Below, piece by piece: positions 1 through 64,000 of a stretch of DNA of 64,000 nucleotides (its first letter is position 1; every line of letters starts with the position of its first letter). Source of the stretch: Roseicyclus persicicus. GTDB taxonomy: Bacteria; Pseudomonadota; Alphaproteobacteria; Rhodobacterales; Rhodobacteraceae. The notes below the pieces were generated by a model. The model made no database searches. It was not told the origin of the DNA and worked only from the letters and a program-made list of their open reading frames with translations. Made by a program: the position numbers and the translations under genes. Location: contig NZ_JAAZQQ010000003.1 of assembly GCF_012395815.1 (NCBI RefSeq), positions 310,001-374,000 on the forward strand. The letters run 5' to 3'.

Positions 1-1091
<1,091 letters not shown>

Positions 1092-1314
1092 GTGAAGCGC
1101 CTTTTTGTGGTGGCCCCCTTGCGCGGAGCATCGCGCGGGCCTGGGACTCTCAACCGATCGTGTGGGGCATCCGGGTTGTTCGGCCCCTCTTGGCGGTCTA
1201 TCAACGCGGCAGCAGGCCAGGGCCCCGATGCGATCCGTCAAGCGACATAAGGGGCCGCCCAAACCGTGTCAACGCGGGCAGGACCACCCGCGCCAGAGGA
1301 AAAAGGACGCATCC

Positions 1315-2154
1315 ATGAAGAAGTATCTCGCCGGGGTCGCTCTGTCGGCCCTGCTCGCCATGCCCGCCACGGCGCAGGAGGACGTGACCGCCGCGACCGT
1401 GCTGGCCACGGTGAACGGCACCGAGATCACGCTGGGCCACGTCATCGCCATGGTGCAGATGCTGCCGCCGCAATACCAGGAACTGCCGGACAACGTGCTG
1501 CTGGACGGGCTGCTGGAGCAGCTGGTGCAGCAGGAGGTGCTGGCCTCGGTCGCCGAGGGCGACATCGGCACCCGCGAGCGGCTGGGCCTGGAGAACGAGC
1601 GCCGCGCCTTCCTGGCCGCGATGCTGCTGGACGAGGTCGGCATGGCGCCGGTCTCCGACGAGGACCTGCAGGCGGAATACGACGCCCAGTACGGCAGCCT
1701 GGGGCCGATCACGGAATACAACGCCAGCCACATCCTGCTGGAAACCGAGGAAGAGGCGCAGGCCGTCATCGCCGAGCTGGCCGAGGGCGCCGATTTCGCG
1801 GAACTGGCGCAGGAACGCTCGATCGGGCCGTCGGGCCCCAACGGCGGGCAGCTGGGCTGGTTCACCGCGGGCATGATGGTGCCGGATTTCGAGGCGGCGG
1901 TCTTTGCGCTGGAGGTCGGCGAGGTGTCGGCGCCGGTGCAGACGCAGTTCGGCTGGCATGTCGTGGTCCTGAACGACACCCGCGAGCAGGAGCCCCCGGG
2001 CCTCGACCAGGTCCGCGCCGAGCTGGAGGACGGCCTGCGCCGCGCCCGCGTCGATGCCGCGATCCAGGAGCTGACGGCCGCGGCCACGGTCGAGCGGCCC
2101 GAGATTCAGGTTGACCCGTCGGTCATCCGGAACTTGGATCTGCTCGCCGATTGA
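1315..2154 (+). CDS. Secreted parvulin-type peptidyl-prolyl cis-trans isomerase (SurA/PpiD-like)
   Basis: A 279-residue protein with an N-terminal signal peptide (residues 1-21, ending PATAQ), an all-helical chaperone-like segment (about 30-120), and a parvulin rotamase domain (about 134-230). Typical parvulin pieces are visible: ASHILLETEEEAQ at the start, then GPSGPNGGQLGWF, FEAAVFAL and the closing QTQFGWHVVVL. It should act in the periplasm on proline bonds of outer-membrane or secreted proteins. The frame is open further upstream, but the ATG at 1315 is preceded by GAGGAAAAAGGA and begins the signal peptide, so I chose it. It lies divergent to secA and just ahead of argJ, an arrangement I recall as common in Rhodobacterales. 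The exact subfamily name is uncertain. Confidence 0.9.
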   Translation: MKKYLAGVALSALLAMPATAQEDVTAATVLATVNGTEITLGHVIAMVQMLPPQYQELPDNVLLDGLLEQLVQQEVLASVAEGDIGTRERLGLENERRAFLAAMLLDEVGMAPVSDEDLQAEYDAQYGSLGPITEYNASHILLETEEEAQAVIAELAEGADFAELAQERSIGPSGPNGGQLGWFTAGMMVPDFEAAVFALEVGEVSAPVQTQFGWHVVVLNDTREQEPPGLDQVRAELEDGLRRARVDAAIQELTAAATVERPEIQVDPSVIRNLDLLAD

Positions 2155-2179
2155 GGCGATCGTCAGGGGAAGCACGGTG

Positions 2180-3511
2180 ATGGCGAAGGACGAGAAGAAG
2201 AAGAAGTCCAAGGACAAGGACAAGAAGGGCAAGAAGGCCAAGGCCGCCAAGCCCGCGGGCAAGGCGCCGCTGAAGGTCTCGCCGCTTGCGCCCGCGTCCT
2301 TCCCCGACCTGCCGGTGATCGCCGGCGTCCGCTTCGCCGCCGGCGAGGCGGGGGTGCGTTACCAGAACCGCACCGACGTGATGCTGGCCGAGATCTCGGC
2401 CGGCGCCACGATGGCCGGTGTCTTCACCCGGTCGGCCACCCGGTCGGCCGCGGTGCTGGACGGGCAGGCCAAGCTAGCCGCGTTGCCGGGCAAGTCGAAG
2501 AAGGGGTTCGCCATCGTGGTGAACTCGGGCAACGCCAACACCTTCACCGGGTCGCGCGGCGCCGCGGACGTCGCGGTCATCTGCGAGGCGGCGGCGGCGG
2601 CGCTCAAGATCCCGGCGACGCATGTGTTCACCTCGTCCACCGGCGTGATCGGCGAGCCGCTGCCGGCGGAAAAGATCACCGCGATCCTGCCGGTGCTGGC
2701 CGACGGGTTGGACGAGGCCAAGGCCGCGGTCGCGGCGCGCGCCATCATGACCACCGACACCTTCCCCAAGGGGGCGGTGGCCGAGCTGGAGATCGGCGGC
2801 AAGCCGGTCAGGATCGCGGGCTTCGCCAAGGGCTCGGGCATGATCGCGCCCGACATGGCGACGATGCTGGGCTACATCTTCACCGATGCCGCCGTCACGC
2901 AGGACGCGCTGCAGGCGATGCTGTCGGCGGCGACGAAGCGCAGCTTCAACGCGGTGACGGTGGACAGCGACACCTCGACCTCGGACACCGTGCTGCTGGC
3001 CGCGACCGGCCGGGCGAACCACGCGCCGATCGCATCGGCGCGGTCGGCCGAGGGCCGGGCCTTCGCCGCGGCGCTGGGCGCGGTGATGCAGGACCTTGCG
3101 TTGCAGATCGTGCGCGACGGCGAGGGCGCGACCAAGCTGGTCGAGGTGCAGGTGACCGGCGCCAAGACGGCCCGCGACGCGGATCGCGTGGCCCGCGCCA
3201 TCGCCAATTCGCCGCTGGTCAAGACCGCCATCGCCGGCGAGGACCCGAACTGGGGCCGCATCGTCATGGCGGTGGGCAAGTCGGGCGCGGCCGCCGACAG
3301 GGACACGCTGACCATCCGCTTCGGCGACCTCGTGGTGGCGGAAAAGGGCTGGCGCTCGGAGAGCTACTCCGAGGCGGCCTGCGCCGCCTACATGAAGGGG
3401 CAGGAGCTGGTGATCGGCGTCGACCTCGGCCTCGGCCGCGGCGCGGCGACCGTCTGGACCTGCGACCTGACCCACGCCTACATCGACATCAACGCGGATT
3501 ACCGGTCTTGA
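2180..3511 (+). CDS. argJ: Bifunctional ornithine acetyltransferase / N-acetylglutamate synthase ArgJ
   Basis: ArgJ moves the acetyl group of N-acetylornithine to glutamate and in bifunctional forms also makes N-acetylglutamate from acetyl-CoA, closing the cyclic arginine pathway in the cytoplasm. The protein has 443 residues. The autocleavage site is seen at APDMATMLGY, with Thr228 as the expected N-terminal nucleophile of the beta chain. Other family stretches are VNSGNANTFTG, TSSTGVIGEPLP, NAVTVDSDTSTSDT and GEDPNWGRI. Odd feature: the first 30 or so residues are lysine-rich (MAKDEKKKKSKDKDKKGKKAK), giving an N-terminal tail the core enzyme does not need. Its stop codon overlaps the TTG start of mutT, so the two are probably translationally coupled. 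Confidence 0.95.
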   Translation: MAKDEKKKKSKDKDKKGKKAKAAKPAGKAPLKVSPLAPASFPDLPVIAGVRFAAGEAGVRYQNRTDVMLAEISAGATMAGVFTRSATRSAAVLDGQAKLAALPGKSKKGFAIVVNSGNANTFTGSRGAADVAVICEAAAAALKIPATHVFTSSTGVIGEPLPAEKITAILPVLADGLDEAKAAVAARAIMTTDTFPKGAVAELEIGGKPVRIAGFAKGSGMIAPDMATMLGYIFTDAAVTQDALQAMLSAATKRSFNAVTVDSDTSTSDTVLLAATGRANHAPIASARSAEGRAFAAALGAVMQDLALQIVRDGEGATKLVEVQVTGAKTARDADRVARAIANSPLVKTAIAGEDPNWGRIVMAVGKSGAAADRDTLTIRFGDLVVAEKGWRSESYSEAACAAYMKGQELVIGVDLGLGRGAATVWTCDLTHAYIDINADYRS

Positions 3512-3906
3512 AGGTCATTCTCGTGTCGGCCGTCGCGCTCATCGACCGCGACGGCCGGGTGCTTCTGGCGCAGCGGCCCGAGGGGAAATCCATGGCCGGC
3601 CTCTGGGAGTTTCCCGGCGGCAAGGTCGAACCCGGCGAGACGCCCGAACAGGCGCTGATCCGCGAACTGCACGAGGAGCTGGGCATCGGCACCTGGGCCT
3701 CCTGCCTCGCGCCGCTGACCTTCGCCAGCCACAGCTACGACGATTTCCACCTGCTGATGCCGCTGTTCGCCTGCCGCAAGTGGGAGGGCATTCCGCAGGC
3801 GAAGGAGGGGCAGCGACTCGCCTGGGCGCGGGCCGGCGAGTTGCGCGACTACCCGATGCCGCCGGCCGACATCCCGCTGATTCCGATCCTGCGCGACTGG
3901 CTCTGA
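3508..3906 (+). CDS. mutT: NUDIX hydrolase MutT, 8-oxo-dGTP diphosphatase
   Basis: A 132-residue NUDIX enzyme that should hydrolyse 8-oxo-dGTP (or 8-oxo-GTP) to the monophosphate and so sanitise the nucleotide pool. The Nudix box is complete: Gly38, Glu44, then RELHEELGI at residues 52-60. Flanking MutT features are VLLAQRPEGKSMAGLWEFPGGKVE. Size matches short bacterial MutT proteins. The only sensible start is a TTG at 3508 that shares two bases with the argJ stop (TTGA), so this is a non-ATG, coupled start. The next in-frame GTG (about five codons in) would remove the first beta strand. Pairing with argJ is a conserved arrangement in this group as I recall it, not an obvious pathway link. 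Confidence 0.9.
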   Translation: MKVILVSAVALIDRDGRVLLAQRPEGKSMAGLWEFPGGKVEPGETPEQALIRELHEELGIGTWASCLAPLTFASHSYDDFHLLMPLFACRKWEGIPQAKEGQRLAWARAGELRDYPMPPADIPLIPILRDWL

Positions 3907-4033
3907 ACCCGCGCGCGCGGGATTGTTAAAAGTTTGCACGACATTTGAGCGACAAAACGGCCGTTGCGCATCTTTTCTGCGTGATTTCGGAAGCGGAACG
4001 GCTATCTTCCCCTCATCGGTCCAATCGGGGGAT

Positions 4034-4174
4034 GTGGCTGTGCTGGCGACCATCATTCTGGGCACCTGCGTGTCCGTTCAGGGTCTCTTCGTGAAGCGGA
4101 ATGCGAACGGCACCGTGACCGTCCGCGTGGGCGACCTGGTCTACACCGGCCGCCCCGCCAACATCGCCGCCTGA
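4034..4174 (+). CDS. Small conserved-type hypothetical protein (46 aa)
   Basis: A short frame starting at GTG 4034 (MAVLATIILGTCVSVQG...) and ending at TGA 4172-4174. The first 15 residues are hydrophobic; the rest (FVKRNANGTVTVRVGDLVYTGRPAN) looks like a small beta hairpin. An earlier start at 3923 would give 83 residues, but the extra N-terminus is atypical and overlaps a promoter-like AT-rich stretch. I recall short proteins of this pattern in Rhodobacterales but no function. A possible -10 (TATCTT, 4003-4008) lies about 25 bases upstream. It stands alone between mutT and the convergent hemH. Confidence 0.5.
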   Translation: MAVLATIILGTCVSVQGLFVKRNANGTVTVRVGDLVYTGRPANIAA

Positions 4175-4178
4175 CGCC

Positions 4179-5255
4179 TCAGTCCAGCCAGCCCTTCAGG
4201 TTCTGTTCGACCACCGCGGCCAGCGCGTCGATGTGCGCCGCGTCGTCGTTCAGGCAGGGGATGTAGGTGAATTCCTCGCCGCCGGCGTCCTCGAAGCTTT
4301 CCTTGATCTCCTCGTTGATCTCCTCGAGGGTCTCGATGCAGTCGGCGGAAAACGCGGGGGCGACCACGGCGATGCGCTTCTTGCCCTGCTCGGCCAGCCG
4401 GGCGACCTCCTCCACCGTGTAGGGCTTCAGCCATTCCTCGGGCCCGAAGCGGCTCTGGAAGGTGGTCACGATCTCGGTCTTGTCCCAGCCCAGCCGCTCG
4501 CGCAGCAGGCGCGTCGTCTTCTGGCACTGGCAATGGTAGGGGTCGCCTTCCATCAGGTAGCGCTTGGGCACGCCGTGGTAGCTGGCCACCAGCACGTCCG
4601 GCCGGTTCTCCAGCCCCGCATAGGCGCGCTCGACCGACTGGGCCAGCGCCTCGATGTAGAGCGGGTTCTCGTAGTAGGGCTCGACCGTACGCACGATCGG
4701 CTGCCACTTGATGTTCTCGAGGCTGCGGAAGAACTGGTCGCAGGCCGTGGCCGAGGTGGCGCCGGCGTATTGCGGATACAGCGGGAAGAACAGGATCTTG
4801 GTGCAGCCCTTGGCGACCAGCTCGTCGACCTTGGACTTGGTCGAGGGGTTGCCATAGCGCATGCAGAAATCGACGATCACGTCGTCGCCGTAGCGGTCGG
4901 CCATGCGCTCGGCCATCAGGCGCGTCTGCGCCTTGGTGATGGTCATCAGCGGGCTTTCGTTCAGCTCCTCGTTCCAGATCGACTTGTAGTTCGCGCCCGA
5001 CGAGAACGGCCGCTTGGTCAGGATGATGAGTTGCAGCAGCGGCTGCCAGATCCACGGGCTGTAGTCGATGACCCGCCGGTCCGACAGGAACTCGTTCAGG
5101 TACCGCCGCATCGGCCAGTAGCTGTAGTGATCCGGGGTGCCGAGGTTGGCCAGCAGGATGCCGACCTTGCCGAACTTCACCCTGGGGTGATCGGCGGGCG
5201 CGTAGGGCAGGTCGGTCGCGGGCGTGGCGGCGGTCGTCTCGGACATCATGTTCAT
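4179..5255 (-). CDS. hemH: Ferrochelatase HemH
   Basis: Ferrochelatase inserts ferrous iron into protoporphyrin IX, the last step of protohaem synthesis. The 358-residue protein shows the family opening KVGILLANLGTPD, the His of SYHGVPKRY (about residue 227) and the Glu of DCIETLEE (about residue 308), which correspond to the metal and porphyrin-handling His/Glu pair. I set the start at ATG 5255 because a GAGG lies nine bases upstream; an in-frame TTG at 5270 would overlap the stop of the upstream gene. It follows the methyltransferase-like gene by 11 bases on the same strand, so the two are probably cotranscribed. The stop is four bases from the convergent small gene at 4174. Confidence 0.96.
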   Translation of the reverse strand: MNMMSETTAATPATDLPYAPADHPRVKFGKVGILLANLGTPDHYSYWPMRRYLNEFLSDRRVIDYSPWIWQPLLQLIILTKRPFSSGANYKSIWNEELNESPLMTITKAQTRLMAERMADRYGDDVIVDFCMRYGNPSTKSKVDELVAKGCTKILFFPLYPQYAGATSATACDQFFRSLENIKWQPIVRTVEPYYENPLYIEALAQSVERAYAGLENRPDVLVASYHGVPKRYLMEGDPYHCQCQKTTRLLRERLGWDKTEIVTTFQSRFGPEEWLKPYTVEEVARLAEQGKKRIAVVAPAFSADCIETLEEINEEIKESFEDAGGEEFTYIPCLNDDAAHIDALAAVVEQNLKGWLD

Positions 5256-5266
5256 CTTTGGCGGCC

Positions 5267-6130
5267 TCAATCGTCGGACGGGTGTAGGACCGGACGGGCG
5301 GTCTCGTCAAATTCCTTGGTACCCAGCGCGTCCGCCAGCCGCGCCGCGGCGCTGCCGGGGCGGAGGGGTTTTTGCTGGCTCTCGTGCGGGGCCCAGCCCG
5401 AGAGGAAGATCATCTCGAACGTGGCGCGGATGCGGGCGGGGTCGTCGGCGGCGGGGAACCGCGCGGCGTAGATCTCGGCCATGCGCAGGAACAGCCGCCG
5501 CGTCGCGGGCGCGCGGTGGCGGGCGTCAAGCGCGTTGGTCTCGCCCATGGCGCGCAGGTCGGCCATGAGCGCGAAGGCGTTGGCATAGGTCACGGTTTTC
5601 GGCAGCCGGTCGGCCACGGGCAGCGACAGGCCGGCGCGTTGCAGGAGCGCGCCCATGTCGCGGATCTCGGCCATCGGCGCGACGCGGGGGGACAGGCCGC
5701 CCGCGACCTCGGTCTCGGCCTCGGCCAGCGCTGCGCGGAGTTCCGCCAGCGTCTCGCCGCCGAAGGCCACCGACAGGAACAGCCCGTCGGGGCAGAGCGC
5801 GCGGCGGCATTGCACGACCTGCCCCACCGGGTCGTCGGCCCAGTGCAGCGCCATCGCGTGGACGACAAGGTCATGGGCGCCGGGCGACAGGTCCAGCACC
5901 TCGTCGGGCGCGACCATCTTCGCGCCGGGGACCAGATCGGCCCAGGCGGCGGGAAAGGGCGTCACCACGGCGGGGGACGTAAACCTTCTGTTAACGTCGA
6001 TCAGCCTTTCCTGAAGCTCGGCCTTCGCCTCGTCGTGCAGGAAGCCGGCGTCGTCCAGCCGGGCGCGCGACCGGGCCCGCGCAAGGCGGTCGGGGTCCAC
6101 GAGGCGGGGCTGTGGGCTGGCTTGGGGCAC
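5267..6130 (-). CDS. NDUFAF5/BioC-type methyltransferase-like protein with degenerate SAM site
   Basis: A 287-residue class I methyltransferase-fold protein. The C-terminal two thirds match the NDUFAF5 family well: HAMALHWADDPVGQ, FGGETLAELRAALAEAE, GGLSPRVAPMAEIRDMG, MADLRAMGETNAL and GWAPHESQQKPLRPGSA. NDUFAF5 in mitochondria acts on an arginine of a complex I subunit. The expected SAM-binding motif I (LDxGCGxG) is absent: the equivalent region reads AVVTPFPAAWADL. Rhodobacterales members I recall share this loss, so it may be a lineage trait. It could act as a complex I assembly factor without methyl transfer; that is inference. It is cotranscribed with hemH and divergent from comF. Confidence 0.8.
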   Translation of the reverse strand: MPQASPQPRLVDPDRLARARSRARLDDAGFLHDEAKAELQERLIDVNRRFTSPAVVTPFPAAWADLVPGAKMVAPDEVLDLSPGAHDLVVHAMALHWADDPVGQVVQCRRALCPDGLFLSVAFGGETLAELRAALAEAETEVAGGLSPRVAPMAEIRDMGALLQRAGLSLPVADRLPKTVTYANAFALMADLRAMGETNALDARHRAPATRRLFLRMAEIYAARFPAADDPARIRATFEMIFLSGWAPHESQQKPLRPGSAAARLADALGTKEFDETARPVLHPSDD

Positions 6131-6177
6131 GGGGTCGCCTGTCCTGTCGCTGACCCGGGGCTACTTAGGGGACGGGG

Positions 6178-6903
6178 ATGAGATTGCAAACATTGGTCCG
6201 CGCGGTGTTTCCCCCCGAATGCCTGTGCTGCGGCGCGCGGGTGGAAAGCGAGTTCGGCCTCTGCGGGGCGTGCTGGGGCGAAACCCCCTTCATCTTCGGG
6301 GCGGCCTGCGACCTTTGCGGGGTCGGCCTGCCGGGGCAGAGCGCGGGGGCCGAGCGGCTGATCTGCGAGGAGTGTCATGGCGTCGCACGGCCCTGGGCCC
6401 ATGGCCGGGCGGTGCTGCACTACGCGGGCAACGGGCGGTCGCTGGTGCTGGGCCTCAAGCACGGCGACCGCGCCGAGGTGGCGCGCGCGGCGGGCCCCTG
6501 GATGGCGCGGGCGGGGGCCGACCTGCTGGCGGCGCGGCCCCTGATCGTGCCGGTGCCGCTGCACTGGAGGCGGCTGGCCACCCGACGGTTCAACCAGGCG
6601 GCGCTCCTGGCGCGCGCGCTGGCCGAGGCGTCGGGCTGCGACTGGGCGCCCGACGCCCTGATCCGGCCGCGCTCCACCGGGAACCAGGATGGCCGCGACC
6701 GCGAGGGGCGGTTCCGCAACGTCGACGCGGCGATCCGGGCGCACCCGCGGCGCGGCGCGGTGCTCAAGGGGCGGCGGGTGCTGCTGGTCGACGACGTGAT
6801 GACCTCGGGCGCGACCTTTTCCGCGGCGGCGCAGGCCTGCCATGCGGCGGGCGCAGATGAGGTTTGCGTGATGGCACTGGCGCGGGTGGCGCGCGATGTC
6901 TAA
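6178..6903 (+). CDS. comF: ComF family protein, amidophosphoribosyltransferase-like
   Basis: A 241-residue protein of the ComF family, linked in naturally competent bacteria to uptake or processing of transforming DNA, though most carriers are not proven competent. The N-terminus has paired Cys motifs of a zinc ribbon (CLCCGARV, CGAC, CDLCGVG, CEEC, residues about 16-65). The C-terminus carries a phosphoribosyltransferase fold with the PRPP loop VLLVDDVMTSGATF. The family stretch RRFNQAALLARAL is also present. The start ATG follows GGGGACGGGG. It is divergent from the methyltransferase gene and lies 35 bases ahead of grxC, probably in one transcript. Confidence 0.92.
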   Translation: MRLQTLVRAVFPPECLCCGARVESEFGLCGACWGETPFIFGAACDLCGVGLPGQSAGAERLICEECHGVARPWAHGRAVLHYAGNGRSLVLGLKHGDRAEVARAAGPWMARAGADLLAARPLIVPVPLHWRRLATRRFNQAALLARALAEASGCDWAPDALIRPRSTGNQDGRDREGRFRNVDAAIRAHPRRGAVLKGRRVLLVDDVMTSGATFSAAAQACHAAGADEVCVMALARVARDV

Positions 6904-6938
6904 GTCTGCGTCCTGCGCGACAGATGAGGACCCGCCCG

Positions 6939-7199
6939 ATGCCGACCGTCGAAATCTACACCTCGCCCCTCTGCGGCTACTGCCACGCGGCCAAGCGCCT
7001 GCTGGCCGACAAGGGCGTGACCTACACCGAATACGACGTCGCCCGCGACCCGGCCAAGCGGCAGGAAATGATGGCGCGCGCGAACGGCCGCCACACCGTG
7101 CCCCAGATCTTCATCGGCCCGACCCATGTCGGCGGCTACGACGACATGGCCGCGCTCGACCGGGCCGGCAAGCTCGACCCGCTTTTGACCACGGTCTGA
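6939..7199 (+). CDS. grxC: Glutaredoxin 3 (GrxC)
   Basis: An 86-residue dithiol glutaredoxin that reduces protein and mixed glutathione disulfides in the cytoplasm. The active site is CGYC at residues 10-13 in the sequence TSPLCGYCHAAKRLL. The cis-proline loop TVPQIFIGPTHVGGYDD is present, with the GG and D expected for glutathione binding. I chose ATG 6939 rather than the upstream in-frame ATG 6924 because the latter contains the ribosome binding site (GAGGA) of the former and the protein then starts directly at the first beta strand. It sits behind comF, a common neighbourhood in this order. Confidence 0.95.
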   Translation: MPTVEIYTSPLCGYCHAAKRLLADKGVTYTEYDVARDPAKRQEMMARANGRHTVPQIFIGPTHVGGYDDMAALDRAGKLDPLLTTV

Positions 7200-7258
7200 A
7201 CGGCTTGCGACCCTTCGCCCCTTGCCCTGCGCGGGCCGGGGGTGTCCTACTGCCCGGC

Positions 7259-7702
7259 ATGGCAGCCCCCGAGGATCCGCTTTCCGTCGCGCTCTTCAGC
7301 GAGATGTTCATGGCCGACCATCTGGCCCGGAACCGGCTGAGCCGTGCGCTGCCCAAGGGCATGGAACTGAGCCATTTTTCGGTGCTGAACCACCTCGCCT
7401 CGGCGACCGAGGAAAAGACCCCGGCGCAGCTGGCGCGGGTGTTCCACGTGACGCGGGGGGCGATGACCAACACGCTGAACCGGCTGGAATGGGCGGGCTA
7501 CATCCATGTCCGCCCCGACTGGGACGACGCCCGCCGCAAGATGGTGTCGATCAGCCCCGCGGGCCGGCGCGCGCGCGAGGCCGCGCTGTCGGCGATCGCG
7601 CCGATCCTGTCGGACACGGTGCGCGAGATCGGCGCCGACCGGGTGCGCGCGGCCCTGCCGGTGATCCGCGAGATGCGGCTGCGGCTGGAGAACGAGGGCT
7701 GA
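7259..7702 (+). CDS. MarR family transcriptional regulator
   Basis: A 147-residue winged-helix protein. Helices around SVLNHLASATEEKTPAQLARVFHVTRGAMTNTLNRLE form the helix-turn-helix. The wing DDARRKMVSISPAGRRAREAAL is the usual MarR DDxRxxxxxLTxxG pattern with S in place of L. MarR proteins bind as dimers and respond to small phenolic or oxidative signals; no ligand can be read from the sequence. The long upstream-open frame is not used; ATG 7259 gives the family length. It follows grxC by about 60 bases and is convergent with ubiG. The target is unknown. Confidence 0.9.
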   Translation: MAAPEDPLSVALFSEMFMADHLARNRLSRALPKGMELSHFSVLNHLASATEEKTPAQLARVFHVTRGAMTNTLNRLEWAGYIHVRPDWDDARRKMVSISPAGRRAREAALSAIAPILSDTVREIGADRVRAALPVIREMRLRLENEG

Positions 7703-7735
7703 GGCGCCGCCGCGGGTGCAGCGCCCGGCCCCGGC

Positions 7736-8482
7736 TCAGGCCCGCTTGACCGAGGCGGTGACGTAGTTCACCGACAGGTCCCGGTCCGAGATCGACCAGG
7801 TCCAGGTCAGCTTGTTGAACACGAAGCCCTTGCGGTCCACCGGCTCCAGCCCGGCGGTGCGGATCAGGCCGTAGAGCTCGTCGGGGGTGATGAACTTGGC
7901 CCACTCATGGGTGCCCTTGGGCAGCCAGCGCATCACGTATTCCGCCCCGATGATCGCCATCAGGTAGCTTTTCGGGTTGCGGTTGATGGTGGAGCAGATC
8001 ATCAGCCCGCCCGGTTTAAGGAGCTGTTGGCAGGCGGTCAGGTAGGCCTGCGGGTCGGACACGTGCTCGACCACCTCCATGTTCAGCACCACGTCGAACT
8101 GTTCGCCCGCCTCGGCCAGCGCCTCGGCGGTGGTGTGGCGGTAGTCGATGGTCAGCCCCGACTGCGCGGCATGGATCTGGGCCACCGGGATGTTGCGGGG
8201 GGCGGCGTCGGCGCCCACGACCTCGGCGCCCAGCCGCGCCATCGGCTCGGACAGGAGGCCGCCGCCGCAGCCGATGTCGAGCAGGCGCAGGCCCTCGAAC
8301 GGTCTCGGCGCGGTGAGGTCGCGGCCGAATTCGGCGGCGATCTGGCGGGTGATGTAGTCGAGCCGGGTGGGGTTCAGCATGTGCAGCGGCTTGAACTTGC
8401 CGTTGGGATTCCACCACTCGGCCGCCATCGCCTCGAACTTGGCGATCTCGCCCGCGTCGACGGTAAGATTGACCTGTGCCAT
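7736..8482 (-). CDS. ubiG: Ubiquinone biosynthesis O-methyltransferase UbiG
   Basis: UbiG performs both O-methylations of the ubiquinone head group (the 2-polyprenyl-6-hydroxyphenol and the demethylubiquinol steps). The 248-residue protein has the SAM motif LDIGCGGG at residues 68-75, the acidic loop [17 protein letters not shown] and the post-motif [20 protein letters not shown], all typical of UbiG rather than UbiE. The N-terminus ([27 protein letters not shown]) is also diagnostic. GAGGGG lies six bases upstream of the ATG at 8482. It is divergent from pip with a 70-base gap. Confidence 0.96.
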
Positions 8483-8552
8483 GGCATATCCCCTCGCATT
8501 CTGTCACTGTGCAGCCGTGCAGGCCGCGTCTTGCGGTCTATATAGGAGCGGC

Positions 8553-9542
8553 ATGGACAAGTTCTCCGGCCAAAAGCGCGCAGCCGCGCACCTGTTCCCG
8601 CCGATCGACCCTTTCGACCAGCGGATGCTGGACGTTGGCGACGGGCACCACCTGTACGTGGAACAGTGCGGCAACCCCGACGGCGCGGCGGTCGTGGTGC
8701 TGCATGGCGGGCCGGGCGGGGGCTGCAGCCCCGCGATGCGGCGCTACTTCGACCCGGCGCAGTGGCGGATCGTCCTGTTCGACCAGCGCGGCTGCGGGCG
8801 GTCGCGGCCCCATGCCAACGTGCGGGCGAATACCACCTGGCACCTGGTGGCCGACATCGAGCGCATCCGCAACACGCTCGGCATCGAGCGCTGGGCGGTG
8901 TTCGGCGGCAGCTGGGGCGCGACGCTGGGGCTGATCTACGCAGAGACGCACCCCGACCGGGTGGCCTACCTGGCGCTGCGCGGCGTGTTCCTGTCGATGC
9001 AGCGCGAGCTCGACTGGTTCTACGGCGGCGGGGCGGGGCAGTTCTGGCCCGACCAGTGGGGCCGCTTCTGCGCGCTGATCCCCGAGGAGGAGCGCGGCGA
9101 CCTGATCGCGGCCTACAACCGGCGCCTGTTCTCGGGCGACCTGATGGTCGAGACGCGCTATGCCCGCGCCTGGGCCGCCTGGGAGAACGCGCTGGCCTCG
9201 ATGGACAGCGACGGCGGCGGCGGCGAGAGCCCGGCGGAATACGCCCGCGCCTTCGCCCGGCTGGAGAACCACTATTTCCTGAACAAGGGCTTCCTCGAGG
9301 AGGACGGCCAGATCCTGCGCGACCTCTACCGCATCGCGCAGGTGCCCGGCACCATCGTGCAGGGGCGCTACGACATGATCTGCCCGCCCCTGTCGGCGCA
9401 CAAGCTGCTGGCCGGCTGGCCCGCGGGGCGGCTGCACATGATCAAGGCGGCCGGCCACGCCCTGTCGGAGCCCGGCATCAGCCAGGAGCTGGTGCGCGTG
9501 ATGGGCCAGGTGGGCGAGAAACGGGACCGGTACGGGCTTTAG
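8553..9542 (+). CDS. pip: Prolyl aminopeptidase (proline iminopeptidase)
   Basis: A 329-residue alpha/beta-hydrolase of peptidase family S33 that removes N-terminal proline from peptides in the cytoplasm. Seen: oxyanion loop HGGPGGG (residues 51-57), DQRGCGRSRP, nucleophile elbow GGSWGATL (Ser120), acid loop GRYDMICP and the catalytic His in AAGHAL. An AGGAG lies four bases before the ATG. A TATATA at 8539-8544 is very close to the start, so it is unlikely to be the main -10. The stop codon sits at the edge of an AT-rich foreign patch, so the last few residues (EKRDRYGL) may have been altered by its arrival; this is inference. Confidence 0.93.
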   Translation: MDKFSGQKRAAAHLFPPIDPFDQRMLDVGDGHHLYVEQCGNPDGAAVVVLHGGPGGGCSPAMRRYFDPAQWRIVLFDQRGCGRSRPHANVRANTTWHLVADIERIRNTLGIERWAVFGGSWGATLGLIYAETHPDRVAYLALRGVFLSMQRELDWFYGGGAGQFWPDQWGRFCALIPEEERGDLIAAYNRRLFSGDLMVETRYARAWAAWENALASMDSDGGGGESPAEYARAFARLENHYFLNKGFLEEDGQILRDLYRIAQVPGTIVQGRYDMICPPLSAHKLLAGWPAGRLHMIKAAGHALSEPGISQELVRVMGQVGEKRDRYGL

Positions 9543-9559
9543 TTTCGTGGACCATCTTT

Positions 9560-10048
9560 ATGGCGAGTGATGTTGTTTCCGAGAGCAATAGAGAGCTTAG
9601 GTTTGATTTTCCTTGGCCTTTCTGGGCTTACGGAAAGTATGAATTAACCTTTGCGTTTAACGAAGCTGCGCATGCGGTAGGCCAACAGCCTCACTACTTC
9701 GATGTTCATCCCCTGTTTAAGGAACGTCCGCGCTTTATTGTCCTATCTAGCACTGAAAAGCGCTCAGTAGTTGTTTTGGGCGACGGAGATCAGGCACTTG
9801 GTGAGGCTTGGCTGAGAATTGGACTGTTTGTGAAAGGTGGCGGAAGTCTTTTTTCATGGATTTGTGAAACGTATCGATATCGTCGAGCTTGGCGCGATGA
9901 ACTGACAACCGAGATGGATGGGGAGCGCGCTGGTCCCTTTGTTCTGCCTAGTCGGGAGAAGGACCTGATTTGTAGGTTTCGCAGGCATGATCAGGCACTG
10001 ATGCTGGTTTCAGGAACCTTCTTTGCCCGTTTATCGCGTTGCTCTTGA
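9560..10048 (+). CDS. Unknown protein on AT-rich foreign patch (162 aa)
   Basis: I do not recognise this 162-residue protein. It starts at ATG 9560 (MASDVVSESNRELRFDFPWPF) and is rich in aromatic residues and arginine, with no signal peptide or clear membrane helix. Its base composition is strikingly different from everything around it: the 60 bases 9601-9660 contain only 23 G or C, while neighbouring genes are around 70 percent. Codon use includes many TTT, AAA, TTA and GTT. Its 3' end overlaps the last 58 bases of dnaE2 on the other strand. The patch spans roughly 9543-10070. Horizontal transfer is the best explanation. No integrase, transposase or flanking duplication is visible. Confidence 0.6.
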   Translation: MASDVVSESNRELRFDFPWPFWAYGKYELTFAFNEAAHAVGQQPHYFDVHPLFKERPRFIVLSSTEKRSVVVLGDGDQALGEAWLRIGLFVKGGGSLFSWICETYRYRRAWRDELTTEMDGERAGPFVLPSREKDLICRFRRHDQALMLVSGTFFARLSRCS

Positions 10049-12957
10049 AATAAATTACTCCTTGTCAGCCACCGCCGGTCGATCCCCGGGCTCAGCCGGT
10101 CGCGGATCAGCGCCACCGGGTGGGTGCGGAGCGTGAGGCGCAGCGCCACGTAGTCCTCCACCACCGCCTCGCCCTCGTTCATGGCGGGCAGGTGCACCGC
10201 CGGTTCCACGATCCCCTCGCCATCCAGATCGCCCGAGAACAGCGGCAGTTCCCCCTTGGGCGCCAGCGCGCGGGCGGCCCAGAGCGCGTCGCGCCGGGGG
10301 ATGCCGAGGGCGGCGAAGGCGTCCGCTTCGGCCAGGATCGTCAGGGTCCGCGCGTCCAGCCCCGCGCGGCGCCACACGTCCTCGACCGCCGTGTAGCCGT
10401 TGCCGCGGGCCGCCGTCAGCCAGTCGGCCTCCTCCTCCCGCATCGCGCGGATCTGGCGGAACCCCAGCCGCAGCGCCAGCGCGCCGGTCTCGGTGCGTTC
10501 CATCACGTTGTCCCAGTGGCTGCGGTTCACGCAGACGGGCCGCACCTCGACCCCGTGCTCGCGGGCGTCGCGCACGATCTGGGCCGGCGCGTAGAAGCCC
10601 ATCGGCTGGGAGTTCAGCAGCGCGCAGGCGAAGATGCCGGGATGGTGGCGTTTCAGCCAGGCCGAGGCGTAGACCAGCAGGGCAAAGCTGGCGGCGTGGC
10701 TTTCGGGAAAGCCGTAGCTGCCGAAGCCCTCGATCTGGCTGAAACAGCGCTCGGCAAAGGCGTCGTCGTAGCCGTTGGCGCGCATCCCGCGCAGGAAGCG
10801 GGTGCGGAACTCACTGACCGACCCGTGCTTCTTGAAGGTGGCAAGCGACCGGCGCAGGCGGTCGGCCTCGTCGGGGGTGAAGCCCGCGCCGGTGATGGCG
10901 ATCTGCATCGCCTGTTCCTGGAACAGCGGCACCCCCAGCGTCTTGCCCAGCACCCGGCCGAGCTCGTCCGAGGGGAAGCTGACCGGCTCCTCCCCGTTCC
11001 GGCGCCGGATGAAGGGGTGCACCATGTCGCCCTGGATCGGCCCGGGGCGGATGATCGCGACCTGGATCACCAGGTCGTAGAAGCAGCGCGGGCGCATCCG
11101 CGGCAGGAAATTCATCTGCGCGCGGGATTCGACCTGGAACACGCCCAGCGTGTCGGCCCGGCACATCATGTCGTAGACCGCGGGGTCCTCGGGCGGCAGG
11201 GTGGCGAGGTTGTAGTCGGTCTGGTGATGCAGGCGCAGCAGCCCAAAGGCCTTGCGGATGCAGGACAGCATCCCCAGCGCGAGGATATCGACCTTGAGGA
11301 TCCCCAGCGCGTCGATGTCGTCCTTGTCCCAGCAGATGACGGTGCGGTCCTCCATCGTGGCGTTCTCGATCGGCACCAGCTCGTCCAGCCTGCCTTCGGT
11401 GATGACGAAGCCGCCGACATGCTGGCTCAGGTGCCGGGGAAAGCCGATGATCTCCTCGATGAGCGCGATGGTTTGCTTCAGCCGCGGGCTGTCGGGGTCG
11501 AGGCCGATCTCGCGCATTCGGTCGATCTCGGGCCCGTGTTTCGACCATGACCCCCAGATCTGGGAGGACAGCGCCGACAGCACGTCCTCGGACAGGCCCA
11601 TCGCGCGGCCCACCTCGCGCACGGCGCGCTTGCCGCGGTAGTGGATGACGGTGGCGCAAAGGCCGGCCCGGTGGCGGCCGTAGCGTTCGTAGATGTGCTG
11701 GATCACCTCTTCCCGCCGCTCGTGCTCGAAATCGACGTCGATGTCGGGCGGCTCGTTCCGCGCCTCCGAGACGAAGCGTTCGAACACCATCGTCCCGATC
11801 TCGGGGCTGACGGAGGTGACGCCCAGGGCATAGCAGGTGATCGAGTTCGCCGCCGACCCGCGCCCCTGGCACAGGATGTCGCGGGAACGGGCGAAGGCGA
11901 CGATGTCGTGGACGGTGAGGAAATAGGGCTCGTAGCCGAGCTTGCCGATCAGGCGCAGCTCGTGGTCGAGCTGGTTTTGCGCGCGCTCGGGGATGCCCTG
12001 CGGGTAGCGCCAGTGCAGCCCCGCCTGCGCCAGCCGTTTCAGCCGGGCGGCGGCGGTTTCGCCGTCGGCGATCTCGGAGGGGTATTCGTAACGCAAGGAC
12101 CGGATGTCGAAAGCCAGCCGTGCCGCGATCTCATCCGCCCGGTCCACGGCGTCTTCATGCCCGCGGAAGATGCGCCGCATCTCGGCCTCCGACCGCAGGC
12201 GCTGTTCGGCATTGGCCTGCGCGGCGGTGCCCAGCTCCTCGATGCGCAGCCCCTCGCGGATGCAGGTCAGGATGTCGGTCAGCCGCCGGCGCGAGCCGTG
12301 GTGCATGATCGGCCGGGCCGAGGCGACGGTGGGCAGGCCCAGCCGGTCCGCCAGCCGGGCGGCGCGGGTCAGGCGGGCGGCGTCCTGCCCGTCATAGGCC
12401 GGCGCCATCAGGAGGTGCAGTTGCGGGCGCAGCGCCGCGACCAGTCGCTCGGCCCCGGCCAGCCAGCCGGGCGCGGGGCGGTCGGGCGCGTGGAGCAAGA
12501 GCTCCAGCCCCTCCGCGCGGGCCAGCACATCGTCGAGCGCCAGGTCGCAGTCGCCCTTTCTCGTCCTGAGCCGCCCGGTGGACAAAAGGCGGCACAGGCT
12601 GGCCCAGCCGGTCCGGTCGCGCGGCAGGGCGGTGATCGCCATGCCGTCCCGCAGGACAAGGCAGGCGCCGGGCAACAGCCGCGGCACGTGGTCGATGGGG
12701 GCGCGGGGCGGATCGGGCAGATGCGCGGGCTTCGGCGGGCCGACGGGGTCGGCGCGGGCGGCCTCGGCATCGGCGATCTCCTCGGCGATCTTCTTCAGCT
12801 CGGACCAGGCGCGGACCACCCCCGCCACTGAATTGACGTCGGCGATGGCAAAGGCCGACAGGCCCAGCAGCGCGGCGCGGCGCGCGTGTTCCTCGGGGTG
12901 CGAGCCACCGGTGAGGAAGGTGAAGTTGGAGGTGATGGAGAGTTCCGCGAATCCCAT
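9991..12957 (-). CDS. dnaE2: Error-prone DNA polymerase DnaE2, apparently truncated at the C-terminus
   Basis: DnaE2 (ImuC) is the C-family polymerase of the damage-inducible mutasome, working with ImuA and ImuB on lesions. Seen: PHP domain opening FAELSITSNFTFLTGGSHPEE, catalytic aspartates in PPDIDVDF (Asp405, 407, 409 region) and KVDILALG (Asp557), fingers and helix-hairpin-helix regions. The frame has 988 residues, whereas family members are usually about 1050-1170. It diverges after LRTHPVALIRDRL into an AT-rich 20-residue tail (SNLFQEQRDKRAKK...) encoded by the foreign patch, so the C-terminal OB-fold is missing. A LexA-like site lies just upstream (12971-12985). The polymerase core is intact; activity in vivo is uncertain. 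Confidence 0.9.
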   Translation of the reverse strand: MGFAELSITSNFTFLTGGSHPEEHARRAALLGLSAFAIADVNSVAGVVRAWSELKKIAEEIADAEAARADPVGPPKPAHLPDPPRAPIDHVPRLLPGACLVLRDGMAITALPRDRTGWASLCRLLSTGRLRTRKGDCDLALDDVLARAEGLELLLHAPDRPAPGWLAGAERLVAALRPQLHLLMAPAYDGQDAARLTRAARLADRLGLPTVASARPIMHHGSRRRLTDILTCIREGLRIEELGTAAQANAEQRLRSEAEMRRIFRGHEDAVDRADEIAARLAFDIRSLRYEYPSEIADGETAAARLKRLAQAGLHWRYPQGIPERAQNQLDHELRLIGKLGYEPYFLTVHDIVAFARSRDILCQGRGSAANSITCYALGVTSVSPEIGTMVFERFVSEARNEPPDIDVDFEHERREEVIQHIYERYGRHRAGLCATVIHYRGKRAVREVGRAMGLSEDVLSALSSQIWGSWSKHGPEIDRMREIGLDPDSPRLKQTIALIEEIIGFPRHLSQHVGGFVITEGRLDELVPIENATMEDRTVICWDKDDIDALGILKVDILALGMLSCIRKAFGLLRLHHQTDYNLATLPPEDPAVYDMMCRADTLGVFQVESRAQMNFLPRMRPRCFYDLVIQVAIIRPGPIQGDMVHPFIRRRNGEEPVSFPSDELGRVLGKTLGVPLFQEQAMQIAITGAGFTPDEADRLRRSLATFKKHGSVSEFRTRFLRGMRANGYDDAFAERCFSQIEGFGSYGFPESHAASFALLVYASAWLKRHHPGIFACALLNSQPMGFYAPAQIVRDAREHGVEVRPVCVNRSHWDNVMERTETGALALRLGFRQIRAMREEEADWLTAARGNGYTAVEDVWRRAGLDARTLTILAEADAFAALGIPRRDALWAARALAPKGELPLFSGDLDGEGIVEPAVHLPAMNEGEAVVEDYVALRLTLRTHPVALIRDRLSPGIDRRWLTRSNLFQEQRDKRAKKVPETSISA

Positions 12958-12970
12958 GACGCGGGAGTAT

Positions 12971-12985
12971 ATTCACGTTTTGTTC
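12971..12985. promoter_or_regulatory. Near-consensus LexA (SOS) box upstream of dnaE2
   Basis: The plus strand reads ATTCACGTTTTGTTC, that is ATTC-N7-GTTC, one base away from the alphaproteobacterial LexA operator GTTC-N7-GTTC. It ends 13 bases before the dnaE2 start. DnaE2 is a standard LexA target in this class, so control of dnaE2 is likely. The glycosyltransferase at 13083 diverges from the same gap and could be affected too, but nothing suggests it. Confidence 0.6.
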
Positions 12986-13082
12986 TCACGGCGAGTCGCC
13001 TTGGCCGGCCCTCTGCACCGCGCGCTTCCCCCCGCGCGCCCGATTGCCTATCGTCGCCCCACCTGTCCCGGATCGCGGTCCC

Positions 13083-14015
13083 ATGTCCTTGCCCTGTCGC
13101 CTGATCTACGTTCTCGACCGCAACTTCATCGGCTGCACGGCCGTCTCGCTCTATTCCGCCCTGGAAACCGCCGGCGCGCCGCTCGACGTGACGATCTACA
13201 CGGTCGACCTGCAGGACGACCCGCTGGACCTGTTCCACGGCCTCGCCCGGCACCCCAACGCCGCCGCGATCCGCCTGATGCCGATCGACCTGTCGGCCTA
13301 TCCCGAGCAGTTCACCTTCAACCTGCCGCGGGCGACCTGCGGACGGCTTGCCATGGTGGGCCGCGAGGCCGGGCGCGCGGTCTATCTCGACGGGGACACG
13401 CTCGTCCTGCAGGACATCACTGAGTTGCACCGCGCCGACCTGAACGGGCAGCCCCTGGGCGCATCGCTCGACACGCTGGTGCGCAACTGGCTGATGAAGG
13501 CCCGCGCCCGGCGCCGGCCGGGCGGCGAGAAGTACCGCCGCATGTTGGCGCATCGCGGCACCCTCATGCCGAGCGTCGATTTCGACAGCTATTTCAACGC
13601 CGGGGTCCTGTTTTTCGATTTCGACCGCATCCACGCGCTCGGCCTCGTCGACCGCATCATGGATCCGACCCCGATCCGCGGCTACCCGCTGATGGACCAG
13701 GACCACCTGAACGAGATCTTTGCCGGGCGCGTCGCCTTGCTCGACCCGGCCTGGAATTCGCAGTGGGGCAATCTGCACACCGGGAAAGGCATCTACCCGG
13801 CGCCGGAGCGGGCCATGTTCCGGCGGTCCCGGCGCAGCCCCGCGGTGATCCATTACACCGGCCCGCGCAAACCCTGGCTGCCGCTGGGCCCGCGGCGATT
13901 CCTGCGCGCCTTCGGGGTGCAGCAGATCCTGCAGCTCGCCGAGGTCCTGCGCCGCCGCCGGCTTTACCGCGAGGCCGAGGCGCGGATGACCGCGTTCCTG
14001 CAAGGGCGCCCCTGA
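13083..14015 (+). CDS. Glycosyltransferase family 8 protein
   Basis: A 310-residue GT8-type glycosyltransferase, the group that includes LPS glucosyl- and galactosyltransferases. Seen: N-terminal strand RLIYVLDRNF, metal/nucleotide-sugar motif YLDGDTLVL (Asp103-Gly-Asp105), FNAGVLFFDFDRI, DQDHLNEIFAGRV, and the GT8 tail HYTGPRKPWLP. It should transfer a hexose from a UDP-sugar to a surface polysaccharide or lipid on the cytoplasmic face. Start at ATG 13083 gives the canonical beginning; an upstream in-frame ATG at 13044 adds 13 atypical residues. No other sugar gene adjoins it, though capsule-type export genes lie about 10 kb away. Confidence 0.85.
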   Translation: MSLPCRLIYVLDRNFIGCTAVSLYSALETAGAPLDVTIYTVDLQDDPLDLFHGLARHPNAAAIRLMPIDLSAYPEQFTFNLPRATCGRLAMVGREAGRAVYLDGDTLVLQDITELHRADLNGQPLGASLDTLVRNWLMKARARRRPGGEKYRRMLAHRGTLMPSVDFDSYFNAGVLFFDFDRIHALGLVDRIMDPTPIRGYPLMDQDHLNEIFAGRVALLDPAWNSQWGNLHTGKGIYPAPERAMFRRSRRSPAVIHYTGPRKPWLPLGPRRFLRAFGVQQILQLAEVLRRRRLYREAEARMTAFLQGRP

Positions 14016-14049
14016 GCGCCGCGATCCTCCGCGTCCGTCGCGGTCGGGA

Positions 14050-14502
14050 TCAGCCCCCGCAGGCCCCCCGCGTGTGGCAGGCGGACACCGCGTCCAGCGT
14101 GGCGCGGTCGATGCCGAAATGCGCGTTCTGGCTGCAGAGCCCGGGCTCCAGCACCAGCGCGTCGCCGACGCGGCGGAGGAACACCAGCGCCTCGCCCTCG
14201 GGCCCCGTCACCGGGCAGGACAGCGCGTCGCCGCAGTCGTGGCGCAGCGTGAAATCGAGCGTCACCCGCGGGCCGAAGCCGCCGCCGCCCAGTTGCCGGC
14301 CCTGCACCCGCATCGGCACGCTCAGGATGTTGTCCGCCTCGACGCCGGTCCCGGTGACGGTCAGGTCGCCGGCCACCACCACGTAGCTGTGCGGTGAGGC
14401 GGCGATGGCCCGGAAATCCTGCACCGGTTCGGGATCGGGGCAGATGAAGGCGGCGGCGGGGGCGGCTGACAGCAGCGCGAGGCAGAGGGGCAGGGCACGC
14501 AT
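14050..14502 (-). CDS. Secreted hypothetical protein with conserved cysteines (150 aa)
   Basis: A 150-residue protein with a clear signal peptide (MRALPLCLALLSAAPAAAF, cleavage near residue 18-19). The mature part holds six cysteines (CPDPEPV, HDCGDALSCPV, GLCSQNAHF, SACHTRGACGG), consistent with disulfides in the periplasm. The middle (VVVAGDLTVTGTGVEADNILSVPMRVQG) is beta-rich. I do not recognise a named domain. It is the last gene of the minus-strand run from gpmI but is separated from the gene before it by 85 bases, so it may have its own promoter. Confidence 0.7.
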   Translation of the reverse strand: MRALPLCLALLSAAPAAAFICPDPEPVQDFRAIAASPHSYVVVAGDLTVTGTGVEADNILSVPMRVQGRQLGGGGFGPRVTLDFTLRHDCGDALSCPVTGPEGEALVFLRRVGDALVLEPGLCSQNAHFGIDRATLDAVSACHTRGACGG

Positions 14503-14587
14503 GGTGGACCTCGCAAAAGGGTTCTGGCGCCGAGGCTACACCGACCGGGGCCGCGGCCCAAAGACGGGAAATCCGCCGCGGACCGGC

Positions 14588-14881
14588 CTAGGACCGCCGC
14601 CCGCGCAGCCAGTTCCGCAGGGCCTGCCACCCGCCGACTGGCGTGTTGCGGGCCGGTCTCAGGCCATGCTCCACCGCGAGGAAGCCGGTGTTCCGGCGCA
14701 GCGAATCGGCGCGGTCGCGCGCGAAGCGGCGGATGTCGTCCAGCGGATCGAAGACGAGGGTGAAGCCGTACGTCGCGGAGAAGGTTCCGACGGCCAGGTG
14801 CAGGTCCGCCCAGCCCGGGTGATCCGCGTCGAGGATGCAGAGCGCGGCCGCCTCGGACCGCAGCGGGGTGTCGTCGGCCAT
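14588..14881 (-). CDS. Hypothetical protein (97 aa)
   Basis: A 97-residue cytoplasmic-looking protein of unknown function (MADDTPLRSEAAALCILDADHPGWADL...). It has no signal peptide or membrane helix and ends in a basic segment GGWQALRNWLRGRRS. It begins 31 bases after rppH stops, on the same strand, so it may be the distal gene of the gpmI-envC-ctpA-rppH operon. Base composition matches the surroundings and no strong competing frame overlaps it. Confidence 0.55.
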   Translation of the reverse strand: MADDTPLRSEAAALCILDADHPGWADLHLAVGTFSATYGFTLVFDPLDDIRRFARDRADSLRRNTGFLAVEHGLRPARNTPVGGWQALRNWLRGRRS

Positions 14882-14912
14882 CCGGCGCGCGGCCTCCCCG
14901 GTGGTCGCGCGC

Positions 14913-15386
14913 TCAGGCGAGCCCGAACTCGCCCAGAACGGCCTCGTAGATCGGCCGCTTGAACGGCACGATCAGCGCCAGGAGCTCGGCCCCCGTCATC
15001 CAGCGCCAGGCCGAAAACTCCACGTCCTCGTGGGTGAGGTCGATGACCTCCTCGCCGGCATCCAGCCGCATCAGCACCCATTTCTGGGTCTGGCCGCGAT
15101 ACTTGCCGCGGTAGGGCAGCACCTCGGGCGGCAGGTCGTAGGGCAGCCAGTCGGCGGTCTCGGCCAGCACGGTGACGTGGCGCTTTTTCACGCCGGTTTC
15201 CTCGCGCAGCTCGCGCAGGGCCGCATCGACCGGGGTTTCGCCGGCGTCGATCCCGCCCTGCGGCATCTGCCAGGCGGGGTCGGCCATGTCGGCCCGCTGC
15301 CCGGCAAAGACGCGGCCCTGCCCATCGGTCAGGACCACGCCGACGCAGGGCCGGTAGGGCAGGGCCGCGATCTCCTCGGGCGTCAT
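14913..15386 (-). CDS. rppH: RNA pyrophosphohydrolase RppH
   Basis: RppH removes pyrophosphate from the 5' end of transcripts and so starts RNase E-dependent decay; homologues also act on dinucleoside polyphosphates. The 157-residue protein opens YRPCVGVVLTDGQGRVFAGQR and has WQMPQGGID followed by a full Nudix box (Gly44, Glu50, RELREETGV 58-66). The KYRGQTQKWVLMRL segment (about residues 98-111) is characteristic of RppH/NudH rather than MutT. It starts seven bases after ctpA, so it is in the same operon. Confidence 0.95.
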   Translation of the reverse strand: MTPEEIAALPYRPCVGVVLTDGQGRVFAGQRADMADPAWQMPQGGIDAGETPVDAALRELREETGVKKRHVTVLAETADWLPYDLPPEVLPYRGKYRGQTQKWVLMRLDAGEEVIDLTHEDVEFSAWRWMTGAELLALIVPFKRPIYEAVLGEFGLA

Positions 15387-15393
15387 CGCGCCG

Positions 15394-16731
15394 TCAGTTG
15401 CCGCTGGGGCCCAGCGCGTTCAGGCCGGTGAGGATGTCGATGGCGTAGGCCAGCTGGTAATCCTCGTTGCGCAGCCGCGCGGTGGCCTCGGCGATGGCCT
15501 GCTCCGCCTCGAGCTGGCGAAGCTCGTCCTCGGTGAGGGTGGAGTTCTGCAGCGCGCCCCGCAAGCTGGCCTCGTTGCGGCGGCTGGCGGCGCTCTCCTC
15601 CTCCTCCTCGGGCGTTTCCACGACCGGGCGCTGCTCCACCAGGATGTCGGGCGCGATGCCCAGCGCCTGGATCGAGCGGCCCGACGGCGTGTAGTAGAGC
15701 GAGGTGGTCAGCCGGATCGCGCCGTTGCCGGCCAGCGGCATGATCGACTGGACCGAGCCCTTGCCGAAGGTGTTGGTGCCCACGATCACCGCGCGACGGT
15801 GGTCCTGCAGGGCGCCGGCCACGATCTCGGAGGCCGAGGCCGAACCGCCATTGACCAGCACCACCATCGGCAGGCCCTCGATCAGGTCGCCGGGGGTGGC
15901 GTTGTAGCGCTCGCCGTCGGCCGGGTCGCGGCCGCGGGTCGAGACGATCTCGCCCTGCTGGAGGAAGGCGTCCGACACCCGGATCGCCTGGGACAGGAGG
16001 CCGCCCGGGTTGTTGCGCAGGTCGAGCACGACGCCGTTCAGGTTCTCCAGCCCCCCGACCTCCTCGATCATCTCCAGCAGGCCCTCCTGCAGGTTCGGGT
16101 AGGTCTGGTCGTTGAAGGTCGACACCCGCAGGATCGCGGTGTTGCCCTCCAGCCGGTAGCGCACGGCGGTCAGGCGGATGCGGTCGCGCACGATGGTCAG
16201 GTCGAAGGGCTCGTCGGTGCCCTCGCGGACGATGGTGATGGTGATCTCGGAGCCCACCGGCCCGCGCATCAGGTCCACCGCCTGTTCCAGCGTCAGGCCC
16301 AGCAGCGCCTCGCCGTCGACATGGGTGATGAAGTCGCCGGCCTCGACGCCCGCGGCCATGGCGGGGGTGTCGTCCATCGGGGTGATGACGCGGACGAAGC
16401 CGTCCTCCTGCGTCACCTCGATGCCGAGGCCGCCGAACTCGCCGCGGGTCTGCACCTGCATGTCGTCGAAGTCGTTCGGCGGCAGGTAGGAGGAATGCGG
16501 GTCGAGCGAGGTGAGCATGCCGTTGATCGCGGCCTCGATCAGGGCGGCCTCGTCGACCTCCTCGACGTAGTTGGCCCGGATGCGCTCGAAGATGTCGCCG
16601 AACAGGTCCAGCTGCTCGTAGACCGACGCGTTGGCGCGGTCCTCCTGCGCGATCAGGGGCCCGGCCACCTGGGTGCTCAGCAGGACCCCGCCCGCGATGC
16701 CCCCGACGGCAGCGATGATCAGCTTGTTCAT
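15394..16731 (-). CDS. ctpA: Carboxy-terminal processing protease CtpA (S41 family)
   Basis: A 445-residue periplasmic serine protease. Seen: N-terminal signal/anchor (MNKLIIAAVGGIAGGVLLST), PDZ domain (RGEFGGLGIEVTQEDG to GLTLEQAVDLMRGP, about 90-170), and the S41 catalytic core. The catalytic Ser is the middle one of NGGSASASEI (Ser299), and the general-base Lys is in TFGKGSVQS (Lys324), 25 residues later as in the family. An acidic stretch (PEEEEESAASRR) follows the core. CtpA proteases trim peptidoglycan hydrolases and other envelope proteins; lying directly behind an EnvC-type activator, it may act on that system (inference). Confidence 0.95.
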   Translation of the reverse strand: MNKLIIAAVGGIAGGVLLSTQVAGPLIAQEDRANASVYEQLDLFGDIFERIRANYVEEVDEAALIEAAINGMLTSLDPHSSYLPPNDFDDMQVQTRGEFGGLGIEVTQEDGFVRVITPMDDTPAMAAGVEAGDFITHVDGEALLGLTLEQAVDLMRGPVGSEITITIVREGTDEPFDLTIVRDRIRLTAVRYRLEGNTAILRVSTFNDQTYPNLQEGLLEMIEEVGGLENLNGVVLDLRNNPGGLLSQAIRVSDAFLQQGEIVSTRGRDPADGERYNATPGDLIEGLPMVVLVNGGSASASEIVAGALQDHRRAVIVGTNTFGKGSVQSIMPLAGNGAIRLTTSLYYTPSGRSIQALGIAPDILVEQRPVVETPEEEEESAASRRNEASLRGALQNSTLTEDELRQLEAEQAIAEATARLRNEDYQLAYAIDILTGLNALGPSGN

Positions 16732-16749
16732 GGCGTCCCTTCCTTCGAC

Positions 16750-17883
16750 TCAGTCGCGCCCGGTGGCGGTGAACCAATCCGCCGGATCGACGGGGGCGCC
16801 CGCCGCCCGCAGTTCCATATAAAGCGTTTCCGTCAGGCCTCCGCCACCGGATTGCGGCGCGGCGACGATCAATTCTTCGCTGTCCCCGCCCGGGTCGCCG
16901 GGCATCAGCCCCAGCGGCCCGTCGGCGGCCACGATGTCGCCCGCGGCGGCGTAGAGCGTGCCGAGACCCGCCAGAACGAGCAGATAGCCGCCCTCGGGTT
17001 CGAGGATAATGACATTTCCGTAATCGAGAAGCGGCCCGCCGTAGCGCACCGTCGCCGGCCAGGGCGCGGTGACCAGCGCCCGCGGGCGGGTGGCGAGCAC
17101 GAGGCCCGGCCGGGTGACGCCGGCGGCATCCGCCTCGCCGAAGCGGCGCAGGACCGTGCCCAGCACGGGCAGGTCCAGCGTGCCGCGCGCGCCGGCGAAA
17201 TCGGGCAGGTCGGGGGCGGCCTCGGGCGGGTCCGCCGCGAGCAGCGCGGCCAGCGCGTCGAGCGAATCGACGCTCCCGATCAGGTCCGCCATCGCGGCCT
17301 CGTCGCGGATGAAGTTCTCGGGCAGCATCCGGCGGTCGGCGATGGCCTGGCTCAGCTGGGTGCGTGCGTCCTGCGCGCGCTCCAGTGCGGCGCTCAGCTG
17401 GGTCAGCGCGCCGTCCTGCAGGGCGCGCAGCGTCGCCAGCTCCTGCAGCTGGGTGCGGAGCGCGCGGGCCTCCTCGGCCACGGCGGGGGTGACATCCGAC
17501 AGGATCATCCCCGACCGCGCCGTGCCCAGCGCCCCCTCGGGGTGCATCAGGAGGAGCGGCGCGGGCGCCTGCTCGATCGTCTGCAACACGCCCAGAAGCC
17601 GCCCCAGCCGGTCGCGTTCGGCCTCGAACACCAGCAGGATCGTCTGTTCCCTGAGCGCGGCCTGCCGCATCCCCTCGCGCAGCGCGAGCAGCCCTTCCTC
17701 GTAGGCGCGCACGGTCTGGGTCAGCGCCTCGACCCGGTCGCGCGCGCCCTCGGCCTCCAGCAGCGCGAATCCCGCCTGTTCCAGCATCTCGGCCGCGCGT
17801 GCCGCGGTTTCCGCGGCGTCGATCTCGGCCCGGGCCGGGGCGGCCCAGAGCAGCAGCGCGGCGAGGGCGGCACGCAGGATCAT
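16750..17883 (-). CDS. envC: EnvC-like murein hydrolase activator (coiled coil plus degenerate LytM domain)
   Basis: A 377-residue periplasmic protein with a signal peptide (MILRAALAALLLWAAPARA), a long Ala/Glu/Arg-rich coiled coil (about 20-240), and a C-terminal M23/LytM domain. The LytM region (APWPATVRYGGPLLDYGNVIILEPEGGYLLVLAGLG) lacks the zinc-binding histidines of active M23 peptidases, as in EnvC, which activates amidases at the division septum. The ATG overlaps the gpmI stop (ATGA) and the stop is 18 bases from ctpA, so the four genes form one operon. The name follows architecture; some annotators would write only M23 family protein. Confidence 0.85.
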   Translation of the reverse strand: MILRAALAALLLWAAPARAEIDAAETAARAAEMLEQAGFALLEAEGARDRVEALTQTVRAYEEGLLALREGMRQAALREQTILLVFEAERDRLGRLLGVLQTIEQAPAPLLLMHPEGALGTARSGMILSDVTPAVAEEARALRTQLQELATLRALQDGALTQLSAALERAQDARTQLSQAIADRRMLPENFIRDEAAMADLIGSVDSLDALAALLAADPPEAAPDLPDFAGARGTLDLPVLGTVLRRFGEADAAGVTRPGLVLATRPRALVTAPWPATVRYGGPLLDYGNVIILEPEGGYLLVLAGLGTLYAAAGDIVAADGPLGLMPGDPGGDSEELIVAAPQSGGGGLTETLYMELRAAGAPVDPADWFTATGRD

Positions 17884-19418
17884 GCCAGCAGCGACCGCCC
17901 GGTCATCTCGGCCGGCTGCGGCAGGCCCATCAGCTGCAGCAGCGTCGGCGCGAGGTCGGCCAGGACGCCATCGCGCAGGCTCGCCCCGGCGGGCCCGCCG
18001 GCCAGGATCACCGGCACCGGGTTCGTCGTGTGCGCCGTGTGCGGCCCGCCGGTCGCGGGGTCGACCATGGTTTCGCAATTGCCGTGGTCGGCGGTGACGA
18101 TCATCGCCCCGCCCGCGGCCTCCAGCGCCGCCAGCGCCCGGCCCAGCCCCGCGTCCACCGCCTCGCAGGCGCGCATCGCGGCCTGCAGGTCGCCGGTGTG
18201 GCCGACCATGTCGGGGTTGGCGTAGTTCACCACGATCAGGTCGTAGCCATCGGCGATGGCCGCGACGAGGTGGTCGGTGACCTCGGGCGCCGACATCTCG
18301 GGCTGCAGGTCGTAGGTCGCCACCTTGGGCGACTGCGCCATGTAGCGGTCCTCGCCCGGCACCGGGGGTTCCTTGCCGCCGTTGAGGAAGAAGGTGACGT
18401 GCGGGTATTTCTCGGTCTCGGCGATGTGGAACTGCCGCAGCCCGTGGCTCGCCACCCATTCCGCCAGCGTGTTCACGATCTCCTGCTTGGGGTAGAGCGT
18501 GGTCATGAAGCGGTCGTGGTCCCTGGAATAGTCCACCATCCCGAGCGCCGCGGCGAGCTTCGGCCGCGGGCCGGTGTCGAAGGCGTCGAACCCCGGATCG
18601 GCCAGCGCCGACAGGATCTCCCGTGCGCGGTCGGCGCGGAAGTTGAGGCAGAACAGGCCGTCGCCGTCCTTCATGCCCGCGTAGTCGCCCAGCACGGTTG
18701 GCACGATGAACTCGTCGGTCTCGCCGCGCCCGTAGGCCGCCTGCACCGCGTCCTGCGCCGTGCCGTCCTGGTGCAGCGTGCCCTCGCCACCGCCCTCGGC
18801 CATGGCGCGGAAGGCGCGCGCGACGCGGTCCCAGCGGTGGTCGCGGTCCATCGCGTAGTAGCGCCCGATCACGGTGGCGATGCGCGCCCCCTCGGGCATC
18901 GCCGCCGCCATCCGGTCGAGCACCGGGATCGCCGAGCGCGGGGCCACGTCGCGCCCGTCGGTGATGGCGTGCAGCCGCACCGGCACGCCCGCCGCGGCGA
19001 CGGCCTCGACCGCGGCCATCAGGTGCGCCGACTGGCTGTGCACTCCGCCGTCCGAGGCCAGCCCGAACAGGTGCGCCGTGCCGCCCGACGCCTTCAGCGT
19101 TTCGATGAAGGCGACCAGCGCCGGTTCCCGCGCGAACCGCCCGGTCTCGATCGCCTCGTCGATGCGCACGAGGTCCATCTGCACGATGCGGCCCGCGCCG
19201 ATGTTGGTGTGGCCGACCTCGGAATTGCCGAACTGCCCCTCGGGCAGACCCACGGCGCGCCCATGGGTGGTCAGCGTCGCGTGCGGGCAGGTGGCCGTCA
19301 GGCGGTCCATGGTCGGCGTCCGGGCGAGCAGCGGGGCGTTGTCGGCCTCGGTCGGCCCGATCCCCCAGCCGTCGAGGATGCAGAGGACCACGGGTTTCGG
19401 CGGGGCGGGCTGTGGCAT
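17880..19418 (-). CDS. gpmI: 2,3-bisphosphoglycerate-independent phosphoglycerate mutase GpmI
   Basis: A 512-residue manganese-dependent enzyme interconverting 3- and 2-phosphoglycerate in glycolysis and gluconeogenesis. Seen: metal site at the N-terminus VVLCILDGWGIGP, phosphoserine loop GNSEVGHTNIGAGR (the Ser of NSEVGH is the phosphorylated residue), DGRD, RADRAR, NYANPDMVGHTG and TADHGNCE. Length is that of the family. The start ATG 19418 has a GGAG eight bases upstream; the frame stays open further but the extra sequence is not family-like. It heads the operon with envC, ctpA and rppH. Confidence 0.97.
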   Translation of the reverse strand: MPQPAPPKPVVLCILDGWGIGPTEADNAPLLARTPTMDRLTATCPHATLTTHGRAVGLPEGQFGNSEVGHTNIGAGRIVQMDLVRIDEAIETGRFAREPALVAFIETLKASGGTAHLFGLASDGGVHSQSAHLMAAVEAVAAAGVPVRLHAITDGRDVAPRSAIPVLDRMAAAMPEGARIATVIGRYYAMDRDHRWDRVARAFRAMAEGGGEGTLHQDGTAQDAVQAAYGRGETDEFIVPTVLGDYAGMKDGDGLFCLNFRADRAREILSALADPGFDAFDTGPRPKLAAALGMVDYSRDHDRFMTTLYPKQEIVNTLAEWVASHGLRQFHIAETEKYPHVTFFLNGGKEPPVPGEDRYMAQSPKVATYDLQPEMSAPEVTDHLVAAIADGYDLIVVNYANPDMVGHTGDLQAAMRACEAVDAGLGRALAALEAAGGAMIVTADHGNCETMVDPATGGPHTAHTTNPVPVILAGGPAGASLRDGVLADLAPTLLQLMGLPQPAEMTGRSLLA

Positions 19419-19479
19419 GGACGGTCTCCTTCGCGCCCCCGGTTCTAGGAGGCCGCCGCTCGCGGCGCAAGGCGGCGGG

Positions 19480-21165
19480 TCAGCGCCCGAGCAGACGTCC
19501 GACGAGGCCGGGCCGCGTGCGCCCCAGCCCGGCATAGCGGTCGCGCCACGCCTGCGGCACCGCATCGCCGAACCGGGCAAAGGCGTCCTCATAGTGCCGT
19601 TGCAGCCCCTCGAGCAGCATCGTCTCGATCTCGCCGGGAATGGGAAGCGGGTTGCCGAGGTTGACCCGCTTGTCCGTCTCGGCCGGTCTGTCGGCGATTC
19701 CGAGGAAGGCGCAGAGGGCGGAGACGCTCTCCTGCCGGAACATGTCCTCGTAGAAGATGGTGTGGATCCGGTCGCGCGGCACCACGGCTTCCAGTTCGGT
19801 GAGCGTGCGCTCGTAGTGCGCCCGGAGCAAGGTCGGCAGGCGGCCCGACTTGACCAGATGCCTCGCCCGGGCGATGCAGGCCGGCGCATAATCCGGCCCG
19901 TCCGGGTCGATCCCCTTGCCCTCGACCATCATGCGGATCTGCGACCAGAGCCGGCCGACCGGATCGCGCAGGATGAACACGAACTTCGCCGGGCCGAGGC
20001 TGTCCATGTCGGCAAAGCCGGCCCTGTCCAGCACCGCGTAGGAGGGGGTGATGTCGCAGGCCAGCTTCTGACCGGCATGTCCGCGCATCAGGTAGGACAG
20101 GTAGGGCCCGTGATCGCCGGGTGGCCCCGAATGGATGCAGAGCCATTCGACCAAGCGCGCGATCTGGTCGAGGATCCGCTGGTTCGCGGGCTCCGGCGTC
20201 TCCGCCAGCCGCGCCGAGAGGGATTGCAGGGCCTTCACACGCCGCGCGTGGTGGCGGTTTTCGTGCGGCGGGTGGATCACGTCGAAATAGTGGAGCTCCT
20301 TCAGCTCGGGGCAGTGGCAGTCCGGGTGCCCGGCGAGGAACTCGTACAGCCAGCTGGTCCCGGCCTTCTGCGCGCCAATCCCGTAGACCAGCGTCGTCCC
20401 CCCGGGCAGTCCGCCGGCCTTGCGCCGCGCCGGCCTTGGCCGCTCCGGCGCCGCGACGAAGTCGAGCACCGCGGCGGCCGCCTGCTCGCTGTGCGGGGGC
20501 TGGGTGAAGAACCCGTGGCCCGCGCCGGGAAACACCTTGATCTCGCAGCGGGAGGCCGGCCAGAGGCGCGCGAAGCCCTGCGAGGACGCGAGCGGGACCA
20601 CGGTGTCCGCGTCGCCATGCGCGATGAAGCAGCGCAGCCGCCCGACGATCGGGCTCGCGGCATGGCGCTGCAGGGGCGAGAGACCCACGAGGCGCGCGTC
20701 CGGCACGACCTCGTCGGGGAAGGTTCCGGGGCCGATGTCCGTCACCGGGTTCATCAGGATCAGGCCGGCGATGCCCCCTGGCGCCTCCACCGCGGCATGG
20801 AGGGCGAGAAGGCCGCCGAAGGATGCGCCGAACAGGTAGAGCTCCGCCCCGGGCGGAAGGTCGGCCCGGCACCACTCTAGCGCCTGTTCGGCATCGGCCA
20901 GCATGTCCTCGAGCCCGGCGCCGTCGCGCTCCGGCGTCCGGTAGCCGGCCGCGAGCACGGTGATGTCCCCCCGCGCCGCGAGCCGCGCGCAGAAGGGCGC
21001 CAGCATGTCCGGCGCGCCATCCACGCCGCCGCCGTGGAACGCCAGGATGCGCGTCGTTTCGGGCAGGCGAGAGGGAAACAGGAGCGACCCCGGACCGCGG
21101 CCGATATAGACCGTCTGAGCCGCGGTTTCCTGGCCGGGCATCGGGGGTCCATCGGTGCTTGCCAT
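19480..21165 (-). CDS. Fusion of an alpha/beta-hydrolase and a sulfotransferase domain
   Basis: A 561-residue two-domain protein. Residues about 35-240 are an alpha/beta-hydrolase: HGGG oxyanion loop (44-47), elbow GASFGG (Ser115), acid loop HGDADTVVP (about 183-191) and catalytic His in GAGHGF (His217). After a basic Pro/Arg linker (ERPRPARRKAGG), residues about 257-561 are a PAPS-dependent sulfotransferase: 5' phosphosulfate loop GAQKAGTSWLYEF (264-276) and 3' phosphate site FVFILRDPVGRLWSQ. No signal peptide, so a cytoplasmic role is likely. Start ATG 21165 follows GAGGAG. One guess is esterase and sulfate transfer on a surface glycan or lipid, given the neighbouring RTX and capsule-type genes. 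Substrate unknown. Confidence 0.85.
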   Translation of the reverse strand: MASTDGPPMPGQETAAQTVYIGRGPGSLLFPSRLPETTRILAFHGGGVDGAPDMLAPFCARLAARGDITVLAAGYRTPERDGAGLEDMLADAEQALEWCRADLPPGAELYLFGASFGGLLALHAAVEAPGGIAGLILMNPVTDIGPGTFPDEVVPDARLVGLSPLQRHAASPIVGRLRCFIAHGDADTVVPLASSQGFARLWPASRCEIKVFPGAGHGFFTQPPHSEQAAAAVLDFVAAPERPRPARRKAGGLPGGTTLVYGIGAQKAGTSWLYEFLAGHPDCHCPELKELHYFDVIHPPHENRHHARRVKALQSLSARLAETPEPANQRILDQIARLVEWLCIHSGPPGDHGPYLSYLMRGHAGQKLACDITPSYAVLDRAGFADMDSLGPAKFVFILRDPVGRLWSQIRMMVEGKGIDPDGPDYAPACIARARHLVKSGRLPTLLRAHYERTLTELEAVVPRDRIHTIFYEDMFRQESVSALCAFLGIADRPAETDKRVNLGNPLPIPGEIETMLLEGLQRHYEDAFARFGDAVPQAWRDRYAGLGRTRPGLVGRLLGR

Positions 21166-21250
21166 CCCCGTCTGTCTCCTCGCGGCGCCCGATGCCCGGA
21201 CCCGCCGCCCCCCTTTCACCCGACCGGCCGGGCAAAACGGGCCGACCTGA

Positions 21251-23512
21251 TCAAACGATGACGAGGTCGTCAAGCAGGAGGCTGGTGTTGGTGAGCCCGT
21301 TGATGGTCAGCGTGTTGCCCCCGCCGAAGTCCAGCACGGTGTTGCCGCCCACCACCGACCCGAAGGCCGAGATGACCTGCGCGACCGTCAGCCCGCCGCC
21401 CCACATCGCATCGTCGAGGTGGATCTCGTCCACGTCGTTCTTGAAGTCGGTGATCACGTCGAGACCTTCGCCGAAGACGAACACATCGGCGCCGATATCC
21501 CCGGTCAGGGTGTCGTTGCCCGCACCGCCGTCGAGCGTATCGTTGCCGCCGCCGCCGAAGACCCGGTCGTTGCCCGCGTCGCCAAACAGCACGTCGTGGC
21601 CCGCCAGGCCGTAGACCTGGTCGTTGTCGCCGCCGCCATGGATGGTGTCCCGTCCGCCGTTCCCGAACAGCCAGTCCCGCCCGTCGCCACCGTCGAGCCA
21701 ATCGTGGCCGGGCATGCCGTAGAGACGATCGCCGTCATCGCCCCCCTCAAGCCGGTCGTCCTGGGCATAGCCGAACAGCCAATCGCGCCCGCTTCCGCCG
21801 ATCAGGTGATCCTCACCACGCTGGCCGTGCAGCACGTCGTTGCCGTCGCCGCCCTCGAGCGTGTCGTTCCCGGCACCGCCATACAGCGTATCGTTGCCGG
21901 CAAGGCCCAGGATCGTCTCGTCGCCGTCACCCCCGGACAACAGATCGGGCCCGTCGGTCCCTTCCAGCGGCGGATTGGCCCTCAGGTCCGGCGGGATCGG
22001 GCTTCGCTCGGGGGCGGTCATCAGCGCCGCCCGCACGTTGGCCGCGCTGAGCGAGGTTCCGTTCAGGGTCTGGATCACCAGGGTCTCGCCGCGCCAGGTG
22101 ACGATGGCGCCGTCGGGGGTGGGGGTGATCGTCAGTTGGGCCGGGTCGTACAGAAAGGGCCAGTCGGACAGGTCGATCCTGTCCCGGCCCGGTTCGAAAT
22201 CGGTGATGACGTCGGTCTGCCCGTCCGCCCGGAGCACGAAGATGTCGCGCCCGGCACCCCCCGACAGGGTGTCGAGGCCGCGCCCGTCCTCGAGGATGTC
22301 GTCGCCGGAGGCGCCCTGCAGGAGATCGTTGCCGGCCCCGCCCAGCACGATGTCGTCCAGCGCGGTCCCTGACAGGGTGCCGCCCCCCTGCGCGGCGATG
22401 AGCACCGAGCCGTTTCGGGACGTGTCGAGCGTGATCGCGGTCACGCCGGCGCTGATCTCGGAGGACAGGTACAGGTGCAGGGCGTTGCCGCCGTGGAAGG
22501 CCACGACCGCCGTCACGTTCTCGAGCCCCGTGGCGGGCGTGTCGGCCATGACGTCGATGATCTGGAGCCGCCCGTTGGGCATCAGCAGGAACACGGTCAG
22601 GCCGTCGTCGCCGCCCGCCGCGACGACATAGGTGAAGCCGTTCGAGGTCACCACGTCGAGGGTCTGGATGCCGCCGAAGCGCGTGTGCAGGGTGTCGATG
22701 ACGTGATCCGTCGGCACCAGCTGCCCATCCCCCAGCAGCTCCATCACCGTGATCGCGCCCGACTGGCCGATGCCGTCGCCCGGCGCGGACCCCAGCAGCA
22801 CGAAGCATCGGTTGCCCACCATCGCCGTGGCCATCGCGGTCGGGGTCATGACGCCGATGCCTTCGGCGACGCCGAGGTTCCCGGTCGCCACGAAGCGGTC
22901 CGCCTCGATGCGGTAGGCGGTGACGCCCTGGTCGGTTGCGCTGGCGCCGATCAGGTAGTCGACGCCGCCGATCGCCACGGTTTCCAGCGCAAAGACCGAA
23001 TCCGCGTAGGTCGCCTGCGTGTCGGCGGCCGCGAAGGCATGGGCCAGCGTGCCGCCCTGGGCGAAGCTGTAGGCCTGGATCGACCCGGTGCCGGCGTTGG
23101 CGAGGAACAGCATGTCGTCGCCCCACTGGTCCATGTCGAGGACCGCGCCTGCTTGGCTGGCCAGCCCGGACAGCGTGCTCGACCCGTCGATGCCGCCCTG
23201 CGCACCCAGCTGATAGCCCGTCAGGTTGCCCGCACCGTCCGCCGCCACCACGAGCTTCGGCCCGTCCGCCGTGTCGATCAGCGTGAGGGTCGGCAGGATG
23301 TCCGGCGCGAGGCCGGCCGCGAAATGGGCCTGGTCGATCAGCGCAAGGTCGCCGTCCGGTCCGATGGCATAGGCGGCCAGCCCCCCGTTTGGACCCGACA
23401 GGGTATAGAGCACGGCACCCGTCCCGGTGTCGTGGATCAGGAGGTCACTGATGCCGTGGTCCAGGATGGCCTGGTTGGTCTGGGTCTGTCCTGCGACGAC
23501 AAGCTGCGGCAT
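21251..23512 (-). CDS. RTX (haemolysin-type calcium-binding repeat) protein with beta-propeller-like N-terminus
   Basis: A 753-residue protein expected to be exported by a type I system. Residues 1 to about 375 are repeated beta-strand modules (PKLVVAADGAGNLTGYQL, DYLIGASATDQGVTAYRI, TYVVAAGGDDGLTVF) resembling a propeller. A first RTX block is at about 380-430 (GGAGNDLLQGASGDD), followed by a serralysin-like module DVITDFEPGRDRIDLSDW. A second, longer block is at about 515-690 with many GGxGxDxL nonapeptides, then DVITDFKNDVDEIHLDD and a hydrophobic tail LLLDDLVIV typical of type I signals. Start set at ATG 23512 because GGAG sits six bases upstream; ATG 23524 has no site. No type I transporter lies in the window. 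Ligand or enzyme role unknown. Confidence 0.88.
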   Translation of the reverse strand: MPQLVVAGQTQTNQAILDHGISDLLIHDTGTGAVLYTLSGPNGGLAAYAIGPDGDLALIDQAHFAAGLAPDILPTLTLIDTADGPKLVVAADGAGNLTGYQLGAQGGIDGSSTLSGLASQAGAVLDMDQWGDDMLFLANAGTGSIQAYSFAQGGTLAHAFAAADTQATYADSVFALETVAIGGVDYLIGASATDQGVTAYRIEADRFVATGNLGVAEGIGVMTPTAMATAMVGNRCFVLLGSAPGDGIGQSGAITVMELLGDGQLVPTDHVIDTLHTRFGGIQTLDVVTSNGFTYVVAAGGDDGLTVFLLMPNGRLQIIDVMADTPATGLENVTAVVAFHGGNALHLYLSSEISAGVTAITLDTSRNGSVLIAAQGGGTLSGTALDDIVLGGAGNDLLQGASGDDILEDGRGLDTLSGGAGRDIFVLRADGQTDVITDFEPGRDRIDLSDWPFLYDPAQLTITPTPDGAIVTWRGETLVIQTLNGTSLSAANVRAALMTAPERSPIPPDLRANPPLEGTDGPDLLSGGDGDETILGLAGNDTLYGGAGNDTLEGGDGNDVLHGQRGEDHLIGGSGRDWLFGYAQDDRLEGGDDGDRLYGMPGHDWLDGGDGRDWLFGNGGRDTIHGGGDNDQVYGLAGHDVLFGDAGNDRVFGGGGNDTLDGGAGNDTLTGDIGADVFVFGEGLDVITDFKNDVDEIHLDDAMWGGGLTVAQVISAFGSVVGGNTVLDFGGGNTLTINGLTNTSLLLDDLVIV

Positions 23513-23623
23513 GGGCGGCTCCATCGTGGTGTCGATGGCGCCAAGGCTGCGATGCCGCCTGGGGATGGGTGGGGACGGAATGTGGTGTGGCTGCGGAGAA
23601 CCGCTCGCATTGCCGCGGTCGCG

Positions 23624-24310
23624 TTAACCCTTTGCTCTACCGCGCCGGGAGGCGGGCAGGGCCATGTTCCGCTTGTGGACCTCGATGGCCTCGTCAAGAT
23701 CCTCGAAATACTGCAGTTTTCCGTGTTCGAGGATCAGGGCTGCGTCGCAGAATTCCTTAAGCTCGCCAAGGTTGTGATTCACCATGATCGCGTCGGAGGT
23801 CGACATGCGCTCGTGGAACAGGGCCGCGCTGCGGGTGCGGAAGGAGGCGTCGCCCGCCGCCGTCACCTCGTCGATGAGGTAGGTGTCGAACTTGATCCCC
23901 AGCGACAGGCCGAAGCTGAGCCTTGCCTTCATCCCGGAGGAATAGGTCCGCAACGGCATGTGGAAATGCGGGCCCAGCTGGGCGAAGTCCTCGACGAAAT
24001 CGACCAGCTCCTCGGTGTCGACGCCGTAGACCCGCGCGATGAAGCGCGCGTTCTGCGCGCCGGTCATGTTGGGGTGGGTCGAGCCGGCCTGCCCGATCGG
24101 CCAGGAGATGGTGCCGTCGCACAGGATTCGGCCGGAATCGGGGCGCATGTTGCCCGCGATGATCGACATCAGCGTGGACTTACCGGCGCCGTTGCGCCCG
24201 AGCAGTGCCAGCGACCGCCCTGTCGCCACCGTCAGCGTCAGGTTGTCGATCACCACCTTGCGCTGCCCGTTGACCTCGAAGCTCTTGGTCAGGTTCTCGA
24301 AGCGGATCAT
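23624..24310 (-). CDS. kpsT: Capsule-type polysaccharide export ABC transporter, ATP-binding subunit (KpsT-like)
   Basis: A 228-residue ATPase of the polysaccharide-export ABC-2 class. Seen: Walker A GRNGAGKST (38-46), signature YSSGMKARLSFGLSL, Walker B TYLIDEVTAAGD, and the H-loop MVNHNLGEL. The pattern MIRFENLTKSFEVNGQRKVVIDNL and the switch sequence ALILEHGKLQYFEDLDEAIEVHK match KpsT/WcbD-type proteins, which power export of group 2 capsule-like polymers with KpsM. It follows the KpsE-like gene by 20 bases on the same strand. The permease partner is divergent at 25893. Confidence 0.9.
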   Translation of the reverse strand: MIRFENLTKSFEVNGQRKVVIDNLTLTVATGRSLALLGRNGAGKSTLMSIIAGNMRPDSGRILCDGTISWPIGQAGSTHPNMTGAQNARFIARVYGVDTEELVDFVEDFAQLGPHFHMPLRTYSSGMKARLSFGLSLGIKFDTYLIDEVTAAGDASFRTRSAALFHERMSTSDAIMVNHNLGELKEFCDAALILEHGKLQYFEDLDEAIEVHKRNMALPASRRGRAKG

Positions 24311-24330
24311 GGCGCGCGGCCCCGTGCCCC

Positions 24331-25863
24331 TTACTGCCGGTCCCGGATGCTGTAGTAGATCAGCGCGAGGATCGCCCAGCCCAGCGTCAGGAACAGGAGC
24401 GCCAGCCCCGAGATCATGCTGCGCTGGGGGTATTCGGCGCTCTGCGGCAGGGTGGGGCGGATGTAGACGGCGAGGTAGCGGCTCTGCCGGGCGGCGTTGG
24501 TCCGCGCCGCGTCGAGGGCCGTCAGGGCCGCGCGGTAGCTTTCCTCCGCGAACTCGCGATCCACCACGAGGCCCTCGTAGCGGGCGAGCAGGGTCGGGTA
24601 ATCCTCGCCGTCGGACCCGATGTCCTCGGTGGCGAAGTTCTGCCGCTCCTGCCGGATCCGCTCGCGGATCACCTCGATCCGCCGGGCGGACTGCACCAGC
24701 CGGGGATCGTTGGGGTTGGTCGTGTTCTCGGACAGCAGGTCGAATTCGATCAGCGCCTCGGCCAGCTGCTGCTGCAGGGTGTTCAGCACGCCGGACCGGC
24801 CCTGCAGATCGCTGGCGGGGTCGACGATCTGGGTTTCCGTGCGGAACTGCGTCAGGGCCTCGCGGGCAAGGCGCAGGCGCGCGATGGCGGCCTCGAGGTC
24901 GGCCTCGGCGTAGCGCATGGAATCGGCGCGGGCCTGGTCGTTGAGCTCGTTGATCATCGACTGGCTTTCCTCGACGATCGCCCGCGCCAGCGTCTGCGCG
25001 GTGACCGGGTCGTAGGCCAGCACCTCGAGGTCGATGAGCCCGCTGCTCTGGGTGTAGGAGACCCGCACGACACCCTGCCAGTGGTCGACGAGATCCTCGA
25101 GGGTCGCGTCGGGTTGCAGGGCGAACAGCGGGTCGGCCTCGTGGGGGGCCGAGTAATGCGCCACCAGGTCCATGCGCTCGGACAGCCGCTGCACCAGCTC
25201 GGGGCTGGTGATGAACTCGAACAGGATGTCGCCGTCGGCGCCGACGGAGGACCCCGCGAGGGACGCCAGCCCCCCCAGCAGGTCGGTCGCCGAGCTGGTT
25301 TCCTCGGTCCGGATGGTGAACCCGGCGGTCGAGGCGTACTGGTCCTGCGCGAAGGTGTAGACGTAGTACACGGTCGCCAGGAACGGCACGATCACGAGCA
25401 GGATGAAGGACAGCACCAGGCCGTAATGCCGCCGCCGCATCCGGGCGGGCTGCGCGATCGGCTTGAAGGTGGGCGCCTCGGCTGGCTCGGGTGCGCGACC
25501 GGGCTTGTTCGGCCTTGGCCGGTTCGGATCCGGCTGGCCGGGTGCGTTCGGGGCCTGTGCCGGCTTCGGGCGTGCTTGCCCATCGCCTTGTGGCTGCGGC
25601 TGCTGCTGGTTCCTCGGTTGCCCCGCCTGTCCCGCCTGTCCCTGACGCGGGCCCTGCGCCGGGCGCGCCGCACCTTGGGCCGCCGGGCGGGCCTGCGGGT
25701 CGGCGCCCTGTCCGGGGGCTGCGGCCGGACCGCCGGCAGCCCGCGCCGCCGCCCCGGCCTGTCCGGGTCCGGCAACGGGGGTAGGCCGCTGCTGAGGCTG
25801 TTCGGATGGATCGGCCAAGGACGCGGCCCTGCTCTTGTCGTTTGAACTTACCCCGACCGTCAT
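24331..25863 (-). CDS. KpsE-like capsule polysaccharide export inner-membrane protein
   Basis: A 510-residue Wzz/KpsE-type (PCP family) protein. Residues 1-140 are a cytoplasmic Pro/Gln/Ala-rich, low-complexity tail. A transmembrane helix is at about 147-170 (YGLVLSFILLVIVPFLATVYYVY). The periplasmic part has the FTIRTEETSSATDLLGGL start and long coiled coil (DLEAAIARLRLAREAL..., ERIRQERQNF). A second membrane helix (SMISGLALLFLTLGWAILALIYY) closes the protein. Such proteins span the envelope and connect the ABC exporter to the outer-membrane channel. Long Pro-rich N-tails are usual in Rhodobacterales members as I recall. The ATG at 25863 is only 29 bases from the divergent kpsM start, leaving little room for promoters; a later start is possible. 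Confidence 0.82.
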   Translation of the reverse strand: MTVGVSSNDKSRAASLADPSEQPQQRPTPVAGPGQAGAAARAAGGPAAAPGQGADPQARPAAQGAARPAQGPRQGQAGQAGQPRNQQQPQPQGDGQARPKPAQAPNAPGQPDPNRPRPNKPGRAPEPAEAPTFKPIAQPARMRRRHYGLVLSFILLVIVPFLATVYYVYTFAQDQYASTAGFTIRTEETSSATDLLGGLASLAGSSVGADGDILFEFITSPELVQRLSERMDLVAHYSAPHEADPLFALQPDATLEDLVDHWQGVVRVSYTQSSGLIDLEVLAYDPVTAQTLARAIVEESQSMINELNDQARADSMRYAEADLEAAIARLRLAREALTQFRTETQIVDPASDLQGRSGVLNTLQQQLAEALIEFDLLSENTTNPNDPRLVQSARRIEVIRERIRQERQNFATEDIGSDGEDYPTLLARYEGLVVDREFAEESYRAALTALDAARTNAARQSRYLAVYIRPTLPQSAEYPQRSMISGLALLFLTLGWAILALIYYSIRDRQ

Positions 25864-25892
25864 ACATACTCGCGGGGTCCAATGCCATAGCG

Positions 25893-26729
25893 ATGGAGAC
25901 GAGCCTGTCCGCCGCAGACCCCCTGCAGCCGCGTCCGCCGGCCGGCCGCGCCGTGCACATGACACGGTCCTTCGCGAGCTTCCGCTCGATCATCGCGCTG
26001 ATGCTGCGCGAGATGTCGACACGCTATGGCCGGACGCCCGGGGGCTACATCTGGGCCATCGCCGAGCCGGTCGGGGCGCTGATCGTGATGGCGGTGGTCT
26101 TCTCCTTCATGTTCAGGGCTCCGTCGCTGGGGAACTCCTTCATCCTGTTCTACGCCTCGGGCTACCTGCCCTTCACCCTGTTCAGCACCATCTCGGGGCA
26201 GGTGCAGAATTCGCTCTCCTTCTCGAAACCGCTCCTGCAATACCCGGCGGTGTCCTGGATCGACGCGGTCATCGCCAAGTTCCTGCTCAATTTCCTGACC
26301 GGCGTCGCCGTCTTCGCGATCGTCCTGTTCGGGATCCTGCAGTTCGCCGAGGCCACGGCCACGCTCGACTTCGGGCCGATCGTGACCGCCATCGTCCTGT
26401 CGGCGCTCCTCGGTCTCGGGATCGGGTCCCTGAACTGCCTGCTCGAGGGCCTGTTCCCTGCCTGGGGCAATCTCTGGTCGATCGCCACACGGCCGCTCTT
26501 CATCATCGCCGGGGTCTTCTTCACCTACGACGACATGCCGACCGTGCTGCAGGATATCCTCTGGTACACCCCGTGGATCCACATCACCGGCATCTCGCGC
26601 AGCGGCATCTACCCGACCTATTCCGCCGACTACACGTCGATCCCGCTGGTCATGGCCTGGGCCATGATCCCGATGTTCTTCGGGCTGCTCCTGCTGCGCC
26701 GCTATTACCAGGACATCCTGAACCGCTGA
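25893..26729 (+). CDS. kpsM: Capsule-type polysaccharide export ABC transporter, permease (KpsM-like)
   Basis: A 278-residue ABC-2 permease. Six hydrophobic stretches are visible, beginning IWAIAEPVGALIVMAVVFSFMF and ending MAWAMIPMFFGLLLLRRYY. The family landmarks are REMSTRYGRTPGGYIWAIAEP near the N-terminus, FYASGYLPF, and the late GVFFTYDDMP...WIHITGISRSGIYPTY. It should form the membrane channel with KpsT. Unusually it faces away from kpsE-kpsT rather than lying in the same operon. ATG 25893 follows a weak site; ATG 25959 (MTRSFASFRS) is a possible later start that would lengthen the intergenic space. Convergent with rlmH, seven bases apart. Confidence 0.88.
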   Translation: METSLSAADPLQPRPPAGRAVHMTRSFASFRSIIALMLREMSTRYGRTPGGYIWAIAEPVGALIVMAVVFSFMFRAPSLGNSFILFYASGYLPFTLFSTISGQVQNSLSFSKPLLQYPAVSWIDAVIAKFLLNFLTGVAVFAIVLFGILQFAEATATLDFGPIVTAIVLSALLGLGIGSLNCLLEGLFPAWGNLWSIATRPLFIIAGVFFTYDDMPTVLQDILWYTPWIHITGISRSGIYPTYSADYTSIPLVMAWAMIPMFFGLLLLRRYYQDILNR

Positions 26730-26736
26730 GGCGCCG

Positions 26737-27207
26737 TCACGCCCGGTGGTAGGGTCCGCCCGACAGGATGGAGGCCGCGCGGTAGAGCTGTTCGGCCAGC
26801 ATCACCCGCACCAGCATGTGCGGCCAGACCATGCGCCCCAGCGACACCGCCAGCGACGCCTCGGCGCAAAGGTCGGCGGCAAGGCCGTCCGCGCCGCCGA
26901 TGCAGATGGCGAGGTCGCCCTGTCCCGCGTCGCGCTGCGCCGCCAGCCGTGCCGCGAAATCGGGGGAGGTCAGGGTCTCGCCGCGCTCGTCCAGAACCCA
27001 GAGGGCGGCACCCTTCGGCACCGCCCGGCGCAGCAGCTCGGCCTCGGCCGGCTTGCCGCCGCCCTTGCGGTCCTCCACCTCGGTCACACCGCCCGAGGTC
27101 AGCCCCAGCGCGCGGCCGGTGCGGTCGAACCGCGCGAGGTAATCGTCGATCAACTGCTGTTCGGGCCCGCCCCTGAGGCGCCCGACAGCGCAGACGTGGA
27201 CCTTCAT
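26737..27207 (-). CDS. rlmH: 23S rRNA (pseudouridine1915-N3)-methyltransferase RlmH
   Basis: RlmH is a SPOUT-class enzyme that methylates pseudouridine 1915 in helix 69 of 23S rRNA on the assembled ribosome. The 156-residue protein has the typical start MKVHVCAVGRLRGGPEQQLIDDY, the SPOUT knot sequences LWVLDERGETLTS and ICIGGADGL, and the C-terminal MVWPHMLVRVMLAEQLYRA...GGPYHRA with the conserved terminal HR. It begins nine bases after rsfS, the usual pairing of these two ribosome genes. Confidence 0.96.
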   Translation of the reverse strand: MKVHVCAVGRLRGGPEQQLIDDYLARFDRTGRALGLTSGGVTEVEDRKGGGKPAEAELLRRAVPKGAALWVLDERGETLTSPDFAARLAAQRDAGQGDLAICIGGADGLAADLCAEASLAVSLGRMVWPHMLVRVMLAEQLYRAASILSGGPYHRA

Positions 27208-27216
27208 GCCCGGCGC

Positions 27217-27600
27217 TCAGCGCGCGGCGGCGCCGGCCGGCATCCACATCTTCTCGAGCTGGTAGAACTCCCGCACCTCGGGGCGGAAGACATGGACGAT
27301 CACGTCGCCCGCGTCGATCAGCACCCAGTCGCCGGTGTCCTTGCCTTCCATCTTGCAGCTCAGGCGGTAGTCTTCCTTGAGCCGCTCGGCCAGCTTCTCG
27401 GAAATCGCCGCCACCTGGCGCGAGGACCGGCCGGACGCGATCACCATGTAGTCGGCGATCGACGACTTGCCGCGCAGGTCGATCTGCACGATCTCTTCGG
27501 CCTTGTCATCGTCGAGGGAGGCGAGGACGCGTGCCAGCAGCTCCGCGCTGGTGGGGGCGTCCGGTTGGGCCGGCATGGCGGCCCGGGGGGCGGTGGTCAT
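27217..27600 (-). CDS. rsfS: Ribosomal silencing factor RsfS
   Basis: RsfS binds ribosomal protein uL14 and blocks joining of the subunits when nutrients are short. The 127-residue protein has the family core LASLDDDKAEEIVQIDLRGKSSIADYMVIASGRSSRQV, DYRLSCKMEGKDTGDWVLIDAGDVIVHVF and RPEVREFYQLEKMW. I set the start at ATG 27600, giving an Ala/Pro-rich lead of about 20 residues; the frame is open upstream but not family-like. It is directly ahead of rlmH. A candidate promoter lies 80-110 bases upstream. Confidence 0.95.
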   Translation of the reverse strand: MTTAPRAAMPAQPDAPTSAELLARVLASLDDDKAEEIVQIDLRGKSSIADYMVIASGRSSRQVAAISEKLAERLKEDYRLSCKMEGKDTGDWVLIDAGDVIVHVFRPEVREFYQLEKMWMPAGAAAR

Positions 27601-27681
27601 GGCCACCGCGGCGGTCTGTCCGGTCAGGAGCAGGTCCTCCAGTGTTGCGCGCCTGATCCACCCCGGCGCCGGGTCCCTTAT

Positions 27682-27710
27682 AACGTAGCATCGCAGGGCC
27701 CCGATCTCAA
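27682..27710 (-). promoter_or_regulatory. Candidate sigma-70-type promoter for rsfS-rlmH
   Basis: On the minus strand TTGAGA (27710-27705) and TACGTT (27687-27682) are separated by 17 bases. Both hexamers match the alphaproteobacterial housekeeping consensus only in part. The start site would lie about 75 bases upstream of the rsfS ATG. Prediction by eye only. Confidence 0.35.
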
Positions 27711-27837
27711 CCGCCCGCCGCCCGCGGGCCCGGCGGGCAGCCGCGGGACGACGGCCCGATCTATCCACAAGATCCGGTGACGCTTCGCATATCTTGGGGA
27801 TAACAGGCCGGTTTCCGCCATATCCGGTAGGCGAGCG

Positions 27838-27868
27838 TTGACTCGGGCCTGCACCCCGGGGGTAGGAT
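27838..27868 (+). promoter_or_regulatory. Candidate promoter for smc
   Basis: TTGACT (27838-27843) and TAGGAT (27863-27868) are separated by 19 bases, a little longer than optimal. The smc ATG follows 38 bases later with a GAGGAGG ribosome binding site. Prediction by eye only. Confidence 0.35.
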
Positions 27869-27906
27869 GACGCCTCAAAGGCGGATCGCCCCGAGGAGGC
27901 TGGCCC

Positions 27907-30900
27907 ATGCGTTTCACCCGGCTCCGGCTGAACGGCTTCAAGAGCTTCGTGGACCCGACCGACCTGGTGATCCAGGACGGGCTGACCGGCGTGGTCGGCC
28001 CCAACGGCTGCGGCAAGTCCAACCTGCTCGAGGCGCTGCGCTGGGTGATGGGCGAAAACCGCCCCACCGCCATGCGCGGCGACGGGATGGAGGACGTGAT
28101 CTTCGCCGGCGCCGCCACCCGGGGCGCGCGCAACTTCGCCGAGGTCGTCCTGCAGATCGACAACACCGAGCGGCTGGCGCCCGCGGGCTTCAACGACGCC
28201 GACACGCTCGACATCACCCGCCGCATCACCCGCGACGCGGGCTCGGCCTACAAGCTGAACGGCAAGGACGTGCGCGCGCGCGACGTGCAGATGCTGTTCG
28301 CCGATGCCTCGACCGGCGCGCATTCGCCCGCGCTGGTGCGGCAGGGACAGATTTCCGAACTCATCAACGCGCGGCCCAAGGCGCGTCGGCGGGTGCTGGA
28401 AGAGGCCGCGGGGATCTCGGGCCTCTACCAGCGCCGCCATGAAGCCGAGCTGAAGCTGAAGGGGGCCGAGGGCAACCTGACCCGCGTCGACGACGTGCTG
28501 GAACAGCTTGGCGCGCAGCTGGCCACGCTGGCCCGGCAGGCGCGGCAGGCGCAGCGCTACCGCGAGATCGGCGCCGAGCTGCGGCAGGCCGAGGGGCTGC
28601 TTTTGTGGCTGCGCTGGCGCGATGCGCAGGAGGGCGTGGAGCGGGCCGAGGCGGTGCTGCGCGAGGCGCTGGGCGGCGCGGCGCGGGCCGAGGCGGCGGC
28701 GCGGGCGGCCTCCGCGGCGCGCGAGGCGGCCGACGCCGCCCTGCCGCCGCTCCGCGAGGAGGAGGCGATCGCGGGTGCCATCCTGCAGCGGCTTCTGGTC
28801 GAGCGCGACAGCCTCGACGGCGAGATCGCGCGGGCCGAGGCGGCGGTGACGACACTGACCTCCCGGCTCGACCAGCTGACCCGCGACATCGAGCGCGAGG
28901 GCGCGCTGAACGCCGACGCGGGCGACAGCATCGCCCGGCTCGAGGCCGAGCGCGCGGGGCTCACGGCGGAGTCCGAGGGCCACGATGACCGGCTGGCCGC
29001 GGCGCTTGCGGCCGCCGAGGAGGCCGCCGGCGTGCTGCGGGCCCGCGAGAAGGACCTCGCCGAGGCGACGGAGGAGGCCGCGCGCCTGTCCGCCCGGCAC
29101 CAGTCGGCCGAGCGCCGCGTGGCCGAGGCGCAGAAGGCGCGGGCCCGCCATGCCGCCGAGGCCGAGACCGCCGCCCGCAACGCCGAGGAGGCCGCCCTGC
29201 GCCTGTCCGCCGTCACGCGCGACGTGGCCGCGGCCGAGGAGGCGCTTGCCGCCGCCCGCGACCTTGCCGCCCGGGCCGAGGAGACCCTGACCGAGACCGA
29301 GGCCGCCCGCGCCGCCGCGCAATCCGCCGAGGCCGAGGCCCGCGCCGCCCGGTCCGAGGCCGAGGGCCGGGCCGGCACGCTGGAGGCCGAGGTGTCGGCG
29401 CTGAACCGTCTGCTGGAGCGCGAGCGCGGGCAGGGCGACCAGATCCTCGACCGGATCACGGTGGCCAAGGGCTACGAGGCCGCGCTGGGCGCCGCGCTCT
29501 CCGATGACCTCAAGGCGGGCGAGGCGTCCACGCCGGGCACCACCGGCTGGACCGGCCTTACCCCCTACGACGCCGCCGCCCCCCTGCCCGCGGGCGCCCG
29601 CCCCATCGCCGAGGTCGCGCAGGGACCCGCGCTCCTCGCCCGCCGCCTGTCGCAGATCGGGCTGGTGGACCGGGCCGAGGGCGCGCGTCTGCAACCGCTC
29701 CTGCAGCCCGGCCAGCGGCTGGTCAGCCGCGAGGGCGATCTCTGGCGCTGGGACGGCTATGCCGTGGCCGCCGCCGATGCCGTGTCCTCGGCCGCGCGGC
29801 GGCTGGAGCAGGTGAACCGGCTGGCCGAGCTGCGCGCCGAGGCCCACGAGGCCGCCGAGCGGGCCGCCGGCACCCGCGCCGCGCACGAGTCCCTGTCGCG
29901 CCGACTGGCCGATCTGACCGAGGCCGACCGCGCCGCGCGGTCTGCCCGGCGCGACGCCGACACGCGGCTGGCCGAGGCGTCCCGCAGCCTGTCCCGCGCC
30001 GAGGCCGAGCGCAGCGTGCTGGAGGGCAAGCTGGAAACCCTGCAGTCCGCCGCCGCCCGCCACGCCGACGAGGCCCGCGCCGCCGCGACGGAACTGGCCC
30101 GCGCCGAGGGCGCGCGCGCCGAGCTGGAGGATCTGGGCGATGCCCGCGCCCGGCTCGAGGACATCCGCACCACGGTCGAGGCGTCGCGCATGACCATGCT
30201 GGCGCGTCGCACCGCCCATGACGAGCTGAAGCGCGAGGGCGAGCGCCGCGTGGCGCGGATCGGCCGGATCGGCGACGAGATCGCGGGCTGGCAGACGCGG
30301 CTGGACAGCGCCGCCACCCGTCTGGCCGAGCTGGAGGCCCGTCTGGGCGAGACCGAGCCGCAGCTGGCCGAGGCACGCGCCCTGCCCGGCACGCTGGCGG
30401 CGAAACGCGCCGGGCTGGCCGAGACGATCGCCACCGCCGAGGCGCGCAAGGCCGCCGCCGCCGACGCGCTGTCGGGGGCCGAGGGCGCATTGCGCAACGC
30501 GACCGTCGCCGAGCGGGACGCCGAGCGCGCCGCCTCCGAGGCCCGCGAGGCGCGCGCCGCCGCCGAGGCCCGCCGCGACGCCGCCCGCGAGGGGGTGGAG
30601 GCCGCCGCGCAACGCATCGCCGAGGAGCTGGAGACGACGCCGCCCGCGCTCCGCGAGAGCCTGGGCGACCTGCCCGAGCCCGCGCCGCCGTCGGACCGGA
30701 TCGAGGCCGAGGTGCATCGCCTCCGCCGCCAGCGCGATGCGCTGGGCGCCGTCAACCTGCGCGCCGAGGAGGACGCCCGCGAGGTGCAGGCCGAGCACGA
30801 CCTGTTGTCGACCGAGAAGGCCGACCTCGAACAGGCCATCGCCAAGCTGCGCTCGGGCATCGCCAGCCTGAACCGCGAGGGGCGCGAGCGGCTGCTCAAG

Positions 30901-31362
30901 GCTTTCGACGAGGTGAACGCGAATTTCGCCAAGCTGTTCACCCACCTCTTCGGCGGCGGCGAGGCGCGGCTGGTGCTGGTGGAATCGGACGACCCGCTGG
31001 AGGCGGGGCTGGAGATCCTGTGCCAGCCGCCCGGCAAGAAGCTGTCGACGCTGTCGCTGCTGTCGGGCGGCGAGCAGACGCTGACGGCGCTGGCGCTGAT
31101 CTTTGCCGTGTTCCTGGCGAACCCGGCCCCGATCTGCGTGCTCGACGAGGTCGACGCGCCGCTCGACGACGCCAACGTGACGCGGTTCTGCGACCTTCTG
31201 GACGAGATGACCCGCCGCACCGACACGCGCTTCCTGATCATCACCCACCACGCGGTGACGATGGCCCGGATGGACCGCCTGTTCGGCGTCACCATGGTGG
31301 AACAGGGCGTGTCGCAGCTGGTGTCGGTCGACCTGCGCAAGGCCGAGCAGATGGTGGCCTGA
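27907..31362 (+). CDS. smc: Chromosome segregation ATPase Smc
   Basis: Smc forms the core of condensin with ScpA and ScpB and compacts and separates the replicated chromosome. The 1151-residue protein has the N-terminal ATPase half MRFTRLRLNGFKSFVDPT with Walker A GPNGCGKSN (31-39), two very long Ala/Glu/Arg-rich coiled-coil arms (about 170-510 and 640-960), a hinge (about 515-630), and the C-terminal half with signature LSGGEQTLTAL (from residue 1053) and Walker B ICVLDEVDAPLDDANV (DEVD at 1080). Length is typical. The ATG follows CGAGGAGGCTGGCCC. It appears monocistronic apart from a very small gene downstream. Confidence 0.96.
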   Translation: MRFTRLRLNGFKSFVDPTDLVIQDGLTGVVGPNGCGKSNLLEALRWVMGENRPTAMRGDGMEDVIFAGAATRGARNFAEVVLQIDNTERLAPAGFNDADTLDITRRITRDAGSAYKLNGKDVRARDVQMLFADASTGAHSPALVRQGQISELINARPKARRRVLEEAAGISGLYQRRHEAELKLKGAEGNLTRVDDVLEQLGAQLATLARQARQAQRYREIGAELRQAEGLLLWLRWRDAQEGVERAEAVLREALGGAARAEAAARAASAAREAADAALPPLREEEAIAGAILQRLLVERDSLDGEIARAEAAVTTLTSRLDQLTRDIEREGALNADAGDSIARLEAERAGLTAESEGHDDRLAAALAAAEEAAGVLRAREKDLAEATEEAARLSARHQSAERRVAEAQKARARHAAEAETAARNAEEAALRLSAVTRDVAAAEEALAAARDLAARAEETLTETEAARAAAQSAEAEARAARSEAEGRAGTLEAEVSALNRLLERERGQGDQILDRITVAKGYEAALGAALSDDLKAGEASTPGTTGWTGLTPYDAAAPLPAGARPIAEVAQGPALLARRLSQIGLVDRAEGARLQPLLQPGQRLVSREGDLWRWDGYAVAAADAVSSAARRLEQVNRLAELRAEAHEAAERAAGTRAAHESLSRRLADLTEADRAARSARRDADTRLAEASRSLSRAEAERSVLEGKLETLQSAAARHADEARAAATELARAEGARAELEDLGDARARLEDIRTTVEASRMTMLARRTAHDELKREGERRVARIGRIGDEIAGWQTRLDSAATRLAELEARLGETEPQLAEARALPGTLAAKRAGLAETIATAEARKAAAADALSGAEGALRNATVAERDAERAASEAREARAAAEARRDAAREGVEAAAQRIAEELETTPPALRESLGDLPEPAPPSDRIEAEVHRLRRQRDALGAVNLRAEEDAREVQAEHDLLSTEKADLEQAIAKLRSGIASLNREGRERLLKAFDEVNANFAKLFTHLFGGGEARLVLVESDDPLEAGLEILCQPPGKKLSTLSLLSGGEQTLTALALIFAVFLANPAPICVLDEVDAPLDDANVTRFCDLLDEMTRRTDTRFLIITHHAVTMARMDRLFGVTMVEQGVSQLVSVDLRKAEQMVA

Positions 31363-31444
31363 GCGCAGGGTTAACGGCCTGTTGACCAAGGGAGCCTAGC
31401 GTCCCTCCTGCCGCGACCCTTCGCGGTGATTGGAGGTGAGATGC

Positions 31445-31534
31445 TTGAGACAAGAACAGTACCGCAGGTGGATGGTGCTGCTGACGGCGGGAACGCTGGC
31501 GGTGGCCTTCGCCCGCCTCCTGATCGGGCACTAG
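31445..31534 (+). CDS. Possible 29-residue single-helix membrane peptide (TTG start)
   Basis: Starting from TTG 31445 the frame encodes MRQEQYRRWMVLLTAGTL followed by AVAFARLLIGH and a TAG stop. It has a short polar and basic head, then about 17 hydrophobic residues, the layout of a small inner-membrane peptide. A strong ribosome site GGAGGTGA (31432-31439) is spaced eight bases from the TTG, better than the four bases to the overlapping ATG 31441, whose frame gives a Gly/Pro-rich 32-residue peptide. No homologue can be checked here. It lies between smc and a strong hairpin. Confidence 0.4.
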   Translation: MRQEQYRRWMVLLTAGTLAVAFARLLIGH

Positions 31535-31547
31535 CCTGAAAAGGAAA

Positions 31548-31577
31548 GGCCCCACGAAGGCGCAACTTCGTGGGGCC
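31548..31577. terminator. Strong hairpin terminator between convergent transcripts
   Basis: A perfect 12-base-pair stem (GGCCCCACGAAG / CTTCGTGGGGCC) with a six-base loop. On the minus strand it is followed by TTTCCTTTTC, a good U-tract, so it should end the lytic transglycosylase transcript. On the plus strand only AACTTT follows, so termination of the smc side is weaker. A second tiny hairpin (AGTCC-TTGA-GGACT, 31588-31601) adjoins it. Confidence 0.8.
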
Positions 31578-31663
31578 AACTTTGGTGAGTCCTTGAGGAC
31601 TGACAGTTACCGCAGGCCCAGCCTATACCCGAAATCCTGCCAAAAAGTAAAGATTCGCGTCCC

Positions 31664-32845
31664 TCACAGCGCGTTCAGCAGCGCCCGCGTGGGCCAGGCA
31701 TCCGCGGGCAGACCCAGCCGCCGCTGCTCCTCCCGCACCGCCGCCCGCGTGCCCGCGCCGAGGATGCCGTCGATCCGGCCGACGTCGTAGCCGCGGGCCT
31801 GCAGGCGCCGTTGCAACTCGCGCATCTCGTCGCCCGACAGGCCGGGCTCGGGGTTGCGGGCGTCGAAGACCGGCGCGCCCTCCAGCCGGGTGGCGAAATA
31901 GGCGGCGGTCAGGACGTAGGTGAAGCTCTGGTTCCACTCGAACAGCACGTTGAAGTTCGGATAGGCGAGGAAGGCCGGCCCGTTGCGCCCCTCGGGCAGC
32001 ACGACCGACGCCTGCGCGCCCGGCATCGGCAGCGCGCCGCCCGCCCGCGCGCGGACGCCGGCGGCTTCCCACTCGGACACGCGGCGCGAGGTGTGGATGC
32101 CGGTCTGGTACCAGTCGAGGTCGCCCGGCACGGTGATCTCGACCAGCCACGGCTCGTTCGGCCGCCAGCCCAGCGACGACAGGATGTTCGCGCCCGACAT
32201 CAGCGCGTCGGGGGCCGAGGTCTGCAGGTAGACATGCCCGTCTCCGTCGCCGTCGATGCCGTGGTTCACGATGTCCTCGGGCAGCATCTGCACCATGCCG
32301 ATCTCGCCCGCCCAGGCGCCCTGCGTGTTCACCGGGTCGAAGTCGCCGTGGGTGTAGAGCTCCAGCGCGGCGAAGATCTCGGGGCGGAAAAGCTCGGGGC
32401 GGCGGCAGTCATGGGCGAGCGTCACCAGCGAATCCAGCGTGTTGTAGTCGCCCTGGAAGGCGCCGTAGTCGGTCTCGAAGGCCCAGAAGGACAGCAGGAT
32501 CCCGCGGTTCACGCCAAAGCGGCGCTCGATCTCGTTGAACACCGCCGCCTGCCGCTCGGCGTTGCGGCGGCCGTTGTCGATGCGGTTCTGGGAGATCAGG
32601 CGGCGCGAGAACTCGGTGAAGGGCACGGTGAAGATGCCCTGCCGCCGGTCGGCATCCAGCGCGCGCTGGTAGAAATTCGCGTGGCGGAAGAAGCCGTCGA
32701 TCGCCTCCTGGCTGAAGCCGCGCTGGGCGGCCTCGGCGCGCAGCCCCTGCACGAACTGGCCGAAATCGCCGCCGCACTGCTGGGCGCTGGCGGCGCCGGT
32801 GGAAATCCCGAGGGCGAGGCACCCGGCCGTCACGAAACGCATCAT
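31664..32845 (-). CDS. Lytic murein transglycosylase, MltB type, with peptidoglycan-binding domain
   Basis: A 393-residue periplasmic enzyme that cleaves the MurNAc-GlcNAc bond with 1,6-anhydro formation. A signal peptide is at 1-21 (ends ASAQ). The SLT-2/MltB catalytic domain spans about 27-320 with the catalytic Glu in SFWAFETDYGAF (Glu124) and the later WAGEIGMVQMLPEDI. The C-terminal 60 residues (LSGDEMRELQRRLQARGYDVGRIDGILGAGTRAAV) are a PG_binding_1 domain. Convergent with smc across a strong terminator. A second, differently built member of this family lies at 48561. Confidence 0.93.
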   Translation of the reverse strand: MMRFVTAGCLALGISTGAASAQQCGGDFGQFVQGLRAEAAQRGFSQEAIDGFFRHANFYQRALDADRRQGIFTVPFTEFSRRLISQNRIDNGRRNAERQAAVFNEIERRFGVNRGILLSFWAFETDYGAFQGDYNTLDSLVTLAHDCRRPELFRPEIFAALELYTHGDFDPVNTQGAWAGEIGMVQMLPEDIVNHGIDGDGDGHVYLQTSAPDALMSGANILSSLGWRPNEPWLVEITVPGDLDWYQTGIHTSRRVSEWEAAGVRARAGGALPMPGAQASVVLPEGRNGPAFLAYPNFNVLFEWNQSFTYVLTAAYFATRLEGAPVFDARNPEPGLSGDEMRELQRRLQARGYDVGRIDGILGAGTRAAVREEQRRLGLPADAWPTRALLNAL

Positions 32846-32946
32846 CTGGAAAAGCCCTGTTGGTTCCCTTTAGGGGGCCAGACTAACAAGGCTGTGCAAT
32901 CCCGCAAGCTCGGCGGACGGTGGGGAAACCCCGCGCCTGACCGGCC

Positions 32947-33939
32947 TCAGGCCGTCTTGAGACGCTCGCGCCCGTGCGGTTCGGTCCAGTCGATGACCGG
33001 GTTGATCGGGATGATCCGGTGCGGATTGATGCTGTCGTGGCTGTAGTGGTAGTGCCGCACGATGTGGTCCAGGTGCACCGTGTCGGCGACGCCGGCCCAC
33101 TGGTACAGCTCGCGCGCATAGGCCCAGAGGTTGGGATAGTCGATCAGCCGCCGCCGGTTGCACTTGAAGTGCAGGTGGTAGACCGCGTCGAAGCGCACCA
33201 GCGTGGTGAACAGGCGCCAGTCGGCTTCGGTCACGCGGTCGCCGGCGAGGTAGCGGTTGGTCGACAGGATGTCTTCGACCCAGTCGAGCGCGTCGAACAG
33301 CGCGTGGACGGCTTCGTCATAGGCGGCCTGCGTGATGGCGAAGCCGGATTTGTAGACGCCGTTGTTGATCTCGTCGTAGACGCGGGCGTTGATGGCGTCG
33401 ATGCGGTCCCGCAGGGGCTCGGGGTAGTAATCGTCTGTGTTGCCGGTGATGCCGTTGAAGGACGTGTTGAACATCCGGATGATCTCGGAGCTTTCGTTGG
33501 ACACGATCGTCTCGCGCTCCTTGTCCCACAGGATCGGCACGGTGACCCGTGTCGTCGCGCCGGGCTGCGCCTTGAGGTAGATGTCGCGCGCGAAGGGCAG
33601 GCCGTAGAGCCGGTCGCCGGTGGCCCCGTCGAAATCGGTGTCGAAGGTCCAGCCCTCGCCCAGCATGTCGGGATGCACGACCGACACGTCGATGTGATCC
33701 GTGAGCCCCTTCAGCGCGCGGAAGATCATCGTGCGGTTGGCCCAGGGGCAGGCATGGCTGACATAGAGGTGATAGCGGCCGCTTTCGGCCCTGAAGCCTC
33801 CCTCGCCCGTCGGACCGGCGCTGCCGTCCGGGGTGATCCAGTTGCGGAACTGCGACTCGGCGCGCTTGAAGGCCCCGTTCGACATCTCGTCGGGTTCATA
33901 CCAGCGGTCGTGCCACTCGCCGTCGATCAGCAGGCCCAT
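32947..33939 (-). CDS. Glutathionyl-hydroquinone reductase (YqjG/ECM4-type glutathione transferase)
   Basis: A 330-residue glutathione S-transferase of the Xi class, which removes glutathione from glutathionyl-hydroquinones. The catalytic Cys is Cys64 in VSHACPWANR, the family signature. Other landmarks are FDTDFDGATGDRLYGLPF, VTVPILWDKERETIVSNESSEIIRM, FAITQAAYDEAVHALFDALDWVE, LFTTLVRFDAVYHLHFKCNRRRL and NPHRIIPINP. Start ATG 33939 is preceded by GGAGGG. Frames extending upstream are not family-like. It probably helps recycle quinones after conjugation; the physiological substrate is not known. Confidence 0.93.
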   Translation of the reverse strand: MGLLIDGEWHDRWYEPDEMSNGAFKRAESQFRNWITPDGSAGPTGEGGFRAESGRYHLYVSHACPWANRTMIFRALKGLTDHIDVSVVHPDMLGEGWTFDTDFDGATGDRLYGLPFARDIYLKAQPGATTRVTVPILWDKERETIVSNESSEIIRMFNTSFNGITGNTDDYYPEPLRDRIDAINARVYDEINNGVYKSGFAITQAAYDEAVHALFDALDWVEDILSTNRYLAGDRVTEADWRLFTTLVRFDAVYHLHFKCNRRRLIDYPNLWAYARELYQWAGVADTVHLDHIVRHYHYSHDSINPHRIIPINPVIDWTEPHGRERLKTA

Positions 33940-34037
33940 GTTGCACCCTCCATGTTCATTCCCTCCATAGCTATGGGATCGGCGGCGGTGACTTAACCGG
34001 TCTGACCGCAGGGCCGCCCCCGCAGGAGCGCACAGGT

Positions 34038-34586
34038 TCAACCCGTGGCCCGCTGCCGGGCGCGGAAGGTCTCGACCTTGGCGCGGTTGCCGCAGCGCGC
34101 CATGGAGCACCAGCGCCGTCCCTGCCCGCGCCCGTGGTCGAGGAACAGGTGGGTGCAGCGCCGGCATTCCCTCAGCCGGTCGAGGTCGGGGCGTCGGAGC
34201 AGGTCGAACAGCGCCAGCGCCAGCCGGTCGTGGATGCCGCCGAGCGGGCCGGGCGCGATCTCCATGCCGCCGGGCCGCAGGGCGAACGCCGCGTCCTGCA
34301 GGGCCGATTTCGTCGCTGCCTCGAGGCTCAGCGCCTCCTCCCGGCCGGGCCGGCGCCCTGCGGCCAGCGCCGAAAGCACCGCGTAGGCCACCTCGCGCAG
34401 CCCGATCAGCGCGGCGGTCTGCCCCGCCCCCGGCGCCGGCGTCCCGCGCGGCACAAGCCCCGCCGCCACCAGCATCGCGACCAGCCCCGCGCCATCGGCA
34501 AAGGCGTTCTGGCGACGGGTCTTGCCGTCATCCGTCACGCTGTTGACGAAGCGCAGGATCGGCGGGTCGGGGTCTGCGGGGGCCAT
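34038..34586 (-). CDS. ABATE/CGNR zinc-finger domain protein
   Basis: A 182-residue protein with the ABATE-type N-terminus (LRFVNSVTD...) and a C-terminal CGNR zinc finger: CRRCTHLFLDHGRGQGRRWC followed by SMARCGNRAKVETFRARQR. CGNR proteins are regarded as putative transcriptional or stress regulators; DNA binding has been proposed from the finger. The four zinc-binding Cys are all present. Promoter and target cannot be read from the context. It is divergent from the next plus-strand gene. Confidence 0.87.
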   Translation of the reverse strand: MAPADPDPPILRFVNSVTDDGKTRRQNAFADGAGLVAMLVAAGLVPRGTPAPGAGQTAALIGLREVAYAVLSALAAGRRPGREEALSLEAATKSALQDAAFALRPGGMEIAPGPLGGIHDRLALALFDLLRRPDLDRLRECRRCTHLFLDHGRGQGRRWCSMARCGNRAKVETFRARQRATG

Positions 34587-34707
34587 GCGGGCGTGCCTCG
34601 GGCAGCGTGTGTAACCACCAACATGCCTGTTTCCGGTTCATCCGTCCAGCGCGGGTCCGCCCCTGTGGCCGCGCCGCGACGGATGCAGGTGCAGCATATT
34701 CAAATCA

Positions 34708-34741
34708 TTGACCGAATCTCCGTTAGGTCCATTTATCCACA
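34708..34741 (+). promoter_or_regulatory. Candidate promoter overlapping a perfect DnaA box
   Basis: TTGACC (34708-34713) and ATTTAT (34731-34736) are separated by 17 bases, a good housekeeping promoter layout for the gene at 34767. The -10 overlaps TTATCCACA (34733-34741), which is identical to the DnaA box consensus. DnaA could repress or time this promoter; that is inference from one site. Confidence 0.45.
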
Positions 34742-34766
34742 TCAGGAGCCCATGGAGGACCCCGCG

Positions 34767-35117
34767 ATGTCGAGCTTCCTGCCCCAGTCGGTCCGTGACG
34801 AGCTGGCCGCCGCGCAAAAGACCGCCCGCCGCCGCCGCGCGACGCGGGTGGTGCATGTGGGCGACGAGGCCTACCCGATCCTCGAGATGAGCGACCGCGG
34901 TTTTTCCGTCGATGCCGAGGACGCGCCGCGGCTGCGCGGGCTGATCGACATCTACGACGGGCCCCGGCACCTGTATCAGGCGCTGATCGTGGCCTCGGAA
35001 CAGGCGGGTGACGTGATGCGCTACGAGTTCAAGCGCAACACGGCCGCCCATGCGCAGGCCCCGGTTGACTTTGAGGTGCCCGAGGGGCGGCCGGCGGGCT
35101 TCCTGCCGCCTGCCTGA
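34767..35117 (+). CDS. Hypothetical protein of a Rhodobacterales-type family (116 aa)
   Basis: A 116-residue cytoplasmic protein (MSSFLPQSVRDELAAAQKTARRRRATRVVHVGDEAYPILEMS). The middle LRGLIDIYDGPRHLYQALIVASEQAGDVMRYEFKR is a pattern I recall from many Rhodobacterales proteins of unknown function; the fold may be PilZ-like because of the RRRRATRV start and the short beta pattern, but I am not sure. I chose ATG 34767 because GGAGG lies six to seven bases upstream; the ATG at 34752 contains that site. It has a good promoter with a DnaA box at its -10. Confidence 0.7.
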   Translation: MSSFLPQSVRDELAAAQKTARRRRATRVVHVGDEAYPILEMSDRGFSVDAEDAPRLRGLIDIYDGPRHLYQALIVASEQAGDVMRYEFKRNTAAHAQAPVDFEVPEGRPAGFLPPA

Positions 35118-35260
35118 CCGGCGCGCGATTTTCGCGCAAGTGGGCGATCTGCTGCACGAATCTCCGACATGCCCCGCCGGATCGCGCGAAACTTGCGACC
35201 TCCCTGCGGCGATGGCGCGGTATCCTTCGCGGGTCGAATCCCGAAGCCGGAGTGCCCGCC

Positions 35261-36262
35261 ATGATCGAGACCCCCTATCTTCTGTTCCTTGGCGATGCGC
35301 CCGACCAGCTGGCCGCCAAGGTGGCGCAGGGCATCCGCGACTGGCGCCCGGCCAATGCCGTCGGCCAGTTCCGCATGGAGGGCTGCAAGGCCGACGTGAA
35401 GCTGCCCGACATGGACCTTGCCGCCGCCAAGGCCGCGGGGGCGAAGACGCTGGTGATCGGCGTCGCCAACCGCGGCGGCGTGATCTCGGCGGCGTGGAAG
35501 AAGGTGCTGGTGCAGGCGCTCGAGGAGGGTTTCGACCTCGCGTCCGGCCTGCACAACCTGCTGCGCGACGAGGAGGACCTCGCCGCCGTCGCCCGCGCCA
35601 CCGGGCGCAAGCTGCACGACGTGCGGGTGCCGTCGGTGAAATACCCCATCGCCAACGGCGTGAAGCGGACGGGCAAGCGCTGTCTTGCCGTCGGCACCGA
35701 CTGCTCGGTCGGCAAGATGTACACCTCGCTCGCCATGGACGCCGAGATGAAGGCGCGCGGGCTCAAGTCGTCGTTCCGCGCCACCGGGCAGACCGGCATC
35801 CTGATCACCGGCGGCGGCGTGCCGCTGGACGCCGTGATCGCCGATTTCATGGCCGGCTCCATCGAGTGGCTGACGCCCGACAACGACGCCGACCACTGGG
35901 ACCATATCGAGGGGCAGGGCAGCCTGTTCCACGTCTCCTATTCCGGGGTCACGCTGGCGCTGATCCACGGCGGCCAGCCCGACGCGCTGATCCTGTCGCA
36001 CGAGCCGACCCGCGCCCACATGCGCGGGCTGCCGGGCTACGACCTGCCCTCGCTCGAGGCGCTGCGCGACACCGCCCTGCCGCTGGCGCGCATTGCCAAC
36101 CCGGCCTGCCAGGTGGTGGGCGTGTCGATCAACACCTCGGGCATGGGCGAGGACGAGGCGCTGTCCTATCTCGAGTCGGTCGAGAAACGCATGGGCCTGC
36201 CCACCGCCGACCCATTCCGGCAGGGCGCCGGGCGGCTGGTCGACGCGCTGGACGCGCTATGA
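35261..36262 (+). CDS. dgcN: D-glutamate N-acetyltransferase-type protein DgcN (DUF1611)
   Basis: A 333-residue DUF1611 protein with a P-loop GTDCSVGKMYTSLAM (from residue 145) and the conserved GQTGILITGGGVPLDAVIADF, HWDHIEGQGSL and LILSHEPTRAHMRG. In marine alphaproteobacteria DgcN proteins acetylate D-glutamate with acetyl-CoA as the first step of D-Glu use. I take that from knowledge of the family, and from the neighbour dgcA, whose start codon overlaps this stop (ATGA). Start ATG 35261 has GGAG eight bases upstream; a GTG nine bases earlier is possible. If acetyl-CoA supply is limiting it would compete with arginine synthesis. Confidence 0.82.
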   Translation: MIETPYLLFLGDAPDQLAAKVAQGIRDWRPANAVGQFRMEGCKADVKLPDMDLAAAKAAGAKTLVIGVANRGGVISAAWKKVLVQALEEGFDLASGLHNLLRDEEDLAAVARATGRKLHDVRVPSVKYPIANGVKRTGKRCLAVGTDCSVGKMYTSLAMDAEMKARGLKSSFRATGQTGILITGGGVPLDAVIADFMAGSIEWLTPDNDADHWDHIEGQGSLFHVSYSGVTLALIHGGQPDALILSHEPTRAHMRGLPGYDLPSLEALRDTALPLARIANPACQVVGVSINTSGMGEDEALSYLESVEKRMGLPTADPFRQGAGRLVDALDAL

Positions 36263-37221
36263 TCTCGGTCACGCCCGACACCTTCCGGCTGGCCGAGGCC
36301 TTCACCATCAGCCGCGGCTCGCGCACCGAGGCGCGGGTGCTGACCGTCCGGGTGATCCGCGACGGCGTGACGGGCCGGGGCGAATGCGTGCCCTACGCCC
36401 GCTACGGCGAGACGCTGGACAGCGTGACCGCCGAGATCGAGGCCCTGCCGCCCGGCATCTCGCGGCAGGACCTGCAGGATGCGCTGCCCGCCGGGGCCGC
36501 GCGCAACGCAGTCGACTGCGCGCTGTGGGACTGGCACGCCAAGCACGAGGGCTGCCCGGTGCACAAGCTGGCCGGCCTGCCCGCGCCGCGCCCGGTGGTG
36601 TCCGCCTATACCCTGTCGCTCGACACGCCCGAGCGGATGCAGGCCGCCGCCGCCCGCCATGCGCACCGGCCGCTCCTGAAGATCAAGCTCGGCACGCCCG
36701 ACGACATGCCCCGGCTGGAGGCCGTGCGCGCCGGCGCGCCCGGGGCCCGCATCATCGTGGACGCCAACGAGGGCTGGACGGCCGAGGTGTATTCCGACCT
36801 CGCCCCGCATCTGTTGCGCCTCGGCGTCGAGATGGTGGAACAGCCGCTGCCGGCGGGCGCCGATGACCTGCTGGCCGAGATCGACCGCCCGCTGCCGGTG
36901 TGTGCCGACGAATCCTGCCATGACCGCGCCAGCCTGCCGGGGCTGCGCGGGAAATACGACATGGTGAACATCAAGCTCGACAAGACCGGCGGTCTGACCG
37001 AGGCGCTGGCGCTGAAGGCGCAGGCCGAGGCCGAGGGCTATGGCGTGATGGTGGGCTGCATGGTCGGATCCTCGCTGGCCATGGCGCCCGCGGTGCTGGT
37101 GGCGCAGGGCGCGGCCATCGTCGATCTCGACGGGCCGCTCCTGCTGGCCGAGGACCGCGAGGACGCGCTGCGCTTCGAGGGGTCGGTCCTGCACCCGCCG
37201 CTGCCGGCGCTCTGGGGCTGA
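36259..37221 (+). CDS. dgcA: N-acetyl-D-glutamate racemase DgcA (enolase superfamily; formerly annotated dipeptide epimerase)
   Basis: A 320-residue enolase-superfamily protein of the muconate-lactonizing branch. Seen: catalytic KxK (Lys141, Lys143 in LLKIKLGT), metal ligands in VDANEGW (Asp168), EQPLP (Glu194) and ADES (Asp217), and the second base lysine in NIKLDKTGGL. These fit a 1,1-proton transfer (epimerase) enzyme. Next to dgcN the expected substrate is N-acetyl-D-glutamate, giving N-acetyl-L-glutamate. The older reading, L-Ala-D/L-Glu epimerase for murein peptides, cannot be excluded from sequence alone. Translationally coupled to dgcN. Confidence 0.82.
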   Translation: MISVTPDTFRLAEAFTISRGSRTEARVLTVRVIRDGVTGRGECVPYARYGETLDSVTAEIEALPPGISRQDLQDALPAGAARNAVDCALWDWHAKHEGCPVHKLAGLPAPRPVVSAYTLSLDTPERMQAAAARHAHRPLLKIKLGTPDDMPRLEAVRAGAPGARIIVDANEGWTAEVYSDLAPHLLRLGVEMVEQPLPAGADDLLAEIDRPLPVCADESCHDRASLPGLRGKYDMVNIKLDKTGGLTEALALKAQAEAEGYGVMVGCMVGSSLAMAPAVLVAQGAAIVDLDGPLLLAEDREDALRFEGSVLHPPLPALWG

Positions 37222-37327
37222 GGCGGGCGCCGCCGCCGCCTCGGCTGACACGGCCGGCCAGTCGCGCTTGACCTCGGGGCGGAACGGGCGGAAACAGCAT
37301 CCGGTCCAGTCGCAAGGAGCACCGCGC

Positions 37328-38182
37328 ATGTCCCGCACCGTCTATGTCAACGGCGAGTATCTTCCCGAGGAAGAGGCCAAGGTCTCGGTCTTCGACCGCG
37401 GTTTCCTGTTCGCCGACGGCGTCTACGAGGTGACGAGCGTGCTGGGCGGCAAGCTGATCGACTTCGCGGGCCACGCCAAGCGCCTCAAGCGGTCGCTGGA
37501 CGAGCTGCAGATGGCGAACCCGGTGACCGAGGAGGAGCTGCTGGAGATCCACCGCCAGCTGGTGGCCCGCAACGGCATCGAAGAGGGGCTGGTCTACCTC
37601 CAGATCACCCGCGGCGCGGCCGACCGCGACTTCGCCTTCCCCAAGGACGCGACGCCCACCATCGTCCTGTTCACGCAGGCCAAGCCGGGCCTCGCCGACA
37701 GCCCGATGGCCAAGACGGGCATGAAGGTCATTTCCATCGAGGACCAGCGCTGGGGCCGCCGCGACATCAAGACGGTGCAGCTGCTGTATCCCTCCATGGG
37801 CAAGATGATGGCCAAGGCCGCCGGCTGCGACGACGCCTGGATGGTCGAGGACGGCGCGGTGACCGAGGGCACCTCGAACAACGCCTACATCGTGAAGGGC
37901 AAGACCATCGTCACCCGGCACCTCGGCACCGAGATCCTGCACGGGATCACGCGGGCCGCGGTGCTGCGCTTTGCCCGCGAGGCGCAGATGACGGTGGAGG
38001 AACGGCCCTTCACCGTCGACGAAGCCAAGGCGGCGGACGAGGCCTTCATCACCTCGGCCTCGGCCTTCGTCATGCCGGTGGTGGAGATCGACGGGCAGGC
38101 CATCGGCGCCGGCGCGCCGGGCCCGGTGACGGCGCGGCTGCGCGAGATCTACCTCGACGAGATGCGCAAGGCGGCGGTCTGA
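37328..38182 (+). CDS. dat: D-amino-acid aminotransferase (class IV PLP enzyme)
   Basis: A 284-residue fold-type IV transaminase. The PLP lysine is Lys148 in RRDIKTVQLLYPSMGK, and the opening VYVNGEYLPEEEAKVSVFDRGFLFADGVYEV matches D-alanine aminotransferases (conserved DRGFLFADGVYE). The cofactor phosphate site TEGTSNNAYIV is present. It should exchange D-Ala or other D-amino acids with 2-oxoglutarate, yielding D-Glu. It follows dgcA on the same strand after 106 bases, with AGGAG eight bases before the ATG and a weak TTGACC-containing promoter at 37268. Branched-chain or aminodeoxychorismate enzymes are relatives, but this N-terminus favours Dat. Confidence 0.88.
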   Translation: MSRTVYVNGEYLPEEEAKVSVFDRGFLFADGVYEVTSVLGGKLIDFAGHAKRLKRSLDELQMANPVTEEELLEIHRQLVARNGIEEGLVYLQITRGAADRDFAFPKDATPTIVLFTQAKPGLADSPMAKTGMKVISIEDQRWGRRDIKTVQLLYPSMGKMMAKAAGCDDAWMVEDGAVTEGTSNNAYIVKGKTIVTRHLGTEILHGITRAAVLRFAREAQMTVEERPFTVDEAKAADEAFITSASAFVMPVVEIDGQAIGAGAPGPVTARLREIYLDEMRKAAV

Positions 38183-38189
38183 CGGCGGG

Positions 38190-38717
38190 TCAGGCCGCGG
38201 TCCGCAGGCCGATCACGAGGCCCTCGGTGCTGTGAAGCCCGGGCAGGCGCACGTAGACGTCGCCGTCGATCAGAACCTCCACGCCCTCCGGCCCCAGCCG
38301 GGTCGTCACCGCATGGGGCGGGGCGTCGGCGTCGGTTTCGTCACCGCCGGGGATTTCCAGCGTCAGGGTGTCGGTGCCGGTGTCGAAGCCGGTGACGACG
38401 GCGGGGTCGTCGGCCCCGCCCATCGCCGAGTAGACGGTGACGGCGCTGTCGGGAGTGCCGGCCGGCTCCGGCTCCGGCTCCGGGTCGGCCCCGTCATCGT
38501 CAGGGCCAAACGCGATCGCGGCGTCGCCGGACGGGTCGGCGCCCCCGGCCGGTGCGGTCTCCATCGCGGCGGCGATCATGTCGGGGGCCTCGGCCCCGGG
38601 CGGGATGGCCGCGGGGGCGGGGTCGGGCGCGGGGGCATCGTCGTCGCCGGCAAGGCCGTCGAGCAGCAGCGTCAGGCCAAGCCCGACGACCAGGAGGGAC
38701 AGAAGACCGATCGCCAT
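38190..38717 (-). CDS. Membrane-anchored acidic protein with serralysin-like C-terminal module
   Basis: A 175-residue protein. The N-terminus MAIGLLSLLVVGLGLTLLLDGL is one membrane anchor. A Pro/Ala/Asp-rich acidic linker follows (GDDDAPAPDPAPAAI, EPEPEPAG). The C-terminus (VVTGFDTGTDTLTLEIPGG...VLIDGDVYVRLPGLHSTEGL) resembles the VITDFxxGxDxIxL unit found after RTX repeats, also seen in the RTX protein at 21251. GGGGTGA precedes ATG 38717; ATG 38735 is a possible earlier start. Function unknown; I recall similar anchored proteins in Rhodobacterales. It is convergent with dat. Confidence 0.65.
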   Translation of the reverse strand: MAIGLLSLLVVGLGLTLLLDGLAGDDDAPAPDPAPAAIPPGAEAPDMIAAAMETAPAGGADPSGDAAIAFGPDDDGADPEPEPEPAGTPDSAVTVYSAMGGADDPAVVTGFDTGTDTLTLEIPGGDETDADAPPHAVTTRLGPEGVEVLIDGDVYVRLPGLHSTEGLVIGLRTAA

Positions 38718-38924
38718 GTCGTCACCCCGTGCCATGCTGGGCCCCGGTGCGCGGACGACATCCTGTCGCCGCCGAATCCCTGGTCGCACCGGGACGAACC
38801 GCGCCAGAATAGCCGAGGCGCCGGCGCCCCGGATAGGGGAAAAATCACGTATTTATAAAGGCTTCGCGCAACAGTCCGGGTGCATGTCCTGGCTTTGTCG
38901 GCGGCCGGGGAACGATGCCCGGGC

Positions 38925-40610
38925 TCAGCCGAAATCGCCCTGCGCGAACCAGCCGCCCGAGACCGCCCCGCCATGGGCGTAGAACAGCCACAGCCGCTGG
39001 CCCCCGGTGGTGACCACGCGCCAGTAGTCGCGCACGCCCGAGCGCCAGTTCGGGTCGTCGAGCCACCATTCCGGCGCCAGGCGCTCGGGGCCCTGGGCGG
39101 CGCGGGTCTCGAAGTCGCGCCCGCGCCAGCGGAACCGGGCTGGCACGTCGGGCATGTCGGGGGCGCCGACCGGCTCGGGGCGGAACAGGGTCAGGGGGCG
39201 GGGCCGCGTGGGGGCGGGCCAGCCGGTGGCGGGCGCGGTCCAGGCGGCGGCCTGGGTGGCCGAGGTCTTTTCGGGGATGTGGCTGTCGGCGGGATGTTCG
39301 CGGGTTATCCGCTCCAGCCCGGTGCGCGTGCCGATCCTGGCGACCAGGTCGTCCAGCGCCTGCGCCGCGCTGCGGTCGGCGCGGGCCTCGGCGGCCACCG
39401 CCCAGCCGCCCTTGTGCTCGGTGGCGTGCAGCGGCTCGGTCAGGGGCGCGACGAGGCGCAGCGTGTCGATGCCGAAGCCCGCGTCGAGGCCGCCGAGCTT
39501 CAGCTCGAACAGGGGGCGCAGGCTGTCGGGGCGGTCGGCGGGGCGGGCGAGGCCGATCTCGATGCGCTCGGTGCCGCCCTCGGCGCGGGTCAGTTCCAGC
39601 CGAAGCCTCCGCGCCCCGCGCCCGCGGGCGCGGAGCTTGTCGCAGAGCACGGGCAGCAGGCGGTCGAGCCCGGCGAGGATGTCGTCCTGCAGGCCGATGG
39701 GCTCCGGCAGGCTGAGGCGGACGGCGAAGTGCAGCGGCGCGCCGGCGGGCGAGATCGGCTCGGGTTCGACGCCGAGTGCCTGGTCCAGCCGGCGCACGAG
39801 GTCCTGCCCGAAGCGCCGCGCGAGGCCGGCCCGGGGCATGCCCCAGAGATCGCCGATGCGGCGGAGGCCCAGCCTTGCGAGCCCCGCGGCGGTGTCGGGC
39901 GTCACGCGCAGCGCGGCGATAGGCAGCGGGGCCAGCGACTGCCGCACGCCGCCCGGCGGCGCGATGCGGGCGACGGCCCCCGGCGCGGCGGCGGGTTCGG
40001 GCGCGGGGCCGCCCTTGACCCAGTGGCGCTTGCCGGCGCGGGAGCGGGTGGCGCGGGCCTCCTGGTCGATGGCGTCGCCGGTCGGGCCGCGGGCTATCCC
40101 GCCGCCGCCGGCGTAGCGCGCGAGCGCCCAGGCCGCCCCCGCGGTGTCGGCGATGCCGGCGCGCACGGTCAGGCCGAGATCGGCGCAATCCTGCTGCACC
40201 TGCGCGAAGAGCGCCGCCTCGCCGCCGAAGAGATGCGCGCAGCCGGTGAGGTCGATCAGCAGCGCCTCCGGCCCTTCCTCGGCGACCCAGGGGCTGAACT
40301 TGCCGGCCCAGCGGCGCAGCGCCGACAGGGTCTGCGCCTCGCGGTCGGGGTCGGCGGGGCGGGTGACGAGGTCGGGGCAGAGCGTGATCGCCTCGGTCAG
40401 CGCCTGCCCACGCGACAGGCCCCGCGCGCTGGCGGCGGCGGTGAGCGAGGCGAGCTGGCGCAGGTTGCCGGTCTCGGTCACGACGGCGAGCGGCACCTCG
40501 GCCAGCGCGGGCTCGGCGCGCAGCAGGCGTTCGGCCGCCAGCCGCGGGAACCACAGCGACAGGATGCGCCGGGTCACGGGCCGGGCGGGGCGGGGGTCGG
40601 GGGCGGACAT
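38925..40610 (-). CDS. imuB: ImuB, catalytically inactive Y-family polymerase of the SOS mutasome
   Basis: ImuB bridges DnaE2, ImuA and the beta clamp during error-prone lesion bypass. The 561-residue protein starts RRILSLWFPRLAAERLLR, where active Y-family enzymes have a catalytic Asp, and continues with LASLTAAASARGLSRGQALTEAITLCPDL, LLIDLTGCAHLFGGE and a C-terminal domain ending DYWRVVTTGGQRLWLFYAHGG. Start ATG 40610 is the first after a perfect LexA box (40631-40645); an upstream ATG (40649) would put the box inside the gene. Unlike most relatives it is not followed or preceded by imuA or dnaE2; the dnaE2 gene is about 26 kb away. Confidence 0.9.
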   Translation of the reverse strand: MSAPDPRPARPVTRRILSLWFPRLAAERLLRAEPALAEVPLAVVTETGNLRQLASLTAAASARGLSRGQALTEAITLCPDLVTRPADPDREAQTLSALRRWAGKFSPWVAEEGPEALLIDLTGCAHLFGGEAALFAQVQQDCADLGLTVRAGIADTAGAAWALARYAGGGGIARGPTGDAIDQEARATRSRAGKRHWVKGGPAPEPAAAPGAVARIAPPGGVRQSLAPLPIAALRVTPDTAAGLARLGLRRIGDLWGMPRAGLARRFGQDLVRRLDQALGVEPEPISPAGAPLHFAVRLSLPEPIGLQDDILAGLDRLLPVLCDKLRARGRGARRLRLELTRAEGGTERIEIGLARPADRPDSLRPLFELKLGGLDAGFGIDTLRLVAPLTEPLHATEHKGGWAVAAEARADRSAAQALDDLVARIGTRTGLERITREHPADSHIPEKTSATQAAAWTAPATGWPAPTRPRPLTLFRPEPVGAPDMPDVPARFRWRGRDFETRAAQGPERLAPEWWLDDPNWRSGVRDYWRVVTTGGQRLWLFYAHGGAVSGGWFAQGDFG

Positions 40611-40630
40611 GGGCGCGGGCAGCTCGGCAT

Positions 40631-40645
40631 GTTCACTATATGTTC
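40631..40645. promoter_or_regulatory. LexA (SOS) box upstream of imuB
   Basis: The sequence GTTCACTATATGTTC is an exact match to the alphaproteobacterial LexA operator GTTC-N7-GTTC. It ends 20 bases before the imuB ATG. The divergent MOSC gene (start 40704) shares the gap, so it may be exposed to LexA as well, but a role in SOS is not expected for MOSC proteins. Confidence 0.85.
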
Positions 40646-40703
40646 TCATTTCTAGGGCAGGAGGGGGTGGGAGTCGAGTCCGCGTCGTGGCAGGGTCGGG
40701 CGC

Positions 40704-41270
40704 ATGGAGCGGATGGCGGACCTGATCGCGCGGCAGGCGCAGGACGGGCGGCTCGACTGGATCGGGCTGCGCCCCGCGCGGTTGGCCGTGCCTGTGGCGG
40801 TGGAAGCCGTGGAGGTGACGGCGGCGGGTCTGTCCGGCGACCACGCAAGGCCCGGGCCGCGGGCGGTGACGCTGCTGCAGGCGGAACACCTGGTCGTCAT
40901 CGGCGCCTTCCTCGGGCGCGGGCCGGTGGCGCCCGGGGTGCTGCGGCGCAACCTCGTGGTGGCGGGGCTGAACCTGTCGGCGCTGCGCGGGCGGCGGCTG
41001 GCGGTCGGGTCTGCGGTGTTGCGCGTGACCGGCCCCTGCGCGCCCTGTTCGCGGATGGAGGCCGCGCTAGGCCCCGGCGGCTATTCGGCGCTGCGCGGGC
41101 ACGGCGGCTGGTGCGCCGAGGTGCTGCTGCCCGGGCGGATCGCGCGGGGCGACGCGGTCAGGCCGCTGTCAGAGGAAGGCGGCGACGTTGTTGCGCAGGA
41201 CGATTTCCAGCGCGTAGAGGCCGAGGATCACGACCAGCGGCGCCAGGTCGAGCCCCCCCATCGCCGGTAG
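40704..41270 (+). CDS. MOSC domain protein
   Basis: A 188-residue MOSC-fold protein; MOSC domains carry sulfur or bind molybdenum cofactor and serve reductases of hydroxylamines and N-oxides. Seen: GDHARPGPRAVTLLQAEHL, PGVLRRNLVVAGLNLSALRGRRLAVG, and the Cys-containing GPCAPCSRMEAALGPGGYSALRGHGGWCAEVL, the position of the conserved MOSC Cys. The domain ends near residue 152 (GRIARGDAVRPL). The last 36 residues are translated across the antisense of yggT, so the frame overlaps that gene by about 100 bases and the tail may have no function. The start is close to a LexA box. Confidence 0.85.
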   Translation: MERMADLIARQAQDGRLDWIGLRPARLAVPVAVEAVEVTAAGLSGDHARPGPRAVTLLQAEHLVVIGAFLGRGPVAPGVLRRNLVVAGLNLSALRGRRLAVGSAVLRVTGPCAPCSRMEAALGPGGYSALRGHGGWCAEVLLPGRIARGDAVRPLSEEGGDVVAQDDFQRVEAEDHDQRRQVEPPHRR

Positions 41271-41456
41271 CCGACGGCGGATCGGGCCGTAGATGGGCTC
41301 CACCATCCGGTTCAGACCGTCCCACAGCTGCGCGACGATCGGCTGGCGCAGGTTCAGGACGCCGAAGTTGATCAGCCAGCTCATGATGATGTGGGCGAGG
41401 ATGATGAAGAACGCCACGTCGATCAGCAGCATCAGGATCTGGAAGAGCGAGGTCAT
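41169..41456 (-). CDS. yggT: YggT family membrane protein
   Basis: A 95-residue inner-membrane protein. Two hydrophobic segments flank the family motif: FQILMLLIDVAFFIILAHIIMSWLIN, then VEPIYGPIRRRLPAMGGLDLAPLVVILGLYALEIVL. YggT proteins are small, widespread membrane proteins, with links reported to osmotic tolerance and, as YlmG, to division and nucleoid organisation. I set the start at ATG 41456; ATG 41468 adds MPAP. It is antisense to the end of the MOSC frame and lies beside a dispersed repeat. Confidence 0.9.
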   Translation of the reverse strand: MTSLFQILMLLIDVAFFIILAHIIMSWLINFGVLNLRQPIVAQLWDGLNRMVEPIYGPIRRRLPAMGGLDLAPLVVILGLYALEIVLRNNVAAFL

Positions 41457-41556
41457 CGGCGCGGGCATCCCTTGTGGCGTGTTTCTGCGAGATAGTCGGG
41501 CGGGGGGGCAGGTGCAAGCGGGGGTCTCCGCTGAGGGGGCGGTCTGCGGTGGCTGG

Positions 41557-41642
41557 CCCCCGGGGCTCTGCCCCGGACCCCGGAGTATTTTCTCAAGCAA
41601 AGATGAGGGGGGGCGGCGCGTTAACCTTGATGAAGGGTTGAT
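41557..41642. repeat. Dispersed repeat, copy A, with GC hairpin
   Basis: An intergenic element with a stem (CCGGGGC-TCT-GCCCCGG, 41560-41576), followed by a block containing GGAGTATTT, AAGCAAAGATG, and CGCGTTAACCTTGATG near its end. Copy B at 52423-52495 shares all the later blocks in the same order, and copy C at 58207-58240 shares GTATTT and AAAGATG. I recall GGAGTATTT/CAAAGATG-type elements as frequent in Rhodobacterales genomes. Here it sits between yggT and the divergent thioesterase gene. Confidence 0.6.
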
Positions 41643-41723
41643 GCTGGGGGGCAGACGGTCGGGGCCGGGTGTGACGCGACGGCGGGCTTGACCTGCGGCG
41701 CGGGGCGCGCTTCCTGCCGGCGA

Positions 41724-42272
41724 ATGTACCCGTTCCTCCGCTTCGCCGCCGTCACCCTCTCCGAACGCCGCAAGCCGCGGCTGGGGTTGTTCGACACCCA
41801 TGTGCTGCCGATGCGCTGCCTGCCGAACGATCTCGACGGGTTCCTCGAGATGAACAACGGCCGCATCCTGACGCTGTTCGACCTCGGGCGCTTTGCCATG
41901 GCGATCCGGGTGGGGCTGTGGGACGTGCTGCAGCGCGAGCGCTGGGGGCTGGTCGTGGCCGGCTCCTCGGTGCGTTACCGGGCGCGGATCACGGGGTTCC
42001 AGCGTTTCGAGATGCGGACGCGGCTGGTGGGCTGGGACGCGCGGTTCTTCTACATCGAGCAGGCGATGTGGCGCGGCGAGACCTGCTGCAACCACGCGCT
42101 GCTGCGCACCGGCGTGACCGAGAAGGGCCGCCTTGCCCCGGTCGAGGCGGTGGCGCGCGCGATGGACCATCCCGACCCCTCGCCGGCGCTGCCCGGGTGG
42201 GTACACGCCTGGGCCAACGCCGACGCGGAGCGCCCGTGGCCGCCGATGCAGGACGGGGCATCAAGCCGGTAG
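41724..42272 (+). CDS. Acyl-CoA thioesterase-like protein (THEM6/4HBT family)
   Basis: A 182-residue hot-dog-fold protein of the THEM6-like thioesterase group. Seen: FDTHVLPMRCLPNDLDGFLEMNNGRILTLFDLGRFAMAIRVG, with the ND and MNNGRY-like motif of this group, then the beta strands SSVRYRARITGFQRFEMRTRLVGWDARFFYIEQAM. It may cleave acyl-CoA thioesters; substrate unknown. Start ATG 41724 gives MYPFLRFAAVTL. It lies 34 bases ahead of the UMF1 transporter, on the same strand, and may be part of that transcript. Confidence 0.8.
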   Translation: MYPFLRFAAVTLSERRKPRLGLFDTHVLPMRCLPNDLDGFLEMNNGRILTLFDLGRFAMAIRVGLWDVLQRERWGLVVAGSSVRYRARITGFQRFEMRTRLVGWDARFFYIEQAMWRGETCCNHALLRTGVTEKGRLAPVEAVARAMDHPDPSPALPGWVHAWANADAERPWPPMQDGASSR

Positions 42273-42306
42273 ACAAATCGGGGGCCGATGGCGGATGGTG
42301 CGCGCC

Positions 42307-43704
42307 ATGAGCGTGACCAGCCCCGACCCGTCCCTGCTGTCCCCCCACGCGGCGCGCCGCCGCATCTGGGGCTGGTGGGCCTTCGACTGGGCGAGCCAGC
42401 CCTATTTCACCCTGTGCCTGACCTTCGTCTTCGGCCCGTATTTCGCCGCCGTGGCGACCGAGACCTTCATGGCCCAGGGCCTGACCGAGCAGGTCGCCGA
42501 CGCGCAGGCCCAGAGCCTGTGGTCGCTGGGCCAGACCGTTTCGGGCATCCTGATCGCGCTGTGTGCGCCGATCCTGGGCGCCTTCGCCGACAACACCGGG
42601 CGGCGGATGCCGTGGATCGTGCTGTTCTCGGCCTTCTACGTCGTCGGCGCCTTTTCGCTGTGGTGGATGGTGCCCGACGGATCCTTCCTCGTCGGCGCGC
42701 TGATCGCCTTCGGCATCGGCCTGATCGGGGCCGAGTTCACCACGATCTTCACCAATTCCATGCTGCCCGAGCTGGGCGACGACGGCGCCATCGGGCGGCT
42801 GTCGGGCACCGGCTTTGCCTGGGGCTACGCGGGCGGCGTACTGGCCCTGTTCCTGATGCTGATCTTCTTTGCCGAGGGCGAGAGCGGGCGCACCTTCGTC
42901 GGGCTGGAGCCGGCGCTGGGCCTCGACCCCGAGGCGCGGGAGGGCACGCGCTTTGTCGGGCCGTTCACGGCGGTCTGGTACGTCGTGTTCATGATCCCCT
43001 TCTTCCTCTGGGTGCGCGAGCCGCGGCGGCGGCCGACGCACCCGAGCTTCGGCGGTGCGCTGGGCGATCTCTGGGCCACGGTGAAAAGCCTGCCGCGGCG
43101 GCCCAGCCTGTTCGCCTATCTCGGATCGTCGATGTTCTACCGCGATGCGCTGAACGCGCTTTACGGCTTCGGCGGCACCTACGCGGTGCTGGTGCTGAAC
43201 TGGTCGATCACGCAGGTCGGCATCTTCGGCATCGTCGGCGCAGTGACCTCGGCCATCGCCACCTGGATCGGCGGCAAGGTCGACAGCGCGGTGGGGCCGA
43301 AGCCGGTGATCATCGGCTCGATCGTGACCCTGATCGCGGTCTGCGCGCTGGTGCTGGGCATGACCCGCGAGACCCTGTGGGGGATCGCGCTGGCGCCCGG
43401 CTCGTCGCTGCCGGACATCGCCTTCTACGTCTGCGGCGCCATCATCGGGGGCGCGGGCGGCGTGCTGCAGTCGGCGTCGCGCACGATGATGTGCCGCCAT
43501 GCGCCGCCGGCGCGGCCGACCGAGGCCTTCGGGCTCTACGCCCTGTCGGGCAAGGCCACGGCCTTCCTCGGGCCCGCGCTGATCGGGCTGACGACCTGGG
43601 TGACGGAAAGCGCCCGGCTCGGGATGCTGCCGCTGATCGGGTTGTTCACGATCGGGCTGGTTCTGCTCCTGTGGGTCCGGGCCGAAGGGGAGGGGCGGCC
43701 ATGA
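42307..43704 (+). CDS. MFS transporter of the UMF1 (ATG22-like) family
   Basis: A 465-residue inner-membrane protein with about twelve predicted helices. The family start is present: RRRIWGWWAFDWASQPYFTLCLTFVFGPYFA, then the loop DNTGRRMPWIVLFSAFYV and GAEFTTIFTNSMLPEL, and in the second half FAYLGSSMFYRDALNALYGFGGTYAV and ASRTMMCRHAPPARPTEAFGLYALSGKAT. UMF1 proteins are mostly uncharacterised; some fungal relatives export amino acids from vacuoles. Its stop overlaps the mepA start (ATGA). A start at ATG 42295 is also possible. Confidence 0.88.
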   Translation: MSVTSPDPSLLSPHAARRRIWGWWAFDWASQPYFTLCLTFVFGPYFAAVATETFMAQGLTEQVADAQAQSLWSLGQTVSGILIALCAPILGAFADNTGRRMPWIVLFSAFYVVGAFSLWWMVPDGSFLVGALIAFGIGLIGAEFTTIFTNSMLPELGDDGAIGRLSGTGFAWGYAGGVLALFLMLIFFAEGESGRTFVGLEPALGLDPEAREGTRFVGPFTAVWYVVFMIPFFLWVREPRRRPTHPSFGGALGDLWATVKSLPRRPSLFAYLGSSMFYRDALNALYGFGGTYAVLVLNWSITQVGIFGIVGAVTSAIATWIGGKVDSAVGPKPVIIGSIVTLIAVCALVLGMTRETLWGIALAPGSSLPDIAFYVCGAIIGGAGGVLQSASRTMMCRHAPPARPTEAFGLYALSGKATAFLGPALIGLTTWVTESARLGMLPLIGLFTIGLVLLLWVRAEGEGRP

Positions 43705-44630
43705 CCCTGCGGTCCAGACTGGGCACCGGCCTGCGCCTTGCCGCCCTGAGCCTCCTGGCGGCCTGCACCCCCTCGGGTGGCGGCGGCGGCGGCGACCGTG
43801 GCCTGCCGCCCCTCGACGCCACCATCTCGGGGCAGGAGGCGCGGCTCCTGTTCGGGGCCGAGGCGGGGCCGTCCACGGGCACGGCCGAGGCCATCGGCTT
43901 CTATTCCCGCGGCTGCCTCGCGGGCGCGCAGGAACTGCCCGAGACCGGGCCGACGTGGCAGGCGATGCGGCTCAGCCGCAACCGCAACTGGGGGCACCCG
44001 GAGCTGGTCGACTACGTGCAGGACCTGTCGCGGCGTGTCGCGGCCGAGACCTCGTGGACGGGGCTTTACGTGGGCGACATGCAGCAGCCGCGCGGCGGGC
44101 CGATGCTGACGGGGCACGCCAGCCACCAGTCGGGCCTCGATGTCGACATCTGGATGCTGCCGCCGGGCCGCCTCAACCTGAGCGAGGCCGAGCGCGAGAG
44201 CCTGTCGTCGATCTCCACCCGCTCGGCGGGCGGCGCGCGGGTGGGGGAGAACTGGACGGCCGAGCACATGGAGGTGATGCGCCTCGCCGCCTCCGACCCG
44301 CGGGTGGAGCGGATCTTCGTCTTTGCCGGCGCCAAGGTCTGGATGTGCGACAACGCCACCGGCGACCGGTCCTGGCTGCGCGCGATCCGGCCCGCGGCGG
44401 GGCACCACTACCATTTCCACGTCCGGCTCAGCTGCCCGGCGGGCTCGCCCGACTGCGAGGCGCAGGACCCGGTGCCGCCCGGCGACGGCTGCGACGAGGC
44501 GCGGGCCGCCGCCGCGGCGATCCTCAACCCCCCGCCGCCCGACCCGGACTACGTGCCGCCGCCGCCGCGGGGGCCGCTGACGCTGGCCGACCTGCCGCGG
44601 CAATGCGTGGGGCTGCTCAGCCCGTTGTGA
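43701..44630 (+). CDS. mepA: Penicillin-insensitive murein endopeptidase MepA (lipoprotein)
   Basis: A 309-residue zinc endopeptidase that cuts D-Ala-mDAP crosslinks in peptidoglycan. The N-terminus is a lipobox (LSLLAAC, Cys22), so it is anchored to a membrane facing the periplasm. The catalytic region has SRNRNWGHPEL, GHASHQSGLDVDIWM (His and Asp ligands) and the terminal HHYHFHVRLSCP. Pro-rich C-terminus (NPPPPDPDYVPPPPRGP). It starts inside the UMF1 stop and ends inside the GTG start of the phytase-like gene, so three genes are translationally coupled. Confidence 0.93.
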   Translation: MTLRSRLGTGLRLAALSLLAACTPSGGGGGGDRGLPPLDATISGQEARLLFGAEAGPSTGTAEAIGFYSRGCLAGAQELPETGPTWQAMRLSRNRNWGHPELVDYVQDLSRRVAAETSWTGLYVGDMQQPRGGPMLTGHASHQSGLDVDIWMLPPGRLNLSEAERESLSSISTRSAGGARVGENWTAEHMEVMRLAASDPRVERIFVFAGAKVWMCDNATGDRSWLRAIRPAAGHHYHFHVRLSCPAGSPDCEAQDPVPPGDGCDEARAAAAAILNPPPPDPDYVPPPPRGPLTLADLPRQCVGLLSPL

Positions 44631-45508
44631 GACGGCTGTTTCCCTTCCTGCTGGTCGCGGTGCTGGCCGCGCCGCCGCTCGGGGCCGACCCCGGGGCCCG
44701 GTTCCTCGGGGCGATCCGTCTTGACGCGGCCGGGCTGGAGTGGCTGGGCGGGTTCTCGGCCATCGAGATGGACGCCGATGGCGCCGCGGCGGTGATCCTG
44801 TCCGACCGCGGGCGCCTGTTCCCGGTGCAGCTGACCCGCGACGACGGGCGCATCGCCGCTGTGGCGGTGGGCGCCGGGGCGCTGCTGACCGACGCCGAGG
44901 GCCTGCGCCCGCCGGCGCGGGGGGCGATGGATTCCGAGGGGCTGGCGCGGCTGCCGGACGGGCGGCTGGCGTTGTCCTTCGAGGGCGACATGCGGGTGGC
45001 CGTGCACGGGCCGGACGGGCGCGAGACCTGGCGCGCGGCGCCGCCGGCGGGGTCCGGCGCGCTGCCGGGCAACGGCGCCTACGAGGCACTGGCCGCCGAC
45101 GATCGCGGGCGGCTCTACACGCTGGCCGAGGATCCGCCGGGCGACGGGCCGGTGCCGCTCTACCGGCGGGCGACGCGGCGGTGGCAGGAGATCGGGGCCC
45201 TGCCCCGCAGCGGCGGGTTCCGGCCGGTGGGCCTGGATTTCGACGACCGCGGGCGGCTTTACCTGCTCGAGCGGCGCTTTTCGCTCCTGGGCGGCTTTGC
45301 GGCGCGGCTGACGCGGTTCGAGATGGTCGACGACCGGCTCGGGCCCGGCACGCTGATGTTCGAGACCACGCCGGGGCGGCACGGCAACCTCGAGGGCGTC
45401 AGCCTGTGGCGCACGGCGGACGGGACGCTGGTGGCGGCGCTGGTGTCTGACGACAACTTCAGCCCGCTCCTGCCGTCCGAGATCGTGGAATACGCGTTGC
45501 CGGACTAG
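44627..45508 (+). CDS. Secreted phytase-like esterase domain protein
   Basis: A 293-residue periplasmic protein with signal peptide MRRLFPFLLVAVLAAPPLGA and a beta-propeller-like body of the esterase-like activity of phytase family. Seen: GAIRLDAAGLEWLGGFSAIEMDADGAAAVILSDRG, DSEGLARLPDGRLALSFEGD, NGAYEALAADDRGRLYTLAEDP, RPVGLDFDDRGRLYLLERR and NLEGVSLWRTADGTLVAALVSDDNF. Asp-rich loops could bind calcium. The start is a GTG overlapping the mepA stop (GTGA). Activity unknown; family members are named from weak similarity to phytases. It ends four bases into the convergent LOG gene. Confidence 0.8.
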   Translation: MRRLFPFLLVAVLAAPPLGADPGARFLGAIRLDAAGLEWLGGFSAIEMDADGAAAVILSDRGRLFPVQLTRDDGRIAAVAVGAGALLTDAEGLRPPARGAMDSEGLARLPDGRLALSFEGDMRVAVHGPDGRETWRAAPPAGSGALPGNGAYEALAADDRGRLYTLAEDPPGDGPVPLYRRATRRWQEIGALPRSGGFRPVGLDFDDRGRLYLLERRFSLLGGFAARLTRFEMVDDRLGPGTLMFETTPGRHGNLEGVSLWRTADGTLVAALVSDDNFSPLLPSEIVEYALPD

Positions 45509-46344
45509 CGCCCGGGGATGTCGCCGCGCTTGCCCGTGTAGGTCCAGCCGTCGATCACGGCGAGCGCGTCCTCGGCCGTCTCGACGAAGCGGAACAGGTC
45601 AAGGTCCTCGCGGGCGATGGTGCCGGCCTCGGCCAGCGCCTCCCAGTTCACGATGCGGCGCCAGAACTCCTCGCCGAACAGCAGGAGGGGCACCTGCTCC
45701 ATGCGGCCGGTCTGGATCAGCGTGATGCTCTCGAACAGCTCGTCCAGCGTGCCGAAGCCGCCGGGGAACACGGCGATGGCCTTGGCGCGCAACAGGAAAT
45801 GCATCTTGCGGATGCCGAAGTAGTGGAAGTTGAAGCAGAGCTCGGGCGTGACGTAGCCGTTCGGCACCTGCTCGTGGGGCAGCACGATGTTGAGGCCGAT
45901 GGAACAGCCGCCCGCCTCGGCGGCGCCGCGGTTGCCGGCCTCCATCACGCCCGGGCCGCCGCCGGTGACGATGACGTTCTCGGTGCAGTTGGTGGCGACC
46001 GAGCGCTCGGTGATGGCGCGGGCGAAGCGGCGGGCCTCGTCGTAGTAGCGGCTCATCCCGGCCAGCGCGGGGCTGCGGGCCTTGTCCTTCGCCTCGGGGC
46101 TGGGGATGCGCGCGCCGCCGAACAGGACGACGGTGGAGCGGATGCCGCGGGCGTCGAGCTCCAGCGTGGGCTTCAGGAGCTCCAGCTGCAGGCGCACCGG
46201 GCGCAGCTCGTCGCGCAGGAGAAACTCGGGGTCGGCGAAGGCGAGGCGATAGGCCGGGGAGCGCGCCTGCGGCGTGTCGGGCAGGTGGCGTGCGAATTCG
46301 GTGTCCTGATGCGCGTCGCGGAACGGTTTGCGTTCGTCCTTCAT
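45505..46344 (-). CDS. LOG family protein (TIGR00730-like; cytokinin-riboside monophosphate phosphoribohydrolase fold)
   Basis: A 279-residue Rossmann-like protein of the LOG family, whose members release the base from nucleoside monophosphates. Motifs: GGGPGVMEA (residues 128-136) and PGGFGTLDE (194-202). The upper region LRPVRLQLELLKPTLELDARGI is typical of the bacterial large-LOG group. Start ATG 46344 (MKDERKPFRDAHQD) is preferred over an upstream ATG 46404. Bacterial members may act in nucleotide salvage or housecleaning. It is divergent from the secreted gene at 46518. Confidence 0.88.
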   Translation of the reverse strand: MKDERKPFRDAHQDTEFARHLPDTPQARSPAYRLAFADPEFLLRDELRPVRLQLELLKPTLELDARGIRSTVVLFGGARIPSPEAKDKARSPALAGMSRYYDEARRFARAITERSVATNCTENVIVTGGGPGVMEAGNRGAAEAGGCSIGLNIVLPHEQVPNGYVTPELCFNFHYFGIRKMHFLLRAKAIAVFPGGFGTLDELFESITLIQTGRMEQVPLLLFGEEFWRRIVNWEALAEAGTIAREDLDLFRFVETAEDALAVIDGWTYTGKRGDIPGR

Positions 46345-46517
46345 GGCGGAGGGCTTCCTGCTTTGGTCCCGGGCTTGGTGACAGGAATGCCGCGCGATGT
46401 CCAATCACGTCGCTTGCGACATGCCCCTGTCGCGGACCTTCGCGACCGGGGCGGCGCCCGGCGCTATGCGCGACGACACCGGATACCCGTGCCTGTCCTT
46501 GTGCCGAGGGAATTCCC

Positions 46518-47543
46518 ATGCGTTGCACACGCCTCGTCCCCGCCCTTCTCGCCTGCCTGATCGCCCCCGCGCTCTCTGCCCAGACCTGGACGGAAACCGG
46601 CGGCGGGGTGGTCGCGCTTCCGGCTGCGTCCGCGGGCGTGCCCGTCGCGGGCGCGCGGCTCGCCTGCATCGCCGATGCGTGGCGGCTGATCGTGCCCGAA
46701 GCGGCGGGCGTCGGCGCGGTGGTGCTGGGGATCGACGGACAGGTCTTTCCGACCGTGGCCGAGGGCGACGGGACGATGGCGATCCCCTCCGCCGCGCTCG
46801 ACCCGCTGCGCGCCGGGTCGCGGCTGACGCTGACATGGACCGTCTCGGGCGCGACCGCCGAGGCGAGTTTCGGCCTGCGCGGCTCGCGGGCCGCCATCGA
46901 CGGCGCGGCGGCGACCTGCGCGGCCCAGGCTCAGGCCGCGGCGGCCCCGGTTGCCGCCCCCGCCCCGGCCGCCGTTCCAGCCGAGGTCAGCGTGACCCTC
47001 GCGGCCGATCCCGTCGCCGGGCAGCCGGTCGAGCTGTCCTTCACCGGTCCGCTCGGGGCGCAGGACTGGGTCGGCATCGCCAGCCCCGGATCGGCCGGGT
47101 CGGCCTGGGTGGCCGGTGCCTGGTCCTACGTCTCGTCCGGGAGCCCCGCCCGCTTCCCCGCCCCGCCCGAGCCCGGCGCCTACGAGCTGCGCTACATCCG
47201 CGGCAGCGACAGCGCGATCCTGCTCGCGGTGCCGGTCACCGTGGCCCCGGCCGATCCCGCGGCCCGCCCGACCGCCACGCTGCAGCCGATGACGGCGCCG
47301 GCGGGCAGTGTCCTGACCGTCGCGCTCGACGGCACGCCCCGGACGCCCGGCGATTACCTCTACATCGCGCCTGCGGCCGCCGGCGACCAGGACTATTCCG
47401 GCGGCTATGTCGGCATCCCGGCCTCGGGCTCGGCCACCATCACCGCGCCCGCCGCGCCCGGCGATTGGGAACTGCGCTACGTCGTCAGCGCGGGTGGCGG
47501 CCTCTACACGGTCATCGGGCGCGCGCCGCTGACCCTGCAGTGA
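46518..47543 (+). CDS. Secreted protein of unknown function with repeated beta modules
   Basis: A 341-residue protein with a clear signal peptide ([21 protein letters not shown]). The first module (about 22-140) is followed by an Ala/Pro linker ([21 protein letters not shown]) and two Ig-like units: [35 protein letters not shown]...[10 protein letters not shown] and [20 protein letters not shown]...[13 protein letters not shown]. These GxYELRY repeats resemble units seen in some hydrolase-associated domains, but I recognise no enzyme. GAGGGA lies six bases upstream of ATG 46518. Probably periplasmic. Confidence 0.65.
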
Positions 47544-47644
47544 GTCCGCCGCCGCCGGTTCGGCGCGAAGGCCGGGGCCGGATTGCCAGCGGGGGGCGCG
47601 CCGGCTATGACCGCCCGGAACCGCAGGACGCCGGAGGGGAACCC

Positions 47645-48472
47645 ATGTCGATCACTCATCTCGAGACCGCCATCGAAGCCGCCTGGGAGGCGCGCGACAC
47701 CATCACCCCGCACACCAAGGGCGAGGCCCGCGACGCCATCGAGGCGACGCTGCACGCGCTCGACCAGGGGCAGCTGCGCGTGGCCGAGCGGCAGGCGGAC
47801 GGGCGCTGGCACGTCAACCAGTGGGCCAAGAAGGCGGTGCTGCTGGGCTTCCGCATCCAGGACATGGGCGTGCAGACCGGCGGGCCGCAGGGCGGCACCT
47901 GGTGGGACAAGGTGGATTCGAAGTTCGCCCATTGGGGCGAGGCGCAGTGGAAGGCCGCGGGGTTCCGCGCGGTGCCGAACTGCGTGGTCCGGCGCTCGGC
48001 GCATATCGCCAAGGGCGTGGTGCTGATGCCGTCCTTCGTGAACCTCGGCGCCTATGTCGACGAGGGCACGATGGTGGACACCTGGGCGACGGTGGGCTCC
48101 TGCGCGCAGATCGGCAAGAACGTGCACCTGTCGGGCGGCGTGGGCATCGGCGGCGTGCTGGAGCCGATGCAGGCGGGGCCGACGATCATCGAGGACAACT
48201 GCTTCATCGGCGCGCGGTCCGAGGTCGTGGAGGGTGTCATCGTCCGCGAGGGCTCGGTGCTGGGCATGGGCGTCTTCATCGGCCAGTCGACCAAGATCGT
48301 GGACCGGGAGACCGGCGCGGTGATGTACGGCGAGGTGCCGGCGGGGTCGGTCGTGGTCGCGGGGTCGATGCCGTCGAAGAACGGGATCAACCTGTATTGC
48401 GCCGTCATCGTGAAGCGCGTGGACGAGAAGACCCGGTCCAAGACCTCGATCAACGAGCTCCTGCGCGACTGA
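47645..48472 (+). CDS. dapD: 2,3,4,5-tetrahydropyridine-2,6-dicarboxylate N-succinyltransferase DapD
   Basis: DapD makes N-succinyl-2-amino-6-ketopimelate in the succinylase branch of diaminopimelate and lysine synthesis. The 275-residue protein has the N-terminal helical part ([28 protein letters not shown]) and the left-handed hexapeptide-repeat helix ([52 protein letters not shown]). The active-site region [14 protein letters not shown] is present. It forms a pathway pair with dapE (52490), about 5 kb away on the other strand. Diaminopimelate also feeds peptidoglycan. Confidence 0.97.
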
Positions 48473-48540
48473 GGGTCCGGGCGTCTCCGCGGTGTCGCGG
48501 AGGCGCGTTGACCGGTCGTCGGGTCCATCGTCGCGGCGGT

Positions 48541-48565
48541 GGTGGCGGGCCGTGCCCGCCCTACG
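48541..48565. repeat. REP-like palindromic repeat, copy 1
   Basis: An inverted repeat GGCGGGC / GCCCGCC around a two-base core, with outer GGT and CTACG. A near-identical copy is at 58138-58163. The lytic transglycosylase at 48561 takes its TAG stop from the CTA of this repeat. Elements like this are seen downstream of genes in related genomes; whether it acts as terminator or mobile REP is not known. Confidence 0.5.
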
Positions 48566-49958
48566 AGCCGCGCAGGCGTTGCAGGACGCGGAGCGAGGCG
48601 TAGCCGTCGGGCACCCAGCCGATCGAGGCCTGGAAGCGGCGGACCGAGTCGATGGTCTCGGGGCCGACGATCCCGTCGACGTTGTGACGGTGGAACCCCG
48701 CCTGCACCAGCCGGCGCTGCAACTCCTGCCTCTCGGCGAAGCTCAGCGCGCGGTCCTCGCGCGGCCAGCTGGCCCGGAACGGGTCGCCGCCGGCGATGCG
48801 GTCGGACAGGTGGCCCACCGCGATGACATAGGCGTCGGCGGGGTTGTAGCGCTCGATCACGTGGAAATTGTCGAAGATCACCAGCGCGACCCCGCTGTGA
48901 CCGGCCGGCAGCAGGATCGACGCCTCGCCATGGTCGGGGATGCGGCCGCCGTCGGCCAGCCGCACGCCGCGGTCGTTCCAGAAGGCGGCGCTCCGCTTCA
49001 CCCGCTCGCCGGTCAGGCCGTAGTCGAAGCCCTCGGGCAGGCGCACCTCCATCCCCCAGGGCTGGCCGGTGGTCCAGCCGTGGTGGCGGAGGTAGTTGGC
49101 GGTCGAGGCAAGCGCGTCGATGGGATCGTCCGACCAGATGTCACGCCGCCCGTCGCCGTCGAAATCGACGGCGAGCTGCAGGTAGGAGGTGGGCATGAAC
49201 TGGGTGTGGCCCATGGCGCCCGCCCAGGAGCCGGTCATCTGCCGCGGCGCGACGTCGCCCGCCTGCAGGATGCGGAGGGCGGCGATCAGCTGTTCCTCGA
49301 AGAAGTCCCGCCGGCGCCCGTCGTAGGCCAGCGTCGCCATGGCGGCGATGATGTCGGTGTCCCCGCGCATCGCCCCGTAGGCCGATTCGAGGCCCCAGAC
49401 GGCGACCACCACCTCGGCCTCGACACCGTAGCGGCGTTCGATCCGGGCGAGCGCGTCGCGGTGCCGGGCCAGCGCATCGCGGCCGTTGGCGACCCGCGTG
49501 GCCGAGACGGCGCTGTCGAGATAGTCCCACAGCGCGCGGGAGAACTCGGCCTGGTTGCGGTCGCGCTCGAGGACGCGGGCCTGGACCTGCACGCCGGAAA
49601 AGGCCCGGGTCAGGGTGGCGTCGCTTATGCCCTGCGTGCGGGCGCGGGCGCGGAAGCCGTCGAGCCAGGTCGCGAACCCGGCATCGGTGACCGGGGCCTG
49701 AACCGGGGCCGCCACGGCCGCGGCCGTGGCGACGGGCCGCTCCGCGCCGCGCAGGAGCGGTCGGAGCGAGCGGGTGACGGCCAGCGGCGTTGCCTGGCTG
49801 GAGACCGTGACGGCGGCGGGCACGACGGCGGGCGCGCTGCGCACCGGCGCAGCACCCGGCCGCATCTCGGGCCGGAGCGAGGTGGCGGGCGGCAAGGCCA
49901 GCGCGGGCAGCGCAAAGGCGAGGAACCCGGCAAGGAAAACGGTCAGGGCGCGGCGCAT
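48561..49958 (-). CDS. Lytic murein transglycosylase, MltB type, with peptidoglycan-binding domain
   Basis: A 465-residue periplasmic protein. A signal peptide (1-21) is followed by an Ala/Pro/Val-rich linker of about 70 residues, then the MltB-type catalytic domain with Glu191 in AVWGLESAYGAMRGD, the FMPTSYLQLAVDFDGDGRRDIW stretch, and a C-terminal PG_binding_1 domain (RQELQRRLVQAGFHRHNVDGIVGPETIDSVR). Compared with the one at 31664 it has the long low-complexity N-part and better agreement with classic MltB. Its stop codon lies inside a short palindromic repeat. Confidence 0.92.
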   Translation of the reverse strand: MRRALTVFLAGFLAFALPALALPPATSLRPEMRPGAAPVRSAPAVVPAAVTVSSQATPLAVTRSLRPLLRGAERPVATAAAVAAPVQAPVTDAGFATWLDGFRARARTQGISDATLTRAFSGVQVQARVLERDRNQAEFSRALWDYLDSAVSATRVANGRDALARHRDALARIERRYGVEAEVVVAVWGLESAYGAMRGDTDIIAAMATLAYDGRRRDFFEEQLIAALRILQAGDVAPRQMTGSWAGAMGHTQFMPTSYLQLAVDFDGDGRRDIWSDDPIDALASTANYLRHHGWTTGQPWGMEVRLPEGFDYGLTGERVKRSAAFWNDRGVRLADGGRIPDHGEASILLPAGHSGVALVIFDNFHVIERYNPADAYVIAVGHLSDRIAGGDPFRASWPREDRALSFAERQELQRRLVQAGFHRHNVDGIVGPETIDSVRRFQASIGWVPDGYASLRVLQRLRGS

Positions 49959-50086
49959 CTTGGTGTCTGGCTGTCCGGCTGTGCTCGATTGCAAAACAGT
50001 ATAGCGGAAAAGGCGCGATTGGGCAGTCTGGCTGATCAATCCGCCTGCCCAAGACATAGCCTGCGCAGCGAAGTCTTGAAACTCCG

Positions 50087-52351
50087 TTACCGCCCGCCCC
50101 GCCGCGCCGGCGCTTTCTTGCGCAGGCTGGCACGCCTGGCCGCCGCCTGGCCGGCCTTGCGCCGCATCGCGCCGCCCGGCTTGCCGCGCCCGCGGCGAAC
50201 GGGCGACTGCCGCCCCTCGACCTCGACCAGGTCGAGGACGAGGCCGCCGGTGACCGGCATCGCCTCGGCCAGCTTGACCGTCACCTTGTCGCCGATGCCG
50301 ATGGTCAGGCCGCTTTCGGAGCCCATCAGCGTCTGGCTGTCGGCGTCGAAGTGGAAATACTCGGCGCCGATGGCGCGCATCGGCAGGAGGCCGTCGGCGC
50401 CGGTCTCGTCGAGCTTCACGAAGGCGCCGAAGCGGGCGATGCCCGAGATGCGGCCGGTGAAGGTGCTGCCCACGCGGTCGGACAGGTAGGCGGCGAGGTA
50501 GCGGTCGGCGGTGTCGCGTTCGGCGGCCATCGACCGGCGCTCGGTGTCGGAGATGTGTTTCGCGGTTTCCTCCAGCCGGTCGATCTCGTCGGGGGAGAGG
50601 CCGTCGCGGCCCCAGCCGTGGGCCGAGATCAGCGCCCGGTGGACGACGAGGTCGGAATAGCGGCGGATCGGCGAGGTGAAATGGGCGTAGGCCCTGAGCG
50701 CGAGGCCGAAATGGCCGAAGTTCTGCGGGAAGTAGTAGGCCTGCTGCATCGACCGCAGCGTGGTCATGTTGATCAGCTCGTCGAACTCGGTCCCCTCGGC
50801 CTGGGCGAGCAGGCGGTTCAGCTGGCTCGTGTGCAGGACCTGCCCCTTGGCGAGGGTAAAGCCCGAGGCGGCGGCCGTTTCGCGGAGCGAGTCGAGCTTC
50901 TCGGGGCTCGGTTCCTCGTGGACACGGAACAGGAGCGGGGTGCGGCGGGCGATCAGTTCCTCGGCGGCGGCGACGTTCGCCAGCACCATGAAATCCTCGA
51001 TCAGCCGGTGGGCCTCGAGCCGGTCCTTGAAGCCGACCGACAGCACCTCGCCCTCCTCGGACAGCTCGATCCGCCGCTCGGGCAGGTCGAGGTCGAGGGG
51101 CTGGCGGCGCGTGCGGGCGGATTTCAGCGCCTCGTAGGCGGCGAACAGCGGCGCGATGACATCGGCGACCAGCGGTTTGGTCTTGTCGTTCGGCTGCCCG
51201 TCCTGGGCGGCCTGCACCTCTTCGTAGGCCAGCGAGGCGACGGAGCGCATGAGGCCGCGGACGAAGCGGTGCGACCGCTTGTTGCCGTCGGCGTCGATCA
51301 CCATGCGCACGGCGAGGCAGGCGCGCGGCACGCCCTCGTGGAGCGAGCACAGGTCGCCCGACAGCCGGTCGGGCAGCATCGGCACCACGCGGTCGGGGAA
51401 ATAGGTGGAATTGCCGCGCTTGCGCGCCTCGCGGTCGAGGGCGGAGCCGGGGTGCACGTAATGGGCGACATCGGCGATGGCGACCCAGATGACGTGGCCG
51501 CCGGGGTTCCTGGGGTCGTCGTCGGGGTGGGCGAGGACGGCGTCGTCGCGGTCGCGGGCGTCGGCGGGGTCGATGGTGACGAGCGGGTGGTCGCGCAGGT
51601 CCTCGCGCCCCGTCAGGCCGGCGGGTTTCGCGGCGTCGGCCTCGGCGATGGCGGCGTCGGGGAAGGCGTCGGGGATGCCGTGCTCGGCGATGGCGATGAG
51701 GCTGACGGCGCGCGGCGCGCCGGGGTCGCCGAGGCGGGTGATGACGCGCGCCCGCGGCAGGCCCATGCGGCCCTTGGGGCCGATCTGTTCGGCCTCGACC
51801 AGTTCGCCGTCCTTCGCGCCGTGGGTGTCGCCGGGGCGCACCGTCCAGTCGCGGTCGGCGCCCTTGGCGATGGGGACGATGCGGCCGCCCTCGGCGCCCT
51901 TGCGGAAGATGCCCATGACCTTCTGCGGGTTGGTGCCGATGCGGCGGATCAGGCGGGCGACGTAGTGGTGATCCTCGCCCTCGACCTCCTGCATCCGTGC
52001 GAGGATGCGGTCGCCCTCGCCCACGGCGGGGTCGGTGGCGCGGAGCGACAGGAGGATCTTCGGCTCCGGCCCCTCGCCCTGCCATTCGAGCGGGCGGGCG
52101 AAGAGGTCGCCGAGGCTGTCGGCGGGCAGGACCTGCAGGACCGAGACGGGCGGCAGGCGGTCGGGGTCGCGGTAGGTGCGGTGGCGTTTCTCGAGGTGGC
52201 CCTCCTCCTCCAGCTCCTTGAGGAGGCGCTTGAGGTCTATCCGGGCGGCGCCCTTGATGCCGAAGGCCTTGGCGATGTCGCGCTTGGCGGTCGCGTGGGG
52301 GTGCTCGGCGATCCAGGCGAGGATCTGGTCTTTGGTGGGGAGCTGGGCCAT
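50087..52351 (-). CDS. rnr: Ribonuclease R
   Basis: RNase R is a processive 3'-5' exonuclease that degrades structured RNA and helps quality control and ribosome maturation. The 754-residue protein has N-terminal helix-turn-helix and cold-shock domains (about 1-240), the RNB catalytic domain with the acidic cluster VTIDPADARDRDDAVL, later FTSPIRRYSDLVVHRAL, an S1 domain (GSTFTGRISGIARFGAFVKLDETGADGLLP) and a very basic tail (RRGRGKPGGAMRRKAGQAAARRASLRKKAPARRGG). Size fits the family. Upstream is dispersed repeat copy B. Confidence 0.96.
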   Translation of the reverse strand: MAQLPTKDQILAWIAEHPHATAKRDIAKAFGIKGAARIDLKRLLKELEEEGHLEKRHRTYRDPDRLPPVSVLQVLPADSLGDLFARPLEWQGEGPEPKILLSLRATDPAVGEGDRILARMQEVEGEDHHYVARLIRRIGTNPQKVMGIFRKGAEGGRIVPIAKGADRDWTVRPGDTHGAKDGELVEAEQIGPKGRMGLPRARVITRLGDPGAPRAVSLIAIAEHGIPDAFPDAAIAEADAAKPAGLTGREDLRDHPLVTIDPADARDRDDAVLAHPDDDPRNPGGHVIWVAIADVAHYVHPGSALDREARKRGNSTYFPDRVVPMLPDRLSGDLCSLHEGVPRACLAVRMVIDADGNKRSHRFVRGLMRSVASLAYEEVQAAQDGQPNDKTKPLVADVIAPLFAAYEALKSARTRRQPLDLDLPERRIELSEEGEVLSVGFKDRLEAHRLIEDFMVLANVAAAEELIARRTPLLFRVHEEPSPEKLDSLRETAAASGFTLAKGQVLHTSQLNRLLAQAEGTEFDELINMTTLRSMQQAYYFPQNFGHFGLALRAYAHFTSPIRRYSDLVVHRALISAHGWGRDGLSPDEIDRLEETAKHISDTERRSMAAERDTADRYLAAYLSDRVGSTFTGRISGIARFGAFVKLDETGADGLLPMRAIGAEYFHFDADSQTLMGSESGLTIGIGDKVTVKLAEAMPVTGGLVLDLVEVEGRQSPVRRGRGKPGGAMRRKAGQAAARRASLRKKAPARRGGR

Positions 52352-52422
52352 GCGGCTGGCGTAGCATGGCCCGCCGGGGGCGTCATGCGGGAATTGGCGG
52401 GCGGTGCGCCGGTTGCGGCTGC

Positions 52423-52495
52423 GGGAGCCTCCGGCGGGAGTATTTGGAAAGCAAAGATGGGGAGGGCGCGCGTTAACCTTGATGCGGGGTTAACC
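52423..52495. repeat. Dispersed repeat, copy B, with GTTAACC inverted repeat
   Basis: Shares with copy A (41557-41642) the blocks GGAGTATTT, AAGCAAAGATG and GCGCGTTAACCTTGATG, in the same order. The end forms GTTAACC-N8-GGTTAAC (52472-52494), which also supplies the TAA stop of dapE. An upstream GGGAGCCTCCGGCGGGAG can fold weakly. It sits between rnr and dapE. Confidence 0.6.
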
Positions 52496-53641
52496 GTCCT
52501 GGTCGAAATAGGCGCGCAGCATCCGGGCATAGATGCGCTTCAGGTCGTGGATGTCCTGCAGCCAGACGCGCTCGTCCACCTCGTGCATGCGGTGGCCGAC
52601 GAGGCCGAATTCGACCACCGGGCAGTGGTCCTTGACGAAGCGCGCGTCCGAGGTGCCGCCGGTGGTGGAGAGGACGGGGGACTGGTTCGTCTCCTGCCCG
52701 ATCGCGCGGGTGACGAGGTCGCTGAGGGCGCCGGGCGGCGTCAGGAAGGCCTCGCCCGACACCTGCGCCGTCATCTCGATCCGGGTGCCGGTCTCGGCGG
52801 CGACGCGGTCGGCCTCGGCGCGGAGCCAGTCGGTCAGCGACGCGCCGGTGTGCAGGTCGTTGAAGCGCAGGTTCACGGTCATCCGGGTGCGGGCGGGGAT
52901 GACGTTCGACGCCGGGTTGCCGGTGTCGATGGTGGTCACCGACAGGGTCGAGGGGTCGAAGTGGTCGGTGCCCTCGTCCAGCACGTGGGTCGACAGGCGG
53001 TGCGCCAGCAGCGCGACCGCCGGCATCGGGTTCAGCGCCTTGTGCAGATAGGCGGAATGGCCCTGCTTGCCGATCACCTCGAAGCGGGCGGTCATCGAGC
53101 CGCGGCGGCCGATCTTGACCATGTCGCCGATGGTCTCCACGCTGGTCGGCTCGCCGACGATGCAGAGGTCCATCCGCTCGCCCGCGGTCGCCATCCAGTC
53201 GAGGATGGCGATGGTGCCGTCCTGTCCGGGCCCTTCCTCGTCGCCGGTTATGGCGATCAGGATCGCACCGTCGGGCGGCGTGTCGGTCACGTGGTCGATG
53301 GCGGCGGCGACGAAGGCCGCGACACCAGATTTCATGTCGGTCGCGCCCCGGCCGTAGAGCCAGCCGTCCTCCGCGTGGGCCGAGAAGGGCGGGTGGGTCC
53401 AGGCGGCCGCGTCGCCCACCGGCACCACGTCGGTGTGCCCGTTGAAGCCGAAGCTTTTCGCCGCGCCCCTCGCGCCCCAGCGGCCGAAGAGGTTGGGGGT
53501 GCCGTTGCGGTCGACCCGGGTGCAGGCGAAGCCCGCGGTCTCCAGCATCGCCTGCAGCAGCTGCAGCGCGCCGCCTTCCTCGGGCGTGACCGAGGCGCAG
53601 CGGACGAGATCGGCGGTGAGGCGGGCGGGATCGGTGGGCAT
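52490..53641 (-). CDS. dapE: Succinyl-diaminopimelate desuccinylase DapE
   Basis: DapE removes succinate from N-succinyl-LL-diaminopimelate, leading to LL-DAP for lysine and peptidoglycan. The 383-residue M20 peptidase-family protein has the zinc site [37 protein letters not shown] (catalytic Glu), the dimer domain with KIGRRGSM and [11 protein letters not shown], and late [11 protein letters not shown] and [14 protein letters not shown]. Start ATG 53641 gives [20 protein letters not shown], the typical beginning. Its stop lies in dispersed repeat copy B. Confidence 0.95.
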
Positions 53642-53758
53642 CGGGGCGGCTCCTGCGGCGGTGGGGCCTTGGGTAGCGCTGTGACCGGGAAGGCACAATG
53701 GGGGGCGGCCCGGCCCGCGGGGCCGTGGCCGTGCTATGCCTGCGGCGGGAGGCTGATA

Positions 53759-53779
53759 TTGTTTCCTCAAGGACAACAA
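53759..53779. promoter_or_regulatory. Quasi-palindrome upstream of the Hint protein, possible operator
   Basis: TTGTTTCCT-CA-AGGACAACAA reads as an inverted repeat with one extra base in the right arm, in an AT-richer patch about 110 bases ahead of the Hint protein start. The match is symmetric enough to be an operator, but no regulator is evident. By-eye observation only. Confidence 0.3.
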
Positions 53780-53889
53780 AGGCCGAGGCAGGCCGCGGCG
53801 CAGGCCGCATCCGGGCAGGACAGGATCATGGGACCGAGCGGGACAAGCGCGCTTCGGCATATCGGCCGCGTCACGGCGGAGGCGACCCC

Positions 53890-54957
53890 GTGAGCTGGGC
53901 GGCGCAGGGCGCAGCCGACGCCGCGGTCGAGGGCCGGTGGTGCGCCATCTGGCGCGCCGGGGTGCTGGTCGCCCCCCTGCGCCCCGTCGATGCCCTGCCG
54001 CGCCCCGAGCTGACCCTGTGCCTCGAGTTTACCCTGCCGCCCCTGCCAAGGCGCGTGCCGCTGCGGCTGTGGCAGGGCGCGGCCGAGGCGTCGCGGGCGA
54101 TCGGGCTCTATGCGCTGCCGGACGGGGCGCTGAGGCTGGTGCATGGCGAGATCGACCTTGTCACCCCCCCGGGCACCGCCCGGCCCGGCGAGACGGTGAC
54201 GCTGCGCTACCGGGCCTGCGCGCGCGGGCGCGGCGACATCGCGGATTTCATCAACCACGACCGCCCCTTGCGCCACCGGCTGCGGGCCGGGCTGGCGCGC
54301 GCGGCGCGGCTGGACGAGGCGTTGCCGCGCGAGGCGGGGTTCCTGTCGGTCTGCCATGTGGCCGCGGTGGCCGAGTTCGGCCTCGCGCCGACCGATCTGC
54401 CCGCGCTGGCCACCGGCGCGATGCTGCCCACGTCGCAGGGGATGCGGCCCGTCGAGGCGCTGGAGCCCGGCATGGTGCTCAGGACGGTCACCGGCGAGCG
54501 GCTGCCGCTGCGCTGGGTGGCGCGGCGTCCGCGGCTCTGCCTTGGGCGGCTTGCCCCGGTGCGCCTGCGGGCGCCCTATTTCGGGCTGGCGCAGGACATC
54601 TGCGTCACCCCCGAGACCCGGATCCTGCGCAGCGGCCCGGCGGTCGAGTACCTGTTCGGGCATGAGAAGGTGCTGGTCCGCGCCGGCGACCTGACCGGCA
54701 GCCCGGGGGCCCACCCCGACCGCAACGCGCCGGTGCGCGTGGTCCATCACCTGATGCTCGACGATCCCGCCTGCGTGACCATCGACCGCTGCGGGGTTGA
54801 GACGGCACTGTTGTCCGATGTGGTCGCCGCCGAGGATGCCGGCCCGCCGCGCAACCTGTCCGACGCCGACCGCCAGCCCTGCCTGCCGGTGCTGGACCGT
54901 GCCGCCGCGCAGGCGCTGGTGGCGGCCTCGGCCCGGGGGCGGCGGGCGGCGGGCTAG
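53890..54957 (+). CDS. Hint-domain protein (Hedgehog/intein-type, HINT_2) with altered active-site start
   Basis: A 355-residue protein with an N-terminal domain of about 170 residues ([32 protein letters not shown]..., beta-rich) and a Hint_2 domain from about residue 172: [38 protein letters not shown]...[13 protein letters not shown]...[31 protein letters not shown]. The Cys that usually begins this domain (CFxxGT) is not seen; the spot reads ALATGAM, so self-processing may be lost. Start is uncertain: GTG 53890 overlaps the stop of a 21-residue upstream frame (ATG 53828, [21 protein letters not shown]), perhaps coupled. Role unknown; Rhodobacterales carry many such proteins. Confidence 0.75.
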
Positions 54958-54963
54958 AGTCCG

Positions 54964-55296
54964 TCAGTCGTAGAAGGGCGTCATCTGGGCGACGATCACG
55001 GCGTTCTCGGCCGCCGCGCGGTCCATCAGCGCGGCCTCCTCGGGGTCGATCTCCTCGCCGGCGGCCTCGCGCTCGGCGCGGGTGCCGTGGCCGGTCACGT
55101 CGAGCGGCGCAAGGTCGGCCTGCTTGAGGATCGCCACGGTCTCGCGCACCGCCTCGGCCTCGTCGACGCCCGAGGCGTAGCACAGCAGCGCTGCGCCGGT
55201 CGCCTTGTCCGGCAGCCCGTCGCCGGCCTTGCGGCCGACCTCGACGACGAGGGTGTAGACGTGCTGCGGGCGGCGGGGTTTCGGGGCGTCGGTCAT
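54964..55296 (-). CDS. Conserved-type hypothetical protein (110 aa)
   Basis: A 110-residue protein (MTDAPKPRRPQHVYTLVVEVGRKAGDGLPDKATGAALLCYASGVDEAEAVRETVAILKQADLAPLDVTGHGT). The first half suggests a ferredoxin-like alpha/beta fold with YTLVVEV and a helix VDEAEAVRETVAILKQ. I recall the pattern from other Rhodobacterales without a function. It is convergent with the Hint gene (6 bases apart) and divergent from the Crp/Fnr gene. Confidence 0.65.
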   Translation of the reverse strand: MTDAPKPRRPQHVYTLVVEVGRKAGDGLPDKATGAALLCYASGVDEAEAVRETVAILKQADLAPLDVTGHGTRAEREAAGEEIDPEEAALMDRAAAENAVIVAQMTPFYD

Positions 55297-55336
55297 GGGC
55301 GATCCCTGCGCCGGAACGGGGCGGGCGTCAATCCCG

Positions 55337-55373
55337 GTTGACCGGGGCGGCGGCGCTTGGGAAGTTGACCGGG
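55337..55373. promoter_or_regulatory. Direct repeat GTTGACCGGG x2 ahead of the Crp/Fnr gene
   Basis: The ten-base sequence GTTGACCGGG occurs at 55337-55346 and again at 55364-55373, 27 bases apart start to start, directly before the Crp/Fnr start at 55394. Each contains a TTGACC that could serve as a -35 element, and the pair might be an autoregulatory site. No experimental basis. Confidence 0.3.
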
Positions 55374-55393
55374 TTCACGACCGGAGGGCCGCC

Positions 55394-55984
55394 ATGATCC
55401 GCCGCTTCGCCGCCCGCGCGGGCGACGTGCTGTTCCAGCCCGGATCGGCCTGCCCGGGGTTCCTGGTGCTCGACCGCGGCACGATCCGCGTCAGCCTGAC
55501 CGCCGCGAACGGGCGCGAGGTGGTGCTCTACCGCGTCTCGGCCGGCACGGTCTGCCTGCAGACCTTCACCTGCCTTGTCGAGGGGGAGCACTACAGCGCC
55601 GAGGGCGTGGTGGAGGAGGACGTGGCGGGCGAGATGATCCCCGCGGGCGAGTTCCGCGCCCGGCTGGCCACGGACGATGCGTTCCGCGGCAAGGTGTTCG
55701 AGGGGGTGGCCCAGCGGTTCGCCGAGTACCAGCGGCTGGTCGAGGAGGTGGCGCTGACCGGCTTCGACGCGCGGCTGGCGCGGGTGCTGCTGCGGCTGGC
55801 CGATGACGCGGGCTTCGTGGCGGCGACCCACGCGGCGCTGGCGGCCGAGACGGCCTCGGGGCGGGCGGTGGTCACCCGGCGGCTGGCCGAGTTCGCCCGC
55901 GCCGGCGTCGCGGTGCAGGAAAAGGGCGGCGTGCGCATCGCCGACCGCACGGGGCTGGAACGGATTGCCGCAGATACGCGGTGA
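55394..55984 (+). CDS. Crp/Fnr family transcriptional regulator
   Basis: A 196-residue regulator with a cupin-like sensor domain (about 1-115: VLFQPGSACPGFLVLDRGTIRVSLTAANGREVVLYRVSAGTVC...), a dimer helix, and a C-terminal winged helix (THAALAAETASGRAVVTRRLAEFARAGVAVQEKGGVRIAD). It has no N-terminal Fe-S Cys cluster and only three Cys (20, 54, 60), so it is not a classic FNR oxygen sensor; Cys54/Cys60 in TVCLQTFTCL could still respond to redox or sulfur species, as in some relatives. A GGAGGGCC site precedes the ATG. The gene for a DUF2892 membrane protein follows after a perfect palindrome. Confidence 0.87.
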   Translation: MIRRFAARAGDVLFQPGSACPGFLVLDRGTIRVSLTAANGREVVLYRVSAGTVCLQTFTCLVEGEHYSAEGVVEEDVAGEMIPAGEFRARLATDDAFRGKVFEGVAQRFAEYQRLVEEVALTGFDARLARVLLRLADDAGFVAATHAALAAETASGRAVVTRRLAEFARAGVAVQEKGGVRIADRTGLERIAADTR

Positions 55985-55994
55985 CAAGGTCACC
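55980..55994. promoter_or_regulatory. Palindromic operator candidate between the Crp/Fnr gene and DUF2892
   Basis: GGTGACAAGGTCACC is a perfect 15-base palindrome (GGTGAC-aag-GTCACC). It begins within the stop codon region of the regulator gene and lies about 60 bases upstream of the DUF2892 start. It is similar in style to Crp/Fnr half-sites (TGTGA / TCACA) but with shorter spacing, so binding by the neighbouring regulator is only a guess. Confidence 0.4.
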
Positions 55995-56056
55995 GTGGCG
56001 ACTCGGGCGCGGGCTGTAGGGTGTTCCCCATCGGACAGCCAAAAGGAGACGGTCCC

Positions 56057-56248
56057 ATGTCCCGCAACGAAGGCACTCTCGACCGCGCGCTGCGCATCAT
56101 CGCCGGTCTCGTCCTCATCTCGCTCGTGTTCATCGGCCCGCAGACGGCCTGGGGCTGGGTCGGCCTCGTGCCGCTGCTGACCGGCCTCGTGGGCGTCTGC
56201 CCGCTCTACAGCCTGCTCGGGATCAATACCTGCGCCCTGAAATCCTGA
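56057..56248 (+). CDS. DUF2892 (YgaP-type) small membrane protein
   Basis: A 63-residue two-helix membrane protein of the DUF2892 family: MSRNEGTLDRALRIIAG, then LVLISLVFIGPQTAWGWVGLVPLLTG and LVGVCPLYSLLGINTC. The family motif GxCPLYxLLGINTC is complete. In other bacteria this domain is fused to or encoded beside rhodanese (sulfur-transfer) proteins. Here it follows a Crp/Fnr regulator with no rhodanese nearby. AGGAG precedes the ATG. A role in sulfide or thiol handling is plausible but unproven. Confidence 0.9.
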   Translation: MSRNEGTLDRALRIIAGLVLISLVFIGPQTAWGWVGLVPLLTGLVGVCPLYSLLGINTCALKS

Positions 56249-56290
56249 GACCAGGCCTGTGCCCCGTCCGCCCCAAAGGGTGGGCGGGGC

Positions 56291-56539
56291 CTATCGCCTG
56301 AGGCCGCGCCCCAGCGCGATCAGCAGGCAGGCGCCCACGGCGCCCGTGGCCAGCTGCCCGACGATCCCCGGAAAGGTGGTCTGCAGCAGCGCCTGCGCCA
56401 GGAAATTGCCGACCAGCGCGCCGACGATGCCGAGCACGATGTTCAGCAGGAGCCCGTGCCGCGCGCCCATCATCTTTTCCGCGATCCATCCGGCCAGCGC
56501 GCCGATGATGACGCTTCCGATCAGCCCGAAGCCTTCCAT
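56291..56539 (-). CDS. GlsB/YeaQ/YmgE family stress-response membrane protein
   Basis: An 82-residue inner-membrane protein with three hydrophobic segments. The family motif GWIAEKMMGARHGLLLNIVLGIVGALVGNFL is characteristic (the AGWIAxK...G...NIVLGIVGAxVG pattern of the transglycosylase-associated group). Members rise under envelope or general stress but their function is unknown. It starts 64 bases after the msrA stop on the same strand, and its own start (ATG 56539) has GGGAGGGCAGGAC upstream. Confidence 0.88.
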   Translation of the reverse strand: MEGFGLIGSVIIGALAGWIAEKMMGARHGLLLNIVLGIVGALVGNFLAQALLQTTFPGIVGQLATGAVGACLLIALGRGLRR

Positions 56540-56601
56540 GTCCTGCCCTCCCGCAGCGTGATGCGCCCGAGTGTGCCCCGCCCGGCCGCGCGCGCCAAGC
56601 C

Positions 56602-57279
56602 TCAGCCGCCGTGCCCGGCGAAGGGGGCCGCGTCGCCCCAGAGCTCGGCCACCCGCGCATCGCGGCCGCAGGCCGCGCGGTAGAGCCCGTAGGCAACCGA
56701 TTTCCGCCGCGGGCCGAAGCGGGTCAGGATCACCTCGTCCGAGCGGTGGTAATCCTGGTGGTAGATCTCGGCCGGGTAGAAGGGTGCGGCGTCGCGGACC
56801 GGCGTGACGACGGGCTGGCCGAGGGTGGCCTGCGCCTCGGCCAGCGCGGCCTCGGCGATGCGGCGTTCCTCGGGGGTCGTGACGAAGATGGCGGTGGCGT
56901 AGCTCGGGCCGCGGTCGCAGAACTGGCCGCCGGCGTCGGTGGGATCGACCGAGCGCAGGAACAGGTGCAGGAGCCGCGCGTAGGGCAGGCGCTGGGCGTC
57001 GTAGGTGATCTGCACCACCTCGAGATGCCCGGTGCCGCCGCGCACCACGTCGCGGTAGGACGGGTTCGCCACCGTGCCGCCCGCGAAGCCCGAGACCACG
57101 TCGATCACGCCCTCGACCCGCTCGAAATCGGCCTCGACGCACCAGAAGCAGCCGCCGGCCAGCACCGCGGTGCGGATGTCCTGCGCCTGCGCGCGGCCGG
57201 TCTGGGCGGCGAGGCCGGCCAGGATGGCGAGGGCGAGCGCCACGGCCTTGGCGGCGGCGGAGCGGGGCGTGCGGGGCAT
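56602..57279 (-). CDS. msrA: Periplasmic peptide-methionine (S)-S-oxide reductase MsrA
   Basis: MsrA repairs oxidised methionine. The 225-residue protein carries a signal peptide (about 1-32), so it acts in the periplasm, and the catalytic motif GGCFWC (Cys44) at the start of the mature enzyme. Other landmarks: [26 protein letters not shown], FFxSVDPTD-like [26 protein letters not shown], and the late [26 protein letters not shown]. Most MsrA proteins are cytoplasmic; exported versions protect envelope proteins. Reducing partner not visible in this window. Confidence 0.93.
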
Positions 57280-57432
57280 GGGCGGGCCTCCTGTCTCTGG
57301 GCTGTGGCGAGGGTCCGGCATCGCCCGGCGCCTGCCAAGCCACGGCTGCGTGAGGTCACGCAGGCGTGACCCCTTGCGGTCGCCGACGGGGCGCTGTTCC
57401 TATGCGGCACGCCGGGCAGGAGGGACGCCAGC

Positions 57433-58134
57433 ATGAGGATCGCGATGTGGTCGGGGCCGCGGAACCTGTCGACGGCGATGATGTACGCCTTCGCCGCGCG
57501 GGGCGACTGCGCGGCGTCGGACGAGCCCTTCTACGCCGCCTACCTCGCCGCGACGGGGGCCGACCACCCGATGCGGGCCGAGATCCTGGCCGCGGGCGAG
57601 ACCGACCCCGGACAGGTCGCCGCCGCCTGCGCCGGGCCGGTGCCGGGCGCGCGGCTGCACTGGTACCAGAAGCACATGGCGCACCACATGGTGGAGGGCT
57701 TCCCGCTGGGCTGGGCCGGGGTGTGCGTGAACGTCCACCTGATCCGCCACCCGGCGCGGGTGATCGCCAGCTACGCCGAGAAGCGGGGCGAGATGACGCT
57801 GGAGGACATCGGCTTTCCGCAGCAGGCGCGGCTCTGGGAGCTGCTGCCGGGGCCGGTGGTGGATTCGGCAGACATCCGGGCCGACCCGGCGCGGATGCTG
57901 GGGCGCCTCTGCGCCGAGATCGGGCTGCCGTATTCGGACGCCATGTTGCAGTGGGAGGCGGGGCCGAAGCCCTTCGATGGGTCGTGGGCGCCGCACTGGT
58001 ACAACGCGGTGCACCGGTCGACCGGGTTCGCCGGGCCCGAGGGGCCGGTGCCCGAGGTGCCGCCCGGGCGGCGGGCGCTGCTGGACGCCGCGCTGCCGGT
58101 CTACGAGGCGATGCGGGCGGTGGCCTTGGGGTGA
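57433..58134 (+). CDS. Sulfotransferase-like protein
   Basis: A 233-residue P-loop-fold protein. MRIAMWSGPRNLSTAMMYAFAARGDCAASDEPFYAAYL is a distinctive start found in proteins listed as sulfotransferase-family or branched-chain-aminotransferase-like; GPRNLSTAMM takes the place of the phosphosulfate loop. LHWYQKHMAHHM and VHLIRHPARVIASYAEKR (3' phosphate-type site) follow. The activity of this group is not established, to my knowledge. It has a REP-like repeat 4 bases behind its stop. Confidence 0.75.
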   Translation: MRIAMWSGPRNLSTAMMYAFAARGDCAASDEPFYAAYLAATGADHPMRAEILAAGETDPGQVAAACAGPVPGARLHWYQKHMAHHMVEGFPLGWAGVCVNVHLIRHPARVIASYAEKRGEMTLEDIGFPQQARLWELLPGPVVDSADIRADPARMLGRLCAEIGLPYSDAMLQWEAGPKPFDGSWAPHWYNAVHRSTGFAGPEGPVPEVPPGRRALLDAALPVYEAMRAVALG

Positions 58135-58137
58135 GGG

Positions 58138-58163
58138 GGTGGCGGGCCGAGGCCCGCCCTACG
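58138..58163. repeat. REP-like palindromic repeat, copy 2
   Basis: GGCGGGCC-GA-GGCCCGCC flanked by GGT and CTACG, differing from copy 1 (48541-48565) by a base or two at the centre. It lies right after the sulfotransferase-like gene and could fold into a terminator stem, but no T-run follows. Confidence 0.5.
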
Positions 58164-58206
58164 GCGTCAGGCCGGCGGTGCGCCCTGCGGAGAGGGTGCT
58201 CCCGAA

Positions 58207-58240
58207 GGGCGTATTTGGGGAAAGATGAATGGGCGGGCGG
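58207..58240. repeat. Dispersed repeat, copy C (short)
   Basis: Contains GGGCGTATTTGGGGAAAGATG, a shortened version of the GGAGTATTT...AAAGATG core of copies A and B, without the GTTAACC block. It ends at the stop codon of the saccharopine dehydrogenase. Weaker evidence than for A and B. Confidence 0.4.
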
Positions 58241-59296
58241 TCAGACCGTGGCGACGTGCCGGTCGAAGGCGGCCTTGGCGCGGGCCCAGACGCCTGCGTC
58301 GGGGCGGTCGAGGGTCAGGAGGGCCGGCAGGAGCTGGGCCGCGTAGTCCTGCGAGCTTTCGACCGGCAGCAGCGAGGGCAGGTTGTCGATCGCCATGACG
58401 TCGAGGGGCGGCGCGTCGTGGACGCGGAGGACAGGGGCAGACCAGTCGGTGGTGCGGTCGTAGACCTTGACCGGCGAGAAGTCCGAAGTCGGGTCGCAGG
58501 CGATGTCGCCGATGACGCGGAGCGCACGGGCGGCGGTGGTTGCCTCGGCGGGGACGAAGACCGGGACGCCGGGCAGGGCGAGGATGCAGTTGAGGAAGAT
58601 CTCGTGGGCGAGAACCTCGGGGAAGGGGCCGCCATGGGCCGTCTCGGCCATGTCCCAGAGCGTCGTCTCGATTCCGACGGCGTGGCAGAAGGCGGTGGCG
58701 CCGGTGCCGACGCGGCCCTTGGCGCCGATGATGAGGGCGCGGGGGCGGGGGCCGGGGAGGGCGTCCAGCGCGGCGGCGATGCCGCGCGCCAGCGTGGGGG
58801 CGTCGGGGGCGGTCGCGACCGGGCCGCAGACCGTGCCCTGCGCCTGAGCGACAAGGGCGAGGGCCGATACGGCGGCGCCGGCGTAGCCCGCCCAGTAGCC
58901 GAAGGCCGCGATCCGGCGGCCGGTCTCGTCCACCAGCGATTCGAGGTCGTAGAGCGTGCCGCCGCCGGCCTTGAAGCGGCGCAGCAGGATGCGGCCCGCC
59001 GGCTGGCCCTTGTAGGCGTGGCCGAAGAGGATGTGGCGGTGGGTCAGCGGCGTGCCGTCCTCGGGCAGTTCCTTGAGGCCGAACACGATGGCGTCGGCGG
59101 GGGCGTCGGGCCAGCTGCCCTCGGGCGCGGTCTCGGCGCCGGCATCGCGGTAGCCCTGCAGGGGGATGGCGCGGGTGCGGCTCTCTTCCACCGTGACGCG
59201 GAAGCCCGCGGCGATCAGGGCGCGGGCGCCGTCGGGCGTGAGGCCGACGCGCTCCTCGTTCGGGCGCTGTTCGGCGCGGACCCAGAGATGCGGCAT
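58241..59296 (-). CDS. Saccharopine dehydrogenase (L-lysine-forming type)
   Basis: A 351-residue protein of the alanine dehydrogenase/transhydrogenase-like fold. The N-terminus WVRAEQRPNEERVGLTPDGARALIAAGFRVTVEESRTRAIP is the AlaDH/PNT-type substrate domain; IVFGLKELPEDGTPLTHRHILFGHAYKGQ is specific for the fungal-type, lysine-forming saccharopine dehydrogenase. The nucleotide site is RALIIGAKGRVGTGA. In Rhodobacterales it most likely acts in lysine catabolism with a glutamate-forming partner, not present here. It follows the histidine phosphatase by four bases. Not to be confused with alanine dehydrogenase. Confidence 0.87.
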   Translation of the reverse strand: MPHLWVRAEQRPNEERVGLTPDGARALIAAGFRVTVEESRTRAIPLQGYRDAGAETAPEGSWPDAPADAIVFGLKELPEDGTPLTHRHILFGHAYKGQPAGRILLRRFKAGGGTLYDLESLVDETGRRIAAFGYWAGYAGAAVSALALVAQAQGTVCGPVATAPDAPTLARGIAAALDALPGPRPRALIIGAKGRVGTGATAFCHAVGIETTLWDMAETAHGGPFPEVLAHEIFLNCILALPGVPVFVPAEATTAARALRVIGDIACDPTSDFSPVKVYDRTTDWSAPVLRVHDAPPLDVMAIDNLPSLLPVESSQDYAAQLLPALLTLDRPDAGVWARAKAAFDRHVATV

Positions 59297-59300
59297 GGGA

Positions 59301-59951
59301 TCAGTACTCCGTCCGGGCATGGAGGCGGTCGGGGGTGTCGAGGTGCGGGGTGGCGTTGAAGCCCGACAGGATCTGCGCCTCGGGCAGCACCATGACGCGG
59401 TGGATCGAGGCGTTGCGGATCGGCACCAGCAGATGCGCCATGCGCGCCGGGTCGAGGTCGAGCAGGTGGCGGGCCATCATGCCGATCACGCCGCCCGAGG
59501 TGACGCAGAGTACGCGGCGGCCGGGGCGGGCGGCGAGCGTCAGCATCTCGGCGACGCGGGCCTCGAAGGCAGCGTAGCTTTCGTTGCCCTGGATCTCGGC
59601 GCGGTGCCAGGCCTGCATGACGTCGGTGATGTGGCTGACGAAGGTCTCGGGCGTCGGAGCGGGCCGGCCGGTTGCCCGCGCATGGGCCTGGGCGAGGTTG
59701 AAGTAGTCGAGCTCGTTCAGGCGGTCGTCGATTTCCGCCTCGGCGCCCATGTCGCCCATTTCCGCGAGCGTCTCGCGGTGGCGGCGGAGCGAGCCCGTCA
59801 GAACCCGGTCGAAGGGCCGGTCATGGCCGCGCAGCCAGTCGCCGAGCCAGCGCGCCTGCTGCTTGCCGAGGTCGGACAGGCGGTCGTAGCCCGTTTCGTC
59901 CTGCGCGGCGGAATTCGCCTGCCCGTGGCGCACGAGTACCAGTTCGCCCAT
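59301..59951 (-). CDS. Histidine phosphatase family protein
   Basis: A 216-residue branch-1 histidine phosphatase. The phosphoacceptor is His9 in LVLVRHGQANS, and the second His is in VTSGGVIGMMARHL or nearby (VLCVTSGG in place of the usual VxHGG, so the second catalytic His is not at its normal site). Glu and Arg elements (GSLRRHRETL) are present. It may be a sugar-phosphate or nucleotide phosphatase with reduced activity. Its stop is followed almost directly by the saccharopine dehydrogenase start, so the two are cotranscribed. Confidence 0.85.
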   Translation of the reverse strand: MGELVLVRHGQANSAAQDETGYDRLSDLGKQQARWLGDWLRGHDRPFDRVLTGSLRRHRETLAEMGDMGAEAEIDDRLNELDYFNLAQAHARATGRPAPTPETFVSHITDVMQAWHRAEIQGNESYAAFEARVAEMLTLAARPGRRVLCVTSGGVIGMMARHLLDLDPARMAHLLVPIRNASIHRVMVLPEAQILSGFNATPHLDTPDRLHARTEY

Positions 59952-59996
59952 GTGTGTCCCCTTCGCGGTGTCGGCGCGGTGATGGGCGATCGGGCC

Positions 59997-60158
59997 TCAG
60001 AGCGCAAGGGCGGCGCGCAGGACGGGCAGGAGTGCGGCGGCCGCGATGCCGACCAGCGCGCCGACCCCCAGCCGCAGGAGCGGGGTGCCCAGCCGCGGGG
60101 CGGCGAGGCTCAGGAGCGCGCAGACGGCGGCGTAGAAGGCAAGCGCGGTCACATCCAT
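59997..60158 (-). CDS. Small hydrophobic membrane protein (53 aa)
   Basis: From ATG 60158 the minus strand encodes MDVTALAFYAAVCALLSL, AAPRLGTPLLRLGVGALVG and IAAAALLPVLRAALAL, then TGA: two hydrophobic helices joined by a basic loop, the layout of a small membrane protein. It lies 45 bases upstream of the histidine phosphatase on the same strand, so it may be the first gene of that operon. No homologue can be named. GC-rich DNA can produce such frames by chance, so certainty is moderate. Confidence 0.5.
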   Translation of the reverse strand: MDVTALAFYAAVCALLSLAAPRLGTPLLRLGVGALVGIAAAALLPVLRAALAL

Positions 60159-60196
60159 GGGCTGGACCCTAGCACGGGACGGGGTATCAAGGCGAC

Positions 60197-61405
<1,209 letters not shown>

Positions 61406-61462
61406 TCGCGGCGGGGGTGCGGGGTCAGACTGGGGCCCCGAGACCCCGAGCGCGAGGCGTCC

Positions 61463-61891
61463 ATGACCGACCCCACAGGCCCCCCCGACACTGCCCGCCA
61501 GGTCGCCGCGCTGGAGGTGCTGCTGGAGCACCTGTTGTCGGCGCGGTCCTCGCTCGACGGTCTGCTGGCACAGGCCGACGGCGAGATGCGGCCGCTCCTG
61601 CACAAGTTCCGCGAGGAGCATCACCAGCACGCCGAACGGGTCGCCGCGATGTTGTTCGCGCTGGGCGTCGATGCCGGCGTCGGCGAGGACCTGGGCGACC
61701 GCTTGCGGCGGACGCTGGGGCGGCTGTTCGGCCGGGCAACGGATGCGGCGGCGCTGGCCGAGGCGGGCGGGGCCCTGCTGGGGGAATTCGACGTGGCGAT
61801 CCGGGCGACGCCGATGAACCGGCACCGCGCACAGCTGGAGGAGATGCGGGACGAGCTGGCGACCCTGGTGGCCGAGGCGCGGCGGCGGTAG
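61463..61891 (+). CDS. Ferritin-like / DUF2383-type four-helix protein
   Basis: A 142-residue all-helical protein (DTARQVAALEVLLEHLLSARSSLDGLLAQADGEMRPLLHKFREEHHQHAERVAAMLFALG). HxxE pairs such as EEHHQHAE resemble ferritin-like diiron helices, and the length matches DUF2383-type proteins, but only part of the metal set is evident. It sits between the amidohydrolase and a triple palindrome, convergent with the two-component genes. Function unknown. Confidence 0.65.
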   Translation: MTDPTGPPDTARQVAALEVLLEHLLSARSSLDGLLAQADGEMRPLLHKFREEHHQHAERVAAMLFALGVDAGVGEDLGDRLRRTLGRLFGRATDAAALAEAGGALLGEFDVAIRATPMNRHRAQLEEMRDELATLVAEARRR

Positions 61892-61892
61892 G

Positions 61893-61962
61893 GGACGGAA
61901 AACTGCAGTTTTCCGTCCTCGCGAACCTGCAGTTTCGCGTCCCGTTTTCCTGCAGGAAAACG
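61893..61962. repeat. Array of three CTGCAG-centred palindromes between convergent genes
   Basis: Three inverted repeats in tandem: a perfect 26-base palindrome at 61893-61918, a 20-base one with one mismatched pair at 61920-61939, and a perfect 20-base one at 61943-61962. Each is centred on CTGCAG, at 24- and 23-base spacing. It fills almost the entire gap between the ferritin-like gene and the response regulator. It probably works as a bidirectional terminator and may be a mobile repeat; see findings. Confidence 0.7.
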
Positions 61963-61967
61963 CCGCC

Positions 61968-62669
61968 TCACCCCCAGCTGACGTCGCCGAGGAAGATGTA
62001 GCCCGCGCCGTAGATCGTCTTGATCAGGCGGGGGTTCTTGGGGTCCTCGCCCAGCTTGGTGCGCAGCCGCGAGATGCGGACGTCCATCGCGCGGTCGAAG
62101 CTTTCGCCGGCCGCGCCGCCCAGGCTTTCCTGCATCTGCTGGCGCGAGATCAGCCGTTTCGGCGCCTCGAGGAACAAGCGCAGCACCTCGCCCTCGGCGT
62201 GGGAGAAGCTGACCTCGGTGCCGTCGTCGGCGACCAGCGCGTAGCGGTCGAAATGCGCCGTCCAGCCATTGAAGCGGGCGGTGTCGTGGCTGGGGCCGGG
62301 TGTCTTCGGCTGGCGCAGGCGGGCGCGGATGCGGGCCACCACCTCGGCGGGGTCGAAGGGCTTGATGATGTAGTCGTCGGCGCCCAGCTCCAGCCCCGTC
62401 ACCCGGTCCTGCACCTGCGCGCGGCCCGAGATGATGATGATCGCGGCGCCGGATTCGAGCGCGAGCCGATGCACCAGCGCCAGCCCGTCGCGGTCGGGCA
62501 GGCCGAGGTCGACGAGGCAGACATCGGGGGTGGCGCGGGCAAGCGCGGCCTCGAACTCGGTCGCGCGGCCGTAGGTGGCGGTGCGGAACCCGGCCTCGGT
62601 CAGGGTATCGGACAGGAGCGCGCGGATCTGCGGCTCGTCGTCGAGGATGGCGACAAGGGGCGCGGTCAT
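61968..62669 (-). CDS. OmpR/PhoB-type response regulator
   Basis: A 233-residue regulator. The receiver domain has the phosphorylated Asp54 in CLVDLGLPDRDG, acidic pocket AILDDEP, SGRAQ (Thr/Ser and Lys pair: ISGRA, IIKPFDP). The C-terminal winged helix is SHAEGEVLRLFLEAPKRLISRQQMQESL...DVRISRLRTKLGEDPKNPRLIKTIYGAGYIFLG. Its start overlaps the kinase stop (ATGA), so the histidine kinase is translated first. It should bind direct repeats at its targets. Paired with the hybrid kinase on the same strand. Confidence 0.93.
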   Translation of the reverse strand: MTAPLVAILDDEPQIRALLSDTLTEAGFRTATYGRATEFEAALARATPDVCLVDLGLPDRDGLALVHRLALESGAAIIIISGRAQVQDRVTGLELGADDYIIKPFDPAEVVARIRARLRQPKTPGPSHDTARFNGWTAHFDRYALVADDGTEVSFSHAEGEVLRLFLEAPKRLISRQQMQESLGGAAGESFDRAMDVRISRLRTKLGEDPKNPRLIKTIYGAGYIFLGDVSWG

Positions 62670-64000
62670 GCGGCGGCCTCGCGCGACAGGAGGGCGTGGA
62701 GCGCCGGCGCGTCCACCGGCTTGGGCAGCACGGGCCAGCGGGTCGCGCCCTGCGCGCGGAGCGGGTCGGTGGCGGGCAGCGAGGTCATCAGGGCAAGGTT
62801 CAGGCCGGGCTGGCGGCGGGCGATGCGGCCCAGAAGGTCCACCCCGTCGTCGGGGCCGAGGCGGATGTCGGACAGCACCCAGTCGATGCCGGGGATCTCG
62901 GCCAGCGCCAGCGCCTCCTCGGCGGTGGCGGCCTCGATCACCTGGTGGCCGAGGCCGGTCAGGCCGTCGCGGACATGGGCGCGGATCTCGGGGGTATCTT
63001 CCACAAGAAGGACGAGGCGGGGGCGCGCCTCGGCCTCGGCCGGTCGCAAGGGCAGGCGCAGGGTGACGCAGGCGCCCCCCGATGGCGCGTTGTCGAGGCG
63101 CACCTGCCCGCCGGCCAGCCGGGTCTGGTCGTAGACCATGCTGAGCCCGAGGCCGGACCCCTCCTGCCCCTTGGTGGTGAAGAACGGGTCGAGCGCGCGG
63201 GCCAGCGCCGTTTCGGTGAAGCCCGGGCCGGTGTCGGTCACGGTGATCTCCAGCCATGTCGCCTGCACCTCGGACAGCCGGATCGCGATCTCGCCCGGTC
63301 CCGCGCCGATGGCGTCGCGGGCGTTGAGGACGAGGTTCAGGAGACAGTCCTGCAACGACCCCGCATCCAGCATCAGCGCCGGCGCGCCGACCCGGTTGTC
63401 CAGCGTCAGGCTCACGTCGGGCGGCAGCGCGGCGCGGGCCAGAGGCGCGAGCGTGGCGAGGAAATCGGCCAGCACCGTCGGCGCCTCGCGCATCTCGCGC
63501 GGGCCGGACATGCGGGCGATCTTGTTCAGCAGGTCGCCGCCGCGCCGGGCCGCGGCCTTGGTCGCGCCGGTCAGCTCCTGCGCGCCGGCGGGCAGCGCCA
63601 GCCGTTCCAGCCGGCCCTGCAGCCCGAGGATGATCGTCAGCAGGTTGGCGAAGTCATGCGCCAGCCCGCTGGTCAGCTGGGCGGCCAGTTCGCGCTTGTG
63701 GGTCTGGGCCAGCGCGGCGCGGGCCTGGGTTTCCTCGGTCAGGTCGGTGGACAGGAGGTAGACGCCGGTGATCGGTTCCCCCGGCCCGGCCTGGTCGGGG
63801 GTGAAGGCGGTGCGGATGCGGCGGCCGGTCTCGTCCTCGGTGAATTCCAGCACGCTCGCCTCGCCGGCCAGCGCCCGGGCCAGCGTCGGGCGCAGGCGGG
63901 TGGCGGTGCGCTCGCCCAGCGCCTCCTCGAAGCTGAGGCCCACGATGTCGCTCTGCCGCCCGGGCAGGAGCGAGGACAGGCGGCGGTTGGTGTAGGTGTA
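62666..64000 (-). CDS. Hybrid histidine kinase (5' part lost at window edge)
   Basis: About 444 residues of a sensor kinase that continues beyond 64000. Seen from the left of the protein: PAS-like sensor tail (GLSFEEALGERTATRLRPTLARALAGEASVLEFTEDETGRRIRTAF), H-box AHDFANLLTIILGLQGRLE, N box LLNLVLNARDAIG, G1 TDTGPGF, F box DPFFTTKGQEGSGLGLS, then a receiver domain (VLLVEDTPEIRAHVRDGL...DWVLSDIRLGPDDG...PVLPKPVDAPALHALL). The His of LAHDF is the phosphorylation site. The chain HK-receiver plus the separate response regulator suggests a phosphorelay. Signal unknown; the sensor N-terminus is outside. Confidence 0.9.
   Translation of the reverse strand, partial: YTYTNRRLSSLLPGRQSDIVGLSFEEALGERTATRLRPTLARALAGEASVLEFTEDETGRRIRTAFTPDQAGPGEPITGVYLLSTDLTEETQARAALAQTHKRELAAQLTSGLAHDFANLLTIILGLQGRLERLALPAGAQELTGATKAAARRGGDLLNKIARMSGPREMREAPTVLADFLATLAPLARAALPPDVSLTLDNRVGAPALMLDAGSLQDCLLNLVLNARDAIGAGPGEIAIRLSEVQATWLEITVTDTGPGFTETALARALDPFFTTKGQEGSGLGLSMVYDQTRLAGGQVRLDNAPSGGACVTLRLPLRPAEAEARPRLVLLVEDTPEIRAHVRDGLTGLGHQVIEAATAEEALALAEIPGIDWVLSDIRLGPDDGVDLLGRIARRQPGLNLALMTSLPATDPLRAQGATRWPVLPKPVDAPALHALLSREAAA

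Follow-up and report, generated by a model that had tools for sequence, protein, structure and literature searches.

Within the stretch of DNA that we analysed (the window: 64,000 nucleotides of a Roseicyclus persicicus contig), a dnaE2 gene runs into an AT-rich patch and ends there, which raises the question whether this is a damaged gene that recently lost its 3' end or an intact one of unusual build. The gene (9991..12957, minus strand) encodes 988 residues with PHP, Pol3/fingers and HhH2 regions and without an OB-fold, the domain credited in polymerases of the DnaE type with handling the single-stranded template; its conserved part stops near residue 964. It matches the DnaE2 family profile NF004225 (1047 positions) over positions 5-949 at 1225.9 bits, above the cut-off of 939, which makes it a member of the DnaE2 family, and it shares 49-65% identity with the full-length DnaE2s used for comparison. 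Pfam recovered the Pol3-alpha, finger and HHH_6 domains, a weak PHP match (E 0.016) that is short of Pfam's cut-off, and no OB-fold at E ≤ 1; in the same comparison PF01336 was located at 990-1065 of the full-length DnaE2 of D. shibae. The AlphaFold model of the core lacks a C-terminal beta-barrel, and residues 959-988 have a pLDDT below 50. The original prediction that the frame stops before the OB-fold, within a patch marked by a switch in GC, and that the catalytic motifs of the polymerase are retained, was thus borne out: PDIDVDF (404) and KVDILALG (555), which we take to be catalytic, are both present. A missing OB-fold does not exclude a chain from DnaE2, since OB-less DnaE2 sequences have been recorded by Timinskas et al. 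2013 (PMC3919608); the passages concerned describe the same kind of frame and name neither a lineage nor an OB gene elsewhere.

The AT-rich patch is an insert (9543..10066, 524 bases) between dnaE2 and its convergent neighbour, an alpha/beta hydrolase gene of the proline-iminopeptidase type (8553..9542, plus strand) that is retained across the genus and that we take to be pip. Its GC content is 0.48, against 0.72 in the remainder of the window. Alignment of the junction to insert-free relatives shows that the insert encodes dnaE2 residues 965-988, i.e. the last 24 codons plus stop (9991..10065, minus strand), a tail under little or no constraint; the tails of short DnaE2s past residue 964 are short and vary between species. 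Antisense to this tail lies an open reading frame of 162 residues (9560..10048, plus strand) without a known family: nothing was found above the Pfam cut-off, in NCBIfam, in a plasmid collection (E ≤ 0.01) or among viral contigs, and on these grounds a known gene was rejected. The insert has a counterpart in one of the 40 other genomes searched, the sister genome G006 (with the window genome, G000, the frame occurs in 2 of 41).

The insertion that had been predicted is therefore real, yet it did not remove the OB-fold, because relatives free of the insert share the short DnaE2, the very observation that had been named beforehand as a refutation. All 12 same-genus genomes have the same dnaE2 end point, as do G013, G017, G019 and G023, and several of the former lack the patch: pip abuts the conserved dnaE2 end in G002 and G005, and 13 bases separate the two in G012. 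Only 24 unconserved residues were swapped out, and to judge from these alignments the insert appears to be a later, minor event that rewrote the tail of an already short gene.

The OB-fold itself survives as a separate gene, on another contig of the same genome (G000:C1:699005-699382, 126 residues). The solo OB protein covers positions 950-1039 of NF004225, so that core and solo OB are complementary halves of one family profile. An alignment of 27 fused OBs has 50 columns with a conservation of 90% or more; in 38 of these the 51 solo OBs show the identical residue at the 90% level, and for this reason the ancestral role of the OB appears to have been kept. The solo proteins begin with a WPRPP-type peptide; all 51 share its WP and 46 match it exactly, and none of 53 full-length DnaE2s has an exact copy. 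Searched against PDB sequences, the solo OB protein gave no match below E 0.2. The C-terminal SRDF[H/R] peptide, present in about 77% of DnaE2 (PMC3919608), was found at the ends of neither the cores nor the solo OB proteins.

The two halves occur together. A solo OB was present in 17/17 short-DnaE2 genomes of a first test, in the genomes of 15/15 short loci, and, within a family sample of 150 genomes, in 63 of the 66 with a short DnaE2 versus 2 of the 84 others; the corresponding Fisher p of 6e-36 overstates the independent evidence, because the co-occurrence is clustered in one clade. Among the related genera in the sample, more than 40% have this two-gene arrangement. The pairing does have exceptions: a recognisable OB gene was not found in three short-DnaE2 genomes (G068, G088 and G172) and two genomes (G075 and G085) have a solo OB and no DnaE2 match at E ≤ 1e-150. 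Counted among the 63 is G112, whose OB is 34% identical and whose DnaE2 match contains internal stops. The small OB frames of G021, G113, G168 and G117 were set aside: in the latter three, polymerase sequence is followed by the OB and then by SRDFH, and in G021 the frame is the remainder of a dnaE2 whose sequence runs out where that contig stops, for which reason the G021 row with its end at 980 was excluded from the short list. Within a class-wide sample an OB match was obtained in 97 of 193 genomes, four of them within the family (G000 and G207 solo, G079 and G377 fused). The matches outside the family lie in frames of at least 1,054 residues, except for six frames in five genomes: G338 (650), G309 (639), one of G235 (504), G361 (226) and two of G373 (132 and 173).

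Each half traces to one clade of its own. The 51 short DnaE2 rows form one group with support 100 and the 51 solo OB rows one group with support 98; the sister group of the short-DnaE2 clade has a support of only 48, and the OB tree, with 115 columns, is too weak to place that of the solo OBs. Loci L136 and L138 are outside both trees as their OB anchor was not found; L099, L102, L119, L121 and L135 were left out of both, and L109 was excluded by the ending filter. Both halves are under purifying selection: across 13 genomes of the genus the median dN/dS is 0.119 for the core and 0.145 for the OB gene. An assembly or frameshift artefact was rejected on the basis of this core value and because dnaE2 stops at the same point in many genomes sequenced independently. 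The OB-less frame is an old, clade-wide trait. In the model of a full-length DnaE2 the OB barrel (981-1063) follows a low-confidence linker (912-955) and two short helices, which places the cut between domains.

A LexA-type box, GAACAAAACGTGAAT (12971..12985, minus strand), precedes the dnaE2 start in the window, and such a box was found before 42 of 43 other short dnaE2 loci (40 in the GAAC form and 2 in the GTTC form) versus 1 of 54 full-length ones; a GTTCN7GTTC box precedes the solo OB gene in 50 of 51 cases, and a GAACN7GAAC box was found at 8/8 imuB and 9/9 imuA loci examined. The gene imuB lies directly upstream of full-length dnaE2 in 53 of 54 loci and of short dnaE2 in none of 43 (in these locus tallies L109 was counted as full-length by its 1073 residues). 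An imuB-like homologue of Y-family polymerases is encoded in the window at 38925..40610 (minus strand), unlinked from dnaE2, with its start provisionally set after the preceding LexA-type box GAACATATAGTGAAC (40631..40645, minus strand). The genome contains imuA, imuB and dnaE2, the components of a mutasome, and these together with the OB gene lie at four separate places rather than in a single cassette. From the boxes, LexA control is predicted for all four genes. ImuB was matched in 17/17 short-clade relatives (broken over contigs in G002, G003 and G011) and ImuA in 16/17. In the family sample an end-to-end ImuB match was obtained in 61 of the 66 short genomes; it was in two pieces in G064 and G147, partial or weak in G105 and G112, and not found in G172. 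All eight aligned ImuBs contain an extra conserved GDAIDQEARATRSRA insert. Relocation of the OB-fold into ImuB was rejected, as this insert is only about 40 residues long and Pfam detects no OB-fold (E ≤ 0.01) in the ImuB encoded in the window.

Taken together, these observations establish that DnaE2 is encoded here by two complementary genes, the larger of which lies in the window; how this natural split arose and how its parts work together can be given as a likely reading. An ancestral imuA-imuB-dnaE2 mutagenesis cassette would most likely have been dismantled in one lineage of the family, with dnaE2 severed at the domain boundary between the HhH2 region and the OB-fold, to give the four genes imuA, imuB, dnaE2-core and dnaE2-OB, every one of them preceded by a LexA-type box. 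DNA damage would then lead to LexA release and joint induction of all four; the core retains the PHP and HhH2 domains, the modelled DnaE2 contacts for ImuB, and the 126-residue OB protein would most likely dock in trans and restore the polymerase's grip on DNA. A more specific version, possible but somewhat short of probable, is a four-subunit error-prone polymerase of ImuA, ImuB, the OB-less core and a separately induced OB subunit, with the novel WPRPP peptide as docking element and the ImuB insert, likewise novel, perhaps as its site. With the OB-fold detached, the cell could adjust the grip on the template, and through it mutagenesis, independently of the catalytic subunit.

A rather unlikely alternative accepts the split but has the OB parted from the polymerase: the core would then work OB-less, and the solo OB would act on its own, as an SOS single-strand-binding protein or as a regulator. 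In structure the core best matches the 910-residue E. coli Pol III alpha chain (2hnh), presumably a C-terminally truncated construct, which would fit this reading, as would the three short genomes lacking the OB gene and the two with an OB and no core match; against it are the 38 retained columns, the joint presence of both halves in 63 of 66 genera and the LexA-type boxes on both genes. Less plausible again is a double origin, in which a second dnaE2 decayed and left the solo OB behind and the short copy shed its OB in an event of its own: some family genomes do carry dnaE2 in two or three copies (e.g. G014, G021, G059), but the single clade per half, the complementary profile break at 949/950 and the presence of both halves in the same genomes argue otherwise, and such an origin, if true, would leave the present-day system unchanged. 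That the recent insertion took away the 3' end and left a damaged DnaE2 is scarcely credible: the insert does form the last 24 codons, but its frame is present in 2 of 41 genomes while the end point recurs throughout the genus and, in the family sample, in 66 of the 150 genomes, and the dN/dS of the core speaks against damage.

A split DnaE2 resembles several known systems in part. The cyanobacterial DnaE is likewise a C-family polymerase made from two genes, joined there by a split intein; here the cut falls between two domains, nothing resembling an intein was noticed at either end, and the solo OB protein begins at the split with its short leader. The LexA-regulated ImuA-ImuB-DnaE2 mutasome shares the three components and the boxes, and differs in that the genes here are unlinked, the OB has its own gene, no SRDFH tail was found and ImuB carries an insert. 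In mycobacteria the imuA'-imuB/dnaE2 cassette is also split over separate loci, with dnaE2 described there as one gene where here it is divided too (PMC6511836). Stand-alone ImuB-C proteins of variant mutasomes (PMC6511836, PMC12926913) provide a parallel for a mutasome domain as a small protein of its own, the domain there being described as the C-terminal barrel of ImuB and here being the polymerase OB-fold. In our literature searches we recognised no paper on a DnaE2 divided in two or on a free-standing gene for its OB-fold, and the terms 'OB domain', 'OB-fold' and 'Rhodobacter' do not occur in the main text of PMC12926913.

For the biology of the family, the split DnaE2 extends the likely mutasome of many relatives by a small, easily overlooked gene with a LexA-type box, and it means that dnaE2 genes that seem truncated at the 3' end need not be damaged. 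With the OB-fold detached and kept across a large clade, these bacteria offer a natural system in which it can be removed, added back or titrated while the catalytic chain is left untouched.

The dnaE2 frame of the window (9991-12957, minus strand) encodes a protein of 988 aa in which Pfam found no OB-fold (E ≤ 1); it does detect one in the full-length DnaE2 of D. shibae. Codons 965-988 fall within an AT-rich insert (9543-10066; GC 0.48 vs 0.72 in the remaining window), which contains an ORF of 162 aa (9560-10048, plus strand) of no known family. The original prediction held that this stretch had taken the 3' end and the OB-fold from dnaE2. The sequence facts behind it (frame, composition and missing OB-fold) stand, but the insert is not the cause of the short protein: the same short DnaE2 was recovered in a 41-genome search from all 12 same-genus genomes, as well as from G013, G017, G019 and G023, and three of the congeners (G002, G005 and G012) lack the AT-rich tail. 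The conserved DnaE2 sequence ends at '...HPVALIRDRLSPGID' or its equivalent, after which species-specific, differing tails follow.

In each of the 12 loci read within the genus, dnaE2 converges on its neighbour pip, which encodes an alpha/beta hydrolase. In the junction alignment of seven relatives (G001, G002, G003, G004, G005, G011 and G012; the gaps of G007, G008 and G010 lie outside it) the two genes abut in G002 and G005 and are 13 bases apart in G012, with no patch in these three, and the other four have a different, short spacer. The ORF of the insert occurs in 2 of 41 genomes, that of the window (G000) and G006, with ~75% identity and a dN/dS of 0.27 (0.148/0.546), a divergence that looks coding-like. 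The tail of the six 988-residue DnaE2 proteins is near saturation (pN 0.72, pS 0.80, corrected dN/dS 0.33; 15 pairs), and the DnaE2 core has a median dN/dS of 0.119 (78 pairs). In G009 the pip-dnaE2 gap is filled by ~0.8 kb that does not include the ORF (locus L040, 8524-9297; GC ~0.54 in the first 500 bases past the dnaE2 stop), and this spot may repeatedly acquire foreign DNA. In loci L034, L035, L046 and L047 the gap, at the position of the G000 insert, is filled by several short palindromes, many centred on TTGCAA; these may be terminators or members of a repeat family.

As modelled by AlphaFold2 (mean pLDDT 81.6), the window's DnaE2 ends in helices and a low-confidence tail, without a barrel; the PDB entry that this model matches best is 2hnh (E. 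coli Pol III alpha, 910 residues). For L114, a full-length relative, the model (pLDDT 79.3) continues through a low-confidence linker (912-955) and two short helices to a barrel (981-1063), so that the cut falls between domains. The core retains, as domains, the PHP domain and the HhH2 region through which DnaE2-ImuB binding has been modelled in PMC12926913.

A search with the C-terminal stretch of D. shibae DnaE2 recovered one strong stand-alone OB ORF per genome in 17 of 17 genomes with a short DnaE2 (E 4e-35 or better). In the window's genome this solo OB gene (G000:C1:699005-699382, minus strand) encodes 126 aa with the Pfam OB-fold PF01336; on the NCBIfam model NF004225 (error-prone DNA polymerase, 1047 positions) the window's DnaE2 covers positions 5-949 and the solo OB 950-1039. 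Solo OBs retain 38 of 50 strongly conserved columns of the fused OB and carry a WPRPP-type N-terminal peptide (exact in 46/51, WP in 51/51; exact in 0/53 full-length proteins; e.g. L167:1506-1883, minus strand), which is a possible docking motif.

The family survey covered 150 genomes (150 genera), queried with the full-length D. shibae DnaE2 at E ≤ 1e-150. A match was found in 135, assigned by its end point as short in 67 and full in 67, with G021 and G059 on both lists and G107, G089 and G082 on neither. G021 was dropped from the short list, leaving 66, because its match stops at the contig's last base but one and this contig has the OB piece at its start; among the 66, G169 has its DnaE2 in two contig pieces and G112 has stop codons within the DnaE2 match. 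A solo OB was present in 63/66 short vs 2/84 other genomes, and of the 68 genomes with an OB in a frame >1000 only G059 has a solo OB as well. The weakest of the 63 (G112, 34% identity) is also preceded by a GTTCN7GTTC box. Three short genomes (G068, G088, G172) gave no solo OB, a search at E ≤ 5 yielding weak matches only (E 0.009 or more). The two others, G075 and G085, have solo OB genes (G075:C4:2083567-2083938; G085:C148:5954-6292) and ImuB, and no DnaE2 match at E ≤ 1e-150; they have possibly lost the polymerase core and kept the OB, although G085 is 91% complete and a missing contig is possible there.

In a set of 25 genomes the solo OB was found in all 15 picked for a short locus (among them Maritimibacter alkaliphilus, Thalassococcus profundi, Ruegeria marisrubri, Phaeobacter sp. 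CECT 5382, Cereibacter johrii and Sulfitobacter sabulilitoris); of the 10 picked for a full-length locus, nine have the OB inside dnaE2 only and Ruegeria atlantica has both forms. This species (G195) and G059 carry a solo OB alongside a full-length cassette DnaE2. The cassette of G059 encodes a protein with a 100% match to that of the D. shibae plasmid and, with a short dnaE2 on another contig, this genome may hold two mutasomes.

The 51 short DnaE2 group together with support 100 in a tree built from 97 core sequences, and they remain a single clade when it is rooted with other alphaproteobacterial rows (sister group support 48). The 51 solo OB sequences likewise form one group (support 98), the finer shape of the OB tree being unreliable because of its 115 columns and several long branches. 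As each half is one clade, the co-occurrence goes back to a single event, after which both halves were kept together for a long time, and not to many independent ones.

Gene layout was compared in 97 loci besides the window (54 full-length, with L109 counted as such by length, and 43 short). The gene imuB lies directly upstream of dnaE2 in 53/54 full-length loci, the remaining one (L102) beginning at a contig edge, and in 0/43 short loci (L112 has it downstream, on the opposite strand). In the window's genome imuB (38925-40610) is ~26 kb from dnaE2, and imuA is found at G000:C1:724095-724517.

The alphaproteobacterial LexA site has an N7 spacing. A LexA-type box occurs within 160 bases of the short dnaE2 in 42/43 loci (40 GAACN7GAA(C/T); 2 of the GTTC form, L066 and L077), 38 of the 42 sitting 20-50 bases ahead of the start; the disrupted frame of L128 has none within this distance. 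Before full-length dnaE2 a box-like match was seen in 1/54 (L116). GTTCN7GTTC precedes the solo OB gene in 50/51 loci, and GAACN7GAAC is present at imuB (8/8) and imuA (9/9) in the split-clade loci inspected. GTTCN7GTTC has 3 matches in the 64-kb window, one being the imuB box, vs 0.93 expected. GTTC and GAAC forms of the alphaproteobacterial LexA site both appear in PMC6473078.

End-to-end matches to the window's ImuB were found in 61/66 short genomes and cover a segment missing in the ImuBs of linked imuA-imuB-dnaE2 cassettes. Within this insert the strongly conserved GDAIDQEARATRSRA is contained in all eight aligned split-clade ImuBs (L160-L166 and the window), and the alignment shows it to be absent from the linked ImuB of the D. 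shibae plasmid.

Several DnaE2 proteins without an OB domain are noted in PMC3919608, and our literature search, which did not reach subscription papers and supplements, found no paper that places the DnaE2 OB elsewhere. The present data show that DnaE2 is encoded here by two genes whose products are complementary halves, that each half forms one clade and is under selection, and that four dispersed genes carry LexA-type boxes. We infer that the four genes would be induced jointly in the SOS response, that the two halves of DnaE2 would reassemble in trans, and that the solo OB protein would restore the DNA grip of the polymerase.
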